Shown: positions 1 through 64,000 of the stretch, piece by piece
Numbering within the stretch: the first letter of the stretch is position 1
Layout of the letters: the number at the start of each line of letters is the position of its first letter
From: Opitutus sp. GAS368
Lineage (GTDB): Bacteria; Verrucomicrobiota; Verrucomicrobiia; Chthoniobacterales; Chthoniobacteraceae
NCBI GenBank assembly: GCA_943329925.2
Contig: CALQFT020000001.1
Coordinates: 1 to 64,000, forward strand
Direction of reading: 5' to 3'
Length of the DNA stretch: 64,000 nt
Made by a program: the position numbers and the translations under genes
Notes under the pieces: model-generated
What the model was told of the DNA's origin: nothing
What the model saw: only the letters and a program-made list of their open reading frames with translations
Database searches by the model: none

Positions 1-230
1 AAACCCGAGGTGAAGCCCGTGCCCAAGCCTGAGCCAAAACCTGAGGTGAAGCCTGTTCCCAAGCCTGAGCCAAAACCTGAGGTGAAGCCCGCGCCCAAGC
101 TTGAGCCAAAACCCGAGGTGAAGCCCGTTGCCAAGCCTGAGTCTAAACCCGAGGTGAAGCCTGCTCCCAAACCTGAGGTGAAGCCTGCTCCCAAACCTGA
201 GTCGAAACCCGCGCCCAAGCCTGATGCGTC
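1..230 (+). repeat. Imperfect tandem repeats encoding [10 protein letters not shown](V/A)PK units
   Basis: Recurring 'aaacc(c/t)gaggtgaagcc(c/t)g...cccaagcctgagcca' units visible from base 1 to about 230. Confidence 0.85.
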
Positions 231-753
231 CCCCCCTAAAGTCGTGGTCGCTGGAGGGAAGGGGGACTCCGCCGCGCCTCCAGCCGTTCAAGTGGTGCGT
301 GCAGAAGTAGTTCGGCCCGGAAGCGGCGGCGGCACTTCGGGAGATGGATCCGGTGGCTCCGCTCAGGGCCGCTCAGGCGCAAGCGGTTCAGGCAACGGCG
401 TTGGTTCCGGAGGTTCTGGCAACGGCTCCGCAAGCGGCAGGGCAGGTGGCGGACCAAGTGCTTCTGATCTAGGTCGCTACAACCAGATGATTCACGAGCG
501 TTTTTACGGCGTTTGGGAGCAACCAATCTCGGTGGTGCGTTCCACGCAGGACTTCGTTACTATTTTAAAAATCCGCATCCGCAAGGACGGTGCCATCGTC
601 GGCCGGGAAATCGTTAACCCCTCGGGCAATCCCGCCATGGATGAATCTGTTCAACGCGCGGCGGAGAAAGTACAGCGCATCGAGGCGCTCCCGACTGGAA
701 TGACTACGGATCCTTACGAGGTGCGCATCGCCTTTAAACTCGACCAAGGTTGA
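1..753 (+). CDS. TonB-family energy transducer / TonB C-terminal domain protein (5'-truncated by window edge)
   Basis: Frame is open to base 1; Lys-Pro-Glu repeats ([12 protein letters not shown]), Gly/Ser-rich linker, then a TonB-C-like module ([49 protein letters not shown]...YEVRIAFKL). Confidence 0.8.
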
Positions 754-1975
754 GTTTAGCCTTGCCCGCACGTGGATCGAATTTTTCCCCAAACGAGTTG
801 CCAGTTTTCTGGGCGGCGCTGACTTTTTTGAGAAAAAACATCCGAGAAACGACGCCTTCCGGACAAATTTTGTTACTCACCCGGCATTGGAACGCAAGCA
901 TCGCGTCAGCGGGTTCAAGGGCGACTGCCAGAGATGGTGCGTTGCAGCCATCGAGGGTGATGGAAACGCCCTTGGCTTCGTCCCAAGCTTCCCATTGAAA
1001 TTGAAGCGGCGCCTCTCCCGTGGCAATAACCTCCATTTTAACGGGTTCACCCACCGGTGCGCGCAGTACTATCGGAGTCGTTGAGTCAAAACTGGGCGTC
1101 CCTTTGGGCTGTGTTTTGGATTTCACTCCCGACTCCATCTCCAAGGGCAGAGCCTGTTGCTGTGTGGGAACTGCCGCCATGCGCTTTGGCGGAGCGTAGG
1201 TCTGCGCAAAAACCGGGCTCGCCGTGGCAGGTTCTTTGGAGCGAGCCACGGTGTCGCTTGCTAATTCTGCAGAGCCGGCTAATTGCTCCTGGGAAAAAGG
1301 TTCGCCACCCTGAGTTGGCGGCGTTCCTGTGGGAGAGGATGCTGTTGCATCGCTGGTAACGCCCACTTCGGAGCTGCCATTTGGCGCAACCCCGCCATGA
1401 ACTTCCTGTCCGCTTGGCTCTTCATTTTTCACAGCGGCCGCCGCTCTTGCGTACGCCTGCTTGATGCTGGAGTGAAGGTCCGGCCGTGGCGGTGCCTTAT
1501 AAGGTTGTGCTGGAAGTGGTTGGGTGAGGTGTATTCGCCTCAATGCCAGCGTGTCGTCCTGGGAGGACTCCGTGCCGATTTCCACAGGGGAACTCTGCAG
1601 GGAGGCATCCACGGGCTTTGCCTCCCGTATAGACTTTGCAATTTTCGCTAACCGAGCCGCCCGCTCGGTGGTCAAATGGCGCCTGAAATTAAGGCACTCC
1701 GACTGTGTGACGGGGGGCACCCACTGGAATTGAGCCAATCCCGAAAAAGACTGCCAATAAGGATTTTCCGGCCAGCGACTGAGCACTTCCCCTTCGGAAA
1801 GGCCAGTGAGCTCTCCTAGAATGATCATGGACGCTAGTATCCAGATTTTCCCAGCACTCAATCCCTCTTGGGTTGCCTCAGGAAACAAACCCACCACTTC
1901 CGCCCAATCCAGTTCCCGCGTCACCCTGGCCAAAGGGCGGTTTGGATCGATAAAATCTAGAAGCTTGGGTTTCAC
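734..1975 (-). CDS. Transposase InsH/IS1182-type N-terminal (DUF772-like) domain fused to disordered linker and C-terminal Ig-like domain
   Basis: N-term 'FIDPNRPLARVTRELDWAEV...GLSEGEVLSRWPENPYWQSFSGLAQFQWVPPVTQSECLNFRRHL' matches the IS5/IS1182 transposase N-terminal pattern; C-term 'APVGEPVKMEVIATGEAPLQFQWEAW...PADAMLAFQCRVSN' is Ig-like. Confidence 0.65.
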   Translation of the reverse strand: MKPKLLDFIDPNRPLARVTRELDWAEVVGLFPEATQEGLSAGKIWILASMIILGELTGLSEGEVLSRWPENPYWQSFSGLAQFQWVPPVTQSECLNFRRHLTTERAARLAKIAKSIREAKPVDASLQSSPVEIGTESSQDDTLALRRIHLTQPLPAQPYKAPPRPDLHSSIKQAYARAAAAVKNEEPSGQEVHGGVAPNGSSEVGVTSDATASSPTGTPPTQGGEPFSQEQLAGSAELASDTVARSKEPATASPVFAQTYAPPKRMAAVPTQQQALPLEMESGVKSKTQPKGTPSFDSTTPIVLRAPVGEPVKMEVIATGEAPLQFQWEAWDEAKGVSITLDGCNAPSLAVALEPADAMLAFQCRVSNKICPEGVVSRMFFLKKVSAAQKTGNSFGEKFDPRAGKAKLNLGRV

Positions 1976-2085
1976 TAGATTGAGAAGCGTACACCATTCC
2001 TTCGTATCTTGGAATTACGGAGAGAGACGTTTTTTATCACCCATGCCTTCTTGCCGGATTCTGAACAACCCATCACGCTTTTGCC

Positions 2086-3399
2086 ATGGCTCTCGTCCCT
2101 AAATTTCCCTCAGTGGAAACCCTGTCTTCAGTTCAGGGAAATCCTCTTGATTGGGATAGGGCCCATGTCTGGCACCCCTTTACCCAAATGCAGGAGTGGT
2201 GTGCCACCGACCCGCTTTGTATAGTGGAGGCTCAGGGAGCGCGCCTTTGTGATTCGGAGGGAAACTGGTACATCGATGGCAACGCCTCAATCTGGACCAA
2301 CCTTCACGGGCATCGCCATCCTCGGCTGGATTCCGCCCTCCAAAAGCAGCTCGCTCGCTTTGCGCACACTTCGTTTCTCGGCCTCACCCATCCTCTGGCC
2401 GCTCAACTCTGCGCAGAACTCTGCGCGCTTTGGCCACCAAACACGCTCACTCGCGCATTTCTTTCCGATAACGGCTCCACCGCCATTGAGGTCGCATTGA
2501 AAATGGCGGCCCAATACTGGCAAATGCTCCAACAGCCTCAGCGCCGACGTCTTGTTGCGTTTCATGGTGCCTATCATGGAGATACCATGGGCGCCTCAAG
2601 TCTGTGTGGTGTCCCGCTATTCACTGAACGCTTCGGCGCTTGGCAATTTCCTGTGGACCTTGTCGAATCCGCCGAGGCCCTCGAGCAACTTCCAGGCGCA
2701 GAGGTTGCCGCCGTGGTCATCGAGCCCCTCGTTCAAGGCGCAAACCAAATGCGCCTCTGGCCCGCGGGCCTGCTTTCCTCCGTGCGCGCATGGTGTGATC
2801 GGCATGGAGTTTTACTCATAGCCGACGAGGTAATGACGGGCTTTGGTCGCACGGGCACCCTTTTTGCGTGTGAACAAGAGTCTGTGGTCCCCGATTTTGT
2901 AGCCCTCGCAAAGGGGCTTACTGGAGGGTATATGCCACTCGCAGCGACCCTTACCACAGAGCAGGTTTTCCGAGCCTTTCTTGGTGGGCCGGAGCGCACC
3001 TTATATTACGGCCATTCGTATTGTGGTCATGCACTGGCTTGTGCCGTCGCGCTGGAAAATCTCGCCATTTTCCGCGAAGAGGGTGTGTTAACTCGGCTTC
3101 AGATTCAGATTGCACTGCTTAAATCACTTTTGGAAAAAGAGTTGCAACCATTGCCTCATGTTCATGAAACTCGTCAGCTCGGGTTTCTCGCAGGCATCGA
3201 ATTGCGTCACCCGGATGGCTCTCCTTTCGCACCGGAGCTGGGTATGGGCTGGAAGGTTTGCCGCGCAGCTCGTGCATTCGGACTGCTGACGCGTCCCATT
3301 CGCGACACGGTGGTCTTGATGCCACCCTACTGCATCACCGATGCCCAACTAGGGCAGGCTGTAGGCGCAATCGCCGCGGCTTTGCGATCATGTTGTTAG
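2086..3399 (+). CDS. bioA: Adenosylmethionine-8-amino-7-oxononanoate aminotransferase
   Basis: 437 aa; 'VWHPFTQM', 'DGNASIWTNLHGH', 'FHGAYHGDTMGA', 'IADEVMTGFGRTGTLFACE' typical of BioA class III aminotransferases. Confidence 0.9.
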   Translation: MALVPKFPSVETLSSVQGNPLDWDRAHVWHPFTQMQEWCATDPLCIVEAQGARLCDSEGNWYIDGNASIWTNLHGHRHPRLDSALQKQLARFAHTSFLGLTHPLAAQLCAELCALWPPNTLTRAFLSDNGSTAIEVALKMAAQYWQMLQQPQRRRLVAFHGAYHGDTMGASSLCGVPLFTERFGAWQFPVDLVESAEALEQLPGAEVAAVVIEPLVQGANQMRLWPAGLLSSVRAWCDRHGVLLIADEVMTGFGRTGTLFACEQESVVPDFVALAKGLTGGYMPLAATLTTEQVFRAFLGGPERTLYYGHSYCGHALACAVALENLAIFREEGVLTRLQIQIALLKSLLEKELQPLPHVHETRQLGFLAGIELRHPDGSPFAPELGMGWKVCRAARAFGLLTRPIRDTVVLMPPYCITDAQLGQAVGAIAAALRSCC

Positions 3400-3561
3400 G
3401 CATGTGTGCTTTCGAAAAAGGAGGCCTCCTCACCGGCTGTTTTGCATGTTTAACCAAGACATTCGCCACAAAGTCCTTGATCTTCTCCTTGATAAACCTC
3501 GTTTAAACATGAGGTTCAAACTTTCTCCCAACTTTTTTATTAACCGTTACAATTGACTCTC

Positions 3562-4290
3562 ATGGACCGTTGGACAGGACTCAAATCACAGGCGCGCGCA
3601 GCGCTTTCTCAACGCAACTATTCTGCAGGTAGTCTCTTGGAGCGCCTAGGTTCAACCGGCGTCGCCGCTGTCGAACTGCTCAACGCTGAGCGCTCCTCTT
3701 TAGATGCGGGGTGGATTCCAGGCGTTGAATTTGTACCGCGCCGCGTATTCCGGCAGCGGCACCGCGGTTTTTTCGGAGAGTTTGTCAGGGAAGGGAAGGG
3801 GATCACCGGCAATCTTGCCCTATGGCCCCGCCAATGGGCTTCCGCGCGTATGTTTGCCGGCACGGCGAAGGGCTTCCACATCCACCCGCCCCATATTCCG
3901 GAGGGGCGCGAACCTACGGCCTGGTTTGAGTATCTGTACGGAAAAACTCCGGCACCCGTCGCCGAACGCCCTTACGACAAGGAGCAATGGGACGTGATGT
4001 TTTTTGTTCAGGGTAACGTGGAGATGCTGCTTGTGGATGAACGTATTGGTTTGGAGCGGAGGATCATGCGCTTTGTCCTTGAAGGCGATGACAGCGCAGC
4101 GCCCCAGCACGCTGGAGTGGTTATTCCAGCCGGGGTTTCTCATGCATTGCGCGTGGAGGGGGCTCTCGACGCCATCATGGTGTATGGTACTTCCACGGTG
4201 TTTGACCCTGATGCGGAAGGTCGCCTTGCCGACGATGTGGAGCGTGCCCCGCTCCCAGTTGAGTGGCAGTCTTATCTTGATAATGCGTAA
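3562..4290 (+). CDS. Cupin-fold protein resembling dTDP-4-dehydrorhamnose 3,5-epimerase
   Basis: 'KGFHIHPPHIPEGREPTAWFEYLYG...VMFFVQGNVEMLLVDER...VVIPAGVSHALRVEG'; ATG at 3562 preferred over upstream TTG. Confidence 0.6.
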   Translation: MDRWTGLKSQARAALSQRNYSAGSLLERLGSTGVAAVELLNAERSSLDAGWIPGVEFVPRRVFRQRHRGFFGEFVREGKGITGNLALWPRQWASARMFAGTAKGFHIHPPHIPEGREPTAWFEYLYGKTPAPVAERPYDKEQWDVMFFVQGNVEMLLVDERIGLERRIMRFVLEGDDSAAPQHAGVVIPAGVSHALRVEGALDAIMVYGTSTVFDPDAEGRLADDVERAPLPVEWQSYLDNA

Positions 4291-4329
4291 GGAGGAGTGA
4301 CGGCTCCTTGCTTTGTAACAAATTTATCC

Positions 4330-4575
4330 ATGCCTATTTACGAATATGAACCGTGCTCGGGCGAATGCCGGGTTTGTAAAAGCGGGTTCACTTTAACCCG
4401 TCCGCTGAGTGCGCCGCCTGTGGTGAACTGTCCCCTCTGTCGGCAGCCGGTGCGCAAGCTCATTAGCACGGTCTCCTCACCTAAAATTACCAAGCCGCTC
4501 TCCGTTTCGGCTGCGAAGAATGCTGGCTTTAAGATATTTAAGAAAGTCGGCAGTGGTGAATACGAGCGGCAGTAG
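4330..4575 (+). CDS. FmdB-type zinc ribbon protein
   Basis: Starts MPIYEYEP; paired CRVC ... CPLC cysteines. Confidence 0.75.
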   Translation: MPIYEYEPCSGECRVCKSGFTLTRPLSAPPVVNCPLCRQPVRKLISTVSSPKITKPLSVSAAKNAGFKIFKKVGSGEYERQ

Positions 4576-4634
4576 CCTGTGTAGCGGTGCGTTTCAGCTG
4601 TTTCAGCTGTCGCAGGGTTGCCGGGAACTCGATT

Positions 4635-5858
4635 CTATCTTTCTACCAATTCGGTGCTTACATTAAGCATCCGCGTATGGTTTAGCGTAAAGCGGCCCAC
4701 AATTTTCGTGCCATCCGGAAGGGCGCAAACCAGTTGTGGCAACCCGCCTTCTCGGTGCTCCAAGGAAAAGGCGCAGTTCCGCTGTTGTAATGAAATGGCC
4801 AGCGCCTGCATCCGCGTGTAAAGTGCTGGCGGAAGCCAGTCTGTAGGATCTGTCTTGAGGGTCTGCGCGTCGCATTCGATAAAGTTTCTAAAGTCGCTAA
4901 ACACCATCCCGCGCCCGTAGCCGCGCCCCATGAAGCTGCTCAGTCCGGCAACTGCGGCGCGCGCTTCCAGATCCAATGAGGAGTCTTGGGGTAACGTCAG
5001 CCAGAACGCACGCCATTTGGATTCAAAGCCTTTGGAGCTTCCAAAGGTCTCTGTCCAAGCCTTTTCCCTTGAGGAACCGCGCGCTAATGACTGGAGAAAG
5101 CGCAGAAATGGCCCCCGGTATTTTCCCTCCTCGGCGTTGGCGAGGAAGTGCACCATCGCCCAAGCTTGGTCGTAATTTGCGCCCTCCAACTTGGTGTTCC
5201 ATGACTCCTGGCTCATTGTCATCATTTTTGGAATGCTCACAAAGCGTCCGCTGTTCAGTCCCTGCACCATCTGCTGGGCGCGTCTCCGGGGAATGACCCC
5301 GCTCACCATTCCATCCCCAGTGAAGATGGCTTCCTCGAAGTAGCTGGCCAGCCCCTCGTTGAGCCACGGTGGAAGACTGTAGCGTATCACCGTGGCTGCA
5401 AACTGGTGGAAGCCTTCGTGTTGCATTACACGCCAAGTCCGCTCGCTAATCACCTCCGCCGCGTCTCGCTTTACCACCACAAAAAGCGCGTCTCCGGTAA
5501 AAACTCCAGCGCTATCCGGATCGAAGCCAAATTTGCGATAGTCCTCCGCTTTCGAAAACAACACAAAGGGCATGCGCTGGCGGGCCTTGATGACAAAAAG
5601 CTTTTCCAAGCGCGACTGATACTCTGTCGCCATTTTCTCCATGCGTAGGACTGCCTCCGAGGCTTCGTCGCTGGGAACATCAGTGTAGAGGCTGTAAAAT
5701 GGGGAGTCGTATCGTTTGAAGTCAGCGCTCAAAAGTTGAGGCAGGACTTCGCTGAGCGTCACTTTGCTTGAAGCAAAGCTCTCCAGCCCGAAGGTGAGCG
5801 TTATTAAGATAAATAATATGAAACGCATGAAGTCGATTTCGGGATTTTGTCCCACCAT
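4635..5858 (-). CDS. Secreted DUF1570-like / gluzincin metallopeptidase-like protein
   Basis: Signal peptide; HEGFHQF ... WLNEGLASYFEE (HExxH-like helix plus downstream NEGxA(x)YFE). Confidence 0.6.
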   Translation of the reverse strand: MVGQNPEIDFMRFILFILITLTFGLESFASSKVTLSEVLPQLLSADFKRYDSPFYSLYTDVPSDEASEAVLRMEKMATEYQSRLEKLFVIKARQRMPFVLFSKAEDYRKFGFDPDSAGVFTGDALFVVVKRDAAEVISERTWRVMQHEGFHQFAATVIRYSLPPWLNEGLASYFEEAIFTGDGMVSGVIPRRRAQQMVQGLNSGRFVSIPKMMTMSQESWNTKLEGANYDQAWAMVHFLANAEEGKYRGPFLRFLQSLARGSSREKAWTETFGSSKGFESKWRAFWLTLPQDSSLDLEARAAVAGLSSFMGRGYGRGMVFSDFRNFIECDAQTLKTDPTDWLPPALYTRMQALAISLQQRNCAFSLEHREGGLPQLVCALPDGTKIVGRFTLNHTRMLNVSTELVER

Positions 5859-6014
5859 TGCATAAAAGGCTAGCTTCGAGCGAGTCCTGTCCCATTTCCA
5901 GGGACTTGTACTATCTCATTCCTAAGCGCAATCCTCAGCCTCTGGAAAAAACCTCGTTTCAATTCATCGCGGAGGTGGTGTTTTGGCCGCGCTTTTGTTT
6001 CCTTATTCGGTCCT

Positions 6015-7787
6015 ATGTTTTGGTGCGAAGAAGTTGCTGCTCAGTGTCACGGTCCGCAGATTATTAATGATTCAAAAACGCCCTCAGGCCGCGTCCATGT
6101 GGGCGCCCTGCGAGGCGTGCTGATTCACGACGCAATTTTCCGAACGCTCCGCGCCAAAGGTATTGAAGCTAAGTATTTATTCGGAGTGGATGATTATGAT
6201 CCCTTGGATGAAATTCCAGCGGGCAAGGATGAGCATTTTTCTCAGTACCTCGGCCAGCCCCTCTGCAACGTTCCCGCTCCCGATGGTTCCTCCGCCACAG
6301 ACATGGCCGAGCATTACATGGGGGAATTCTGGGGCGTATTTCGCGAGCTAGGCGTCGAGGTCGAACCTTACCGCATGCGGGATATTTATCGTTCGGGCCG
6401 TTTCAACACGGCCATCGATATCATCTTGCGTCACGCCGACGTGGTGCGCCGCGTTTATAAAGAGGTATCCAACTCGGACCGCCCGCCCACATGGTATCCC
6501 TTTCAGGTCGTGTGTGAAAACTGCGGCCGCATAGGCACCACGGAGGTGTTTGCTTATGCCGATGGTAAAGTCAGTTATCGTTGTCGTGAGGATTTGGTTA
6601 AGTGGGCCCGCGGTTGCGGTCAACAGGGCAGTGTATCGCCCTTCGACGGTCGGGGTAAGTTGCCCTGGAAGTTGGAGTGGGTCGCTAAGTGGATCACCTT
6701 TCCAGTCACCATCGAGGGCGCAGGAAAGGATCATTCAACTAAAGGCGGTTCGCGCGATGTTGCCGCCGCCTGCCTGCGTGCCATCTTTGCCAAGGAGCCG
6801 CCCGCGAACGTTCCTTATGAGTTTTTCCTAGTCGGCGGTGCTAAGATGTCCTCTTCGCGAGGGCTTGGCGCCAGCGCCCGAGACATGGCTGATTTACTTC
6901 CCGCGGAGGTGCTTCGTTTCCTGATGATTCGCACCAAGCCGAATTCGCCTGTTAATTTCGATGTGAACGAGGATGGTATCGTCAAGCTGTTCAATGAGTT
7001 CGATCGGTATCATACGCGCGTGACCAGAGACAAAAACGCCACTCCGGACGAGACCCTTGTCTATCAACTTGCCGAGACTAAGCCAAAGGGCGATTATTTT
7101 CTTCCCAACTTCCAGCTATTGAGCACGTTGGCTCAGATGCCTCATTTGGATCCGATGCTGGAGATCGAAAAACGCCACGGCCTGCCGCTTACGGAAATAG
7201 AGCGCAATGCCTTGGATCGCAGGCTTAAATCGGCCGCATTCTGGGTCGAACATTACGCCAAGGAGGAGGAGAAGACCCGTTTGCAGGAGTCTCTGCCTGC
7301 GAGCTATGTGAGTTTATCTGCGACGCAATGCGCTTTCTTGCAAAGGCTTGGAGTTGCGCTTGCTGATGTAGCCTGGGAGGATGAGCAGCTTCAGTCCGCA
7401 GTCTTTGAGACCGCACGCCTCACCCCAATCGAACAGCCGCTCGCCTTTAAGGCCATATACCGCGTGCTTCTGGACAAGGAAGCCGGCCCCAAGGCTGGTA
7501 ATCTTTTCGCGTATTTGGATAGTGCTTTCCTACAAAAGCGCTTTGGGGAAGTGCCTCTGGATAAAGCTGTTTTCTGGAAGGAAACAGCGCTCACGCAGGA
7601 GCAACTCGTGGAGTGGATGGTCCTGCAAAGACCGAAAATTGCTGCCTACGAGCACGCCATTCAAAGCGCTGAATGCGGTCACATTCTGGAGCTGACCGTG
7701 ACGATGTTGGACGGCAAGAAGCATATGCGCCGCGTCTGGCTTCCCGAATCAGGGGAAAGCACGAGCGTTTTAAGTGCCTTGGTTTAG
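6015..7787 (+). CDS. lysS: Lysyl-tRNA synthetase, class I
   Basis: 'SKTPSGRVHVGALRG' HIGH-type motif, 'KMSSSRG' KMSKS-type motif, 'GKDHSTKGGSRDVA'; class I LysRS architecture. Confidence 0.85.
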   Translation: MFWCEEVAAQCHGPQIINDSKTPSGRVHVGALRGVLIHDAIFRTLRAKGIEAKYLFGVDDYDPLDEIPAGKDEHFSQYLGQPLCNVPAPDGSSATDMAEHYMGEFWGVFRELGVEVEPYRMRDIYRSGRFNTAIDIILRHADVVRRVYKEVSNSDRPPTWYPFQVVCENCGRIGTTEVFAYADGKVSYRCREDLVKWARGCGQQGSVSPFDGRGKLPWKLEWVAKWITFPVTIEGAGKDHSTKGGSRDVAAACLRAIFAKEPPANVPYEFFLVGGAKMSSSRGLGASARDMADLLPAEVLRFLMIRTKPNSPVNFDVNEDGIVKLFNEFDRYHTRVTRDKNATPDETLVYQLAETKPKGDYFLPNFQLLSTLAQMPHLDPMLEIEKRHGLPLTEIERNALDRRLKSAAFWVEHYAKEEEKTRLQESLPASYVSLSATQCAFLQRLGVALADVAWEDEQLQSAVFETARLTPIEQPLAFKAIYRVLLDKEAGPKAGNLFAYLDSAFLQKRFGEVPLDKAVFWKETALTQEQLVEWMVLQRPKIAAYEHAIQSAECGHILELTVTMLDGKKHMRRVWLPESGESTSVLSALV

Positions 7788-8957
7788 GCCGATTCGCTGC
7801 AAGGCGCACCCTAGCGATTCGATCGCCTTTAGGGAGTGCGCCGCACTGAGCGTCACCCTCAATCGAGCGGTGCCCTTGGGTACTGTTGGGTAGCGAATGG
7901 CGGGCACCCAGAACCCGAGTTCCCCCGGAGCCGAGGCAGATTGGAGATCTTTACTGGCGGATAGCGCCGCCTCATTTTCACCCACTAATAGCGGTACGAT
8001 AGCGCTTTGTGTCGGTCGGGCAATGTTCGCGCTCAACTGAAAGTGATGGATGTTACTCCACAGTAAGTGTCTGCGTTGTCGCGCCGCCTCCGTGCCCATC
8101 CAGCGGACTGCCGCCGCGCCGACCGCCGCCTGGGCTGGTGGCGGCGCGGTCGAGAACATGAAACTGCGCGCCTTGTTAGTAAGCCAGTCCACCAAGCTGC
8201 GGCTTCCGCACACGTACCCTCCAGCGCAACCCAATGCCTTGCTAAGTGTTCCCATGTGAATCTCAATCCGCTCGATAAGCTCCTCCGCCTCGGCGAGCCC
8301 CGCTCCGCTTTCCCCATGGACCCCCACGGCGTGTGCCTCGTCCAGCAAAAGCCATGCTCCATAGCGCTCCTTGAGTTCGACCATATCCCTTAACGGTGCA
8401 CAATCACCGTCCATGCTAAAGACGCTTTCCGTTGCGATAATAATCCGGCCGCGTGGATGTTTAGCCCGCGCCCACCGCAGCTGACTTTCCAAACGCTCAA
8501 GGTTGTTATGGGGAAAAACGCGAAGGGCCGCCCCCGAAAGTCGCGCGCCGTCGATGATGCACGCATGACAAAGCTTGTCTAAAATAACAACGTCCCCTGA
8601 ACCTGCTATCGCCCCCAGAACTCCAAGCGCCGTCGCGTATCCACTTGAAAATGCCAACGCCGCCTCACTCCGTTTCCATTTTGCGAGTTCGAATTCCAGC
8701 TCGCTGTGAGGCGAGAGCGTTCCGCTGATTAATCGGGATGCTCCAGATCCAGTGCCGTATTGCGCGATCGCCGCGATGGCGGCCTCTGCTAAAAATGGCT
8801 CCGTTGCGAGCCCGAGATAATCGTTGCTGGAAAAGTTCAGCAACCGCACTCCATTTACATCGACTTCAGGCCCTTGTCTTGAGGCAATGGGACGCAGTTC
8901 CCGTTTCAGTCCCGCTTTTTCCAGCTCCGAAAGCGCAATCGCAAGCTGTTGCTGCAT
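7770..8957 (-). CDS. bioF: 8-amino-7-oxononanoate synthase
   Basis: 395 aa; 'NFSSNDYLGLA', 'GTGSGASRLISGT', 'DEAHAVGVHGESGAG', 'TLSKALGCAGGYVCGS'; overlaps convergent lysS 3' end by 18 bp. Confidence 0.9.
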   Translation of the reverse strand: MQQQLAIALSELEKAGLKRELRPIASRQGPEVDVNGVRLLNFSSNDYLGLATEPFLAEAAIAAIAQYGTGSGASRLISGTLSPHSELEFELAKWKRSEAALAFSSGYATALGVLGAIAGSGDVVILDKLCHACIIDGARLSGAALRVFPHNNLERLESQLRWARAKHPRGRIIIATESVFSMDGDCAPLRDMVELKERYGAWLLLDEAHAVGVHGESGAGLAEAEELIERIEIHMGTLSKALGCAGGYVCGSRSLVDWLTNKARSFMFSTAPPPAQAAVGAAAVRWMGTEAARQRRHLLWSNIHHFQLSANIARPTQSAIVPLLVGENEAALSASKDLQSASAPGELGFWVPAIRYPTVPKGTARLRVTLSAAHSLKAIESLGCALQRIGLNQGT

Positions 8958-8962
8958 AATTA

Positions 8963-9910
8963 TTAGCGGCTGCTAGCTGTGCGGGGATCTTCACCAAGAC
9001 CCCACTGCAAAAGTTTCTGGGAATCACTCCACACAAACGCTTTCTCGTCTCCGAGTACTACAGAGATCACGTCTTTTGAATTATTGTTAGCGCTGGAAAC
9101 AAGGCAGAATTTTGCAGCTGCCGTGTAGCCAGTTTTCATTCCATTGCAGGATTTCAAACTTGTGAGAACTCGGTTTGTATTGTGAAACTCGCTGATGTGT
9201 CCGTCGGGATGTTGCCAGCGCAATACCTTGAGACACACGATGTCGCGGATTGCTTTCTGCTTATACGCGGCAGCTGCGAGTTTTGCCATGTCGCGAGCAG
9301 TGGAATGCTGTCCTTCAGCGGGCAGTCCATTGGGATTGACGAAATGTGTGTTCGACATTCCAAGTTTCTCCGCCTTTGCGTTCATCTTTTTCGCAAACGC
9401 CTCAATGCTTCCGGCGTTGTCGCGAGCCAAGGCCCGAGCCACGTCGTTCATGCTCTTCACCAAAAGAATGCGCAGTAAATCGCCTCTCCGGTAAGTCTCG
9501 CCGGGTTCTATGTCCAATTTCGAGGGCTCTGCAAGGGTGTCCACCCTCTCCACCTTCACGATATGATCCGCCTCGCCCGCCTCCGCCACCAGCAACGCGG
9601 TCATGAGTTTCTGGGTGCTTGCCACCGCACGGGTCGCGTCTGGGTTGATCGCGTGCAACACCTTGCCTGTTTGGGCGTCGATGAGAATTGCGGAGATGGC
9701 GTGTACCTTTGGCGGGCCTCCCGGCTTAACTGGCGCAGCATCATCGTCTTCAGGTGCTGAAGCTTGCGCCGGTTTCCGGGGGGCGGACGATTTTGAAGTT
9801 GCCTTCGACGCTGCCGCAATTGGCTGCTTTTCAGTAGCGCAGGCGGCGAGAGGAAGCAGCGCGGCGGCGATGAGGCCGAGACGAAGCATGGGATGATGAA
9901 AACGGCTCAT
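8963..9910 (-). CDS. D-alanyl-D-alanine carboxypeptidase (S11 family), lipoprotein signal
   Basis: 'ASTQKLMTALLVAE' (SxxK), 'SMNDVARALARD' (SxN), 'KTGYTAAAK' (KTG); signal with LAAC lipobox. Confidence 0.88.
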   Translation of the reverse strand: MSRFHHPMLRLGLIAAALLPLAACATEKQPIAAASKATSKSSAPRKPAQASAPEDDDAAPVKPGGPPKVHAISAILIDAQTGKVLHAINPDATRAVASTQKLMTALLVAEAGEADHIVKVERVDTLAEPSKLDIEPGETYRRGDLLRILLVKSMNDVARALARDNAGSIEAFAKKMNAKAEKLGMSNTHFVNPNGLPAEGQHSTARDMAKLAAAAYKQKAIRDIVCLKVLRWQHPDGHISEFHNTNRVLTSLKSCNGMKTGYTAAAKFCLVSSANNNSKDVISVVLGDEKAFVWSDSQKLLQWGLGEDPRTASSR

Positions 9911-10005
9911 AGGACGTGTAAATGGATTCAGACAATGTGTCCCAAAAGCCGGTTCTGTCACGCTGAGCGTGGAAAAATTAATAGAGTAGTGGGACGCGTG
10001 TATCT

Positions 10006-10434
10006 TTGGCCAGCCGCGCCGAGGCGCAACGCCATATTCTAGCGGTGTTCTCTAGTCCTGAACCAGACGAGGCTCACGCTTGGAAGGCGGTGTGCGCCGC
10101 AATTGAGATGCAAAACCGTATGGAGGCGCTCAATGCTCGGCGACGGGAAGCTGGTTTGGTTGTGTGCGAAATGGGTATTGGGGGCCACACGGGCGAGGTG
10201 CTGCATGGGTTCATCGGAGCCGAAGAGCGACTCGAGTACACCGTCATTGGCGACACGGTGAACAAGACCTCCCGCTATTGCAGTGGAGCGGGCGAAGGCG
10301 AAATATTAGTCGGTCCTGAAACCAACGCCGCAATCGCCGGGTACATTCCGACCTTACCCAGAAGTGTATCGACCAAGCAGGAAGGAGATCTTCCTGCTTT
10401 CAGCGTCGATTGGAGAAACGTCGTGTGGCAATGA
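10006..10434 (+). pseudogene. Truncated class III adenylate/guanylate cyclase (C-terminal half of catalytic domain only)
   Basis: 'HILAVFSSPEPDEAHAWKAVCAAIEMQNRMEALN...CEMGIGGHTGEVLHGFIGAEERLEYTVIGDTVNKTSRYCSGAGEGEILVG'; in-frame stop TAG at 9982 upstream, no N-terminal metal-binding half. Confidence 0.7.
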
Positions 10435-10530
10435 TGCCGCGATTTGTCTGAGAGCAACGCCGAGTGCCGCCGGTTTTCGTGCGCCATGTTGCAGGCACTC
10501 GTGCGTTGGTCCGTAATGGGGTTGGGAGAC

Positions 10531-11019
10531 TTACTTGACCGCCCCGTGGAGTCCCGCCTTGTGAAGGGCTGTGGTGAGATCCTTGGTGCTGAAGTCGCCT
10601 TCTACGGTGAAGGATGCGGCGCCTTTGGTGGCGGTATGGGAGGAAAATCCGGTGACGGTTTTCAGTGCGGTTTCAGTGGCTGTAACACACTTGCCGCAGC
10701 ACAGATGCAGTCCAGTGACGGTCGCGGATTTCACTTTGGCGTCGGCCACTTCGGGGGCCGTTGCGCCTTCTCCGTAGTAACCGGCGGCCACGAGTGAGGT
10801 CATGGCCTGCTTGGTGGTGGCATCATCCTTGGCGGTGATGGTGACCTTGTTTTTTTCCACCAGCGCGGTGGCGCCTGTGACCTTTGCAACGGCCTCAGAA
10901 ATTCCTGTGTCGCACTTTTTGCAGCAGTTGTGGACGCCGTTGAGCACGAGGGAAGAGTCGGCGCAAGCGGAGAACGCGAGGGCCAAGGAGAGGGAGACGG
11001 TGAGTAGGGGTGTTTTCAT
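10531..11019 (-). CDS. Secreted protein with two heavy-metal-associated-like repeats bearing CCxxC motifs
   Basis: Signal peptide MKTPLLTVSLSLALAFSACA; repeats 'LNGVHNCCKKCDTGISEAVAKVTG' and 'VTGLHLCCGKCVTATETALKTVTG'. Confidence 0.7.
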   Translation of the reverse strand: MKTPLLTVSLSLALAFSACADSSLVLNGVHNCCKKCDTGISEAVAKVTGATALVEKNKVTITAKDDATTKQAMTSLVAAGYYGEGATAPEVADAKVKSATVTGLHLCCGKCVTATETALKTVTGFSSHTATKGAASFTVEGDFSTKDLTTALHKAGLHGAVK

Positions 11020-11170
11020 GTTGAATCTTCTCGTTACACCCATTCGGACAAAAGGAAAGGTTGTTTTTTGATGCGAAATGTTTGCCCGGAGGCCTCCTTT
11101 GAGTTGGGAATTCGCGCAGCGGGTGAGGCTTGGCATTGCTGCAATGGCGAGTTGGCTTTAGAGAATAGGA

Positions 11171-13324
11171 ATGGCGCACGCTGTTTTTCTTTGGCACATG
11201 CATCAGCCTTATTACGTCAATCCGGCGACCCGGACGGCGATGATGCCCTGGGTACGTTTGCACGCGGTAAAAGGTTACTTGGACATGGTTTCCATCATCG
11301 AGGAGTTTCCCGAAATCCGGGTGAACTTCAATATGACTCCAGTGCTTCTTCTTCAGATTCAAGAGCTTGCGCAAAAAAAGGTGCGCGATTTGTGGGGGGA
11401 TTGGGCGAGGAAGCCCGCCGCACGGTTGGAGGAGCACGAGAAATTGGGGATTCTGGAAAACTTTTTCAAGATCCACTGGGACAATTTATTAAAGCCGTAT
11501 GCGCGTTATTTCGAGCTGCTCAACAAGCGCGGTCTCACCTTTGAGCTCGAGGAGGTTCGGCGCGGCATCCGCTACTGGTCGGCCCAGGATTTTTTGGATC
11601 TCCAAATGTGGTTTAATCTAGCCTGGTGCGGGTACACGGCGGAGCGGCTGTATCCGGAATTAAAGGCGTTTAAACTAAAGGGGCGCCATTTTACCGAGGA
11701 GGAAAAAGGGCGGGTACTGGACATTCATCAGGAGATTCTTTCCCAGATCATCCCTTTGTACCGGCAGGCCGAGGAGCGAGGGCAGGCGGAAATTACCACG
11801 ACGCCGTTTTACCATCCGATCCTGCCGCTGGTATACGACAGCGCAATGGCTGAACGCAGCATGCCTGGGCGCAAGTTTCCCAACCGTTTTCACTGGCCCC
11901 AAGACGCCGCCGCCCATCTGAAATTGGCCGTTCAGCAGCATGAACAACTTTTTGGACGACCTCCGCGGGGGCTCTGGCCCAGCGAGGGTTCCATCGCTCC
12001 GGAGTTGGTGCCGCTGCTGCAAGAGGCTGGGATCCGCTACCTCTGCTCGGACGAAGACAATCTGTTTCGTTCGCTTTCACAGGATCCCGAAGCGCACGGA
12101 AAGGGGCCGGATCATTTGGAACTATTCCAAGGTTGGACCATCGAACATGGCGAGGCATCTGTGCAGGCTGTGTTCCGAGAAAAGCCGCTTTCGGACTTCA
12201 TCGGGTTCATGGCTGCGAAAAATGGGCCGGAGGACGCCGCCCGTCATTTGCTGCATCACCTCAAGCACATCGCGCAGGTGTTGCCCAAGCAGCGCGGTAT
12301 TATTCCGCTCATTTTGGACGGAGAAAACGCCTGGGAAACTTTTTCAGACGGCGGGCAGGGTTTCTTGCGGGCATTGTACTCAGGAGTGCTTGCGGAGCCG
12401 CTTTTGAAATCAGCGACCATTGAGGCTGCCCTAGAGGCCGAGCCTCCGAAAAAGACGATTCACACGCTTCACACCGGGTCTTGGATATCGAGTAATTTCG
12501 ACATCTGGATCGGCGAGGATGAGGAAAACTGCGCGTGGAACTTGTTGGGGGAGACCCGTGAGTTTTTGCAAACCCAAGTTGATGCCGGACATCTTGCCCC
12601 CGAACAACAAGAAGCGGCTTTCCAAGAAATCTACGCCGCCGAAGGCAGCGATTGGTTCTGGTGGTATGGCCCGGATTTCTCCACGGACAACGACGCGCTC
12701 TTTGATGACTTGTTCCGGCAGCATCTCAAAAATGTGTACACGCTTTGTGGCAAACTCCCTCCCTCAGTTTTGGAGGAGCCTATTACTGCAATGCGCGTGA
12801 CCCCGCTCTACCGCAAACCCGAGCAACCCGTGTTCCGGAAAGTGACCGGGCGGCAATCCTCTTACTTTGATTGGATGGGGGCGGGGTGTTATGTCGCGGG
12901 AAGCGAGCAGGGAGCGATGTACCGCTCGGATCGGATGCTCAAGCAGTTCCATTTCGGAAACGACAACGAAGCGGTGTACATTCGCTTGGATCTTGCGTGT
13001 TGGGAGAACGTGTCGTTGCGCATTGAATTTCACGGCGCCACACAGGCCGCACTGGTGATTGGCTCTCTGCAAACAAAAGGGCAGGGGACTTACCGCTGGA
13101 TTGCTGCCGATGGAGAGGAGTCGGACTGTCCGGGGGTGGCGGTGCAGGAGGTCGTGGACTTGGGTATTCCGCTGGAGAAGCTGGGGTTAAACGGGAGTAA
13201 AGCGGTGCGTTTTCAAGTGAAGGTACTTGAAAAAGGGCTGGAGCGCGAGTGCTACCCAGAGCGGGTTCCCGTGGAGTTCAACTTAACGGGAAGCGAGTAC
13301 TCCTTACGCAATTGGATGGTCTGA
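11171..13324 (+). CDS. Glycoside hydrolase family 57 protein (alpha-amylase / glucanotransferase type)
   Basis: 717 aa; 'HAVFLWHMHQPYY', 'GLWPSEGSIAPELVPLLQEAGIRYLCSDE', 'IPLILDGENAWE'. Confidence 0.85.
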   Translation: MAHAVFLWHMHQPYYVNPATRTAMMPWVRLHAVKGYLDMVSIIEEFPEIRVNFNMTPVLLLQIQELAQKKVRDLWGDWARKPAARLEEHEKLGILENFFKIHWDNLLKPYARYFELLNKRGLTFELEEVRRGIRYWSAQDFLDLQMWFNLAWCGYTAERLYPELKAFKLKGRHFTEEEKGRVLDIHQEILSQIIPLYRQAEERGQAEITTTPFYHPILPLVYDSAMAERSMPGRKFPNRFHWPQDAAAHLKLAVQQHEQLFGRPPRGLWPSEGSIAPELVPLLQEAGIRYLCSDEDNLFRSLSQDPEAHGKGPDHLELFQGWTIEHGEASVQAVFREKPLSDFIGFMAAKNGPEDAARHLLHHLKHIAQVLPKQRGIIPLILDGENAWETFSDGGQGFLRALYSGVLAEPLLKSATIEAALEAEPPKKTIHTLHTGSWISSNFDIWIGEDEENCAWNLLGETREFLQTQVDAGHLAPEQQEAAFQEIYAAEGSDWFWWYGPDFSTDNDALFDDLFRQHLKNVYTLCGKLPPSVLEEPITAMRVTPLYRKPEQPVFRKVTGRQSSYFDWMGAGCYVAGSEQGAMYRSDRMLKQFHFGNDNEAVYIRLDLACWENVSLRIEFHGATQAALVIGSLQTKGQGTYRWIAADGEESDCPGVAVQEVVDLGIPLEKLGLNGSKAVRFQVKVLEKGLERECYPERVPVEFNLTGSEYSLRNWMV

Positions 13325-13346
13325 TCCCCAGCTTCATCACTCCCTC

Positions 13347-13385
13347 AAAAGTGCGTCTGCGCCCTCCTCGCACACGCACTTTTTT
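13347..13385. terminator. Bidirectional intrinsic terminator between convergent GH57 and cytochrome c genes
   Basis: AAAAGTGCGT-c-TGCG-ccctcct-CGCA-c-ACGCACTTTTTT; A-tract and T-tract on both flanks. Confidence 0.85.
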
Positions 13386-13389
13386 CCCA

Positions 13390-14622
13390 CTACAGTGAAT
13401 TGAGGAAGGCGAGCAGCGCCTGCCGCTTCGCTGGTGCCAGTCCCACGTAACGGTCGCGAACGATCTTTGCTTCGCCGTCGTGTTCCCGAATGGCGAGATC
13501 CACGGTCGAAGCGCGGGCGTCGTGGAGGAAGGCCTCCCGCAGACGCAGGCCCCACAAGGGGGAGGTGCGCATCTCGCGTTCCTTGGCGGCGCCCTGAACC
13601 ATGCCGTCACCCAGCTTTCCCATGTCATGGAGCAGGAGGTCGGAATAGAGGGGCACCCTTTGGCCGGAGAGCGCTGCGATGGTGGAGCGCCCGGTGGTGA
13701 GCGAAGGGGTGTGGCACACCGCGCAACCGACTTGCGTAAAAACAGCCTGGCCATCGAGGCTGGCGCTCGTCGGACTCGCCGGCGGAACCGGTGCGAGAAG
13801 GCGCATGTAGTCGGCGGCCAAATTGAGGTCGGACTTCACTGCGCCTGCCGCCAGAGCATCTTCGGGATCGAGCACCTTATCTGCCTTGGCCAAAAGTGCC
13901 TTTTTGCCGTTGGGTGCGTTTTCCACGGGGAAATAGCGGTTGGTGACCCCGATTTCGTTCAGGTAAGCGTCTGCGGCGAACCCGTCCAAACTCGAGTGCT
14001 GGGCTTTCCAACCGAAACGCCCCACGTGCATCTCTCCGCTGATGGGATCTTTCATCATGGCAGCTTTTCCCTTAATGCCGTCGGGCTTGGTGGTGGCTGC
14101 GCTGGCTAGGAGATTGGCGTCTGGGATGGCCTCTATCAGGCCGGCCCCAAACAGCGGCGTGGTGAGCCGTTTAGCGATGATGGTCGCCTCCTTTGGGACG
14201 AATTCCATAAATTCCGGAGCGATTGCCCGGCGCTGCAAAAGCGGTCCGCCGAATTCGGTCATCGGATCGAAAACGCCATCAAGCAAACGGGCAAAGCGGG
14301 TCACCGTAATGCGGCTGGCTCCTCCGGCGCCGCCTTGAAAATGACAGGCCACGCAGGAGACATCGTTGAAAATAGGACCCAGGCCGCCCTCTACTGTCTC
14401 GACGTTGAGAAACTCGACCTTCCCATTTGCGAAGTCAGTTTTCTGTGCGGCGGTGAGTCCCGAGAGGACGCTGGCGAAGCGGCCGGCATCGGCGATGGCG
14501 CGACCCGGAGGTGGAGGCTGTGGCGGGGGTGAGTGCGGCGCTGGTGGAGGCGGCTGCGGGGCTGCAAACAAGGAGGCGGGGAAGCTCAGTGCAACGGTGA
14601 GGAGGGTAGCTGCAGTTTTCAT
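13390..14622 (-). CDS. Di-heme cytochrome c / thiol oxidoreductase-like protein
   Basis: Two heme motifs CVACH and CAVCH; signal peptide; 'HDMGKLGDGMVQGAA'. Confidence 0.75.
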   Translation of the reverse strand: MKTAATLLTVALSFPASLFAAPQPPPPAPHSPPPQPPPPGRAIADAGRFASVLSGLTAAQKTDFANGKVEFLNVETVEGGLGPIFNDVSCVACHFQGGAGGASRITVTRFARLLDGVFDPMTEFGGPLLQRRAIAPEFMEFVPKEATIIAKRLTTPLFGAGLIEAIPDANLLASAATTKPDGIKGKAAMMKDPISGEMHVGRFGWKAQHSSLDGFAADAYLNEIGVTNRYFPVENAPNGKKALLAKADKVLDPEDALAAGAVKSDLNLAADYMRLLAPVPPASPTSASLDGQAVFTQVGCAVCHTPSLTTGRSTIAALSGQRVPLYSDLLLHDMGKLGDGMVQGAAKEREMRTSPLWGLRLREAFLHDARASTVDLAIREHDGEAKIVRDRYVGLAPAKRQALLAFLNSL

Positions 14623-14895
14623 AGAGCGGATTTTGGTATACCTAGGATGATTCGGGAGAACCATCGCTGTGCCCATTAAAGCGCCCTTATGTTAAGCTCT
14701 TATTTCGAATTCCCGCCTTTTGTGTAATGGAAATGTAAAGGTTGCCCTCCGGGCGGAAATGCGGCGAAACAGCGGCGTACTTGAAGCGGGTTCTCTGCAA
14801 GCTGTGGCTAAGTGTCAGCCGTTAAATGCGTTTAATGGCGACGGATGTCGTATGTTTCATGACCCGCACAGCAGGGGTGAGCCTTTTTGCACGCG

Positions 14896-15348
14896 CTAAG
14901 GCGTCTGGGGGGCACCGGCGTAGAAGTAGGCCAGTCGCCATTCTCCTCCAACTTGTCTCCATGCCAGCTTCGGACCTTTGTAACTTTCTTTTCCGGAGTT
15001 TTTTGGGACCTTCATTAACCCGTTGCGAAGCACCGGTTTTTCCTTCAAAAGTGCGCCGAACTGAGGCCACAATTTGTGCCGGTTCCAGAAATCGTAGGGT
15101 TCTTCGTCCAACGGCGCATCGTCCTCCCGCCAGGCGAAATCCGGGGCTAATAGCGGTTGAATGACGGCCTGATCTCTTGTGATGGCACCTTCCATCAGCT
15201 TGACCCGGGTCGCCTCGAGGTTGGCGTCCAGCTTGACCTCACTCAGAGTCATGCAGCCGTGGGTGGCAATCATCACCAGGCTGAATGTAAAAAGTTTGGC
15301 AGCAGTGGGTAACGCTTTTTTAAGTGAGAGCTTAATGGACGCTTGCAT
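14896..15348 (-). CDS. NTF2-like lipoprotein, hypothetical
   Basis: Lipobox-like 'IATHGCMT'; 'MEGAITRDQAVIQPLLAPDFAW...WRQVGGEWRLAYFY' NTF2-like pattern. Confidence 0.5.
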   Translation of the reverse strand: MQASIKLSLKKALPTAAKLFTFSLVMIATHGCMTLSEVKLDANLEATRVKLMEGAITRDQAVIQPLLAPDFAWREDDAPLDEEPYDFWNRHKLWPQFGALLKEKPVLRNGLMKVPKNSGKESYKGPKLAWRQVGGEWRLAYFYAGAPQTP

Positions 15349-15356
15349 GGTTTGGT

Positions 15357-16637
15357 TTAGGCGCGGATCTGACCGTTTCCCCGCAATTGATACTTGTAAG
15401 TCGTTAATTCCTCCAGCGCCATCGGTCCTCGGGCATGTAACTTATCCGTGGAAATCCCAATTTCCGCCCCGAACCCGAACTCGCCTCCGTCGGTGAACCG
15501 TGTGGACGCGTTCCAGTAGACTGTTGCGGAGTCAACTTCCTGCAGGAAACGTTCTGCAGCCGTTGGGTTTGCTGTGATAATTCCGTCGCTGTGGCGGGAA
15601 CCGTGCTCTTCGATGTGCTCGAGGGCTTCCTCTAGACTGCCAACCACTTTAAGCGCGAGAATCAGCTCCAGAAATTCAGTTCTAAAATCCTGCTCCTGAG
15701 CCGGTATCGCATGGGCCTTGAGATCCTCAACCTGCACGGTGGCTGCCAGCGACTCGGCGTCACAGCGCAATTGGACCCCGTGTCGGGCGAGTGCCCTGCC
15801 GGTTTGTGCTAAAAATTCATTCAGAACGTCACGGTGTACCAACACGGTTTCCACCGCATTGCAAACTCCAGGCCTCTGACACTTTGCGTTCACCACGATG
15901 GCCTCAGCCATAGCCTGGTCCGCAGCCTTGTCCACGTACAGGATGCAAATGCCGTCGTAGTGCTTTATCACCGGCATACGGGCTTGGCTCACAACGGTTT
16001 CAATCAAGCTCTTGCCTCCGCGCGGTACGATCACATCGAGATAACGATCCATGGCGCACAGGTGGGAAACCGCTTCCCGGTCAGTAACCTGAATCAGCTG
16101 AATGGAGTCGGCGGGCAACCCGGCTGCTGCGAGCCCCCGAGATAGAGCCGCTGCGATGGCGATGTTGGAGCGGATGGACTCCGAGCCTCCGCGCAAGATG
16201 GTCGCATTGCCCGTTTTAGTGCAGAGAACGGCGGCGTCGCTGGTGACGTTCGGGCGGGATTCGTAGATGATTCCAACCACGCCAATTGGCACGCGCACCT
16301 TACTGATTTCCAATTGGTTCGGACGAGTCCAGTGGCGGATAACCTCGCCCACCGGATCCGGAAGGGCCGCGACCTGGCGCACCCCCTCGGCCATCGCTGC
16401 AACCTTTTTGGGATTCAACGCCAAGCGTTCGAGCATCGCTCCCGAGAGGCCGCGTTCCTTCGCCTGCGTGAGATCAAGGGCATTGGCGGCGAGGATCTCC
16501 GCTTCGGAGGCCACCAGCGCGTCTGCCATGGCAATCACTCCGGCATTGCGCTGCTCGGTAGAACTGCGGGCCAGCACTCGAGCGGCGGCACGGGCCCGGC
16601 GGCCGTAATCTAAAATGGTCTCAGCCAGAGTACTCAT
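15357..16637 (-). CDS. proA: Glutamate-5-semialdehyde dehydrogenase
   Basis: 'VGVVGIIYESRPNVTSDAAVLCTKTGNATILRGGSE', 'CQRPGVCNAVETVLVH', 'ASTRFTDGGEFGFGAEIGISTDKLHARGPM'. Confidence 0.95.
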   Translation of the reverse strand: MSTLAETILDYGRRARAAARVLARSSTEQRNAGVIAMADALVASEAEILAANALDLTQAKERGLSGAMLERLALNPKKVAAMAEGVRQVAALPDPVGEVIRHWTRPNQLEISKVRVPIGVVGIIYESRPNVTSDAAVLCTKTGNATILRGGSESIRSNIAIAAALSRGLAAAGLPADSIQLIQVTDREAVSHLCAMDRYLDVIVPRGGKSLIETVVSQARMPVIKHYDGICILYVDKAADQAMAEAIVVNAKCQRPGVCNAVETVLVHRDVLNEFLAQTGRALARHGVQLRCDAESLAATVQVEDLKAHAIPAQEQDFRTEFLELILALKVVGSLEEALEHIEEHGSRHSDGIITANPTAAERFLQEVDSATVYWNASTRFTDGGEFGFGAEIGISTDKLHARGPMALEELTTYKYQLRGNGQIRA

Positions 16638-17404
16638 GGTAAGTGGGTTGCACGAGTTAGGGGCAGGAAACGCGTGCCCACATTGCGGCCCGCTGTGAGA
16701 GCGGCGATCTGTCCCGCTTTGCGCCCGCTGCAGATAGCCGTTGGGATGCCCGCGGAGACTGCCAGTTTGACCGCCTGCAATTTGGACACCATTCCGCCCA
16801 CTGAAAGGCGCCCCTTTTCGTCATGTGCAAACTTCGCCACGGCATCAACATCCTTCACTTGGGGAATGCGTTTTCCGTGACCGTCGAGCAAGCCCTCCAC
16901 GCTGGTGAGCAGCACAAGCAAGTCGGCATGCGCGAGGATGGCGACTTCGGCAGAAAGCCTGTCATTGTCACCAAACTTTAATTCTTCAGTAGCGACTGAA
17001 TCATTTTCATTAATAATGGGTACTACTGAGCCATTCTTTAAAATGTGGGTGAGAGTGTTGTGTACGTTGCGGGAACGGGTGCGACTGTCTATGTCTCCAT
17101 GAGTGAGAAGGAGTTGTGCGACCTGCATTCCGTGCTCGGCGAAACACTCGGCATATTGCGCCATGAGTTTGGATTGGCCCACCGCAGCGCAGGCCTGACG
17201 AAGCGCAAGATCCTCGGGGCGATTGGCGATTCCCAGAGCGCCGAGCCCAGCGGCAACGGCCCCACTGGAGACGAGCAAGCATTGGTGGCCCGCCTTAATC
17301 AAGGCGGCGACTTCCGAGGCAAGGCGATGGAACTGCCTTTTGTCTAAGGTGTTACCCTTGACTGAAGCCAGAATTCCGGAGCCAAACTTCAAAACGATGC
17401 GCAT
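16634..17404 (-). CDS. proB: Glutamate 5-kinase, short form lacking PUA domain
   Basis: 'KFGSGILAS', '[17 protein letters not shown]', '[25 protein letters not shown]', '[25 protein letters not shown]'; overlaps proA by 4 bp. Confidence 0.93.
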
Positions 17405-17645
17405 GTTTATTGAGCGTAGTCCGCCTGAATAACGCAGGCGGGATCGTGTACTGAAAACAAAGGCACCTCTGCGGGCAATGCTAAAGAGTTGCTCCGGCTT
17501 TTCCTTTTGAGCAGGAGCTCTTATTTCGCGGCTATTTTTTAAGATCGTAGCGCAAATTGAAGCTGGACGTATTGGAGGGTTTTATTTATTTATCGATGGC
17601 TCGAAGTACGGGCACTTTGGTCAAACCCCTAAATCCTAAAAAACT

Positions 17646-17882
17646 ATGGCTAAACACGACCACCATCATCACGCCGCGCTTCATCACGAAGCCGCCGCTC
17701 ATCATCACCGCCAGGCTCATGCTCATCATGAAGCCGGTGATCATCACGCTTCTTCGCACCACGCCCATCAGGCGCACGGTCACTCTGTTCATGCGCACGA
17801 ACACCATGAACATGCTTCCAAGCACCACGCGAAGCATCATTCCTCGCACCATCCGGAACACGCCAACCACGGCAAGCACTAA
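17646..17882 (+). CDS. Small histidine-rich protein (about 44% His)
   Basis: MAKHDHHHHAALHHEAAAHHHRQAHAHHEAGDHHASSHHAHQAHGH...; 34 His in 78 aa by count; strong terminator downstream. Confidence 0.7.
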   Translation: MAKHDHHHHAALHHEAAAHHHRQAHAHHEAGDHHASSHHAHQAHGHSVHAHEHHEHASKHHAKHHSSHHPEHANHGKH

Positions 17883-17947
17883 AGTGCTGGCGGTCGGATC
17901 GCTTGAGGCTCGGCCCGCAGGCTTCTAATCGCCGTTTTGGTGGTAAG

Positions 17948-17980
17948 AGCCAGTTGCTGTTTACAGCAACTGGCTTTTTT
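17948..17980 (+). terminator. Intrinsic terminator after the His-rich ORF
   Basis: Perfect 12-bp stem AGCCAGTTGCTG-ttta-CAGCAACTGGCT followed by TTTTT. Confidence 0.93.
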
Positions 17981-18085
17981 TATGTAAGCGCCTCACGCAA
18001 CGCCGGCGCCAGCTCAAGAACGCTTTACTGTTGCTCTGTATGGCCGCCTCAATTAAAGCAGTCTGCGCACAACGCAAAAAATATT

Positions 18086-18565
18086 ATGGCAATTCCATCC
18101 GGCATCAAAGCCCCAGACTTCTCCTTGAAGACCAAGACCGCGGAAGGTCTTCAAGACATCAAACTCTCCGACAATATTGGGCACCGTAACACCGTGTTAT
18201 TGTTTTTCCCACTGGCCTTCACCGGCGTCTGCACCAAAGAGATGTGTGACATTTCGGGCGGGTTGAAAGCCTACTCCGACCTTAATACGCAAGTCATCGG
18301 CATCAGCGTGGACAGCCCCTTTGCACAGGAAGCCTGGGCCCAGAAGGAGCATATTTCCGTGGCGCTCGCCAGCGATTTGAACAAGGAGGTCGCAAAGGCT
18401 TACGACGTTCTTTTACCAGATCTCGTGGGGATCGGCTCGGCCTCCGCTCGTGCGGCCTTTGTCATCGATAAGGAAGGCATCGTGCGGTACTCGGAACAGA
18501 CACCGACTCCCTTGGAGCTGCCTTCTTTCGCGCTGATTACCGCCACTCTTGCCCAGTTGCAGTAG
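18086..18565 (+). CDS. Peroxiredoxin (AhpC/TSA, AhpE/Bcp-like)
   Basis: 'GIKAPDFSLKT', 'VLLFFPLAFTGVCTKEMCDI' peroxidatic Cys motif; ATG at 18086. Confidence 0.85.
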   Translation: MAIPSGIKAPDFSLKTKTAEGLQDIKLSDNIGHRNTVLLFFPLAFTGVCTKEMCDISGGLKAYSDLNTQVIGISVDSPFAQEAWAQKEHISVALASDLNKEVAKAYDVLLPDLVGIGSASARAAFVIDKEGIVRYSEQTPTPLELPSFALITATLAQLQ

Positions 18566-18597
18566 CCTCGGGCGACGGGTACTCGAAAATTCAGTCG

Positions 18598-18626
18598 GCC
18601 CCGGGCATGCGTGCCCGGGGCTTTTT
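18598..18626 (+). terminator. Intrinsic terminator after the peroxiredoxin gene
   Basis: GCCCCGGGCA-tgcg-TGCCCGGGGC-TTTTT. Confidence 0.93.
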
Positions 18627-18653
18627 GCATCGGCCACAGCGAAATAATCTGAA

Positions 18654-19586
18654 ATGGTAATCTGGTCCGTATTTACGCAGATCCTCCTTCCCATCCTGTT
18701 ATTGGTTGGAACGGGGTGGCTGCTGGAGCGCAGTTTTCGTCTGGATTTGGGCACGTTAGTGAAGCTCAACATTCACTTGGTGGTGCCCGCATTTATCTTC
18801 CATCAGATCGTAAGCTCGACGTTGGATGGTGCGCAAGCAGCGCGCGTTGTTGGTTTTACGCTATCGGTCATCGGTGTGATGTTTGTTCTTAGCGCACTGG
18901 TGGCGCGTGTCTGCGGCTACGGACGAGGCCAAATGCGAGGTCTTCAGCTCGCCACAATGTTTTACAATTCAGGAAATTATGGCGTGCCCTTGATGGCGCT
19001 CGCCTACCCTGCGGTGGGCCCTTTGCTGCAGGTCTTTGTTATTGTTACCCAGAATTTAAGCACCTTCACCATTGGCCTCATGCTGGCCTCGGCCACGGGA
19101 GAGGCTCGCCGAGCGCCGCTTCCCATTTGGCGTCAAATCTCTATCTGGGCGGTGGTCAGCGGGTTGCTCGTTCGCCTGTTTCATATTCCCGTGCAGGAAT
19201 GGCGCTGGCTTTGGGCGCCGGTGGATTATTTGTGGCAGGCGCTGGTGGGAATTGCGCTGGTTACCCTCGGTGTGCAGCTCGCTCAAACCAAGGTGAATCA
19301 AAGTCTCAAGCGGCTGGGTTGGGCGGTCGGGTTGAGGCTTGTGGCTGGGCCGTTGGTGGCCGCCGCGCTTGTTCGTCCCTTTGGATTTCATGGAGCGGAG
19401 GCCATCGTGATGATCCTCAGCGCCTCGTTCCCCACAGCAGTAAACACGGCGCTCCTTGCCCACGAATTCCAGGCAGACTCTGAATTCGCCGCAGCCGCTG
19501 TTTTCTATTCTACGCTCGTGAGCATGATTACGGTGACTGGCGTGATCATCATCCTGCGCCTGCCTCAGGTCGTGGCGGTGTTTTGA
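18654..19586 (+). CDS. AEC family (auxin efflux carrier-like) transporter
   Basis: 310 aa hydrophobic; 'NSGNYGVPLMALAYP' and 'SASFPTAVNTALLAHEF' AEC signatures. Confidence 0.8.
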   Translation: MVIWSVFTQILLPILLLVGTGWLLERSFRLDLGTLVKLNIHLVVPAFIFHQIVSSTLDGAQAARVVGFTLSVIGVMFVLSALVARVCGYGRGQMRGLQLATMFYNSGNYGVPLMALAYPAVGPLLQVFVIVTQNLSTFTIGLMLASATGEARRAPLPIWRQISIWAVVSGLLVRLFHIPVQEWRWLWAPVDYLWQALVGIALVTLGVQLAQTKVNQSLKRLGWAVGLRLVAGPLVAAALVRPFGFHGAEAIVMILSASFPTAVNTALLAHEFQADSEFAAAAVFYSTLVSMITVTGVIIILRLPQVVAVF

Positions 19587-20254
19587 GGCGGCTGCCCGGG
19601 CTCTGCGCTTGCGAGACGCTCCCGTTTCTTAACCGTCTCACGGCAGGCTGGAACCAGGTGGTTGCACGCTTCCTGGCAGATGAGTGGAATTTCTTGGAAG
19701 CCCGGAGCGCCCGCTCCAGAGGGCAGTGTGCGTGCCTCCGCGGCGAGTTGGGAGAGGGGTTGGCCGGGGGCGAAATCCCAGAGCGTCCGCTTCATGCATT
19801 TCTCCAGTACGCAGTGCCATCCGACGAGCTTTTGACCCTCATCGTCCTGCAGGCGTTTGGCTACCGCGTACATTCCGGTTTGACGTTCCAGAGTTTCCCT
19901 CAGCGGCACGAGTCGCAGTTCGCCCTTGAGGTGACTTAGCCAGATGGCCGTCATGGCTGGGTAGAAATAATCCAGCGCGTGGCGCAGCGCAGTGGAATCG
20001 GGCAAGGTCAACGACCATCCGTGGCGCAGGGTTGGCGCCGTCTTTAAGGGGCGATAGACGTCGGAGTCGTCGAAAAAAGAAAGTGCCCTGGCGTCGGACG
20101 CTTCTGAGTATGTGGTGAGGTCATTGCGGGCGATGTCCTCGGTGTGGCGCAATTCGTACCGGCCTTCTGGAAGCGGCGTAATCTGGATTTGTCCAATACT
20201 GCGGCAACCTTGCGCGATCCAGGATTCAATCGACTGCGTGAGATTCCGATTCAC
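19565..20254 (-). CDS. DR2241-like 4Fe-4S domain protein (stand-alone partner of CbiX)
   Basis: Cysteine-containing C-terminus 'GWHCVLEKCMKRTLWDF...LICQEACNHLVPACR'; overlaps upstream CbiX gene by 4 bp. Confidence 0.55.
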   Translation of the reverse strand: MNRNLTQSIESWIAQGCRSIGQIQITPLPEGRYELRHTEDIARNDLTTYSEASDARALSFFDDSDVYRPLKTAPTLRHGWSLTLPDSTALRHALDYFYPAMTAIWLSHLKGELRLVPLRETLERQTGMYAVAKRLQDDEGQKLVGWHCVLEKCMKRTLWDFAPGQPLSQLAAEARTLPSGAGAPGFQEIPLICQEACNHLVPACRETVKKRERLASAEPGQPPQNTATT

Positions 20255-21096
20255 TTGGAAAGGTTATGGGTTGAGGTTTCGGGCGAGAAATCAGCTTGGT
20301 GCTGTAAGTCAAAAAGAGTGACTTGATCCAGTATGAGCTCGGCAAAAAGCGGTTCTGTTCCAATGGCGCTGGCGTAATATAACGTTTTGTTTCTCAATCG
20401 GTAAGGATTTTGACGGAAGACGTCCCTCTGGCTGGCTGCGAGTCCCGTGTCTTGCTCGATTCCCAGAAGGACTGGGATGTCCTGGTAAGAGTGTAGGCCG
20501 TCTGCGATGAAGAAGGGAACAACCACCACGTTTGGTCGGCTGGTGCAGGTATCCCATTCGCTCACCAAGGGAGCCTCCTCCATGTAAGTGTTAAGCACCT
20601 CCCCGTAAATGCCCAGGTCTCGGATGCGGTCAACTTCCCGTTTTGCGGCAAATGCGGAGTTGTCATTTAGGTTGGTCCCGTGCCCGACAATCAGTAGACT
20701 GGTATCTGCCGGATTCACTCCCGGAGCCACCTCCGCCGCGCGTTTTAGCAAAAGCTCGGACATGCGCGGATGATTGCCCACGGACTCGCAGTACTTCAGC
20801 GTCCGTCCGTTGCGGCGGGTGACTTCGCCGTCCAGCTCCAGCTCCCGAGGGATCACCGTGCGGGTGAAATAGCCTTCGCTAATAAAGTTAGTCACTATGT
20901 AAACCTCCTCGCTGTCCACCATGTGGAGCACCTGCCGTAGGCTGGGTTCCTCTTTCCAGAAGGCGCAGTGAACTTCCTTGAAAATCCCCATGCGCAGAAT
21001 GGCTTCCGCGTGGTCGAATGTGGGTGCGCTTGAATCCGGGTTGACGGTGGAGCCGTGCCCCACGAGGAGCAGTGCGCTGTTGGGCTTGTGCAGCAT
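20251..21096 (-). CDS. Sirohydrochlorin cobaltochelatase CbiX-like protein (duplicated domain)
   Basis: Two 'LL(L/I)VGHG(S/T)' repeats; 'VVVPFFIADGLHSYQDIP'. Confidence 0.75.
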   Translation of the reverse strand: MLHKPNSALLLVGHGSTVNPDSSAPTFDHAEAILRMGIFKEVHCAFWKEEPSLRQVLHMVDSEEVYIVTNFISEGYFTRTVIPRELELDGEVTRRNGRTLKYCESVGNHPRMSELLLKRAAEVAPGVNPADTSLLIVGHGTNLNDNSAFAAKREVDRIRDLGIYGEVLNTYMEEAPLVSEWDTCTSRPNVVVVPFFIADGLHSYQDIPVLLGIEQDTGLAASQRDVFRQNPYRLRNKTLYYASAIGTEPLFAELILDQVTLFDLQHQADFSPETSTHNLSK

Positions 21097-21146
21097 AGTT
21101 CAGTTTAGTGAAAATAGTCTCTGGAAAGGAAGTCGAACCCTTCGCC

Positions 21147-22409
21147 TCATTTCTCTTCCAAGGCGCCGAGTGCGACGCAGGCGTTGATGCCGCCAAAACC
21201 AAACGCATTATTGAGTACGTGTTTGACCTTCGCTGGGCGCGCGGAATTGGGCACCACGTCAATGGCGCAGCGCGGATCCGGGGTGCGGTGATGAATGGTG
21301 GGCGGCAGTATTTGCTCCTCGATAGCGAGAGCGCAAAGCGTCATCTCAATGGCGGCGGTTGCACCTAACGGGTGCCCTGTGATGGCCTTGGTGCCGCTCA
21401 CGGGCGGTGGACTCGAGCCAAAAATAGCTTCAATGCAGGCCGCTTCGTTTGCGTCGTTCATCTGTGTGCCGCTGGCGTGGGCATTGATGTAGTCGATGGC
21501 TTCCGGTTGCAGGCCCGCATCGGCGAGCGCGTCCCGGATGCAGCGGATGACCGACGCGCCCCCAGGCAGGGGGGAGGTCATGTGATACGCCTCGTTGTTG
21601 AGCGCGTAGCCCAGAACCTCCGCATAGATGTGGGCGCCGCGTCGTCTGGCATGTTCGTATTCCTCAACCACAAGGCAGGCGGCGCCTTCGCCCATCACAA
21701 AACCCTGACGATTAAGGTCAAATGGCTGGCAGGCGTGTGCCGCAGGTTCTTGATCCCAACGACTCATTGTTTTGATAAAGTCGAAGGCTCCGTAAGTCAG
21801 CGGACAAAGCGAGGCCTCCGCGGCACCCGCCACAATCACATCCGCCATGTCATCCCTTATATAACGCAGCGCTTCGCCCACAGATACAGCGCCGCTGGCG
21901 CACGAATTGGAGTTTGTCGTTCCCGGGCCTCGAAAGCCGCATTCAATGGCAATGTTGGAATGTGCTGAACCTCCAAACACCGTGAGCGCAAGGGTTTGAT
22001 TCACGGCTCTGGGCCCGCCAGAAATAAATGCAGCGTGTTCTTTTTCCGCGTGGGCTATGCCTCCTAGCGCCGTACCAAAGGAGACGCCGACCCTGTCCTG
22101 TGGAACCTCCTTGCTCCAGGGCAGACGCGCGTCCTCCAATGCGAGTAACGCCGAGGCCACTGCGAATTGAGCGTATCGATCCAGGCGCTTTAATCGGTGG
22201 GGTGGAAAAAAGCGGGAGGGATCCCAGTCTTGTATTTCCGCTGCATGATGGGCGTGGAGTTTGGAGGTGTCAAAAAAAGTGACCCGGCTAATTCCGCTGC
22301 GACCTTGGAGAACTGCCTGCCAGAGAGCCTCTTTGCCGATGCCTACTGCTGTGATCGGGCCTAGACCGGTGATGACTGCCCTGCGTTTTTTGGGATTGGA
22401 GCCACTCAC
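21147..22409 (-). CDS. Beta-ketoacyl synthase (KAS II / FabF-like)
   Basis: 'NSNSCASGAVSVGEAL' active-site Cys, 'INAHASGTQMND', 'AITGHPLGATAAIE', 'NNAFGFGGINACVAL'. Confidence 0.85.
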   Translation of the reverse strand: MSGSNPKKRRAVITGLGPITAVGIGKEALWQAVLQGRSGISRVTFFDTSKLHAHHAAEIQDWDPSRFFPPHRLKRLDRYAQFAVASALLALEDARLPWSKEVPQDRVGVSFGTALGGIAHAEKEHAAFISGGPRAVNQTLALTVFGGSAHSNIAIECGFRGPGTTNSNSCASGAVSVGEALRYIRDDMADVIVAGAAEASLCPLTYGAFDFIKTMSRWDQEPAAHACQPFDLNRQGFVMGEGAACLVVEEYEHARRRGAHIYAEVLGYALNNEAYHMTSPLPGGASVIRCIRDALADAGLQPEAIDYINAHASGTQMNDANEAACIEAIFGSSPPPVSGTKAITGHPLGATAAIEMTLCALAIEEQILPPTIHHRTPDPRCAIDVVPNSARPAKVKHVLNNAFGFGGINACVALGALEEK

Positions 22410-22861
22410 TGTTTGGCCTCCAATAATAGTTTGAAGCGTGCAAGCGTTTTGTTTGCAACGGGTTCAATGAAGCCAAAGCGCAGAGCGGGCTCCATGAACC
22501 ATGCGAGCGCCCGGAAACGAAATCGGAGTTCGTGCAAAATTTTAACGTGGGTCCCTTCCGGAAGCGGAGTCAATGTCCACACCACCCGCATGCCCTTGGT
22601 GAAGGCGGCTGTGTGCTCGAAATGGAGTTCGAGTGTCTCCGAATTGCTGCGGTAGAGTGCCCGCCAAGTCGCTGGAAACCACCCGCCAATCGCCGACATA
22701 TGCAGATGCAAATCGGAGGGCGACGCCGAGATTGCGCCGTCCTTAAGCTCCCGCACAAAGCGGTAATGCGGCAAGAATTCGGGCCAACGAAGCAGTTGGC
22801 TCACCATGGAGAAGACCTTCTCTTTTGGCGCATGAATGAGGATCGTGGAAGCAGAGTGCAC
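22406..22861 (-). CDS. SRPBCC / polyketide cyclase-like protein
   Basis: 'TILIHAPKEKVFSMVSQLLRWPEFLPHYRFVREL', 'VWTLTPLPEGTHVKILHEL'; 4-bp overlap with ketosynthase start. Confidence 0.7.
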   Translation of the reverse strand: MHSASTILIHAPKEKVFSMVSQLLRWPEFLPHYRFVRELKDGAISASPSDLHLHMSAIGGWFPATWRALYRSNSETLELHFEHTAAFTKGMRVVWTLTPLPEGTHVKILHELRFRFRALAWFMEPALRFGFIEPVANKTLARFKLLLEAKQ

Positions 22862-22894
22862 TGGAGTTGAGCTTAACCCAAACTAAGGCTGCGT

Positions 22895-24193
22895 CTAGTC
22901 AGGGCTGGGAACTCCGGCTGGGACGAGAATCGCATCTTTCATCCCGTGGAGAATTTTCTTATCTGGGGGACAGAGTGTTGCCAGGGCTCCTGCGAGCGTT
23001 GGCTTTTCGTCTAGCGCAAAGTAGTAGGGACACAGTCTGACTTTACAAGGGAAGGGGAGGATCGCACCGGAGCACTCTTCGTACACGGGGTGAGTGAAAG
23101 TTTTTGGCTTGTGAAAACGTTGCAATAGATGTGGTTGAGTTTGGAATGACAGAAGCGCTTTTTCCACCGCGTCCTTCCAGACTGATTGCGGTTCGTCGGC
23201 TCCAATGACCACGCTGCGCGCCCCCCAGGCCAATTCGGAAAAACCGCTGGCCTTGATTACCAACTCCCGTTCCTTCTGGCTGAACTCGCTCAGTTCACTG
23301 AAATCATGAATTCCAAGCCCCGGGATTTCAGCGTGTGGAGGGAGCGCTTGGGGATCCAGTACCCACGAGCGTGGAATAACTTTCTGTAAAGCAAGGTAAT
23401 GCCGCTCAGTGAGTGCGCGCCTCCAATACTCCCGCAGGGGGCGCATCCAGAAAAGGGCGAACCACAGCTTTTCTTCCAAGAAGGGTTTAAAGGGCGGGGT
23501 AATGGTCGAGGATCCTTCGAGTACGGCTCGTTGGAGCTTTTCGATAGCTGGAATGTTTTCGAGGTCAAACAGCTCGAAGAACCGGTACGCGGCCGTCGCG
23601 CCGTCGGTCCGATCTCCGTAGGCCTCGGCGTCGCAGACGCGCTGGCCAGTGCGTTTTGCAAGCCATTCCATTTCAGGACGGTACGTCTGTGCCTCGCGGG
23701 AGACAAGGATGTCACCCATTGGAACTAGTTGGGCAAAGGCAGCCTGCATGCCTCTTGCTCCACCCACGACGTGGGCCCCTGCCTGCGAATAAATTTCGTT
23801 GAGCCAAGCGGTGAGCCCAATGCCGCCCGGAATCGAGTCCAACTCGCTCAGGATGAATCCGTCTTGGGTCAGAATAATGTCCGGGCGAAGGACTCGCGGC
23901 AAATGGTGTCGGAACGCTTTGGAGCGGCTGAATTCCACAAGCTCCGCTGGCTTTCCTTTGTCGAGCAGCTCTGCGATCCACGCCGGTTGGCGGCCCGAGG
24001 CAGAGAGCGTGTACAGGTCATTGCACGCCTTTTGGAAAATCCAAAGTCGCTCGCCGAGAGCGAGCAACTCGCTATGAAGTGTCGCCGTGAGTGGGAATGG
24101 AGTTGGGGATAGGCGCCACGATTTTCCCGCAAATAAACCGGCTTGAGGAAGTGCGTTTTGGAGCGTCTTTAGGGCAACGGAAGGCTCGTTCAT
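22895..24193 (-). CDS. Putative circularly permuted ATP-grasp-like protein
   Basis: 'LRPDIILTQDGFILSELDSIPGGIG' and 'LVIKASGFSELAWGARSVVIGADEPQSVWKDAVEKALLSFQTQPHLLQRF'; ATG overlaps ruvA stop (TAATG). Confidence 0.5.
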   Translation of the reverse strand: MNEPSVALKTLQNALPQAGLFAGKSWRLSPTPFPLTATLHSELLALGERLWIFQKACNDLYTLSASGRQPAWIAELLDKGKPAELVEFSRSKAFRHHLPRVLRPDIILTQDGFILSELDSIPGGIGLTAWLNEIYSQAGAHVVGGARGMQAAFAQLVPMGDILVSREAQTYRPEMEWLAKRTGQRVCDAEAYGDRTDGATAAYRFFELFDLENIPAIEKLQRAVLEGSSTITPPFKPFLEEKLWFALFWMRPLREYWRRALTERHYLALQKVIPRSWVLDPQALPPHAEIPGLGIHDFSELSEFSQKERELVIKASGFSELAWGARSVVIGADEPQSVWKDAVEKALLSFQTQPHLLQRFHKPKTFTHPVYEECSGAILPFPCKVRLCPYYFALDEKPTLAGALATLCPPDKKILHGMKDAILVPAGVPSPD

Positions 24194-24801
24194 TACGCCA
24201 GTCTTTTGAGCGCCTCGCGTACCAATTCGTCGGAAGGAATCTCCGCTCCGGGATGCGCCTCGGTTGCCGCATGTACCGCCTTTTGGGCGTCGATCTGTTT
24301 GTAACCCAGTGCAATCAGCGCGAGAACTGCGTCGTTCATTTCCAATGCACGTCCGGTTGGCGCATTCGTGGAAGATGCCGCTTCCCAAGCTGCGGCCACA
24401 CCGACTTTGTCTTTGAGCTCGACTAGGATACGTTCGGCTGTTTTTTTCCCAATCCCCTTCACTTGTGAGAGCGTCTTGGTATCGCTCGCCACCACCGCCG
24501 CCTTAAAGCTCGTCACCGACACACCGCTTAAAACGTCTAGCGCTGTCTTTGGTCCAATCCCCGATACGTGATGGATGAGTAACCGGAAAAGATCCCGCTC
24601 GGCGCTGGTGGCGAAGCCGAAAAGCACGTGGGCGTCCTCCCTGATTTGGAGGTGTGTGAGAAGTTGGATCCTAGTTCCCGGACTGGGTAATTTGTCGTAG
24701 CTGGAGAGTGGGATGGAAACGTGGTATCCAACGCCATGCACGTTCAACACCACATGAGTGGGATACGCCTCGGCCAGGATGCCTTCCAGAAAGGTGATCA
24801 T
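24193..24801 (-). CDS. ruvA: Holliday junction branch migration protein RuvA
   Basis: 'MITFLEGILAEAYPTHVVLNVHGVGYHVSIPL', 'VSGIGPKTALDVLSG', 'VKGIGKKTAERILVELKDK'. Confidence 0.95.
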   Translation of the reverse strand: MITFLEGILAEAYPTHVVLNVHGVGYHVSIPLSSYDKLPSPGTRIQLLTHLQIREDAHVLFGFATSAERDLFRLLIHHVSGIGPKTALDVLSGVSVTSFKAAVVASDTKTLSQVKGIGKKTAERILVELKDKVGVAAAWEAASSTNAPTGRALEMNDAVLALIALGYKQIDAQKAVHAATEAHPGAEIPSDELVREALKRLA

Positions 24802-25434
24802 ATGCGCAAGGATTTAACGCGACTCACACGAAGGCAAGCTCTCCAGCGAATCCTCTTTGGATTGCCCTTGCTTGCCCCAGTCCCTTGCCTGCTCGCGGCC
24901 GATCCGGATTGGCGCATTTGGTTGGAAGGGAGGTTTATGGCGCCTCCGATTTCCGCCCCTGTGGAGGGCGCGCAGCGGAGTGTGCTTTGTGGCGGGCGTT
25001 GGGACGGGGCTCAACTGGTTCCTTTCACTCGTCTCCAATGGCGCGATATGGGCCTAAACTGGGCGCAACTGGAGAAGATCGCGAGGAAAGCCTCTGCTGA
25101 GGACTTGCTACAATGCGCTGTGACTTTCAAGCGCGATAAGCGGCAGGTTATAGAATACGCTGAGGTTGGTTGTCCGCTGCCGTTGGTTGCGTCGGGAGTT
25201 CTAGCCCCGGAATTCGCCTCGCGCTTTGCAGAGACCTTGGGCGAGGTGCTCCATCTCGCGGTGCCCAATCGCCACAAGGCGTTCGTTTTTCCGCAACTCG
25301 GCTCGGATCTCACCCGCTACTCTGACCTTGTTTTAAACGCCTATCGAGACAGCACCTACCCAGTCAGCGTTGAGCTCTTCGAGTTGCGCAACGGAATTCT
25401 GCGAGGTTCAGGGATTTTTGAAAGGCAGCATTAA
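24802..25434 (+). CDS. Hypothetical exported protein
   Basis: N-term 'MRKDLTRLTRRQALQRILFGLPLLAPVPCLLAA' signal-like; no recognised domain. Confidence 0.6.
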   Translation: MRKDLTRLTRRQALQRILFGLPLLAPVPCLLAADPDWRIWLEGRFMAPPISAPVEGAQRSVLCGGRWDGAQLVPFTRLQWRDMGLNWAQLEKIARKASAEDLLQCAVTFKRDKRQVIEYAEVGCPLPLVASGVLAPEFASRFAETLGEVLHLAVPNRHKAFVFPQLGSDLTRYSDLVLNAYRDSTYPVSVELFELRNGILRGSGIFERQH

Positions 25435-25437
25435 GCA

Positions 25438-26319
25438 CTATGGGCCAGCTAGTTCCGCGCACGTTGCCTTGAACCATACGATTGATTTCGTAATTTCAGC
25501 AACCGAGTCTTCCCAGTTAAACTCGTATTCGACGCAGATAGCACCGTGGAACTTTTGCCGTTTTAACTCCGCAAGCATACCCTTTGCGTTGCTGATCCCG
25601 GTCCCCCAGGGAACGTCGTGCCCCGAAAGCTCTGCCTTATCCAAATCTTTGAAGTGCAATGCGATGACTCTGCCTTCTAGTTTCCGAAGCGATTCTACCG
25701 GATCCAGTCCAGAGCGCACCCAGTGTCCTACATCAGCGCACGCTCCCAGTAGCGGACTGCGCCCCGCAACGGCGGCGGCGACGGTTTCAGGGTTCCAGTA
25801 AAAACTCTTTGGTCCGGGATGGTTGTGGATGGCCACTTTGATGTTGTACTCCTTCGCGAGTTTTTCCACCACGTCCATGACCGGCCCGAGTTCTTCCGTC
25901 TTGCCGTGCACTTCCGGCTCCGCCACCAGCACGGTGATTCCCATGCGCTTTGCGCCTTCAAAAATCTTACGGGTTTCCGCTTCATCCAGCACCGGCTTGA
26001 CTACACCCATGTTGAGGAAGGTTGGCGAGATGCCCTTTTCCTTCATGCGGGATTGGATGTTGGAAAAGTCTTTTTCCGTGAGGGTTATCGTGGACGACTT
26101 GGTGAATTTTCCGTCCGGCTCCGCCACGTTGACATTTCCCGAGATGCTCATGTGTTTGGCCCCGACTGCGGCAGTTTTGTCGATGGCGTCGAGGAGCGAA
26201 AACTTCTGGAATGTGTAGGAGTGGACGGCCAGCGTGAAACCAAGTTTTTCGGCGGGCGTTTCAGCCAAAGCCGTAAAGGCGAGGGCGAAGAAGGCGGCGA
26301 TCTTAAAGATGTTTTTCAT
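25438..26319 (-). CDS. Secreted sugar phosphate isomerase/epimerase (xylose isomerase-like TIM barrel)
   Basis: Signal peptide; 'NIKVAIHNHPGP', 'LGACADVGHWVRSGLDPVESLRKLEGRVIALHFKD'. Confidence 0.8.
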   Translation of the reverse strand: MKNIFKIAAFFALAFTALAETPAEKLGFTLAVHSYTFQKFSLLDAIDKTAAVGAKHMSISGNVNVAEPDGKFTKSSTITLTEKDFSNIQSRMKEKGISPTFLNMGVVKPVLDEAETRKIFEGAKRMGITVLVAEPEVHGKTEELGPVMDVVEKLAKEYNIKVAIHNHPGPKSFYWNPETVAAAVAGRSPLLGACADVGHWVRSGLDPVESLRKLEGRVIALHFKDLDKAELSGHDVPWGTGISNAKGMLAELKRQKFHGAICVEYEFNWEDSVAEITKSIVWFKATCAELAGP

Positions 26320-26470
26320 GGGGGATTAGACTTTTAAGCTAGAAGGCCAGCCTTACAGGTCGGCCCACGGAATGCAGTCAGAATTTTAACGCGCCATCCG
26401 CACGACTCAGGGGCGAATCGCATTGGGGAATGCCTTGCCGCCGGGGCGATGCTTGGTCATTAATCCACCG

Positions 26471-27457
26471 ATGCGTAATCGGATAATCGTCACCACCACG
26501 CGCCCTTGTCCTCTGACTGGCGCTCGCCAAGCTCACGTCGTAGCGGGAGTAGACAGGCACGGTGCGCCCCTGAGAAACGTCTGCTGGGTGGACAGTGGTT
26601 TTATTGGGGTGGATCCAATTCCCATTGAGGATGTTTCTGCGTTTTACAAAAACGAATACAGGCAGCAGTACAAAGGTTCTTTTACTCCGCAAAATCGGCA
26701 TGTACTTCGTGCTGCGCGCTGTGCGCTCGATCGCTTTGAGCGGATTAAGTCCCACTTGCCCCAAGGCTCCGCGCCCCTTCGCACTTTGGACGCTGGGGCC
26801 AGCAGTGGAGAGTTTGTTTACCTGATGAAAAAACTAGGCCACGAGGCAGAGGGGATTGAGCCCCACGTGGGTTACGCGACGCACGCAAGCTCCAGTCTCG
26901 CCCTCAACGTGACTAACTGCACGTTTTCTGAGTTTCCCCCGAAACCGGATGCGTTTGAACTCGTCACGCTGTTTCACGTTTTAGAGCACCTCGAGTTTCC
27001 AGTGGTGGATCTTTTGAGGCTTCGTAACATGTTGAACAAAAATGGGATATTTGTAATCGAGGTGCCGAATATTTTGTATCGGGGAATGAAATTCTCCCAT
27101 AAGTGGCACAAGGGTCACCTCAATGGATTTACTGCTGCCTCCTTGAAACTCACCGCGGCGATGGCCGGCCTTGAAGCTATTGAATGCGGAGAAATCGGCG
27201 ATGGCGGAAATTTATTCGGCGTGTTTCGTGTCGCCGCGCCGCTCTTGTTGGACGAAGCGCGTGCCCAATTGCTGGGACACGATGAAAGCGCAATGGCGGC
27301 CATCCAGCTTAATTCGGACGCAGATTATTATTCACGTTGGGATACTTGGGCAAAGATTCCGCGCAAGCTCCGCTCTCAGATTGAGGAGCGGCGCACGGCA
27401 CCAAAGCACCTAGATGCTGTTGCCATTTTGAATAGCGTCTATCGCTCGGCGCATTGA
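26471..27457 (+). CDS. Class I SAM-dependent methyltransferase
   Basis: 'RTLDAGASSGEFVYLMKKLGHEAEGIEPH', 'LVTLFHVLEHLEFPVVDLLRLRNMLNKNGIFVIEVPN'. Confidence 0.82.
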   Translation: MRNRIIVTTTRPCPLTGARQAHVVAGVDRHGAPLRNVCWVDSGFIGVDPIPIEDVSAFYKNEYRQQYKGSFTPQNRHVLRAARCALDRFERIKSHLPQGSAPLRTLDAGASSGEFVYLMKKLGHEAEGIEPHVGYATHASSSLALNVTNCTFSEFPPKPDAFELVTLFHVLEHLEFPVVDLLRLRNMLNKNGIFVIEVPNILYRGMKFSHKWHKGHLNGFTAASLKLTAAMAGLEAIECGEIGDGGNLFGVFRVAAPLLLDEARAQLLGHDESAMAAIQLNSDADYYSRWDTWAKIPRKLRSQIEERRTAPKHLDAVAILNSVYRSAH

Positions 27458-27479
27458 CGCGCGCGGGATCGAGAGGAGC

Positions 27480-28292
27480 TCAAAGCGACTCTGCAAAAAA
27501 GCGCAGAGTCTTTTCCAAGTGCTTCTCCCAGTAAGGCCAGTCATGGCCGCCGGAGAATTCCTCGTACAGGTGCGAAATGCCCGCCTTCTCCAACCCCCGA
27601 TGCAGAGCCCTGTTCGCTTCAAGCAGGGGATCTTCCGTTCCGCAATCAAAGCGAATTCTTGGGAGCGTCGTTTTTTGACGTAGAAAAGTATCCAGCACCG
27701 AGCGGTCTTCCTCCAGTGCTGTGAAGGTGTAGATGGGTTCCTCAACGTAATCACTGAGGTGCTCGAGGTGGGTGGCGGATGAATGGCCTGAGGCGGCGCA
27801 GAAAAGTTCAGGGTGCTTGGCCGCTAGTCGAAGTGCCCCAAAGCCGCCCATGGAAAGGCCCGCGATGAACATTGGCGATTGCGCTTCAAGGCAGGGTGCA
27901 GCGAGGCTCGCTGCGCATGGAACTTCCTCGATGATCCAGCGTTCAAAATCTTGGGTGCGATGCGCGAGATACCCGCTTCCGTCCCCCCAAAGTCCATCGC
28001 TTGGCATGGCCAGCACCATCGGTGGAATCGCCCCTTCTTCGCACAGACGCGCCGCGGTTCGGTGCGCGCCACCCTTAAGTGCCCATGCCCAATGGCTGCC
28101 ATACACGCCGTGGAGCAAAATCACCAGTGGCACGCGTTGTCCGGACTCCGCCCCCAAACATGCGTACACGCTCAGATCGGCGCGTTGTCCCAGCGCCGGG
28201 CTCTTAACCGTCATGTGGCGCAGTCCTTCGCACTCAAACCGTGGGTTGGAAATTTCCACGGTGCGGAATTGAACGGGTGTGCGGATGGCCAT
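27480..28292 (-). CDS. Esterase (esterase D / S-formylglutathione hydrolase-like alpha/beta hydrolase)
   Basis: 'PLVILLHGVYGSHWAW', 'FIAGLSMGGFGALRLAAKHPELF', 'GGHDWPYW'. Confidence 0.85.
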   Translation of the reverse strand: MAIRTPVQFRTVEISNPRFECEGLRHMTVKSPALGQRADLSVYACLGAESGQRVPLVILLHGVYGSHWAWALKGGAHRTAARLCEEGAIPPMVLAMPSDGLWGDGSGYLAHRTQDFERWIIEEVPCAASLAAPCLEAQSPMFIAGLSMGGFGALRLAAKHPELFCAASGHSSATHLEHLSDYVEEPIYTFTALEEDRSVLDTFLRQKTTLPRIRFDCGTEDPLLEANRALHRGLEKAGISHLYEEFSGGHDWPYWEKHLEKTLRFFAESL

Positions 28293-28298
28293 TGGAAG

Positions 28299-29030
28299 TT
28301 AAGGGGTCGGCGCTGCGAAATCCCTGTCTCCAAGCGCCCGCAGAACAAGCTCCTGCGGAACTACTTTCTCATTCATCTGCGCAAGGCTCACAACGGCTTC
28401 CGCAACCTGCTGCGCGGATAGAAAATCTTCAACGGGCATCGTGCGAGCTGTGGCTCCTTGCCAGAAAGTTGTGTCTACGCCGCCGGGAAGCAGCGCCGTC
28501 ACGCGTACACCAAAGGGAGCGCCTTCTTCGCGCAGGGCTTGCGTAAAGCCTCGCACGCCCCATTTTGCGGCACAATACACGGCCTCGCCCGGGATGCCGC
28601 GTAACCCGGCGGTGGAGATTATGTTAATGATGTGACCACGGCGCTGGTGGCGCATGACGCGCAGGGCGGCTTGACTCCCGAGAATGGTGCCCTTCAGATT
28701 CACCCCCAGCATCAAATCGATTTCCTCAGGGGAATAGTCGGTGATGGCGCGGTGTCTGGCCAACCCCGCGTTGTTGATCCAAAGGGCCACAGATCCGGCG
28801 TGGCCGGCGGCCGCAGCGGCGAGGGCGGCCATGTCCGGTGCTGAGGTGACATCAGCCTGGAATCCAATCGCCGCTGAGGTGCGCAACTCCGCAACAGCAG
28901 CTTCCAAAGCAGGGGCGTCAGAGTCACTCAGGACGACTCTGGCCTGTGCCTCCAAAAGCATCCGGGCGGTGGCGAATCCGATTCCGCGCGCTGCGCCGGT
29001 CACCACGCAGCTAATGGTCTTTAAGTTCAT
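28299..29030 (-). CDS. SDR family NAD(P)-dependent oxidoreductase
   Basis: 'VTGAARGIGFATAR', 'INNAGLARH', 'YCAAKWGVRGFTQALREE'. Confidence 0.9.
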   Translation of the reverse strand: MNLKTISCVVTGAARGIGFATARMLLEAQARVVLSDSDAPALEAAVAELRTSAAIGFQADVTSAPDMAALAAAAAGHAGSVALWINNAGLARHRAITDYSPEEIDLMLGVNLKGTILGSQAALRVMRHQRRGHIINIISTAGLRGIPGEAVYCAAKWGVRGFTQALREEGAPFGVRVTALLPGGVDTTFWQGATARTMPVEDFLSAQQVAEAVVSLAQMNEKVVPQELVLRALGDRDFAAPTP

Positions 29031-29042
29031 AAGAGATATACA

Positions 29043-30464
29043 TTAAGCAGACGCGCTCAGTTCGCGCAGGTCAGCTCGTATGGCAGAGTAGTTGGTTTCA
29101 AAAGCGAGCACCGCGGGATCCGGTTCTTTGGCATGGACCCGGCACCATTCGAGGTAAAGCGGCCGCCACCAATTGGTGTGTTGGGTGAATCCCTCTGCGC
29201 GGTATTTTTGCCAGTCAATGAGCACGCGCGACCAGCATTCGTCACCATAAGTTATCGCCTTTTTGGAATCACCCATTTCCTTGACGTACCAGTCCCGGCC
29301 GATGCGTGCATGAAGGACCTCATCGGCCCAGTCGAAGTCCTGGGCGAGTCCGGCAAAGGCGTCGCCCGATGCAAGTCCGAGCTCCCATTCGAAGCGCTTA
29401 CCGGTTTTTGGCATGAGGCCCTGCTCGATGAAATAGAGCACGGCGTGACGTTCCAGTGGGAGCAATTGAGTGTTGAGTGCGAGGGACCAGGTGAAGTTGA
29501 TTCGCACCAGTGTGCGCCAGTCCACGCCGGCTTGTACAAAACCCACTTCTCCCATCATGGCGTGACGGGCTTCGTCCCAGAGTTGCCGAGTGAGGTCCAC
29601 CGTGTAATCCCAAGGCTTGCCCGTGGTTTGGGCAAGAATGGACGCGATTACTTCCGGCACATCTATCTCTCGAAGGCGCTTGTAATAAAGCATTAGCGGT
29701 TTGGCCAGTGCCGGCAGCGTTGCGTCGTATAAAAACGCCTCGGCATGCACTCCCATGTTGTAGGGGTCAGGGAAACGTTCATCCCGTTTGGGTACGGGGT
29801 CGAAGTGGTAGGGTTTTGCGGAGAACATCCGGCTCGGAACCGCTTCGGTGCGTGGGGTGCTGCCATCCAGAGAGCCAGCCTGTTGGAGGAGTTCTTGGAG
29901 GAGGCTCTCCCAAAGTTGCATCTTCTCTCGCTCCGCGGCTCCGGCCAACTGCGCCACGCACTTCCCGCCGTATTCTGCCATTTCCTCGACTTCCAAAAGT
30001 GCGAACCGACATACGCGTATGGAGGGATGATCCACGAGGGGATGCGTGTCGGCGAGGTAGCGCTGGAGAGCCTCCCGCAGTGCGGGGATGGCGTGTGTGT
30101 AGATGCCGGTGAGGAGGGCCGCGGTGTCTGGGGCGGCTAAAATTTCATCAAAAAGCACCTCCAACGCGGCGTCGGGCGCGTGGTCCAGTCCGAGGGGCGG
30201 TTCGCGCAGTTCAGACACGCGCTTACGCAGAGCGGCGGCATGTTCGGCGCAATAATGGGCGTGCAAACTGAACGCCATCTTCAGCTCGTAAACGGGCTCG
30301 GATGGGAGGCGGTGCACAAAAATTTGGTTCAACCTGCGCAGGGTCCAGTGAAGACGTTTGAGCCGTCCCACGCACGTTTCCACGGAGAGTCCGGGTTTGG
30401 CTGCTGCGTCAAAGCTAGTAATGCCGGCAAGAGGGGGCAGGTTGCGGTGGGTATGGTAGTCCAT
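29043..30464 (-). CDS. Ferritin-like diiron-type protein of unknown function
   Basis: ExxH-type helices 'LWDEARHAMMGE' and 'WADEVLHARIGRDWYVKE'; 473 aa. Confidence 0.5.
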   Translation of the reverse strand: MDYHTHRNLPPLAGITSFDAAAKPGLSVETCVGRLKRLHWTLRRLNQIFVHRLPSEPVYELKMAFSLHAHYCAEHAAALRKRVSELREPPLGLDHAPDAALEVLFDEILAAPDTAALLTGIYTHAIPALREALQRYLADTHPLVDHPSIRVCRFALLEVEEMAEYGGKCVAQLAGAAEREKMQLWESLLQELLQQAGSLDGSTPRTEAVPSRMFSAKPYHFDPVPKRDERFPDPYNMGVHAEAFLYDATLPALAKPLMLYYKRLREIDVPEVIASILAQTTGKPWDYTVDLTRQLWDEARHAMMGEVGFVQAGVDWRTLVRINFTWSLALNTQLLPLERHAVLYFIEQGLMPKTGKRFEWELGLASGDAFAGLAQDFDWADEVLHARIGRDWYVKEMGDSKKAITYGDECWSRVLIDWQKYRAEGFTQHTNWWRPLYLEWCRVHAKEPDPAVLAFETNYSAIRADLRELSASA

Positions 30465-30626
30465 GGGTTGGGGTAGCGGCCTGAGCGACTGGTTTTAAAC
30501 CGTTTCTAGTCAAGATCCAACCTGTTTGGTGGGAGTTTACTTCCGGCGCGTTTCTGAATCAATGACCTCACGAAAAATTGCGCGACCCACGAGCGGTTTA
30601 ATTACTCTATAAGAGAGGCGGTCATT

Positions 30627-31232
30627 GTGGGGTTGTTTTTTGGTTCGCCACGGCGGCTGCTGCTAAAAACGAATATAAGACTCCTGAGCCACATCCATTG
30701 TCTACATCCCGTGCAACTTTATCATTTCATACCAGCACTGGCGTTCTTCTTTGCCCTGGTATCATTTACGGCCTGCCGCTCGGCAATCAATGACACCACC
30801 AAAGGCGGCGGAGCTATCGGGGGCGAGCCGAATGTCGCAGCGAAAAGCTTCTTCACCAGCCACTACGACTTTTACTGCACCGATCCAAATCTCATCAAAT
30901 CGTTACTCACACCAAGAGCTTTTCGTATTTTGAAGCACCATTACGGCAATTACACGAACAGGCATGAAATTGGTGTTCTGGATTGTGATCCTTGGATTAA
31001 CGCTCAAGACGGCGAGATTTCCAGGCCCTTTAATTTCGTGACACTTCAGAATCAAAATTCCGAAGTCATAACTCGCTTCGATTACACATTCAGAACCGGT
31101 TTCAAAACATCTCGTCTTCAATCAGTAATTGTCAAATTTCAACGTTCGCCATCCAGCTCAACATGGCAACTCGCTGACTTCATAATGCCAAATAATGAGT
31201 CGCTCCTCGATTGGCTCGAACGAACCCCCTGA
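30627..31232 (+). CDS. Hypothetical lipoprotein (start uncertain; GTG near 30711 possible)
   Basis: 'HFIPALAFFFALVSFTACRS' lipobox-like signal; no recognised domain. Confidence 0.45.
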   Translation: MGLFFGSPRRLLLKTNIRLLSHIHCLHPVQLYHFIPALAFFFALVSFTACRSAINDTTKGGGAIGGEPNVAAKSFFTSHYDFYCTDPNLIKSLLTPRAFRILKHHYGNYTNRHEIGVLDCDPWINAQDGEISRPFNFVTLQNQNSEVITRFDYTFRTGFKTSRLQSVIVKFQRSPSSSTWQLADFIMPNNESLLDWLERTP

Positions 31233-31517
31233 TTGTTTGGTTGCGGATCGGTTGATTCGTATTGAAGCCAGTTCTTGTCGTATTGGATGATGGTTTGGGC
31301 GTTTGGCGCCTTTGAGGCTATCTTTCCAGTGCGCGTGATCTACCACCCAGTAACGCGCTCATAGGGAGAGGGCGGTCACGTCTATCGATATTCAGTTAGG
31401 CTGGAACTTAGCCGCAAAACTTGTGGGTAATTGAAAGGTTGGCTGTGCGATACGGTAAAACTCGAAGAAGCGGGCAAGAGACCGCCTTGCCTGAATGGAC
31501 TGATCGCAAGCAGGGAG

Positions 31518-31925
31518 CTATATTTTGGTTTTATTTACACCGCTGGACTGGGCTGTCACTAGAGAAGTGACGCGGCTAGTGATCCATTCCAAAAGGGCTG
31601 GTTTGGCGAGTTCAAAGCCCACCTTGAAAAGCTTTGAAAACAATCCCGCCTGCTGGGTGGGGCTGGTGCTTGAATTGCCATTGACGCTGGATTGAACCAC
31701 GCTTTGCGCGGGATGGCCGAGACGGAGTGCCAAAATTTTGGACAGCAGCCAACCGCCCAGCGCGGCGCCCGAAAGCCAAGTTACTGGATTATCGCGCACG
31801 CTCTGGCGCACTCTGGCGGCTAGGTCCAGCTGGTATTCACAGGAGCGAAAAGCGTTCCGGATTTCGCTCCGGGAAACCTCTAGCTCGGCAATCAGCGTGG
31901 CTTTTCTGTTGTCGATCTCAACCAT
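31518..31925 (-). CDS. YqjK-like small hypothetical protein
   Basis: Adjacent to and overlapping the phage-holin-like gene; one hydrophobic segment 'VTWLSGAALGGWLLSKILAL'. Confidence 0.5.
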   Translation of the reverse strand: MVEIDNRKATLIAELEVSRSEIRNAFRSCEYQLDLAARVRQSVRDNPVTWLSGAALGGWLLSKILALRLGHPAQSVVQSSVNGNSSTSPTQQAGLFSKLFKVGFELAKPALLEWITSRVTSLVTAQSSGVNKTKI

Positions 31926-32314
31926 GCGTCATCCTTTCGAAATTCTTCCAGCGTTGTGGCAAACATCGGTTTACGCAACCATCCTCGGGCACCGCGCAAC
32001 ACCCCCCATGCGAGCAATAAATGCAGGCAGCCAGTGGCCGCCGCAATAGAAATCCACGCATGCTCGCTGCCGGCAAGGCGCGCGATGCCGAAGACCAGCG
32101 CCAAACAAAGCAGCAAATACCCTGCAATGCTCAGCGTAATGGCCACCGCAGCGAGCACAAGCATCCCACCTAAGCGCGCCACCGCCTCTTTGCCTTCCAA
32201 GCCGGCCAATTCCAGCCTAGCCCTTAAATAACTAAGGGCTGAGAGGCTGAACAGCCGCAGGGGGCCGCTTAGGTCTCTGTCCTGCGCGCTGTTTTTTTGA
32301 GGCTCACGGTTCAT
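31892..32314 (-). CDS. Phage holin superfamily / YqjE-like membrane protein
   Basis: Two TM segments; 'YLRARLELAGLEGKEAVARLGGMLVLAAVAITLSIAGYLLLCLALVFGIA'. Confidence 0.65.
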   Translation of the reverse strand: MNREPQKNSAQDRDLSGPLRLFSLSALSYLRARLELAGLEGKEAVARLGGMLVLAAVAITLSIAGYLLLCLALVFGIARLAGSEHAWISIAAATGCLHLLLAWGVLRGARGWLRKPMFATTLEEFRKDDAWLRSTTEKPR

Positions 32315-32438
32315 CCAGAGGGGCGGTGTCTATAGGGCGGCGCTTCGGGGCAATCAGTAGTTTGTCAGTCGGGGCAATGCGATGGGGCACCTAGCGGTGT
32401 CCAAGAGCACTCAACTGGCAGATTGGCTGCTCTAGGGC

Positions 32439-32783
32439 CTAGCGGCGGGCGAGGATCCCCACAACAAAGCCGGCTCCGAGGGCTATGCACACGGCGGTTA
32501 AGGGGTTTTCTCTTACGTAACCTTCTGTGTCATGGCGCAGCGCCTCGGCACGGACCTTGGCGTCGGCATAAACGGCCTCGGCTCGCGCTTTAATTTGGGC
32601 GGCTTTTTCATCGGCGGCGTGGAGGAGCTCTCTGCCCTTGATCTCCATCGCTGATTTAAGTTCGTCGGCGGCTAGGAAGTTGGCAGCTCCCAAGGTGTGG
32701 GGACGGTGGACGGCCTCGGCAGAAAGCTGAGGGTTATCGTGGTGGGTTTCAGTGATAGGCGTGGATGCGACGTTGGTTGTCAT
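32439..32783 (-). CDS. DUF883 / ElaB-YqjD-like membrane-anchored protein
   Basis: Ala-rich amphipathic helix then 'YVRENPLTAVCIALGAGFVVGILARR' typical of the YqjD family. Confidence 0.78.
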   Translation of the reverse strand: MTTNVASTPITETHHDNPQLSAEAVHRPHTLGAANFLAADELKSAMEIKGRELLHAADEKAAQIKARAEAVYADAKVRAEALRHDTEGYVRENPLTAVCIALGAGFVVGILARR

Positions 32784-32850
32784 AGAATCTCCTCTTTTTA
32801 ATTTCCTAATCAGTCAGATTTTAACACAATAGAAAGTATCAGATGGCAAC

Positions 32851-32900
32851 TGGGGGAAATCGGGGGAAATCGGGGGAAATCGGGGGAAATCGGGGGAAAC
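32851..32900. repeat. 10-bp tandem repeat (CGGGGGAAAT)x5, G-quadruplex-prone
   Basis: tgggggaaat + 3x cgggggaaat + cgggggaaac read directly. Confidence 0.95.
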
Positions 32901-33098
32901 CAAGGGCGGGAGGCGCGCCAGCGAGGGGCTGGAAAATTAATAAGGCCTAGGATTGCGAGTTAAGGGGTTGCGGTTTTAGAGGGCTGCGCCGGAGAAAACT
33001 CGGGTGGGGAAAACTACGAAAAACTACGAAAGATGGGAAAAGTTACACAGAGCAGCCATGGAGCTTAATGAGCAAGTTTTGACCCAAATTTTTGACCC

Positions 33099-33158
33099 AA
33101 GTTTGAACTCAAGTTTGAACTCAAGTTTGAACTCAAGTTTGAACTCAAGTTTTAACTT
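33099..33158. repeat. 12-bp tandem repeat (AAGTTTGAACTC)x4 plus degenerate copies
   Basis: Four perfect units 33099-33146, then aagttttaactt; degenerate units also at about 33074-33098. Confidence 0.93.
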
Positions 33159-33253
33159 AGTTTCTGAACTGGTTTTGAGCCAGTTCTAGATCAAGTTGGC
33201 CCTCACTATATGCTACGGAAAATAGTAGGGCGAGGGGGCTATGAAAATTAAAA

Positions 33254-33472
33254 TTATTTGGCTCGGAAGGTAATTCGAGCCTTTGAGAGATCATACGGGG
33301 AGAGCTCCACTTCCACATTATCGCCTGGCACAATACGAATGAAATGTTTCCGCATTTTTCCCGAAATGTGAGCGAGCACCAGCGCTCCTTCTTTAAGTTG
33401 AACTCGGAACATGGTTCCGGGAAGTACTTCCTTGACGACTCCCTGAGTCTTAATTGCGTCCTCTTTACCCAT
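33254..33472 (-). CDS. infA: Translation initiation factor IF-1
   Basis: [72 protein letters not shown]. Confidence 0.97.
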
Positions 33473-33717
33473 AGTCGTTCAATCATGCCTATGGATTGAA
33501 TGGAAAGCAATACCGCGTATCCAGACATTGTGGGGGCTTCGGGACTCTTTTTTGTATTCGCCTTGCCAACTGCATCTACCGCTGAATAACCCGTCGCTGC
33601 ATTCTTACCGCAATGCAGCACTCCATCCCAATCAATTGGCGCCGCAGCGCGTCTGAAATCCGCACAATGCGCCCGCCTTTGTGCGGCAGTCGATGTAACT
33701 CCCTTAGATTAAAGGAG

Positions 33718-33801
33718 TGGTGCTCACGAGAGGACTCGAACCTCCACGGTATTACCCATACGGTTCTGAGCCGTACGCGTCTGCCATTCCGCCACGTGAG
33801 C
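33718..33801 (-). tRNA. tRNA-Leu (anticodon CAG), CCA encoded
   Basis: Reverse complement GCTCACGTGGCGGAATGGCAGACGCGTACGGCTCAGAACCGTATGGGTAATACCGTGGAGGTTCGAGTCCTCTCGTGAGCACCA; cloverleaf with long variable arm. Confidence 0.95.
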
Positions 33802-33880
33802 TTTTGCAGCCGCTGGCTGGTTGATGGCCGAATCCAGCGGTGAGAGAAGATAGTAATCTCCTCGGGCTGTGACGCAATCT

Positions 33881-33915
33881 AAAAACATGTCTCGATGATT
33901 AATTCTCGAGACATG
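33881..33915 (-). terminator. Intrinsic terminator downstream of dnaN
   Basis: On the minus strand CATGTCTCGA-gaattaatca-TCGAGACATG followed by TTTTT. Confidence 0.85.
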
Positions 33916-33971
33916 AAGACATCCCTAGACAGAGTGTCTTTGAGGATTGGAGTTTCTTTTCCCCCAAGAGG

Positions 33972-35066
33972 TTAGCTCACGCGCATGGGCATGATCACAT
34001 ACAAAAAGGGGCTTTGAATCTTGATGACGCCCGGACTCATTTCGTCGATCAAATCCAAGAAGACTTCATCTGTGGGCAAGGCCCGCAACGGAGCCATGAG
34101 ATACTCCGGATTGAAGGCGATGGTCAGATCGTTTCCTTTGTAAATGACAGGGATGGATTCCCTTGCTTCACCGATATCCGGCGTGTTCGCCGCGATTTCC
34201 AAATTGTTCTTGGTGAACATCAACTTCACTGAGTTGCTTTTTTCGCTGGCGAGTAGCGAGACGCGATGGACCGCCGCCTGAAAAAGTTCACGCTCCAAAG
34301 TTACCCGTTCGCGCACTTCGTTGGGGATGACCTGCCGGTAGTTGGGGTAGTTGCCTTCCACCAATTTGGAAACAAGTCGCGTGGTGCCAACATCAAAGGC
34401 CACCTGGTTCTGTGCGACGTACATTTTCATTTCACCCGAGTCACCGACTAGGCGGGCGAGTTCGTTAATGCACTTGGTGGGAACAATAACGTCAACTTCC
34501 TCACTTTGTGGGAATTCGACTTCTCAATCAACAAGGCCCAGGCGGCGGCCATCTGTGGCGACCATGGTCAAGCGGCTGTCTTTGAAAGAAAAGAGGATGC
34601 CGTTGAGCACGTAACGCGTCTCGTCGGTGGAGATAGCGTAGGAGGTCTTGCGCAAGGCGTCCTTGAGTTCGCCCTGCTTGAGGGAGAATAGTTTGCAATC
34701 GGAGAACTCGGGAAAGGGAGGAAACTCGTCTTCGGGAAGGCCGTGGATTTTGAAGAAAATCTGCCCGCAGCGCAGAGAGGCGATATTCTTGCCTTCAACC
34801 TCTACATGCACTTCGCCGGCTGGCAGTTCACGCACGATGCTGGCTAGGCGTTTGACAGGCAGGGTGGTTCCACCGGGGCGGTCAACTTGGGCTTCTGCAA
34901 CGCAGGTGACACCGACATCCAGATCGGTTGTGGTGAATCGTAACTGGCCGTCGGCAGCCTGGATGCGGACGTTGGAAAGGATCGGCAGGGTAGTGCGCGA
35001 ACTCACGACGTTCTGCACAGTTTGCAGACCAGCGAGGAGTGTGTCTCGGGCGACGCTGAATCTCAT
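33972..35066 (-). pseudogene. dnaN: DNA polymerase III beta subunit, interrupted by an in-frame TGA at 34526-34524
   Basis: ORFs 34524-35066 and 33972-34430 are in the same frame; conceptual read-through ...DGRRLGLVD*EVEFPQSEEVDVIVPTKCINELARLVGDSGEMKMYVAQ... is continuous beta-clamp sequence. Confidence 0.85.
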
Positions 35067-35151
35067 AATATCGTTCTGTTTTGAAAAAGGAAGTCGGGGA
35101 GGCAGGTTATTCTTAATCTGCCAAAGGTTGTCTGACCAAGACTAATCCCAT

Positions 35152-36582
35152 CTAGCGCTGGAGATCTCCATCTAGAAACGAGACGACTTGGCGCAGGTGG
35201 TCATCTTTGGAAATTTTATCACGCACTTGGCGATGGGCGTGGAGGACGGTGCCGTGATCGCGGCCACCGAAGGCCTCGCCGATTTCTGAGAGCGAGGAGC
35301 GGGTCAATTCGCGTGAAAGATACATGGCTACTTGCCTGGGGAATGCGATGTTGGCTGGGCGCCGCTTGCTGGACATGTCCGCGAGACGGATGTCAAAGTG
35401 GTCTGCCACACGGCGTTGGATCTGTTCAATGGTCACCGCCCGGCGCGCTTCCTCCTGAAGAATGTCCTTGAGGAGCATCTCGATTTTCTCTGGGGTCGGC
35501 ATTTTCCCCTCGTTGAGCGAGGCGTAGGAAGCCACACGCATGAGGGCGCCTTCAAGCCGGCGCACATTGGTGCGGACGCGTTCTGCCAAGAAATTGATGA
35601 TCTCTGGGGTCAACTTGACCTGCATGGACTCGGATTTTTTCCGAAGAATGGCCGTGCGGGTTTCTACGTCTGGTGGCTGCATTTCAGCCGTGAGCCCCCA
35701 TTCGAAGCGTGAAACCAAGCGGCTTTCCAGGCTGGCGATTTCTGAAGGAGGCCGGTCGCTGGAAAGAACAATCTGTTTATGGCCGTCGAATAAAGCGTTG
35801 AAAGTATGGAAGAACTCCTCTTGGGAGCGCTCTTTGCCAGCGAGAAACTGGATGTCATCTATGAGCAATACTTCCGCTTGGCGATAGCGCTTGCGAAACT
35901 TCGGCAAAGTCCCCGCCTTAATAGCCTCGATGAACTCGTTGGTGAAAAGCTCCGAGGTGATGTAGAGGACCTTGGCCTTTTTGTTCGTCGCAAGTATATG
36001 ATGTCCGATGGCATGCATCAGATGGGTTTTCCCAAGCCCCACTCCGCTATAGATGAAAAGCGGGTTGTAGGTTTTACCCGGCCCGTTTGCGACGGCGGAG
36101 CACGCGGCATGGGCAAACTGATTGTTGCTGCCCACCACAAAGGAGTCGAAGGTGTTTCGTGGATTTAAGCCGCTTCCATTTAAGGACTTGCCCGGTGAGG
36201 GGTCCTCGGGGGCGGAATCCGGCTCGGAAATCGCACTCATTGCCAGAGACGCCTGCGTCTCGGGGGTAGGAGCGAAGGTGTACTGGACTTGCCTGCCGTT
36301 GCCGGTGGCAAGCATCAGGGCCGAGCGCAAAAGAGACTGGTAGTTACTCTCAATCCAGAGCTGGTGAATGGAGTTGGGGACGCGCAGCGTCAGGGTCTTG
36401 TCATCGAGCGCGACGGCTTGGATGTCCTGAAACCAGCGTCGGAAGGTGTCGATACTGACTTCCGCGCGCAGAGTCTCAGCGACTTCGCTCCAGATTTTGA
36501 GAGCGGATTCAGGGCAGGGGAGATTTTCGGTAATTTGCGCCACGGAGAGTAAAGAAACGCTAGTAGTGCACAGGGGGTGCAT
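35152..36582 (-). CDS. dnaA: Chromosomal replication initiator protein DnaA
   Basis: 'NTFDSFVVGSNNQFAHAA', 'LFIYSGVGLGKTHLMHAIGHH', 'LLIDDIQFLAGKERSQEEFFHTFNAL', 'RPANIAFPRQVAMYLSRELTRSSLSEIGEAFGGRDHGTVLHA'. Confidence 0.97.
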   Translation of the reverse strand: MHPLCTTSVSLLSVAQITENLPCPESALKIWSEVAETLRAEVSIDTFRRWFQDIQAVALDDKTLTLRVPNSIHQLWIESNYQSLLRSALMLATGNGRQVQYTFAPTPETQASLAMSAISEPDSAPEDPSPGKSLNGSGLNPRNTFDSFVVGSNNQFAHAACSAVANGPGKTYNPLFIYSGVGLGKTHLMHAIGHHILATNKKAKVLYITSELFTNEFIEAIKAGTLPKFRKRYRQAEVLLIDDIQFLAGKERSQEEFFHTFNALFDGHKQIVLSSDRPPSEIASLESRLVSRFEWGLTAEMQPPDVETRTAILRKKSESMQVKLTPEIINFLAERVRTNVRRLEGALMRVASYASLNEGKMPTPEKIEMLLKDILQEEARRAVTIEQIQRRVADHFDIRLADMSSKRRPANIAFPRQVAMYLSRELTRSSLSEIGEAFGGRDHGTVLHAHRQVRDKISKDDHLRQVVSFLDGDLQR

Positions 36583-36736
36583 AACGTTTGTTGGAGGTGA
36601 TGTAGCTGAGGCTCTTAAGAGGGCTTACAGAGGGGATTGGATCAGCTTAAGGATTCCTAATAATTGGGCTAGTGCCTTGTAGGAGAGCTGGTTGGGTTTG
36701 TTTTTTAAAGTGATTGATTTGTTACGGACTTGTGAA

Positions 36737-36822
36737 GAGCGCTTAACTTTGGAAGCGCTCTGAAGCGAGGGATTTCTGAGTTTATTCTCAACTTATTCGA
36801 TGTTTTTCACAAGTTATTCACA
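36737..36822. promoter_or_regulatory. Putative oriC / dnaA regulatory region
   Basis: Upstream of dnaA: 8-bp palindrome GAGCGCTT-aactttgg-AAGCGCTC (36737-36760), DnaA-box-like TTTTTCACA (36803-36811) and TTATTCACA (36814-36822). Confidence 0.4.
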
Positions 36823-36981
36823 GGCCTAGGGAGCCCAGCCTGCGCAGAGCACGGAGGGTAAAACGCTCTGGAAATCGGACAAGGAAAAAGGCTGATTTGC
36901 GCCGGGAATAGTTTTGTTTTGGAAGACGATTGCAGTTGACGCACTGGTCGGGCGCGTGATGCAGCCCATTCAAGCGCGTGT

Positions 36982-38619
36982 TCACGAGCCATACCGGGTT
37001 CGGACGGCTTCCAAGTGGGCTTCCGCTACGACCAGTTGCGCTTCCGGGGTGCGGAAGAGCAGAGCGACGCAGGTCGTAACAATCGAGCCCACAGCTACTC
37101 GCCAAGGAAACTCAATGGTTGGCAGCCAGTACGGCGCCCAGAGCACAGGTGCCTTCGACCCGACGGCGGCCACCGGATGGGCGAGCGCCCAAAGGTCGTT
37201 GTGCAGCCCGCTGAGCAGGGACACGGCGACGAACCCCGCCAACATCGCCACCAAGTTGCCTGTCTCATTGCCGCGTCGCTTGGTGAGCAGTCCTACTAAA
37301 AATATCCCGAGCAGCGAGCCGTACGTGTAGCCGAAAATCCCCAATACAATGGGAATGATACGGGCGTGGAGGATGATTTTTGCGTAAGCGGTGCCCGCGC
37401 CGATGAAAACTAGAATCAGAGAAAATACCACGGTGCTAATCCTTGCCGCTCGCAGCGTCTGCGCGTCGGTGGCTTGGGGGCGGATCATGGTCTTGTACCA
37501 GTCCTCAGTGAAGCTGGTGGCAAGCGCGTTGAGGGCGGTGCTTAGTGAACCCATGGCGGTGGCGAATATCCCCGCAAATAGGATGCCTCGCACGCCGGGG
37601 GGCAAATCGTTGACGATAAAGAAGGCGAAGGGGGCGTCTTTGCCCGGTTCGCGGTAATGGACCCAAAGGAGCATCCCGACCAGTAGAAAGCAAAGGACCA
37701 GAGGGAGGTCCGCCAACCCGGAAAGAATAAGCGAAAGCCTGGAGCGTTGATGGTTTTTCGCCGTCAACATGCGCTGCACCATGTCTTGGTCGGTGCCGTG
37801 GGTGGCCATGGTGGTGAAGGTGGAGCCGATGAGCGCCGCCCAAATCGTGTACTCGCTTTCCAAAATATTGCGTACATTGGTCCAAAAGCTCGCACCCGGA
37901 GTGAGTCCAAGGTCGATGATGGCAAAGTCCTTTGGGCCGCTGAGCACATCGGTGACCCCCGTCCAGCCATTGGGAATACGGGACATAAGAGTCCAGATGG
38001 CGAAGCCGAGGGAGCCAAACATAAGCGTGGCCTGAATCAGATCAGTCCAGACGACGGCCTTGATCCCACCCACAGCGGTGTAAAGAGCGGTGATGGCGGT
38101 GATGATCAGTAGCGCGACGGAGTAGACGGCGACCTGCGAGAGCGGGGCAAGGCTCACGCCGGTGATCTGCTCGTAGGTCATCACAATGACAATCGCCGCC
38201 ACGTAAAGCCGTGTGCCGCTCGCAAGTGCCCGTGTGACAAGGAAGACAGCGGAGGAAGCGTTGCGCGTCCGAGACCCGAAGCGCAGCGACAGATACTGAT
38301 AAATCGACACCACCCGGAACTCATAGAACGGTTTGATGAAAACTCCCGCGATGATCAAGCGCGCCAGAATCGTTCCGATAGCGAGCTGAGCGTAGGTAAA
38401 GTTCCGTGTGGCGTAGCCTTCGCCAGGGGCTCCCAGAAAGGTCGCGGCGCTGATTTCTGCAGCGAGGATCGAGGCCATTACAGCCCACCACGGGATGTTG
38501 CGATCGCCCACGGCGAAGGACTCCATGGAGCGTTCCCCTCGCCCGGCGCGCAGGCCAATGGCGGTAATGACAATGAAGTAAACTGCGACAACGAGGCCGT
38601 CGATCCAGAGATTGGACAT
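36982..38619 (-). CDS. Sodium:solute symporter (SSS family)
   Basis: 545 aa multi-TM; 'AAEISAATFLGAPGEGYA', 'GGIKAVVWTDLIQATLMFG', 'MATHGTDQDMVQRMLTAKN'. Confidence 0.87.
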   Translation of the reverse strand: MSNLWIDGLVVAVYFIVITAIGLRAGRGERSMESFAVGDRNIPWWAVMASILAAEISAATFLGAPGEGYATRNFTYAQLAIGTILARLIIAGVFIKPFYEFRVVSIYQYLSLRFGSRTRNASSAVFLVTRALASGTRLYVAAIVIVMTYEQITGVSLAPLSQVAVYSVALLIITAITALYTAVGGIKAVVWTDLIQATLMFGSLGFAIWTLMSRIPNGWTGVTDVLSGPKDFAIIDLGLTPGASFWTNVRNILESEYTIWAALIGSTFTTMATHGTDQDMVQRMLTAKNHQRSRLSLILSGLADLPLVLCFLLVGMLLWVHYREPGKDAPFAFFIVNDLPPGVRGILFAGIFATAMGSLSTALNALATSFTEDWYKTMIRPQATDAQTLRAARISTVVFSLILVFIGAGTAYAKIILHARIIPIVLGIFGYTYGSLLGIFLVGLLTKRRGNETGNLVAMLAGFVAVSLLSGLHNDLWALAHPVAAVGSKAPVLWAPYWLPTIEFPWRVAVGSIVTTCVALLFRTPEAQLVVAEAHLEAVRTRYGS

Positions 38620-38643
38620 GGGGGTGGTTGCGGTTGAGGCCGC

Positions 38644-39960
38644 TTAATCCGGGAGGGTGGTTGAAACCGCTAGGGGCGCAATCGCGGTGTCTTTGCGCAT
38701 GATTTTAGAATTGCGGCCGCTGGCCTCCCATTTGCGGCGACGTTCGGGCGGCAGGGCATCCGGGCCAACCTCGGTGAAGCCTCCCTTTTGCTGGAAGAAG
38801 TTGTAAGCCTGAGTGGAGAGTGCCAGCAGGTGGCGCGCTCCTTTTTTGGCGGCAAGTTGTTCTGCAAAGGACATAAGCTTGCGGCCGTATCCCTTGCCTT
38901 CGTGGCTCTTGGAAATGTAGAGGCAGGCCAGTTCCGCGGTTTCTTTCTCCGGGTAAAAGTGGACTGCCACACAACCGGCGAGGTTGCGGTCGATTTCCAA
39001 AAGCCAGTAGTCATCCAGCGTCGCGAGCAAATCCGCCCGCGAGCGTTTCACCAGTTCGGCGTTGGCCACGGATTCGCGAATGAGAGCCATGATCGAGCGC
39101 AGATCCTTTTTTAACGCTCGGCGCATCTGCTGGTACTCATTGGAGTAGACCATGGTGCCGATGCCTTCGTGGCTGAAAATTTCGCTTAGAAGCGCCTCGT
39201 TTTGGGTCCCGTCGAGAAGGTGCACCCTAGCGATTCCGCTGCGACAGGCGCGCGCTGCGTGTTCGAGTTTGCTCACCATGGAGGGCTCCAATTGGGCCCG
39301 CTTTTTGCGCAGCACTTCCTCAGTCTCGGCCACCGACAATTGTCGCACCATGGTGTCGCCCAAGCGCAAGGTGCCCCGGTGTGAAAGGTAAATGATTTTG
39401 AGCGCGCGCACGGCTTCAGCGATTTCCAAAGCCATCGAATCGGAGTTTACGCGGAAGGTATGTCCCTCTCCGTCGAAGCCTAGGGGCGGTATCACCGGAA
39501 TGATTCCCTCATTTAAAAAAAACTGGATAGTAGCGGTGTCAACCCGTTCAACACGTCCGGTTTGCAGGGTGTCGACTCCGTTGAGGATCCCCGCCGGGTG
39601 GGCGACAATGACGTTGGCGTAGGCGGCGCGCAAATCAACTTGGGCGAGGCCCTCCATCAGTTCCTGAAGCACCGCGTGGCTGGCCTCAATGGCGAGCTTG
39701 AGCGTGGGCTCGTCGGTCACCCCAGTGCCATCTGAACTGGATACCTCAATGCCCCGCTGCTGGGCGAGCGTGAGCAACTGCGCCCCGCACCCGTGGACTA
39801 AAATCACACGAATGCTCAGCGAACGCAGCACGGCTAGATCCAAAAGCAGGTTGCCGAGGTTTGGGGACGCAGCCACCTCGCCATCGAGTGCGACCACGAA
39901 AATCTTTTCCCGAAACCGGGGGACGTATTGCAGGATGCCTCTAAGATCGGAAACTTTCAT
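38644..39960 (-). CDS. argA: Amino-acid N-acetyltransferase (N-acetylglutamate synthase)
   Basis: AAK kinase-like domain 'VILVHGCGAQL' + GNAT domain 'LACLYISKSHEGKGYGRKLMSFAE'; ATG at 39960. Confidence 0.88.
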   Translation of the reverse strand: MKVSDLRGILQYVPRFREKIFVVALDGEVAASPNLGNLLLDLAVLRSLSIRVILVHGCGAQLLTLAQQRGIEVSSSDGTGVTDEPTLKLAIEASHAVLQELMEGLAQVDLRAAYANVIVAHPAGILNGVDTLQTGRVERVDTATIQFFLNEGIIPVIPPLGFDGEGHTFRVNSDSMALEIAEAVRALKIIYLSHRGTLRLGDTMVRQLSVAETEEVLRKKRAQLEPSMVSKLEHAARACRSGIARVHLLDGTQNEALLSEIFSHEGIGTMVYSNEYQQMRRALKKDLRSIMALIRESVANAELVKRSRADLLATLDDYWLLEIDRNLAGCVAVHFYPEKETAELACLYISKSHEGKGYGRKLMSFAEQLAAKKGARHLLALSTQAYNFFQQKGGFTEVGPDALPPERRRKWEASGRNSKIMRKDTAIAPLAVSTTLPD

Positions 39961-40128
39961 CAGGGTGAGTTCTAAATTAGAAAGGCGAAAATCACAAAGG
40001 AAGCAAAGGGTAAGACGCGAAAACATGGCTTTTCCTTTGCTGCGGTTTGGGGCGCGCGGGGTCGACTACCTGCAATTTAGAGTAATTTACGCTCGCTCCG
40101 CTGCCTTGGAACGGTTTGAAACTTGGGA

Positions 40129-40905
40129 ATGAGCAGTCGAATTCTTGAAGGTAAAGTCGGCGTTGTGTTCGGTGTGGCGAACAAACGATCTATCGCGTGG
40201 GGTATTGCAAAAGCTTGGGCAGCGGCTGGTGCACGCCTGATTTTTAATTTTCAGGGCGAGCGCCTGAAAGAAAACGTGGAGGAATTAGTTGCCGAATTTG
40301 GCGGCGATGTTCCGTTGTATCCCTGTGATGTTACCAAGGATGAGGAAATATCAGCTTTCTTTGGAAAGGTTCGCGAACACACTTCGCGCATTGATTTGAT
40401 GCTCCATTCGGTGGCCTTCGCGCCCAAAGAAGCGTTGGAGGGTGAGTTCGTCAATACGACCCGACAGGCGTACGCCATGGCTCACGACGTGAGCGCTTAC
40501 TCGCTTGTGGGGTTGGCTCGGGAAGCTGCGCCACTGATGACCGAAGGCGGTTCCATCGTCGCGATGACCTATTACGGTTCCGAAAAGGTGATTCCCCACT
40601 ACAACGTCATGGGCGTAGCCAAGGCGAGTCTTGAGGCTTCCGCGCGCTATCTTGCTTATGATCTTGGTGGTAAAAAGATCCGCGTGAACTGCATATCCGC
40701 CGGTCCCATGCAAACGCTTGCCGCTCGCGGTATCTCGGGGTTTGGCGAGATGATGAAGCACTATCAGGACCACGCGCCCCTGCACCGTTCCTGCACGATG
40801 GAAGAGCTCGGCGCAATGGGCGTATTTCTTGCCAGTGATGGTGCCGCATCAATCACCGGACAGGTCCTTTACGTCGACGGCGGCTATCAGATCATGGGGA
40901 TGTAA
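40129..40905 (+). CDS. fabI: Enoyl-[acyl-carrier-protein] reductase (NADH)
   Basis: 'GVANKRSIAWGIAKAWAAAGA', 'HSVAFAPKEALEG', 'YYGSEKVIPHYNVMGVAKASLEA', 'AGPMQTLAARGISGF'. Confidence 0.95.
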   Translation: MSSRILEGKVGVVFGVANKRSIAWGIAKAWAAAGARLIFNFQGERLKENVEELVAEFGGDVPLYPCDVTKDEEISAFFGKVREHTSRIDLMLHSVAFAPKEALEGEFVNTTRQAYAMAHDVSAYSLVGLAREAAPLMTEGGSIVAMTYYGSEKVIPHYNVMGVAKASLEASARYLAYDLGGKKIRVNCISAGPMQTLAARGISGFGEMMKHYQDHAPLHRSCTMEELGAMGVFLASDGAASITGQVLYVDGGYQIMGM

Positions 40906-40938
40906 TGGACCGGCAGTGGATTGCTCAAAGCCTAAGCG

Positions 40939-41316
40939 ATGTCCGCGCCCAAAAAACGCATTCCAACCTCCGGCCCGCAATCCGGTCTCAACTCCGCTTT
41001 TGCGGGGTTGAAGCTGGACGGTCTTCCGTCGGGCCCAGACGTGCCGGAAGTAGTCGCACTACATGCTGTTAAACCGGGGCGTGTGGTGCTTAGAAGGGAA
41101 ACCGCGCATCGCGGGGGCAAGACGGTTTTGGTGCTGGACGGGTTTGGGGGGCAGCACTCCGCGGCTGCTATTGAGGCGCTCGCCAAGCGTTTGCGCACAG
41201 GCTGCGGTTGCGGCGGGACGGTGCGCGAGCGGACCGTGGAGTTGCAGGGCGACTTTCCAGCGAAGGTTCGTCATTTGCTTGAAGCAGAGGGTTTTGTGGT
41301 CGCTGGTGAACGTTAA
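40939..41316 (+). CDS. SUI1/YciH-type translation initiation factor family protein
   Basis: 'VVLRRETAHRGGKTVLVLDGFGGQHSAAAIEALAKRLRTGCGCGGTVRERTVELQGDFPAKVRHLLEAEGF'. Confidence 0.85.
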   Translation: MSAPKKRIPTSGPQSGLNSAFAGLKLDGLPSGPDVPEVVALHAVKPGRVVLRRETAHRGGKTVLVLDGFGGQHSAAAIEALAKRLRTGCGCGGTVRERTVELQGDFPAKVRHLLEAEGFVVAGER

Positions 41317-41329
41317 GCGGGATGTCGTT

Positions 41330-41953
41330 ATGAAGGAGAAAATTCCAGGAGGGTTGCTGGTTGTGGTCGAAGGAGTGGATGGTTCGGGCAAAAGTTCCGT
41401 GCTCAGGCGCTTGGCCGCCTATTCCTTAACGCTTCCGATAGAGGTAGTGCAGGGCAGGGAGCCCACCGATGGTCCATTTGGTAAGCGGCTCAGGGCGTCT
41501 GCTTTAAGTGGCCGCTATTCGATGGAGGAGGAACTCGATCTCTTTATGGCTGACCGGCGTCAGCACGTGGCTGAAGTTATTGCTCCGGCGCTAAGTCGCG
41601 GAGCGCTGTTGTTGCTGGATCGATACTATTTTTCCACCGCAGCCTATCAGGGCGCGCGCGGCGCGGATCCTGACGCAGTGCTTGCGTTGAACGAGGCCTT
41701 CGCGCCCAAGCCGGATTTGATGCTGCTTTTGGACTGTCCGCCAGTGCAGACGCTAGCGCGAATTAGGGCTCGAGGGGGCGGAGTGGATGCGTTCGAAAAG
41801 CAGGAGGAGTTGGAGGCTGTGCAGCGCATATTTCTGTCGATTAAACGTCCGTTTATACGGAAGGTTGACGCATCGCTTTGCGAGGAAGAAGTTGGGGCCC
41901 AATGTGTTGCTTTAGTGCAAGACGCCTTCTTGCAAAAGCGGGCCTCCCCGTAG
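41330..41953 (+). CDS. tmk: dTMP kinase
   Basis: 'LLVVVEGVDGSGKSSVLRRL', 'REPTDGPFGKRLR', 'LLLDRYYFSTAAYQGARG'; ATG at 41330. Confidence 0.85.
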   Translation: MKEKIPGGLLVVVEGVDGSGKSSVLRRLAAYSLTLPIEVVQGREPTDGPFGKRLRASALSGRYSMEEELDLFMADRRQHVAEVIAPALSRGALLLLDRYYFSTAAYQGARGADPDAVLALNEAFAPKPDLMLLLDCPPVQTLARIRARGGGVDAFEKQEELEAVQRIFLSIKRPFIRKVDASLCEEEVGAQCVALVQDAFLQKRASP

Positions 41954-42110
41954 AACACGACCGAAGCGGCCTCCTTAAACGATGGGGAGGATGAGGCGGG
42001 CGTTTTCCTGTCGGGTCTCGAAGGCGGGAGCGGGAAGGGAGCGGTTCGTCGAAAACGTCCTTGCGCAGCTGGAATACTTCCGGCGTGCAGGGCTACAGAA
42101 AATCGAACTA

Positions 42111-42524
42111 ATGAAGAGACTAGGATTGTTTGGTGTTGGGTTGTTTGTGGTCGGGATGCAAATGGCACCTGCTTTATTTGCGGCAGACCAAAAGACTGAC
42201 GAGAAGGCGAAGATGAGCGAAAAGACGGCGGCTGTACTGCCCCGGGCTATTCCGTTCCAAGGGAACGTGGTGGCAACGGATAGCGTGGCGCGCACCTTCA
42301 CCCTGAATGGCAAAGCTAAGGAACGGGTCTTTAAGGTCAACGACCAGACGGAGATTTTAATCGACAATAAGCAGACCCAATTTGGGGCCATCACCGTTGG
42401 TTCCATTGTGCGGGGCACTGCGCTTAAGCAGGAAGACGCATGGGAAACCAAGCGGGTCTCCATTGGACCGAAGGAGCCTGCAGCACCGACGCACGCGGCG
42501 CCGGGTTCTGATGTAAAGAAGTAG
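42111..42524 (+). CDS. Hypothetical secreted protein
   Basis: MKRLGLFGVGLFVVGMQMAPALFAA signal peptide; 'GNVVATDSVARTFTLNGKAKERVFKVNDQTEILIDNK...ITVGSIVRGTAL'. Confidence 0.6.
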   Translation: MKRLGLFGVGLFVVGMQMAPALFAADQKTDEKAKMSEKTAAVLPRAIPFQGNVVATDSVARTFTLNGKAKERVFKVNDQTEILIDNKQTQFGAITVGSIVRGTALKQEDAWETKRVSIGPKEPAAPTHAAPGSDVKK

Positions 42525-42692
42525 TCTTTTTGCAACGGGTTGTGTTTAGGAAATTGAGGTCGCTGGACTTGTTCCAGCGGCCTCTTTCTCGTGTTCCAAA
42601 TCAGTCCAAATAAGAAAAATCAAAACCAAGGCTTGCGTTTGTATTCCGCTGCCCGCAATCTCCCCTCCCTTTTTCTTAAGTCGCACATAGCT

Positions 42693-43448
42693 ATGTCCAC
42701 AGAACTCATGACGGAACTGCTCGAAGCTGGAGTCCACTTCGGCCACCAGAGCAAGCGCTGGAACCCAAAGATGAAACCCTTCATCTTTGAGAAGCGTAAC
42801 GCCCTACACATTATTAATCTGGGCGTGACCGTCCACCAGCTTGACGCTGCCACAAAGTTTCTTTCCAACCTCGCGTCTCGCGGGGGGAAGGTGCTTTTTG
42901 TGGGCTGCAAAAAGCAGGCTCAGGAGGCTGTGAAAGAAGCCGCCCAAGCTTGCGGGCAGTTCTACGTTAATCAACGTTGGCTCGGCGGCACGCTCACCAA
43001 CATGACGACGATTCGCAAGAGCGTCGCTCGGATGACCTACATCGAGACACTCGAAAGCCAGCCTGAGTACTCCAAAATGGGTAACCAGGAAATCTCCGCG
43101 CTCCGGCGTGAGGGAGAAAAGCTCAAGCGTAATCTTGAAGGCATTCGCACGATGGAAAAGCTTCCCGACGCGATGATTATCATCGACTCGGTTCGCGAAG
43201 GCATCGCCGTGGCGGAGGCTCGTCGCCTGCACATTCCTACCGTGGCGATTGTTGATACCAATGCGGATCCCGCTTTGATCACTTATCCTATCGCAGGAAA
43301 CGATGATGCGATTCGCGCTATCCGCGTACTGTTGCAAAAGCTCGTCGATGCGCTCTTCGTCGGTTCTGGCGCAACCCGTCCGGTTGCTGCTGCCGCTGTG
43401 GCTGAAGCTGAGGCTGCGCCGCAGGATTTGACGGCTGTCAGCGAGTAA
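42693..43448 (+). CDS. rpsB: 30S ribosomal protein S2
   Basis: 'ELLEAGVHFGHQSKRWNPKMKPFIFEKRN', 'QRWLGGTLTNMTTIRKSV', 'VAIVDTNADPALITYPIAGNDDA'. Confidence 0.97.
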   Translation: MSTELMTELLEAGVHFGHQSKRWNPKMKPFIFEKRNALHIINLGVTVHQLDAATKFLSNLASRGGKVLFVGCKKQAQEAVKEAAQACGQFYVNQRWLGGTLTNMTTIRKSVARMTYIETLESQPEYSKMGNQEISALRREGEKLKRNLEGIRTMEKLPDAMIIIDSVREGIAVAEARRLHIPTVAIVDTNADPALITYPIAGNDDAIRAIRVLLQKLVDALFVGSGATRPVAAAAVAEAEAAPQDLTAVSE

Positions 43449-43467
43449 TTCGTCGACAGTCTGTTTT

Positions 43468-43550
43468 GTCCTTTGGGCCACCAAAGGACCGCGCTCGGAA
43501 CAACCGGCTTATGCGAGTGATCACCTTTGTGGTTTGCTCGATAGCCGGTT
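43468..43550 (+). other. Two consecutive hairpins in the rpsB-tsf intergenic region
   Basis: GTCCTTTG-ggccac-CAAAGGAC (43468-43489) and AACCGGCT...CGAG...CTCG..AGCCGGTT (43502-43550). Confidence 0.6.
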
Positions 43551-43626
43551 TCTCCTTAGTTAGCGGCTCGGCGACCACCTTAATTGCGGTGGGCGAAAGT
43601 TTAATTAAACCATTTATTTTTGAAGT

Positions 43627-44484
43627 ATGAGTGAACTAGTGATTGATGCCCAATTGGTGAAAACGCTGCGTGAAAAAACCAGCGCTGGATTGATGGATTG
43701 CAAACGCGCGCTGGCCGAGACCCATGGCGATTTAGAGGCGGCTGTGGATTTGCTCCGTAAAAAGGGCGTCGCAAGCGCCGCGAAGAAAGCGGATCGTGAA
43801 GCAAAGGAAGGCGTTATTGCTCAAACCATCGTGCACAACGGCAAGGTCGGGGTGCTCGTGGAAGTGAATTGCGAAACGGACTTCGTTGCTAAAAATGATG
43901 CGTTCAAGGCCTTCACTGATTTGGTGGCCAATGCCTTCGCCGAAAACAACACCGCTGACGCTGATATTGAAGCGGCCCGCGTCAACGCGGTGCAAACTCT
44001 CGGCGAGAACATTCGTGTGCGTCGCCATGCGCGCCTCGAGGTGCATGGAAACGGCGCGGTAGCCTCCTACATCCACACCGGCGGTAAAGTCGGCGTCTTG
44101 CTGGAAGTCGGAGCGGCCAACGATGCCACCGTCCAGACCGAGGAGTTCAAGCAGTTAGTCCGTGACATCACTTTGCAGATCGCGGCGGCCAACCCAGTGT
44201 GCGTTTCCCGCGACAGCGTGCCCACGGTGCTGGCAGACCGGGAGCGTGAAGTGTATCGCGGTCAGGTGCCTCCAGGGAAACCTGCGAACATTGTAGAGCA
44301 GATCGTGGAAGGGAAGATGAACAAGTTCTACTCTACGTCTTGTTTGCTGGAGCAGGCTTTTATCAAAAATCCTGATCTCACAATCACTCAGTTGGTAACT
44401 GAAAAGAACAAGGTGTTGGGTGAATCTATTGCCGTGCGCAATTTTCTTCGCTTCACAGTAGGAGAAGAGCTTCCAAGCGCCTAA
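43627..44484 (+). CDS. tsf: Translation elongation factor Ts
   Basis: 'LVKTLREKTSAGLMDCKRALAETHGDLEAAVDLLRKKG', 'LVEVNCETDFVAKNDAFKAF'. Confidence 0.97.
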   Translation: MSELVIDAQLVKTLREKTSAGLMDCKRALAETHGDLEAAVDLLRKKGVASAAKKADREAKEGVIAQTIVHNGKVGVLVEVNCETDFVAKNDAFKAFTDLVANAFAENNTADADIEAARVNAVQTLGENIRVRRHARLEVHGNGAVASYIHTGGKVGVLLEVGAANDATVQTEEFKQLVRDITLQIAAANPVCVSRDSVPTVLADREREVYRGQVPPGKPANIVEQIVEGKMNKFYSTSCLLEQAFIKNPDLTITQLVTEKNKVLGESIAVRNFLRFTVGEELPSA

Positions 44485-44570
44485 GTTGCCTATGGGGAAG
44501 ATTTAAGTTCAATCTGAGAAAAGGCGATTGCCGGTATGCGACTTTTCATGGAATCTTATTCAACCCCCTA

Positions 44571-46532
44571 ATGAGCATTTTAAAAAAAATCCGCCGTTCA
44601 GCTCTGCTGGCGGCGGTTTTTTTGTGTCCAATGCTCGGGGGCAGTTGTTCCAACAATCCCTATCCAGCTCCGACACAAGAGACTGGTGCCGACGGCTCTC
44701 CTTGGAAGGTTCGCTACGGCGCGTTGTCGGAAGATCCGCGTTCACTGGATCCTCAGGTGTGTTACGATACTGTCGGAAAGCGTGTGATTGAACCCGTGCA
44801 GGAGTGTCTGCTGGAGTATCACCCATTCAAGACGGACCCGTACGAGCTCCAGCCTTGTCTTCTAGAAGCCCTTCCCGAGCGCGTTGCAGGTGAGGGGGGC
44901 AAGACGACGTTTCGCTGCACCCTCAAGTCGGGGATCTTATTCCATGACGACCCTTGTTTCCCCGGCGGTAAAGGGCGGGAAGTCGTCGCCACTGACGTCC
45001 AGTATGCCTTTCAGCGCATCGCCGATCCAAAAGTGGAATGCCCCGCTCTTTCCACGTTGCAGGATTATGTAGCGGGTTTGGGGGAAGTGTTTGAAGCCGC
45101 CCGTAAGTCAGGGGAGGCCGACTACTCCCGCGCTATTTCCGGTTTGCAAGTAACTGGTAAATACACTTTTGAAATCCATCTCACCCAGGTGTATCCTCAG
45201 CTGCTCTACTGGCTAGCGATGCCCTTCACCGCGCCAGTGGCTAGGGAGGCCGTCGAGTATTATGATGGGAAAGCTCACGATGGAATCGCTCGCGATCTCT
45301 TCCGTTTTCATCCTGTGGGGACCGGGCCATTCCAGATTTCTGAGTGGAAGCGCAACACCCGAATTCGTTTCGTTCGCAACCCACACTATCGCACCACGAC
45401 TTTCCCAAAGGATGGCTGGAACCCTGCGCGGGCGGCAGAACTCGAGCCACTGGCGGGGCGCTCGCTTCCTTTAGTGGACGAGGTTTGCATGACGATATTT
45501 CGCGAGAGCATTCCGATTTTCCTGCTCTTTAGGCAGGGCTACCTAGACAGCATGAGTGTCGGCAAGGATGCGTTTTCCAGCCTGATTACTCCGGGCCGCG
45601 ATCTGTCTGAAAAGTATAAGGAGCGTGGTGTCACGCTTCATCGCGATACGGAACCGAGTACTTATTACATGAGCCTGAACATGGAGGATCCGGTGCTGGG
45701 ACCCAATCGCAAGCTGCGTCAGGCGCTCTCTGCGGCATTCAACACGCCGACTTATTTAGACATTTTTTACAATGGAGTTCCCATTGTTGCTCAACAACTT
45801 ATGCCGCCTGGTATCGCCGGTCACAAAAAGGAATTCAGGAATCCGTACGGCTACAATCTTGAAAAAGCCAAGGCGTTGCTTGCTGATGCCGGCTACCCTA
45901 ACGGTCGCGATGCCTCGGGCAAAGTGCTCGAACTCACGCTTGATACCAGTGGAGGAAGCGCTGACGAACGCCTCGGGGCGGAATTCGAGCAGCGCCAATT
46001 CGAGCAGCTTGGCTTGAAAATTAAGGTAGTGGAAAATCCATTTGCCCGGTTGATGGAAAAGCTCGATCAAGGCAGTTTTCAGATCGCCGCCGGGAGCGGA
46101 TGGGGCGCGGATTACCCTGACCCTGAAAACTTTCTGTTTTTGTATTACAGCAAAAATATTCCTCCTGCGGGCAAGAATGCGTCGCGTTATAAAAGCCCTG
46201 AATTTGACGGGCTTTTTGACCAAATGGCGACGATGGAGAACGGCCCCCAACGGGAGGAGATTGTATCCAGAATGAACGCACTTCTGGCCGAAGACGTGCC
46301 CCATGTCTTGCTTATGCACCGTTCGTTATTTTCGCTCAGCCAGCCATGGGCGCCGCGGATCCAAAGCAACCCGATGCTTGAGGGAGGCCTGAAGTATGCG
46401 GTGCTCGATCCAAGGCAAAGGGGGGAGCTGCAAAAGCAGTGGAATAGCAAGTCGTTGTGGCCCATTATTTTGCTTCTTGTTGTGTTTGCAGCTGCCTCAG
46501 CGGCGGGGATCCGGGCTTATCGGAGGAATTAA
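44571..46532 (+). CDS. Oligopeptide-type ABC transporter substrate-binding lipoprotein
   Basis: Lipobox 'MLGGSC'; 'LSEDPRSLDPQVCYDTVG', 'FAAGSGWGADYPDPENFL'-type SBP_bac_5 features (here 'IAAGSGWGADYPDPENFL'). Confidence 0.88.
   Translation: MSILKKIRRSALLAAVFLCPMLGGSCSNNPYPAPTQETGADGSPWKVRYGALSEDPRSLDPQVCYDTVGKRVIEPVQECLLEYHPFKTDPYELQPCLLEALPERVAGEGGKTTFRCTLKSGILFHDDPCFPGGKGREVVATDVQYAFQRIADPKVECPALSTLQDYVAGLGEVFEAARKSGEADYSRAISGLQVTGKYTFEIHLTQVYPQLLYWLAMPFTAPVAREAVEYYDGKAHDGIARDLFRFHPVGTGPFQISEWKRNTRIRFVRNPHYRTTTFPKDGWNPARAAELEPLAGRSLPLVDEVCMTIFRESIPIFLLFRQGYLDSMSVGKDAFSSLITPGRDLSEKYKERGVTLHRDTEPSTYYMSLNMEDPVLGPNRKLRQALSAAFNTPTYLDIFYNGVPIVAQQLMPPGIAGHKKEFRNPYGYNLEKAKALLADAGYPNGRDASGKVLELTLDTSGGSADERLGAEFEQRQFEQLGLKIKVVENPFARLMEKLDQGSFQIAAGSGWGADYPDPENFLFLYYSKNIPPAGKNASRYKSPEFDGLFDQMATMENGPQREEIVSRMNALLAEDVPHVLLMHRSLFSLSQPWAPRIQSNPMLEGGLKYAVLDPRQRGELQKQWNSKSLWPIILLLVVFAAASAAGIRAYRRN
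44582..44623 (+). terminator. Intrinsic terminator-like hairpin overlapping the 5' coding region of the next gene
   Basis: AAAAAAAAT-CCGCCG-tt-CAGC-tct-GCTG-g-CGGCGG-TTTTTTT; located 11 nt after the first base of the ATG at 44571. Confidence 0.8.
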
Positions 46533-46535
46533 CCC

Positions 46536-47510
46536 ATGTTTTCTTATCTCCTTCGTCGCCTTCTGTTTTTCGTCCCGATCGTAGCGGGAGTGATGCTTCT
46601 GACCTTTGCGCTCTTCTTCATGGTGCAGAGTCCCAAAGCCATGGCTCATCGTGTATTGGGGCCGAAGGCGACTCCCAAAGCGGTCGAGTTGTGGCTTCAT
46701 AATCGAGGCTATGACAAGCCGTTGTTGATTAACCAAATCCCCGATCAACCGTGGCACGACTCGCTTTTCATCTCTCAAATGCGTCGTCTCGCGACGTTCG
46801 ATCTCGGCAGATCCGATGTCACTGGGCGGCCCCTGTCTGAAGTATTTCGCCAAGGCGCGCTCCCCTCGCTGCTGCTGACGGTCCCCGCCTTCCTCGCTGG
46901 ACTGGCCATGTCCGTGGGACTCGCTCTCTATCTTGTTTTTATTCGAAATGCGGCCGCAGATCTCTTCGCATCTTTGTTGTGCGTCGCTCTGATGAGCGTG
47001 CCTGTCATGGTCTATGTGATTTTTGGACAATACCTTGTAGCACAGGTTTTCAACTATTTTCCAGCGTTTGGGTTCCAGCTAAACGGGTGGTCCACCGCCA
47101 AGTTTTTGTTCCTGCCCATTGCTCTGATGATCGTGAGTGGTTTGGGTGCGGACGTGCGTTTATTCCGGGCGCTTTTTCTTGAAGAACTCGGCCAGGACTA
47201 CATCCGCACCGCGCGGGCCAAGGGCGTTTCTTCCGCTGTGGTACTTTTACGACATGTTCTTAAAAACGGACTCATCAATTTGATCACCTTGGTGGTGGCC
47301 TCGCTTCCATTTCTCATCATGGGCTCGTTGTTGCTGGAGAACTTCTTCGGAATCCCAGGCCTAGGCAATGTGTTGTTCACCGCCATTCAAATGCCTGATT
47401 TTGCAGTGGTGCAGGCTTCAGTTTTCCTTGGCTCTCTTCTTTATCTTGGGGGCCTGCTTTTAACCGATCTCTGCTACGCGTGGGCCGACCCTCGCATCCG
47501 CCTGCATTAG
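46536..47510 (+). CDS. ABC transporter permease (OppB-like)
   Basis: 'RTARAKGVSSAVVLLRHVLKNGLINLITL' EAA loop variant; multi-TM. Confidence 0.88.
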   Translation: MFSYLLRRLLFFVPIVAGVMLLTFALFFMVQSPKAMAHRVLGPKATPKAVELWLHNRGYDKPLLINQIPDQPWHDSLFISQMRRLATFDLGRSDVTGRPLSEVFRQGALPSLLLTVPAFLAGLAMSVGLALYLVFIRNAAADLFASLLCVALMSVPVMVYVIFGQYLVAQVFNYFPAFGFQLNGWSTAKFLFLPIALMIVSGLGADVRLFRALFLEELGQDYIRTARAKGVSSAVVLLRHVLKNGLINLITLVVASLPFLIMGSLLLENFFGIPGLGNVLFTAIQMPDFAVVQASVFLGSLLYLGGLLLTDLCYAWADPRIRLH

Positions 47511-47516
47511 CACTGT

Positions 47517-48596
47517 ATGACCACTTTGCCCCAAGACTGGTTTATAAAAATCGACGCGCTGCGGTCTGCGGTTTCGGATTGGTTAACTCGGTCCTTCCTG
47601 CCTATTTGGCTGCCCAACTTAGCGGTACTGCTGGGCACCTTGCTCCTCGCTCTTTTGGTGTGGCAGGGCAACCGCTCGGAGCGTTGGGCCACTGCCTGGC
47701 GCCGGTTGCGAGGGGACCGTCTCGGGCAGGCTGCGGCGGTTGTCGCCTCGCTGTTTCTTGTTGTGGGGTCGCTAGAGACCGTTGTCTTTCCCACAGAAAC
47801 CGGCTCGCGCACGCTGCTGCAAATGCTTCTTTCCGGTATCCCTCAGGAAAAGGGCTACGCAGCGCCTATGGCCACTCACGCGCTCTCGGTATCCGATCCT
47901 AAGCCGCTGTTTACAAGGCATATACTCGGAACAGATGCGCTCGGACGCGACACTCTCGTCCAGACGCTCCGGGCTACCCGCTCCGCGCTTTGGATCGGAG
48001 GGCTCACGAGTCTGGTCTACATTCCGCTTGGGGTTTTGCTCGGGATTCTAGCGGCGTATTACCGGGGCTGGGTTGATGATCTGGTGCAATATCTTTACAG
48101 TACGATCGCGGCGGTGCCGGAAATTTTGATGCTCGTGGCAATCCTGATGGTCCTCGGAAAAGGGTTGGGAACCATGTCGATAGCCTTGGGCATCACGGGT
48201 TGGGTCGGCATGGCTCGTTTAATTCGCGGCGAAACACTGCGGCAAATGGAGCGGCCTTACGTGGCCGCGGCGAAGGCAATGGGCCAGTCGCATTGGAAAA
48301 TTCTCACAAGGCATCTTCTGCCCAATGTGATGCATTTGATCGTGATCAAGTTCGTCCTCGGTTTCTCCGGCCTCGTGCTCGCAGAGGCGGTCCTGAGCTA
48401 TCTCGGAGTGGGCGCCCCCGTGGGAACCCCAAGTTGGGGCACTATCATAGACGCTTCCCGTTCAGAGCTTTCCCGTGAGCCCGTCGTTTGGTGGAATCTT
48501 GCCGCCGCTTCCTTCGCCCTGTTTTTGCTAGTGCTTTCTCTCAACATCTTGGGTGATGCTCTGCGCCGCGCATTCGATCCGAAATCCAACACTTAA
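47517..48596 (+). CDS. ABC transporter permease (OppC-like)
   Basis: 'HILGTDALGRDTLVQTL', 'YVAAAKAMGQSHWKILTRHLLPNVMHLIVI', 'GAPVGTPSWGTIIDASR'. Confidence 0.88.
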   Translation: MTTLPQDWFIKIDALRSAVSDWLTRSFLPIWLPNLAVLLGTLLLALLVWQGNRSERWATAWRRLRGDRLGQAAAVVASLFLVVGSLETVVFPTETGSRTLLQMLLSGIPQEKGYAAPMATHALSVSDPKPLFTRHILGTDALGRDTLVQTLRATRSALWIGGLTSLVYIPLGVLLGILAAYYRGWVDDLVQYLYSTIAAVPEILMLVAILMVLGKGLGTMSIALGITGWVGMARLIRGETLRQMERPYVAAAKAMGQSHWKILTRHLLPNVMHLIVIKFVLGFSGLVLAEAVLSYLGVGAPVGTPSWGTIIDASRSELSREPVVWWNLAAASFALFLLVLSLNILGDALRRAFDPKSNT

Positions 48597-48608
48597 CTCA
48601 CGGTCCTC

Positions 48609-49433
48609 ATGCTTTCTGTACGCTCCCTCAGCATTGATTTTGGTTCCGGTCCCGCGCGAGTGCAGGCTGTGAAGGATATTAGTTTTTCTATTGCTCCAGG
48701 GGAGACTCTGGCGCTTGTTGGGGAGAGTGGTAGTGGGAAAAGCGTTACTGGCCTCGCGCTTACGCGACTGCTGCAGGAGCCTCCCGCGGTGTACTCCGGT
48801 GGGGAAATTTTGTTCGAGGGCCGGAATGTACTAAAGATGTCGCCAGCTGAGTTGCGCCGGTTGCGCGGCGGCAAGATTGCCTACGTCTTCCAAGAGCCAT
48901 CCACTTCGTTAAACCCAGTCTTCACCGTGCGCAGCCAAATTGCGGAAGCCTTGAGCCTGCATCGGCCCGAAGTCAGTGATATTGATGCAGAGGTGGCGCG
49001 CTGTCTGGATCTAGTGGGGATCGTGGACCCGTCCAAGCGGATGCATGATTATCCACACCAGCTTTCCGGGGGAATGCAGCAGCGCGTAATGATTGCCATG
49101 GCGCTGGCGTGCCACCCGCAATTGCTCGTCGCAGACGAACCCACCACCGCGCTGGACGTCACCGTGCAGGCGCAGATTCTCGATCAGATGCGGCTGATCA
49201 AGCAGCAGATCAAAATGGCGATGCTGCTGATCACCCACAATTTTGGAATTATCGGCGGGATCGCGGACCGCGTGGCGGTGATGTTCCGCGGCGCGATTGT
49301 CGAACACGGGAGTACTGCAGAAGTGCTTCACAATCCGCAGCATCCTTACACCAAGGCGCTCATTGGCTGCATCCCTCAATTAGGGCAGCGCAGACGCCGC
49401 CTCACGACAATTGATTACTCCACGCTGGGTTAG
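48609..49433 (+). CDS. ABC transporter ATP-binding protein (OppD-like)
   Basis: Walker A 'GESGSGKS', signature '[12 protein letters not shown]', Walker B '[12 protein letters not shown]'. Confidence 0.93.
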
Positions 49434-49485
49434 CCCAGCGATGTTGAGTGCCGCACTGCGTTGCGGCCGCCTGTTTTTGCCTCAC

Positions 49486-50550
49486 TCAGATCCCGCGTAA
49501 TAACGCCTCGGTCGCCTCCCAATCAAGACATGCGTCTGTGATGGAGACTCCATATTTTAACCCCGCCTTGGCCGCCGATTGAGTGCCGAGGTGGATGTGG
49601 CTTTCAATCATCACCGCAACCAGTTCGCTGCGGCCGCCCTTGCGCTGCTGCAACACATTGCGCAGTACCTCTGGCTGCCGAAGCGGGTCTTTGCCGCTGT
49701 TGGCATGGCTGCAATCCACCATCACCGCCGCGAGCAATCCAGCTTGACGCAACTTCTCAGCGGCCGCGGAGGTGTGCTCCGGCCCGTAATTTGTTCCATC
49801 CCGTCCTCCTCGTAATACCAGATGGCTGTCAGGGTTGCCCGCGGTTTGGATGATGCTTGTCATTCCCTCCTGATCGATTCCCAGAAAACTGTGTTGTGCG
49901 CAGGCTGAGCGCATTGCATCAAGCGCCGTCTGAATGCTGCCATCCGTGCCGTTTTTGAACCCGACTGGCATGGAAAGGCCGCTTGCCATTTCGCGATGCG
50001 TTTGGGATTCAGTCGTGCGCGCGCCGATGGCCGCCCAGCTAATGAGGTCTGCAATATACTGCGGGATAATGGGATCTAGAAACTCAGTTCCCGCCGGAAG
50101 TCCCAGCTCTGAAATGTCCAGCAACAGTCTGCGCGCCAACTTGATTCCGTATTCGACGTCTGCCGAATCGTCGAGATGCGGATCGTTGATCAGTCCTTTC
50201 CAGCCCACGGTGGTGCGCGGTTTTTCAAAATAAACTCGCATGACCACAAAGATGCGCTCCTGCAATTCGAGGGCCAAGGTGGAGAGTCGCCGCGCGTAAT
50301 CCATCGCCGACACCGGATCGTGAATGGAGCAGGGGCCTACAACCACCATGAGGCGAGGATCTTCACCGCGCAAAATTCGCCGGGATGTTTCGCGTGCGTT
50401 TAGAATGCGCTCCAGTGTCTGTGCCGATGCTGGAATTTCATCTTTGACCTGTGCGGGGGTCACGAGGCGTTTGACACCGTTGACGCGGACGTTCTCGATG
50501 CGGGTTTTGTGGAGTGGATCTTGGGGGTGAAGGCAGGCCTCTGAAGTCAT
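49486..50550 (-). CDS. aroG: 3-deoxy-7-phosphoheptulonate synthase (class I)
   Basis: 'VVVGPCSIHDPVSAMDYARRL', 'GFKNGTDGSIQTALDAM', 'ILRGG'-type motif here 'VLRGGRDGTNY', 'VMVDCSHANSGKDPLRQ'. Confidence 0.94.
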   Translation of the reverse strand: MTSEACLHPQDPLHKTRIENVRVNGVKRLVTPAQVKDEIPASAQTLERILNARETSRRILRGEDPRLMVVVGPCSIHDPVSAMDYARRLSTLALELQERIFVVMRVYFEKPRTTVGWKGLINDPHLDDSADVEYGIKLARRLLLDISELGLPAGTEFLDPIIPQYIADLISWAAIGARTTESQTHREMASGLSMPVGFKNGTDGSIQTALDAMRSACAQHSFLGIDQEGMTSIIQTAGNPDSHLVLRGGRDGTNYGPEHTSAAAEKLRQAGLLAAVMVDCSHANSGKDPLRQPEVLRNVLQQRKGGRSELVAVMIESHIHLGTQSAAKAGLKYGVSITDACLDWEATEALLRGI

Positions 50551-50715
50551 AAGACAGTCTGGTATTTTCCACGAATAAAGGGCCACCTGCAACTAAAGAT
50601 CTGTAATTTGCCGAATTCCGAGTGACGATTTGATGACGTTATGATCAGATAAAGGTCTTCAGTTTGAAGGAAGGAAAGCGACCCGCAGACCGGTCGATTC
50701 CTGACGAACACGAGC

Positions 50716-50789
<74 letters not shown>

Positions 50790-50993
50790 CTGTGTTTCTG
50801 TGGATGGTGTTGGTTTGTAAAGTTTTGCTTGGGTCTCCTTCCGGGTAGACTTGCATCTGTCCATGTCAGCCGACGTCGACTCAAGGTTTTGGGGCTTTTG
50901 GACATGTAAGTCTCATTTGACGTGGAATATGTGTTGTCGTTCTATTAGAGATTGTTATTCAACTAATCTGTCATCAGTTGGTTCTTGGATTAT

Positions 50994-52073
50994 ATGAAGC
51001 AAATCTCCCCCCTCGTTTGTTTTTTGAGTGTGCTGCTTGGTTTCACCGCTTTGGCGGAATGGAAAATTGAGACTATTGCTGGAGTGGGGACTCCAGGGCT
51101 CTCAGGGGATTATGGCAAAGCGCTTAACTCTTACTTATACAATCCTTTTGGTGTAGTGCGCGGGCCGGACAAGGCGCTCTGGTTTTGCGATTCGGGAAAC
51201 AATCGTATCCGGCAAATTCGCCCTGACGGGATAATTTTTACCTTCGCAGGAAGCGGCTCAAAAGAGTTCACCCCTTCTGGAACTTGGGTGCAGGAGACGG
51301 CACTGAAACGCCCTCCGGAGCTTCGTTTTGATGCCAAAGGCGATATGTTTATCTCGGACATGGGGAATCATGTGATTCGTAAAGTTGATATGCAAACTGG
51401 CAAGGTAGACATTGTTGCCGGTACTGGTTTGGCTGGGTATTCGGGTGATGGCGATGCTGCATTAATCGCTCACTTGCGCCAGCCTCAGGGCATTCAATTC
51501 AGCCCTGAGGGTGATTTGTATATTTGCGACACCGGAAACAACGTGATTCGGCGTTTGGAAATGAAAACCGGCGTGATAACGACTTTTGCAGGCACGGGCA
51601 GTCCGGGGCTCACTCCGGATGGAGCGCCTATTGAAGGCACACCCCTTAACGGGCCTAGGGCGATAGATTTCGATCGAAACGGCGATCTGTGGCTGGCCAC
51701 GAAGGAGGGTTCTCAAATTTTTAAATTTGATATGAAGGCCCGTCGCATTCGCTTGGTTGCCGGTACGGGGGCGAAGGGGATGAAAGGCGGACCGGGCAAA
51801 CAGGCGACGTTTAGCGGACCTACGGGGCTGTCGTTGGATGCGGAAGGTAATGCTTGGGTTGCTGATACAGAGAACAGCGCGGTGCGCAGGATCGATGGGA
51901 AGTCGGGTGAGGTGAGTCTGATCGCCGGCACCGGAGAGCGCGGCGACGGGCCGGATGGCGATCCGCTGCAGTGCAAATTCTCCCGCCTCCATGGCATTTT
52001 TGCTGACGCGGACGGATCCGTCTTCATCGGTGACAGCGAGGCGCATAGGCTTCGTGTGTTGCGTAAAAAGTAA
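50994..52073 (+). CDS. Secreted NHL-repeat beta-propeller protein
   Basis: Signal peptide; repeated 'AGTGxxGxxGDGxxA...LxxPxGIxxxxxGxLYICDTGNNVIRR'. Confidence 0.85.
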   Translation: MKQISPLVCFLSVLLGFTALAEWKIETIAGVGTPGLSGDYGKALNSYLYNPFGVVRGPDKALWFCDSGNNRIRQIRPDGIIFTFAGSGSKEFTPSGTWVQETALKRPPELRFDAKGDMFISDMGNHVIRKVDMQTGKVDIVAGTGLAGYSGDGDAALIAHLRQPQGIQFSPEGDLYICDTGNNVIRRLEMKTGVITTFAGTGSPGLTPDGAPIEGTPLNGPRAIDFDRNGDLWLATKEGSQIFKFDMKARRIRLVAGTGAKGMKGGPGKQATFSGPTGLSLDAEGNAWVADTENSAVRRIDGKSGEVSLIAGTGERGDGPDGDPLQCKFSRLHGIFADADGSVFIGDSEAHRLRVLRKK

Positions 52074-52077
52074 TTTT

Positions 52078-53175
52078 ATGAAAACCCTCAGTTTTTCCTC
52101 GTTGCTCCTTGCTGGTTCCTTTCGGAACGTTTCGTTGCTTTTAGGGGCCGCGATCTTCTGTTCTGGAGCGTCTGCTAAAGCCGACAAAATCGTCCTCTTT
52201 GCCGGCGGGGCCCAGTCCGAGTTGCCTGCGGCGGCGGTGGATGCCGCATTGCGTGAGCCATTTGGCACGGAGTTCGATGCTTTGGGGAATGCGTGGATTG
52301 TGGAAATGGTGTCTGGGAATCGGCTTTTGAAGGTGGATCCCTCAGGCAAATTGACCCATGCTGCGGGTCGGCTGCAGCCCGGTTTGAGTGGGGATAATGG
52401 CCCCGGCCTGAGCGCTCAGTTCAACGGGCCGCACAATCTGGCTATTCCCGCCGGGGCTCGCATTTTGGTGGCCGACACTTGGAACGGAAGAATTCGCGAG
52501 TATTTGCCCACGGCGGGAGAGGTGCGCGGCGTGCCGGGGTTTGAACTCGGGCCTGAACGGGCCAAGGGCGCTGGTCCTTATTGCATTACAGCGGATGATG
52601 CCGGACGCAAGCTGTATATTGCTGATTTAAAGCAAGTTTGGGTGTTGGATTTGGCGGGGGGAACTCTCCGGTTGGTTGCCGGAAACGGCAAAAAGGGCGT
52701 GCCCCAGGACGGTGCGCTTGCGGCGGAGTCGCCGCTTGTGGATCCTCGGGCGGTGGCGCCGGATCATTTAGGGAACGTGTATGTTCTTGAACGGGGCGGT
52801 AATGCGTTGCGAGTGGTGGACAAGGAGGGGCGTATTCGCACCGTCGTGAACGCCTCCGGCAAGCAGGGCGCTGGTGGGGATGGCGGGCCTGGATTGGATG
52901 CGCAACTCAACGGTCCCAAGCATTTGTGCGTGGATCGAGATAATTCTGTGCTCATTGCCGACGCTGAAAATAATCTGATTCGGCGTTACGTGCCGGAAAC
53001 TGGACGTTTGGAACGCGTGGCGGGAACTGGGAAAAAAGGGGCGTCTGGTGTAGGTGGCCGGCCTCTGGAATGTGAATTAGCGCGACCGCACGGAGTGGTG
53101 ATTCATCCGCAAACTGGCGAATTATATATTACAGACAGCTATAACAATCGTGTGTTGAGGATCATTAAAGATTGA
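52078..53175 (+). CDS. Secreted NHL-repeat beta-propeller protein (tandem paralogue)
   Basis: ATG 4 bp after previous stop; signal peptide; NHL blades 'LFAGGAQSE...GNAWIVEMVSGNRLLKVD', 'AGTGKKGASGVGGRPLECELARPHGVVIHPQTGELYITDSYNNRVLRI'. Confidence 0.83.
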   Translation: MKTLSFSSLLLAGSFRNVSLLLGAAIFCSGASAKADKIVLFAGGAQSELPAAAVDAALREPFGTEFDALGNAWIVEMVSGNRLLKVDPSGKLTHAAGRLQPGLSGDNGPGLSAQFNGPHNLAIPAGARILVADTWNGRIREYLPTAGEVRGVPGFELGPERAKGAGPYCITADDAGRKLYIADLKQVWVLDLAGGTLRLVAGNGKKGVPQDGALAAESPLVDPRAVAPDHLGNVYVLERGGNALRVVDKEGRIRTVVNASGKQGAGGDGGPGLDAQLNGPKHLCVDRDNSVLIADAENNLIRRYVPETGRLERVAGTGKKGASGVGGRPLECELARPHGVVIHPQTGELYITDSYNNRVLRIIKD

Positions 53176-53297
53176 GCAAGCCAGTCTGGTTGGGACTGCC
53201 TTGCTGTGTGGCTCCCTGATTGGCAGCGGATGTGGTGGATATGCTTGGTTTGGAGGAGCGGCCCCGCCCGAGCAGCGACAAAAACGGGGGGAGTGGT

Positions 53298-54929
53298 TTA
53301 GTGCGCTTTGAGCACTTGCGTGAAGGGTTTTCCTGTGCACCCGGCGGGTTCTGTCATGCCGAGGGTAGTGGAAAGAGTGGGGGCGAGGTCGCTCATGGGA
53401 AAGGAATCAGCGCAGCGGCCGGGCTTGAACGCCTGGCCAAAGAGCAGCACTGGAATATGGGAGTCGTACGAGTAGGGAGAGCCGTGGGTGGTGCCGCTGT
53501 GGCCGCCGCCCGATATCATAAACGCCTTGGAGACAAGCACTATGTCGCCGCTGCGTTCGGCGTTGTAGCCGTTAAGGACGCGCTGCCCCAGAGGGCCGGG
53601 GGCGCGGCCGTCCAGCAACTGGCTGCGAGAGTAGGCGGCTTGAAAGGACCCGGTATTCAGCGCCCACTCGCGAATGAAGACGGCGAGGTCTTCAGCGGGG
53701 ATTTGTTTTTCACGCAGGGTATTGTGGTTGAAATAGAGGTTGCCGTCGCTAAGACGAGGGGAGAGCAAGTACTTGCCCGGGCCGAAGCGCGCTTCTAAGT
53801 GTGCCAGTAAATCGCCCATGAGCGGCACTGCGTCCACCCGTTTGCCGTCCAAGCCCTGCTCTACGGCGAACTCCGGGGTGGGGGCGACGCCGTGATCGGC
53901 AGTGAGCACGATGGTTAGGTTGGCGAGGCCGATTTTTTGGTCCAGTTGTTGGAATAACGCCTCCAGTTGGCGATCTAGGCGCAGGATAATATCCTGAACT
54001 TCCTGGGAGTAGGGGCCGAAAGCGTGACCAACCAAGTCTGTCGAAGAGAAGGAAACGCACAAAAGATCGGGATTGGGCCCCTCGCCGAGATGCTCTCCCT
54101 CAACTGCGGCCAAAGCGAAATCGGCGAGCAACTGGTTGCCAAAGGGCGTGGGGGCTATGGTCTCAAAGCCCTCCGTCTTTGAAAGTTGAACCGTATGATC
54201 AAAGGTTCCCTTCGCCTCGCCGGGTAGCCTTCCTTCGCCCGCCGCCTCGTCTGGCCAGAGATAGGCGCTGGGTTCCAGCAGCCGTTTCCAAGTCTGTCCG
54301 ATGATTGCCGCGGGGCGTTTTTGGGCGTTAAACGCTTGCACCCATTCCGGCAGTTCTTTGCGGTAGTAGCTGCTGGTGATGAAGTTGCCGCTTGCAGAGT
54401 CGAACCAGTAAGCGCCTTGAGGCTTGCGGCCGGCGGGAAGGATGGCGCCGCGATCCTTTAGGGAAATGCCCACCACCTTGGACTGGTAGCGCAGGCGCAA
54501 CTCGTCAGCGAAGGTCGAGCCGATGAAGTTGCGGGGCGAACGTTTACCCGCAGTGCCCGGGGCGCCGACGGTTTCCGCATCGGCATCGCCGACGCAGTTG
54601 AGCGCCTTGAGGGAGCGTTTATCAAACCAGTCGTTGGAAATGATGCCGTGACTGCTCGGCGTGGTGCCGCTCAGGAAGCTGGCGTGGCCGGGGCCTGTGA
54701 CCGTCGGGGCGTAGTCGTAGTGGGCGTAAGTGAGGAAGGCTCCCTCTTGCATCAGCAGACGGAAGCCACGTTGGGAGAACTGGTTTTCAAAACGTTCGAG
54801 GTAATCGTAGCGCAACTGATCCACAAGAATGGCCAGCACTAGCTTGGGGCGCGGCTGCGCTTCGGCCTGCGCCAGTGGTGTTAGGGCAAAGCCGAGGAGG
54901 GCGATGAAAAGTAGATTGCGCAGTTTCAT
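53298..54929 (-). CDS. Alkaline phosphatase family protein (type I phosphodiesterase/nucleotide pyrophosphatase)
   Basis: 'LVLAILVDQLRYDYLERF', 'APTVTGPGHASFLSGTTPSSHGIISNDW', 'TIVLTADHGVAPTPEF', 'GGGHSGTTHGSPYSYDSHIPVLLFG'. Confidence 0.9.
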   Translation of the reverse strand: MKLRNLLFIALLGFALTPLAQAEAQPRPKLVLAILVDQLRYDYLERFENQFSQRGFRLLMQEGAFLTYAHYDYAPTVTGPGHASFLSGTTPSSHGIISNDWFDKRSLKALNCVGDADAETVGAPGTAGKRSPRNFIGSTFADELRLRYQSKVVGISLKDRGAILPAGRKPQGAYWFDSASGNFITSSYYRKELPEWVQAFNAQKRPAAIIGQTWKRLLEPSAYLWPDEAAGEGRLPGEAKGTFDHTVQLSKTEGFETIAPTPFGNQLLADFALAAVEGEHLGEGPNPDLLCVSFSSTDLVGHAFGPYSQEVQDIILRLDRQLEALFQQLDQKIGLANLTIVLTADHGVAPTPEFAVEQGLDGKRVDAVPLMGDLLAHLEARFGPGKYLLSPRLSDGNLYFNHNTLREKQIPAEDLAVFIREWALNTGSFQAAYSRSQLLDGRAPGPLGQRVLNGYNAERSGDIVLVSKAFMISGGGHSGTTHGSPYSYDSHIPVLLFGQAFKPGRCADSFPMSDLAPTLSTTLGMTEPAGCTGKPFTQVLKAH

Positions 54930-55028
54930 GGAGGTGGGAGCGACTCTGACTGGTCTCTTTGGTGGGTTGAATGACAAATCGCGAAAATCTCCTTCTTCGC
55001 CTGCAGGCTTGGATTTAGTCTCTTTCCA

Positions 55029-55268
55029 ATGAGCACTCCGCACATCGCCCAAAAAGCACCGTTCCCCGTCGAAGTCCAAGCAGGCAAAACCTACTATTGG
55101 TGTTCGTGTGGCAAAAGCGCCAACCAACCGTTTTGCGACGGTGCCCATAAAGGCAGTGAATTCGCCCCGACACCCTACACGGCGGAAAAGGATGGGACTG
55201 TGTATTTCTGCGGTTGCAAACACAGTGCCAAAGGGGCGCTGTGCGACGGAGGCCACGCCAAGCTGTAG
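55029..55268 (+). CDS. CDGSH-type iron-sulfur protein (two motifs)
   Basis: 'YYWCSCGKSANQPFCDGAHKGS' and 'VYFCGCKHSAKGALCDGGHAKL'. Confidence 0.93.
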   Translation: MSTPHIAQKAPFPVEVQAGKTYYWCSCGKSANQPFCDGAHKGSEFAPTPYTAEKDGTVYFCGCKHSAKGALCDGGHAKL

Positions 55269-55316
55269 GCGCTTGGCCTTTAAACTTCCCGAATCCTTGC
55301 GGTTGCTCCGCGGGAT

Positions 55317-56324
55317 TTACGGTTGGTAAATAGAGTCAAATACTCCGCCATCGGCGAAGTGCTTGGCCTGGGCTTGGCTCCAGCCACCGAATGAGCCATC
55401 GACAGTCACCATTTCCAGCTTTGGAAATTGCGAGGAGTACTTCTGTGCGGCCTTTTCTGCACGTGGTCGGTAGAAATTTTTCGCAATAATGTCCTGCCCT
55501 TCCTCGCTATAGAGATATTGCAGGTAAGCCTCGGCCACTGGGCGCGTCTTTTTGGCGTCCACATATTTGTCCACCACCGTGACGCTGGGTTCGGCGAGGA
55601 TGCTGATGGAGGGGATGACTATCTCGAACTTTTCCGTGCCGAATTCTTTTAAGGCTAAAAATGCCTCGTTTTCCCAAGCCAAAAGGACGTCACCGATGCC
55701 TCGCTGGGTGAAAGTGGTGGTCGCTCCGCGTGCGCCGCTGTCCAGAACGGGGACATTTTTGTATAGCTTCGCAATAAACTCCCGGACTTTGGGCTCATCT
55801 TTATTGAATACTTTTTCCGCATAGGCCCAAGCCGCGAGATAATTCCAGCGCGCTCCGCCTGAGGTTTTGGGATTTGGGGTGATGACCCGCAACCCGGGCT
55901 TTACGAGATCACCCCAATCTTTGATTCCCTTTGGGTTTCCTTTGTGGACTAGAAAAACGATGGTCGAGGTGTAAGGTGCTGAGTTGTGCGGCAATCGCTG
56001 AATCCATTTCTCTGGGATCAAGTGTCCCTTTTCATACAAGGCGTCCACATCCCCAGCTAGGGCGAGGGTGGCAATATCTGCGCGCAGGCCGTCGATGATG
56101 GAGCGGGCTTGTTTTCCAGAGCCTCCGTGGGATTGTTTAATTATTACGGCTTCGCCGGTTTGAGACTTCCAGTGTTTGGCGAAAGCCGCATTGTATTCTG
56201 TGAACAATTCACGGGTGGGATCGTAGGAAACGTTGAGAAGTTGGGTGGCGGCGGATGCGCAGGGGGAGGTAAAGGCGAGGAGGCTCAGCGTGGCCAAGAG
56301 GCGTGAAAAAGACGAAGCGTGCAT
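55317..56324 (-). CDS. Sulfate/thiosulfate ABC transporter substrate-binding protein
   Basis: '[25 protein letters not shown]', '[35 protein letters not shown]', '[19 protein letters not shown]'. Confidence 0.93.
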
Positions 56325-56462
56325 GGGGTAAAGCTAGATTGGGAGCCGTGGCGGGAGGTTGGCGTGGGTGATGTTTAATCTACGCTAATTCGGAATAGTT
56401 GGCGCAAGTGTTTTTGGGCCGTGTTGCCTCGGCTCCCCGCGCACCTCTCTTTACCATCGGCT

Positions 56463-57224
56463 CTAGTCAAACCTGCTGTGCAGCCAGGCGTAGGGGAAGC
56501 CGTCCCCAGGACAATCCGTGGGCCAGCGCGGCGGGTTAATTTCCTTGTGCGCCTTTACCACGGCGGGGTTTGTGTCAATTTTGCCTACCCGTAGGCGCAG
56601 ATAGCGGATGAGTTCATCGAGTGCGGCGAGCTGTTTTTCGGTGGGCTTTTGCTGATTGAAATCACCCACTAGACAGATTCCAAGGGCGATATTGTTCAGA
56701 TAATCGCTGTGTACATGGCCGCCATTGATCTGTTTGTCCCAGCGGGCACCCACTTCTATCTCACCGTCGCCCGAGTTGGTTCCGTTGCCGATTACGAAAT
56801 GATAAGCCAAGCCGTTGGCCATTTTTCGCACGTTGGTGTGGTAGAAGTCGAAGGCCTTGGCATTGCCCTTTTTGGTGCCGCTATTGTGAACCACGATGTA
56901 GCGCCAGCGCGCCTTGCGGACCTGGGCGTTGTCGATGGACTGCCTCACGGAACGGGTGATAAATTTCCAGCGAGAAAACCAGCCGAAAAAAGGGACTGGC
57001 TGGGGATCTTCATTAAGATTGAGCCCTGATTTTTCAATGAGCAGAAGGGGCTCAGAGCCCTTTGGCAGTGTAGAGTTTTTGGCCTTGGGCTCAGGCCGTT
57101 TGGGACGGGGTTCTTCCTTTTTTTCGGAACGGCTCCGCTCGTCTTGGCGCAATTGTGCTGGGCCTTGAGTCGAACAGAGGATCGAGCACGTGAAAATAAA
57201 GCAAAGCGTAGTGCGGGGCGACAC
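56463..57224 (-). CDS. Peptidoglycan recognition/N-acetylmuramoyl-L-alanine amidase-like secreted protein
   Basis: 'YIVVHNSGTKKGNAKAFDFYH', 'GLAYHFVIGNGTNSGDGEIEVGARW', 'ALGICLVGDFNQQKPT'; GTG at 57224 gives a signal-peptide start and avoids overlap with the ACT gene. Confidence 0.75.
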   Translation of the reverse strand: MSPRTTLCFIFTCSILCSTQGPAQLRQDERSRSEKKEEPRPKRPEPKAKNSTLPKGSEPLLLIEKSGLNLNEDPQPVPFFGWFSRWKFITRSVRQSIDNAQVRKARWRYIVVHNSGTKKGNAKAFDFYHTNVRKMANGLAYHFVIGNGTNSGDGEIEVGARWDKQINGGHVHSDYLNNIALGICLVGDFNQQKPTEKQLAALDELIRYLRLRVGKIDTNPAVVKAHKEINPPRWPTDCPGDGFPYAWLHSRFD

Positions 57225-57303
57225 AGGGCTGGGGCGTATCCCGGAAGCTCCTAGTTTTAGGTAGGCAACCTCCGGTGGGGTGGGTGGCTGAGCGGGGGAA
57301 AAC

Positions 57304-57774
57304 TCAGCGGGAAATATCCGACTGACTGAGTATTTCGAAGCCGTGGTGTTGAATGACGGAAATGGCACACTCGTTGTCCTCGACATGGAGGGCCAAGGCG
57401 GTGCGGCCCCTTGGACGGGTTAGCAATGCGTAGGAACCGAAGATGTTGACATCTGCGGCGAGGAGAGATGCCAAAAGTCGGCCCAGTTCGGTGGGGCCTT
57501 CGGGCAATTCCACCACCAATAAGTCGCACACGGAGTGGGGAATTTCGTGCTCTGCAAAGATGTCCTGAACGGATTCTGGATCGCTTACCACGATGCGCAC
57601 AATGGCGGTGTCTGCAGAGGCTTGGACGCTGATGGCAACGACATGAACGTTGTGGTTGTTGAGCAGGCGCACGACTTCCATCAAGGCGCCCACTTTGTTG
57701 GGCAAAAAGACGGAGAACTGTGTGACTCGCGGGGTCCCCGTTTTTTCGGCTATGGATGAGTTTTCGAAGGGCAT
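57304..57774 (-). CDS. ACT-domain protein (tandem ACT)
   Basis: 'TQFSVFLPNKVGALMEVVRLLNNHNVHVVAISVQASADTAIVRIVVSDP' and second ACT-like half 'LGRLLASLLAADVNIFGSYALLTRPRGRTALALHVED'. Confidence 0.82.
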   Translation of the reverse strand: MPFENSSIAEKTGTPRVTQFSVFLPNKVGALMEVVRLLNNHNVHVVAISVQASADTAIVRIVVSDPESVQDIFAEHEIPHSVCDLLVVELPEGPTELGRLLASLLAADVNIFGSYALLTRPRGRTALALHVEDNECAISVIQHHGFEILSQSDISR

Positions 57775-57810
57775 GGTTTAGTCAGGTTAAGTTTAAGAAA
57801 AAATAAGCGC

Positions 57811-58674
57811 TTAAGGCTTGGGCGCTGCGGTGACATCGTTGAGGGCTTTGGAGAGGGTGGAGGCAAGCGCCTTTACTTGTAGCTGGGTGGGTGCTTCGCC
57901 GTGCGGGCCAGCGAGCAGCAATTGGATCTCAAGAAGTTGAGGCCGGAGTTGTGCTAGAAGCGGAGTGGTGTTGAGCGCCTCGCCGAGTCGTTCGAAGCCG
58001 GCTTCCATTTCCAGTGCCAACGCGGGTTGCCGCAGCAGTAGGGCGGTGGATTCTGAGTAGTTTTCGCCCACGGTGCCCGCCACAACTTCCAGGCCACGCA
58101 ACCACGAACCCAAGGCAATCAAGCGCACAATTCCCTCATCTTGATGCGCTCGGAGTCCCGCACTCAGCTCGGCGAGAATTGCTTCCAATTCAAGTTTTAC
58201 CCCGGGCCAATCCCGGCGTTGAGCGGCTTCTCCCAGACTTCTCCCGCGATCAAGCACTTCGCTCTGCACGCCAAGAGTTTTGGCTAGCGCCAGCATCTCT
58301 TTGCCGGCATTGCGGCATTGTTGGGAATCCTCGGCTTGTGCGCCCAAATAGCTGTCCGCGAGAAAAATTCCCAGTACCAAGGCAGTTTGCACACGGCCCA
58401 CAAGCGGGGCTGGATTTGGCGGGCGGAACTTGGCGGCCCAATCGGGTTTGGATTGCCGTGCGAGGCTGGAGAACAGTTCTTCCACGAAGCGAGCGGAAGG
58501 AGCTTGCGCAGCGGGTACAATTGCAGCTGCTGCCGCGGGCTTGGTTCCGGCTGGCGGGCCAGCGGGAGTCTGAGGCAGGGCAGAGGACGTCGTTGCTAAA
58601 AACGTAACAGTGCAGAGGAATTGCATTCCTCGGATGGGTAAATTGAGCCGTGAATAGCGGCGCGGCTTCATCAC
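57811..58674 (-). CDS. Hypothetical exported protein
   Basis: Signal-like N-terminus; no recognised domain. Confidence 0.55.
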   Translation of the reverse strand: MMKPRRYSRLNLPIRGMQFLCTVTFLATTSSALPQTPAGPPAGTKPAAAAAIVPAAQAPSARFVEELFSSLARQSKPDWAAKFRPPNPAPLVGRVQTALVLGIFLADSYLGAQAEDSQQCRNAGKEMLALAKTLGVQSEVLDRGRSLGEAAQRRDWPGVKLELEAILAELSAGLRAHQDEGIVRLIALGSWLRGLEVVAGTVGENYSESTALLLRQPALALEMEAGFERLGEALNTTPLLAQLRPQLLEIQLLLAGPHGEAPTQLQVKALASTLSKALNDVTAAPKP

Positions 58675-58822
58675 AGCACTCTAATCGAACTTCAGCGCTT
58701 GTCAGCCCCTTTTGCACCGCTACGGCTGGGCTGGGAGTGACCGCTTTAGCGCCTTTCCTCACGAAATGACGTGTCTTTTGCTTTTCAATGGCTTTTGAAG
58801 GCGTACATTTGGCGGTTTTCCA

Positions 58823-60142
58823 ATGAGCCCAACTCCATCCACTGTTGAACTCTTCGACCAGTACGTAATGCCTACGTATGGGCGTTTCCCGCTGCAGTTA
58901 GCGCGTGGAGCCGGCTCTCGTATTTGGGACGAGGCGGGACGGGAATACCTCGATTTTGGGGCGGGCATTGCGGTGACGTCTCTGGGGCATTGCCACCCCA
59001 AGGTGAGCGCGCGCATGGCCGAGCAGATGGCCACTCTGGTGCATACGTCTAACCTGTATTACACTCGGCCTCAAGGCGAACTGGCCAAGCGCCTCGTGGA
59101 AATTGTCGGTGCTCCAGGGAAGATTTTCTTCTGTAATTCAGGCGCTGAGGCCAACGAGGCGCTGTATAAATTGGCTCGCAAGTTTGGTAACGAGACCAAT
59201 GGGTTCGCCCATCCCAACGCTGGAACTAGCAATCCGGACGCCCCTTTACGCCGCGGAATCATTACGATGCTCGGCTCTTTTCACGGACGCACTCTGGGTG
59301 GAATTGCCGCCACCGGGCAAGACAAGGTGAAGAAGGGGTTTGAGCCAATGGTAGAGGGCTATCGTCATATTGCCTTTAACGATGCGGCGGCGCTCTCTGA
59401 TGCCATGGATGATCCGGATACTGTGGCCGTACTTTTGGAGCCCATTCAAGGTGAAGGTGGAATTCACGCTGCGGATGCGGCTTACCTGCGCAAGGCCCGC
59501 GCACTTTGCGAGCAGCGTTCCTGTCTTTTGATGTTCGACGAGGTGCAATGTGGCCTTGGGCGCACCGGTGACTGGAATGGCTGGGACACTCTCGCTCCAG
59601 ACATTAAACCCGACGCAGTTTCCTGGGCTAAGGGTATCGCGGGCGGCTTTCCCGTCGGAGCGGTCTGGGTAAGTGGGCGTTTGGTTCAGATGCGAACCGG
59701 CGAGGTGAAGCCTTTGTGTGATTTACTGGGGCCGGGATCGCATGGGACAACCTTTGGGGGGACGCCTTTGATGTGTGTGGGTGCTCTGGAAGTGCTTGGA
59801 ATCATTGAAGAGGAGAATCTTTTGGAAAACGTGCGTCAACAGGGCCGTCACGCTGTGGCAGGCCTGCAGGCATTGCATTCTCCTTGGATTCGCGAAATTC
59901 GCAGCGTCGGGTTGATGCTCGGCATCGAGGTGGTGGCTGATTTTGCTGCGCGTTGCGTGCTTCCTGCGGGCAAGGCGCCTTCGATCTTTTTGGTGGAACG
60001 CCTGCACGAGGCCGGATTGCTCACTATTCCTTCTGGAACGCATACGTTGCGTTGGTTGCCTCCTTTGAATGTTTCTGCGGCGGAAATTGATGAAGCGACC
60101 AATATTTTGGGCGCGGTGCTTGCTGGATTACCCCAAGCCTAA
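58823..60142 (+). CDS. argD: Acetylornithine aminotransferase
   Basis: 'YLDFGAGIAVTSLGHCHPKVSARM', 'FFCNSGAEANEALYKLAR', 'GSFHGRTLGGIAATGQ', 'LMFDEVQCGLGRTGDW'; adjacent to argF. Confidence 0.88.
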   Translation: MSPTPSTVELFDQYVMPTYGRFPLQLARGAGSRIWDEAGREYLDFGAGIAVTSLGHCHPKVSARMAEQMATLVHTSNLYYTRPQGELAKRLVEIVGAPGKIFFCNSGAEANEALYKLARKFGNETNGFAHPNAGTSNPDAPLRRGIITMLGSFHGRTLGGIAATGQDKVKKGFEPMVEGYRHIAFNDAAALSDAMDDPDTVAVLLEPIQGEGGIHAADAAYLRKARALCEQRSCLLMFDEVQCGLGRTGDWNGWDTLAPDIKPDAVSWAKGIAGGFPVGAVWVSGRLVQMRTGEVKPLCDLLGPGSHGTTFGGTPLMCVGALEVLGIIEEENLLENVRQQGRHAVAGLQALHSPWIREIRSVGLMLGIEVVADFAARCVLPAGKAPSIFLVERLHEAGLLTIPSGTHTLRWLPPLNVSAAEIDEATNILGAVLAGLPQA

Positions 60143-60169
60143 GAGGGTGTGTGTGAAACTTATCTTCTC

Positions 60170-61078
60170 ATGAAACATTTGCTTTCCATCGAGGCCCTTA
60201 CTCGGGACGAAATTTACGACGTTCTGGATCTTGCCGAAACGCTCAAGGCTTCCCGTGGCCATCACGAGTTTCTGCCGCTTGCAGGGCAATGTTGGGCGCT
60301 CATTTTTAGCAAATCCTCTACCCGCACCCGGGTCTCCTTCGAGGTGGGGATCCGTGAACTGGGCGGCTCGGTCATGTTTTTGGCGGCAACCGACATTCAA
60401 CTGGGGCGAGGGGAACCCATCGAGGACACCGCCCGCGTGATGGGCCGGATGCTGGATGGAGCGGTGATTCGGACGTTTTTGCAGTCGGATGTGGAGACTT
60501 TTGCGCGTTATTCGCAAATCCCAACGGTCAATGCTCTTACGGATGACGAGCATCCTTGCCAGATTTTGGCTGATTTGCAGACAATTCGCGAACGGATGGG
60601 TTCGTTGGAAGGGCGTTCCGTTTGTTTTGTCGGCGACGGCGCCTGTAATGTGGCTGCCTCGTGGATTTGGGCCGCCGCAAAGTTGGATCTTGAGTTGCGC
60701 ATTGCCGCACCGGTGGGGTTCCAGCCCAGCGACAGTCTCTTGGAGCGGGCGCGGCGCACTGGACAGATATTGGTATTTGAGGATCCGGCTGAGGCGGCGC
60801 GCGGAGTGGATGTGCTTTACACCGATGTTTGGGTGAGCATGGGCAAGGAATTAGAGGCCGCGGAGCGGATGGCTTCGCTGGCAAAATACCAGATTAACGA
60901 GGCGCTGGTGGGTTTGGCCGCTCCCGGGGCACTGGTGATGCACTGTTTGCCCGCTTACCGTGGGAAAGAGATCACGGCGGAGACTTTTGAAGCACACGCT
61001 GAAACACTTTTTGATCAGGCGGAAAATCGCTTGCACGCACAGAAAGCAATTCTACAACTAATCGCCCGCAGAGCTTGA
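60170..61078 (+). CDS. argF: Ornithine carbamoyltransferase
   Basis: 'FSKSSTRTRVSFEVGIRELGGSVMFL', 'EHPCQILADLQTIRE', 'VMHCLPAYRGKEITAE'. Confidence 0.95.
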   Translation: MKHLLSIEALTRDEIYDVLDLAETLKASRGHHEFLPLAGQCWALIFSKSSTRTRVSFEVGIRELGGSVMFLAATDIQLGRGEPIEDTARVMGRMLDGAVIRTFLQSDVETFARYSQIPTVNALTDDEHPCQILADLQTIRERMGSLEGRSVCFVGDGACNVAASWIWAAAKLDLELRIAAPVGFQPSDSLLERARRTGQILVFEDPAEAARGVDVLYTDVWVSMGKELEAAERMASLAKYQINEALVGLAAPGALVMHCLPAYRGKEITAETFEAHAETLFDQAENRLHAQKAILQLIARRA

Positions 61079-61165
61079 GTACTTACATCGAGTCGAAAAA
61101 GTTCGATGACTAGTTGTTTATTCCAAAGTCAAGACTTGGACTAAGGCAGAACGAGCTTCTGTATT

Positions 61166-61174
61166 TGTTATAAT
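61166..61174 (+). promoter_or_regulatory. Extended -10 promoter element TGtTATAAT upstream of hppA
   Basis: Perfect TGnTATAAT, 38 nt before ATG at 61212; no well-spaced -35 seen. Confidence 0.5.
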
Positions 61175-61211
61175 AATCAACCACCCCAAAACCACCCCCC
61201 ATTTTCCCCTT

Positions 61212-63302
61212 ATGAGTTCTCCCATGATCCCCGCCTCTTTTCTTGAAACCTCCGGAATTCCAATTGTGATTGTTTGTTCGATCATCGGCTTGCTCGTCTC
61301 GGTGGGATTGATCCGCTCAATTCTCAAAATCCGAATCGATCACCAGCGCATGCGGGAAATCGCGGCGGCCATTGAGGAGGGAGCGAAGGCTTACTTAAAC
61401 CGCCAGTTGGCGTCGATCAGTGTGATTGCCTCCGTGCTTTTTGCGCTGCTGTTTTGGAAACTGGGCGCGGCAACTGCACTTGGTTTTCTCTTGGGCGCGG
61501 TGTGTTCGCTAGTCGCCGGTTTTATTGGGATGCGTGTTGCTGTACTGGCTAACGTGCGGACGGCCCAGGGTGCTGTTCACAGTCGGCGGGCGGCGTTGAA
61601 GGTGGCTTTCAATGGCGGGGCGGTGACCGGCTTGCTTGTGGTGGGATTGGCGTTGCTTTCCACGGCGCTTTTTTACCAGGGAGTGCTGGGTTGGCAGGGA
61701 CAGGCGGAGGCGTTGCATAGTCTGGTGGGGTTGGCCTTGGGGGCGAGTCTCATCAGTGTGTTTGCCCGCTTGGGGGGCGGTATTTACACCAAAGCTGCCG
61801 ACGTTGGCGCGGATCTGGTGGGCAAAATTGAAAGCAATCTCGACGAGGATGACCCCCGTAATCCAGCCACTATCGCGGACAATGTCGGCGACAATGTGGG
61901 CGACTGTGCTGGGATGGCCGCCGACGTGTTTGAAACCTACGCGGTCAGTCTGATTGGGGCGGTTCTCATCGCCGGCCTCACCCTCAAGGGCTTCCCAAAC
62001 GCGATGTTATTCCCGTTTTTGCTCGGGGGCATTTCGATTTTGGGCGCGATTGTAGGCGTGGTTTTTGTGAATGTCACTGGGCTGGCGCCGGCTGCGGCAT
62101 TGATGTCTGGTGTGGGGGTTTCGGGGATCGTCTCAGCCGTGGCGCTTTGGCCAATCACCCAGTCGCTCTTTGGCTCGGGTGTTCAATTGGACGGTAAAAC
62201 GCTTAGCGCAGGGAGTGTGTATGGGGCGTCTTTGATCGGTCTGGTGATGACCGGGCTCGTCGTGGCGATCACTAATTATTATACCTCCACCCATTACGCG
62301 CCGGTGCGTAAAATCGCCAAGGCCTGCGAGACAGGCCACGCGACCAATATTATCGCAGGACTCGCAATGGGCCAACACGCTACGGCGCTGCCGGTACTTT
62401 GCATCGGGGCGGCGATTTTGGGTTCTTACGAACTGGCTGGGTTATATGGGATCGCGGTGGCGGTCATGGCGATGTTGTCCATGGCGGGCATCATCATTTC
62501 CTTGGATGCGTTCGGGCCGATCACCGACAACGCCGGCGGCATTGCCGTGATGGCGGGGCTCCCAGCGGAGGTGCGCATGATTACCGATGAACTGGACGCA
62601 GTGGGCAATACGATGAAGGCCGTGACCAAGGGCTACGCGATCGCCTCGGCGGGGCTGGCGGCGGTGGTGCTTTTCGGCACTTATGTCGAGGAGTTGCGTG
62701 TTCATCTTGAGCATGCCGGGCGCATGGTGGCGGGTGCCTTGGATTTTTCGCTCAACGATCCGAAGGTGATTATCGGTCTGTTTTTGGGTGGTCTGCTCCC
62801 CTTTGTCTTTTCGGCGTTCAGCATGGACGCCGTGGGGCGGGCGGCTGGCGCGGTGGTGGAGGAAGTGCGCCGTCAGCTCAAAGCAAAGCCCGGCATATTG
62901 CTCGGCACGGAGTTGCCTGAATACGGGACTTGCGTGGATATCGTGACCAAGGCGGCGTTACGCGAGATGATTATTCCCGCGCTGTTGCCCGTATTGTTTG
63001 TGGTTTGTATCGCGGCGACTCCGATGCTGGGAAAAACAGTGTTGGGCGGATTCTTAGTGGGCACGATTGTCACCGGACTCTTTATGGGGCTGGCTATGAC
63101 TTCCAGCGGAGGGGCGTGGGATAACGCCAAAAAATACATTGAAGAAGGAAACCATGGCGGGAAGCACTCGCCGGCTCATGGCGCAGCGGTGACAGGGGAT
63201 ACGGTAGGGGATCCTTACAAAGACACTTCAGGACCAGCGATCAATCCGATGATCAAAGTTGCTAATATTGTAGCCATTTTGGTAATCCCAATCTTCTTTT
63301 AA
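61212..63302 (+). CDS. hppA: Membrane-bound (pyrophosphate-energised) proton/sodium-pumping pyrophosphatase
   Basis: '[63 protein letters not shown]', '[16 protein letters not shown]', '[16 protein letters not shown]...[28 protein letters not shown]'. Confidence 0.97.
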
Positions 63303-64000
63303 TGCCTAATTCTGAGGCAGGTGAGCCATGCGTGGAATGGGATATTAAACCACCCTGTGTGGGGAAAATAACCCATGTCGTATTTGATTTCGACGGCACC
63401 TTGTCTTGGCTGCGGCATGGTTGGCCGGATTTGATGCTCGAAGTTTTCGGGGAAAATATGCCACCCGGGTTGAGCGCACTGGATGCGGAAACGCGGGCGC
63501 AACTCACGACCTTGATGTTGGCTCTCAACGGAAAGCCTACTATCGAGCAAATGCGTGATTTTGCAGAGTGGTCGCTTTCTCGCGGCGGCGAGCCGCTGGA
63601 TCCCGAGCGGCTTCGGGTTGTTTTTCAGGATCGCTTGGACGCCCTGATTCGCGAACGCACTGTGCAAGTTCAATCTAAAACCGCCGCACCGGACGCCTAC
63701 GTTGTTGCTGGAGCGCGTGCGCTGTTGGAGTTCCTCTCCGCTCGGGGCGTGCAGTTGTTTGTTCTCAGTTCCACGCTGGAACATCGAGTGCGCGAGGAGG
63801 CCGAGCTTTTGGGGATCGCTCACTTTTTTGGAAGGCGCATCCACGGCTCTCCGTTGGATCCTTCGCAATTCACCAAGCGTGCGGTGTTTGAGCGTATTCT
63901 GTCGGAGGCCGGCATTTCGGGCGAACAGTTGTTGGCCTTTGGGGACGGTCCGGTGGAAATCGCCGAGGCGGTCAGCCTGGGCGGTGCTGCGGTGGCCGTG
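63302..64000 (+). CDS. HAD family hydrolase (3'-truncated by window edge)
   Basis: ATG overlaps hppA stop (TAATG); conceptual translation 'HVVFDFDGTLSWLRHGWPDLM...LFVLSSTLEHRVREEAELLGIAHFFGRRIHGS...LLAFGDGPVEIAEAVSLGGAAVAV'; open to 64000. Confidence 0.85.
   Translation, partial: MPNSEAGEPCVEWDIKPPCVGKITHVVFDFDGTLSWLRHGWPDLMLEVFGENMPPGLSALDAETRAQLTTLMLALNGKPTIEQMRDFAEWSLSRGGEPLDPERLRVVFQDRLDALIRERTVQVQSKTAAPDAYVVAGARALLEFLSARGVQLFVLSSTLEHRVREEAELLGIAHFFGRRIHGSPLDPSQFTKRAVFERILSEAGISGEQLLAFGDGPVEIAEAVSLGGAAVAV

Follow-up and report, generated by a model that had tools for sequence, protein, structure and literature searches.

A verrucomicrobial host protein apparently formed from the DUF772 domain of an IS5-type transposase and an Ig-like domain

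The gene at positions 734–1975 (minus strand) of the window, the 64,000-nucleotide stretch of DNA analysed here, encodes a protein of 413 amino acids with a GTG start, as defined by its open reading frame and its orthologues. Under the reading favoured here, with a probability of about 0.45, the host inherits the gene vertically; its product, in which a disordered linker connects DUF772 from an IS5-type (IS1478-like) transposase to an Ig_3-type domain, would be a cytoplasmic DNA-tethered adaptor or regulator. That the gene is real and domesticated, and not a decaying transposase, is very probable.

Results

Profile searches demonstrated that the N-terminal region of the protein is of transposase type, as the earlier note had proposed. 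The Pfam family DUF772 (PF05598) matched residues 45–106 (E 2.8e-5; 24.5 bits against a cut-off of 23.1), and the NCBIfam model of IS5 transposases, NF033578, matched residues 3–114 with its positions 7–121 of 419 (E 2.5e-17); the latter model also matches all 10 family members. The remainder of the 419-position model found no match in the 413-residue protein, the score being below the NF033578 cut-off of 275 bits. No DDE catalytic domain was found in the protein either, and since the identical search with the same profile library detected DDE_Tnp_1 in two genuine IS5 transposases, this domain is truly absent, as had been claimed, and not overlooked. The IS1478-like transposases of family IS5 (NF033578; DUF772 followed by DDE_Tnp_1) thus align with the window protein over their N-terminal about 115 residues. 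In contrast to them, it lacks the DDE part, has no recognised mobile-element structure, is fixed among orthologues and carries an Ig domain instead. The closest annotated plasmid relatives are IS5/IS1478-type transposases from Roseomonas, with 37–38% identity.

From the profiles and the structural model, the transposase-derived domain was delimited to residues 1–120 (window 1616–1975, minus strand), and it was predicted to be an all-helical fold with a pLDDT of 91 and a pTM of 0.84. A sequence search of the PDB with the whole protein returned no match, and Foldseek of the N-domain model against the PDB returned only noise, i.e. no solved structure. The absence of a DNA-binding fold among PDB matches is consistent with a tentative alternative of some weight, in which the domesticated protein no longer binds DNA and its helical DUF772 part is a scaffold for oligomerisation or protein contacts, gathering Ig domains into clusters in the cytoplasm. 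The same may be said of the near-neutral charge of the domain (15 basic and 14 acidic residues) and of its most conserved segment, ENPYWQxFSG..FQW, which is aromatic rather than basic. However, genuine transposase N-domains are just as near neutral, so that charge is uninformative on DNA binding, and the basic residues R67, R98, R99 and R105 are conserved.

Residues 122–286 have a pLDDT of about 30–50, mostly below 50, in the full-length model and are predicted to be disordered. The linker of about 170 residues described earlier was therefore recovered as a disordered region, but its low complexity does not extend throughout, the segment of residues about 138–180 being conserved. In the alignment this patch, with the pattern ALALRxxH..QP..PYKAPPRPDF.SSIKxxYA (residues 138–180; window 1436–1564, minus strand), shows 72% identity between G000 and G001, against 15% for the variable linker. 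The latter, rich in proline, alanine and serine, comprises residues 181–290 (1106–1435, minus strand) and is fast-evolving and predicted to be disordered, as judged from alignment and model.

An Ig-like domain was assigned to residues 291–386 (818–1105, minus strand) from the model, Foldseek and Pfam. The AlphaFold full-length model contains a seven-strand Ig beta sandwich at residues ~302–384, and Foldseek grouped the C-terminal fold with Ig domains (3bfo being the top single-domain match, E 2.8e-4, TM 0.78 of target), which together confirm the Ig-like fold suggested from the sequence. Pfam Ig_3 was detected weakly in eight of 11 family members (best E 3.6e-4); the window copy itself gave no Ig_3 match. 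A profile of the C-terminal domain matched repeats in open reading frames of about 470–5500 amino acids across the class, and the domain resembles these Ig_3/I-set-type repeats of large verrucomicrobial open reading frames, to which it is kin. Unlike those, the protein has a single Ig domain with conserved cysteines (C344 and C364) and a conserved tail, the motif NSFGE at residues 393–397 (785–799, minus strand; from the alignment). Furthermore, reading of the sequence reveals no signal peptide: the protein opens with MKxRLxDxxD and the confidently predicted N-domain begins directly.

The gene is present as a single copy in its own 3.8-Mb draft genome. The genus (Spartobacteria, Verrucomicrobiota) is represented by 12 genomes, and nine of them, the window genome included, have a full-length orthologue; the other eight orthologues are 47–79% identical to the window protein over the matched segments. 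The genus further contains a short diverged version in G007 and an Ig-only open reading frame in G002, and G009 has nothing of the kind. The G007 version (L044, 8461–10255) is flanked by flagellin and feoB-like genes rather than by tonB and bioA, and the small reading frame of G002 (L045, 7411–7776, plus strand), akin to the C-terminal domain and without the transposase part, also lies outside the usual site. The fusion of DUF772 and Ig was not found elsewhere among 213 genomes of the order.

Values of dN/dS, obtained by NG86 (and by YN00 where it converged) for the least saturated pairs, namely G000–G006, G010–G004 and G008–G003, were 0.03–0.08 for the DUF772 part, 0.03–0.13 for the Ig part and 0.2–0.8 for the variable linker. 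Purifying selection is strong on each of the two folded domains. Upstream of the gene, a promoter-like element of the extended -10 type (TGGTGTACG; 1988–1996, minus strand) lies 20–21 bp 5' of the start codon. The corresponding motif TGGTRTA occurs at -20 or -21 from the start codon in seven of nine upstream regions tested (G004 and G007 are without it), with a chance of about 0.0016 per sequence, the sequences being related and hence not independent. It resembles an extended -10 that would give an almost leaderless mRNA. Around the gene, no inverted repeat resembling an operator was recognised. Although the N-terminal part is clearly transposase-derived, it is highly improbable that the gene is an ordinary decaying transposase fragment left open by chance: nine genomes have the full-length frame open, even where identity falls to about 50%, and the low dN/dS, the conserved promoter-like element and the one shared fusion all argue against decay.

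In a tree built from 43 N-domains, one long branch (99/98) separates all ten members of the family, that of G007 included, from 30 transposase-type rows. G007 is itself on a long branch, so that its position is less sure. The genes tonB and bioA are adjacent in G009 (about 53 bp apart) and in G007 (about 30 bp), i.e. the site is empty there; in the other genomes the gene lies between tonB and bioA or beside one of them, except that the 3-kb contig with the G010 copy includes neither of the two. The site carriers form one clade in the LysRS tree (100/100) and again when bioA, tonB and an adjoining gene are concatenated (98/98). Given the empty sites and the carriers as one clade, the gene was most simply placed once at the tonB–bioA site, its loss from there in G007 and G009 being less likely. 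No convincing IS-like inverted repeats were seen flanking the gene. The marks of the IS5 family, terminal inverted repeats and multiple copies, were thus not found, and those of a domesticated gene were: a common location, one origin, purifying selection and no mobility. The proposal of domestication made in the earlier note is accordingly upheld by the orthologues, the selection, the single origin, the empty site and the failure to find an intact parent IS in the genome.

On the other side of the gene's stop codon lies tonB (1–753, plus strand), convergent with it and in relatives the last gene of exbB-exbD-tonB; the contig begins at window base 1, and this tonB is consequently truncated. The 20-bp overlap of the two genes (753 versus 734), reported earlier, is present here but is not a conserved trait, the corresponding genes of L037 being ~47 bp apart, and the TonB gene is itself cut by the contig end. 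An 11-bp hairpin (TAAACTCGACC/GGTTGAGTTTA; window 735–758) is located in the stop-codon overlap of the convergent genes and is possibly a two-way terminator. The TonB linker contains tandem Lys-Pro-Glu repeats (window 1–230) and varies in length among congeners, being long in G009 (L129).

Upstream, a divergent gene (2086–3399, plus strand) encodes a bioA-like aminotransferase, the BioA assignment being made by sequence reading. Five genomes have the gene diverging from bioA, and in seven it converges on tonB; a role as local regulator of one of these neighbours, either bioA or the exbB-exbD-tonB operon, was therefore considered. However, no bioA-like gene stands beside it in G001, bioA is on another contig in G011, no tonB stands beside it in G004, and these arrangements, like that of G007, break the linkage to bioA and/or tonB. 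Because the neighbours vary, neither tonB nor bioA is implicated, and a local regulator is quite improbable. Only a distant BioA-like aminotransferase (38–41%) was seen in G002, G005 and G001 (L126, L127 and L128), which suggests that bioA has been replaced in part of the genus.

When a sample of 390 genomes from the whole phylum was searched with the N-domain profile, all matches were transposases or fragments apart from one case, in the distant genus g257 (five short matches were read fully). Among the phylum-wide matches of ~150–220 amino acids that were inspected, L094 and L103 look like broken or cut transposases, and L096, L098 and L117 represent a conserved DUF772-only protein. In g257, a DUF772-only protein of about 165–200 amino acids is present in all three genomes (L115, L116 and L117; the G788 copy runs to the contig end), with 70–89% identity and a dN/dS of 0.15–0.32, which points to purifying selection. 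In two of the three genomes its neighbour is, by reading, a HEAT-repeat-like gene. Like the window protein, these proteins have DUF772 without DDE; unlike it, they have no Ig domain. They hold a separate place in the N-domain tree (100/99), and the g257 case is therefore apparently an independent event. DUF772 thus seems to have been taken over by hosts on more than one occasion.

Discussion

The protein would have arisen by fusion of the DUF772 N-domain of an IS1478-like transposase with an Ig_3-type domain such as large verrucomicrobial proteins contain, and it probably stays in the cytoplasm, as the apparent lack of a signal peptide would imply. Pfam assigns no biochemical function to DUF772, and DNA binding by the module is carried over from the family name only; the domain may nevertheless have kept the ability of the transposase to recognise DNA or to self-associate. 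The Ig domain and the motifs conserved in linker and tail might together hold a protein partner. Overall, the protein would then act as a DNA-tethered adaptor, probably a regulator at the transcriptional or nucleoid level.

A truncated IS30 OrfA has been proposed as a repressor of transposition (PMC2516522), and such truncated transposase repressors of the IS30 family likewise consist of an N-terminal domain without the catalytic part. The window gene, in contrast, lies outside any IS, carries a linker and an Ig domain, and has no partner IS found in its own genome. By analogy of design, in that only the DUF772 part of the transposase is kept, the catalytically dead N-domain might repress IS5 elements in trans, occupying IS ends or pairing with transposases, and IS5-type fragments do occur in two congeners (G006 and G011). 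Such a role is improbable, however: the identity to IS5 N-domains is about 24–37%, the gene is kept across the genus though parent elements are mostly absent, and no other DUF772 protein was found in its own genome, a metagenome-assembled genome (MAG) whose gaps limit the search. This last absence is not firm, because MAGs tend to lose repeated elements. The repressor and the neighbour-regulator readings are both ranked low because no parent IS was found and the neighbours change.

Reuse of a transposase domain by the host, as seen here, is described for the eukaryotic factors FHY3/FAR1, DAYSLEEPER and SETMAR, which are transposase-derived, the domain being fused to an unrelated one in SETMAR; the present case differs in being bacterial and in deriving from another transposase family. 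The literature searched on DUF772 and on bacterial transposase domestication yielded no description of this gene, and searches of PHROGs and PADLOC returned nothing useful. Clear bacterial cases in which an IS transposase domain has become a host protein, outside genome defence and RNA-guided systems, seem rare.

The adaptor reading raises the tentative possibility that the protein stands for a class of regulators or adaptors new to bacteria, in which DUF772 would provide DNA recognition and an intracellular Ig domain the recognition of a partner or ligand, and, with g257, that DUF772 was captured more than once in the Verrucomicrobiota. The record of the change is largely in hand, i.e. the parent family, the catalytic half lost, the second domain gained, the empty site and the selection. 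Since DUF772 works here without its catalytic partner, the role of this uncharacterised domain becomes testable, in a case where part of a selfish element seems to have become an ordinary protein of the cell.
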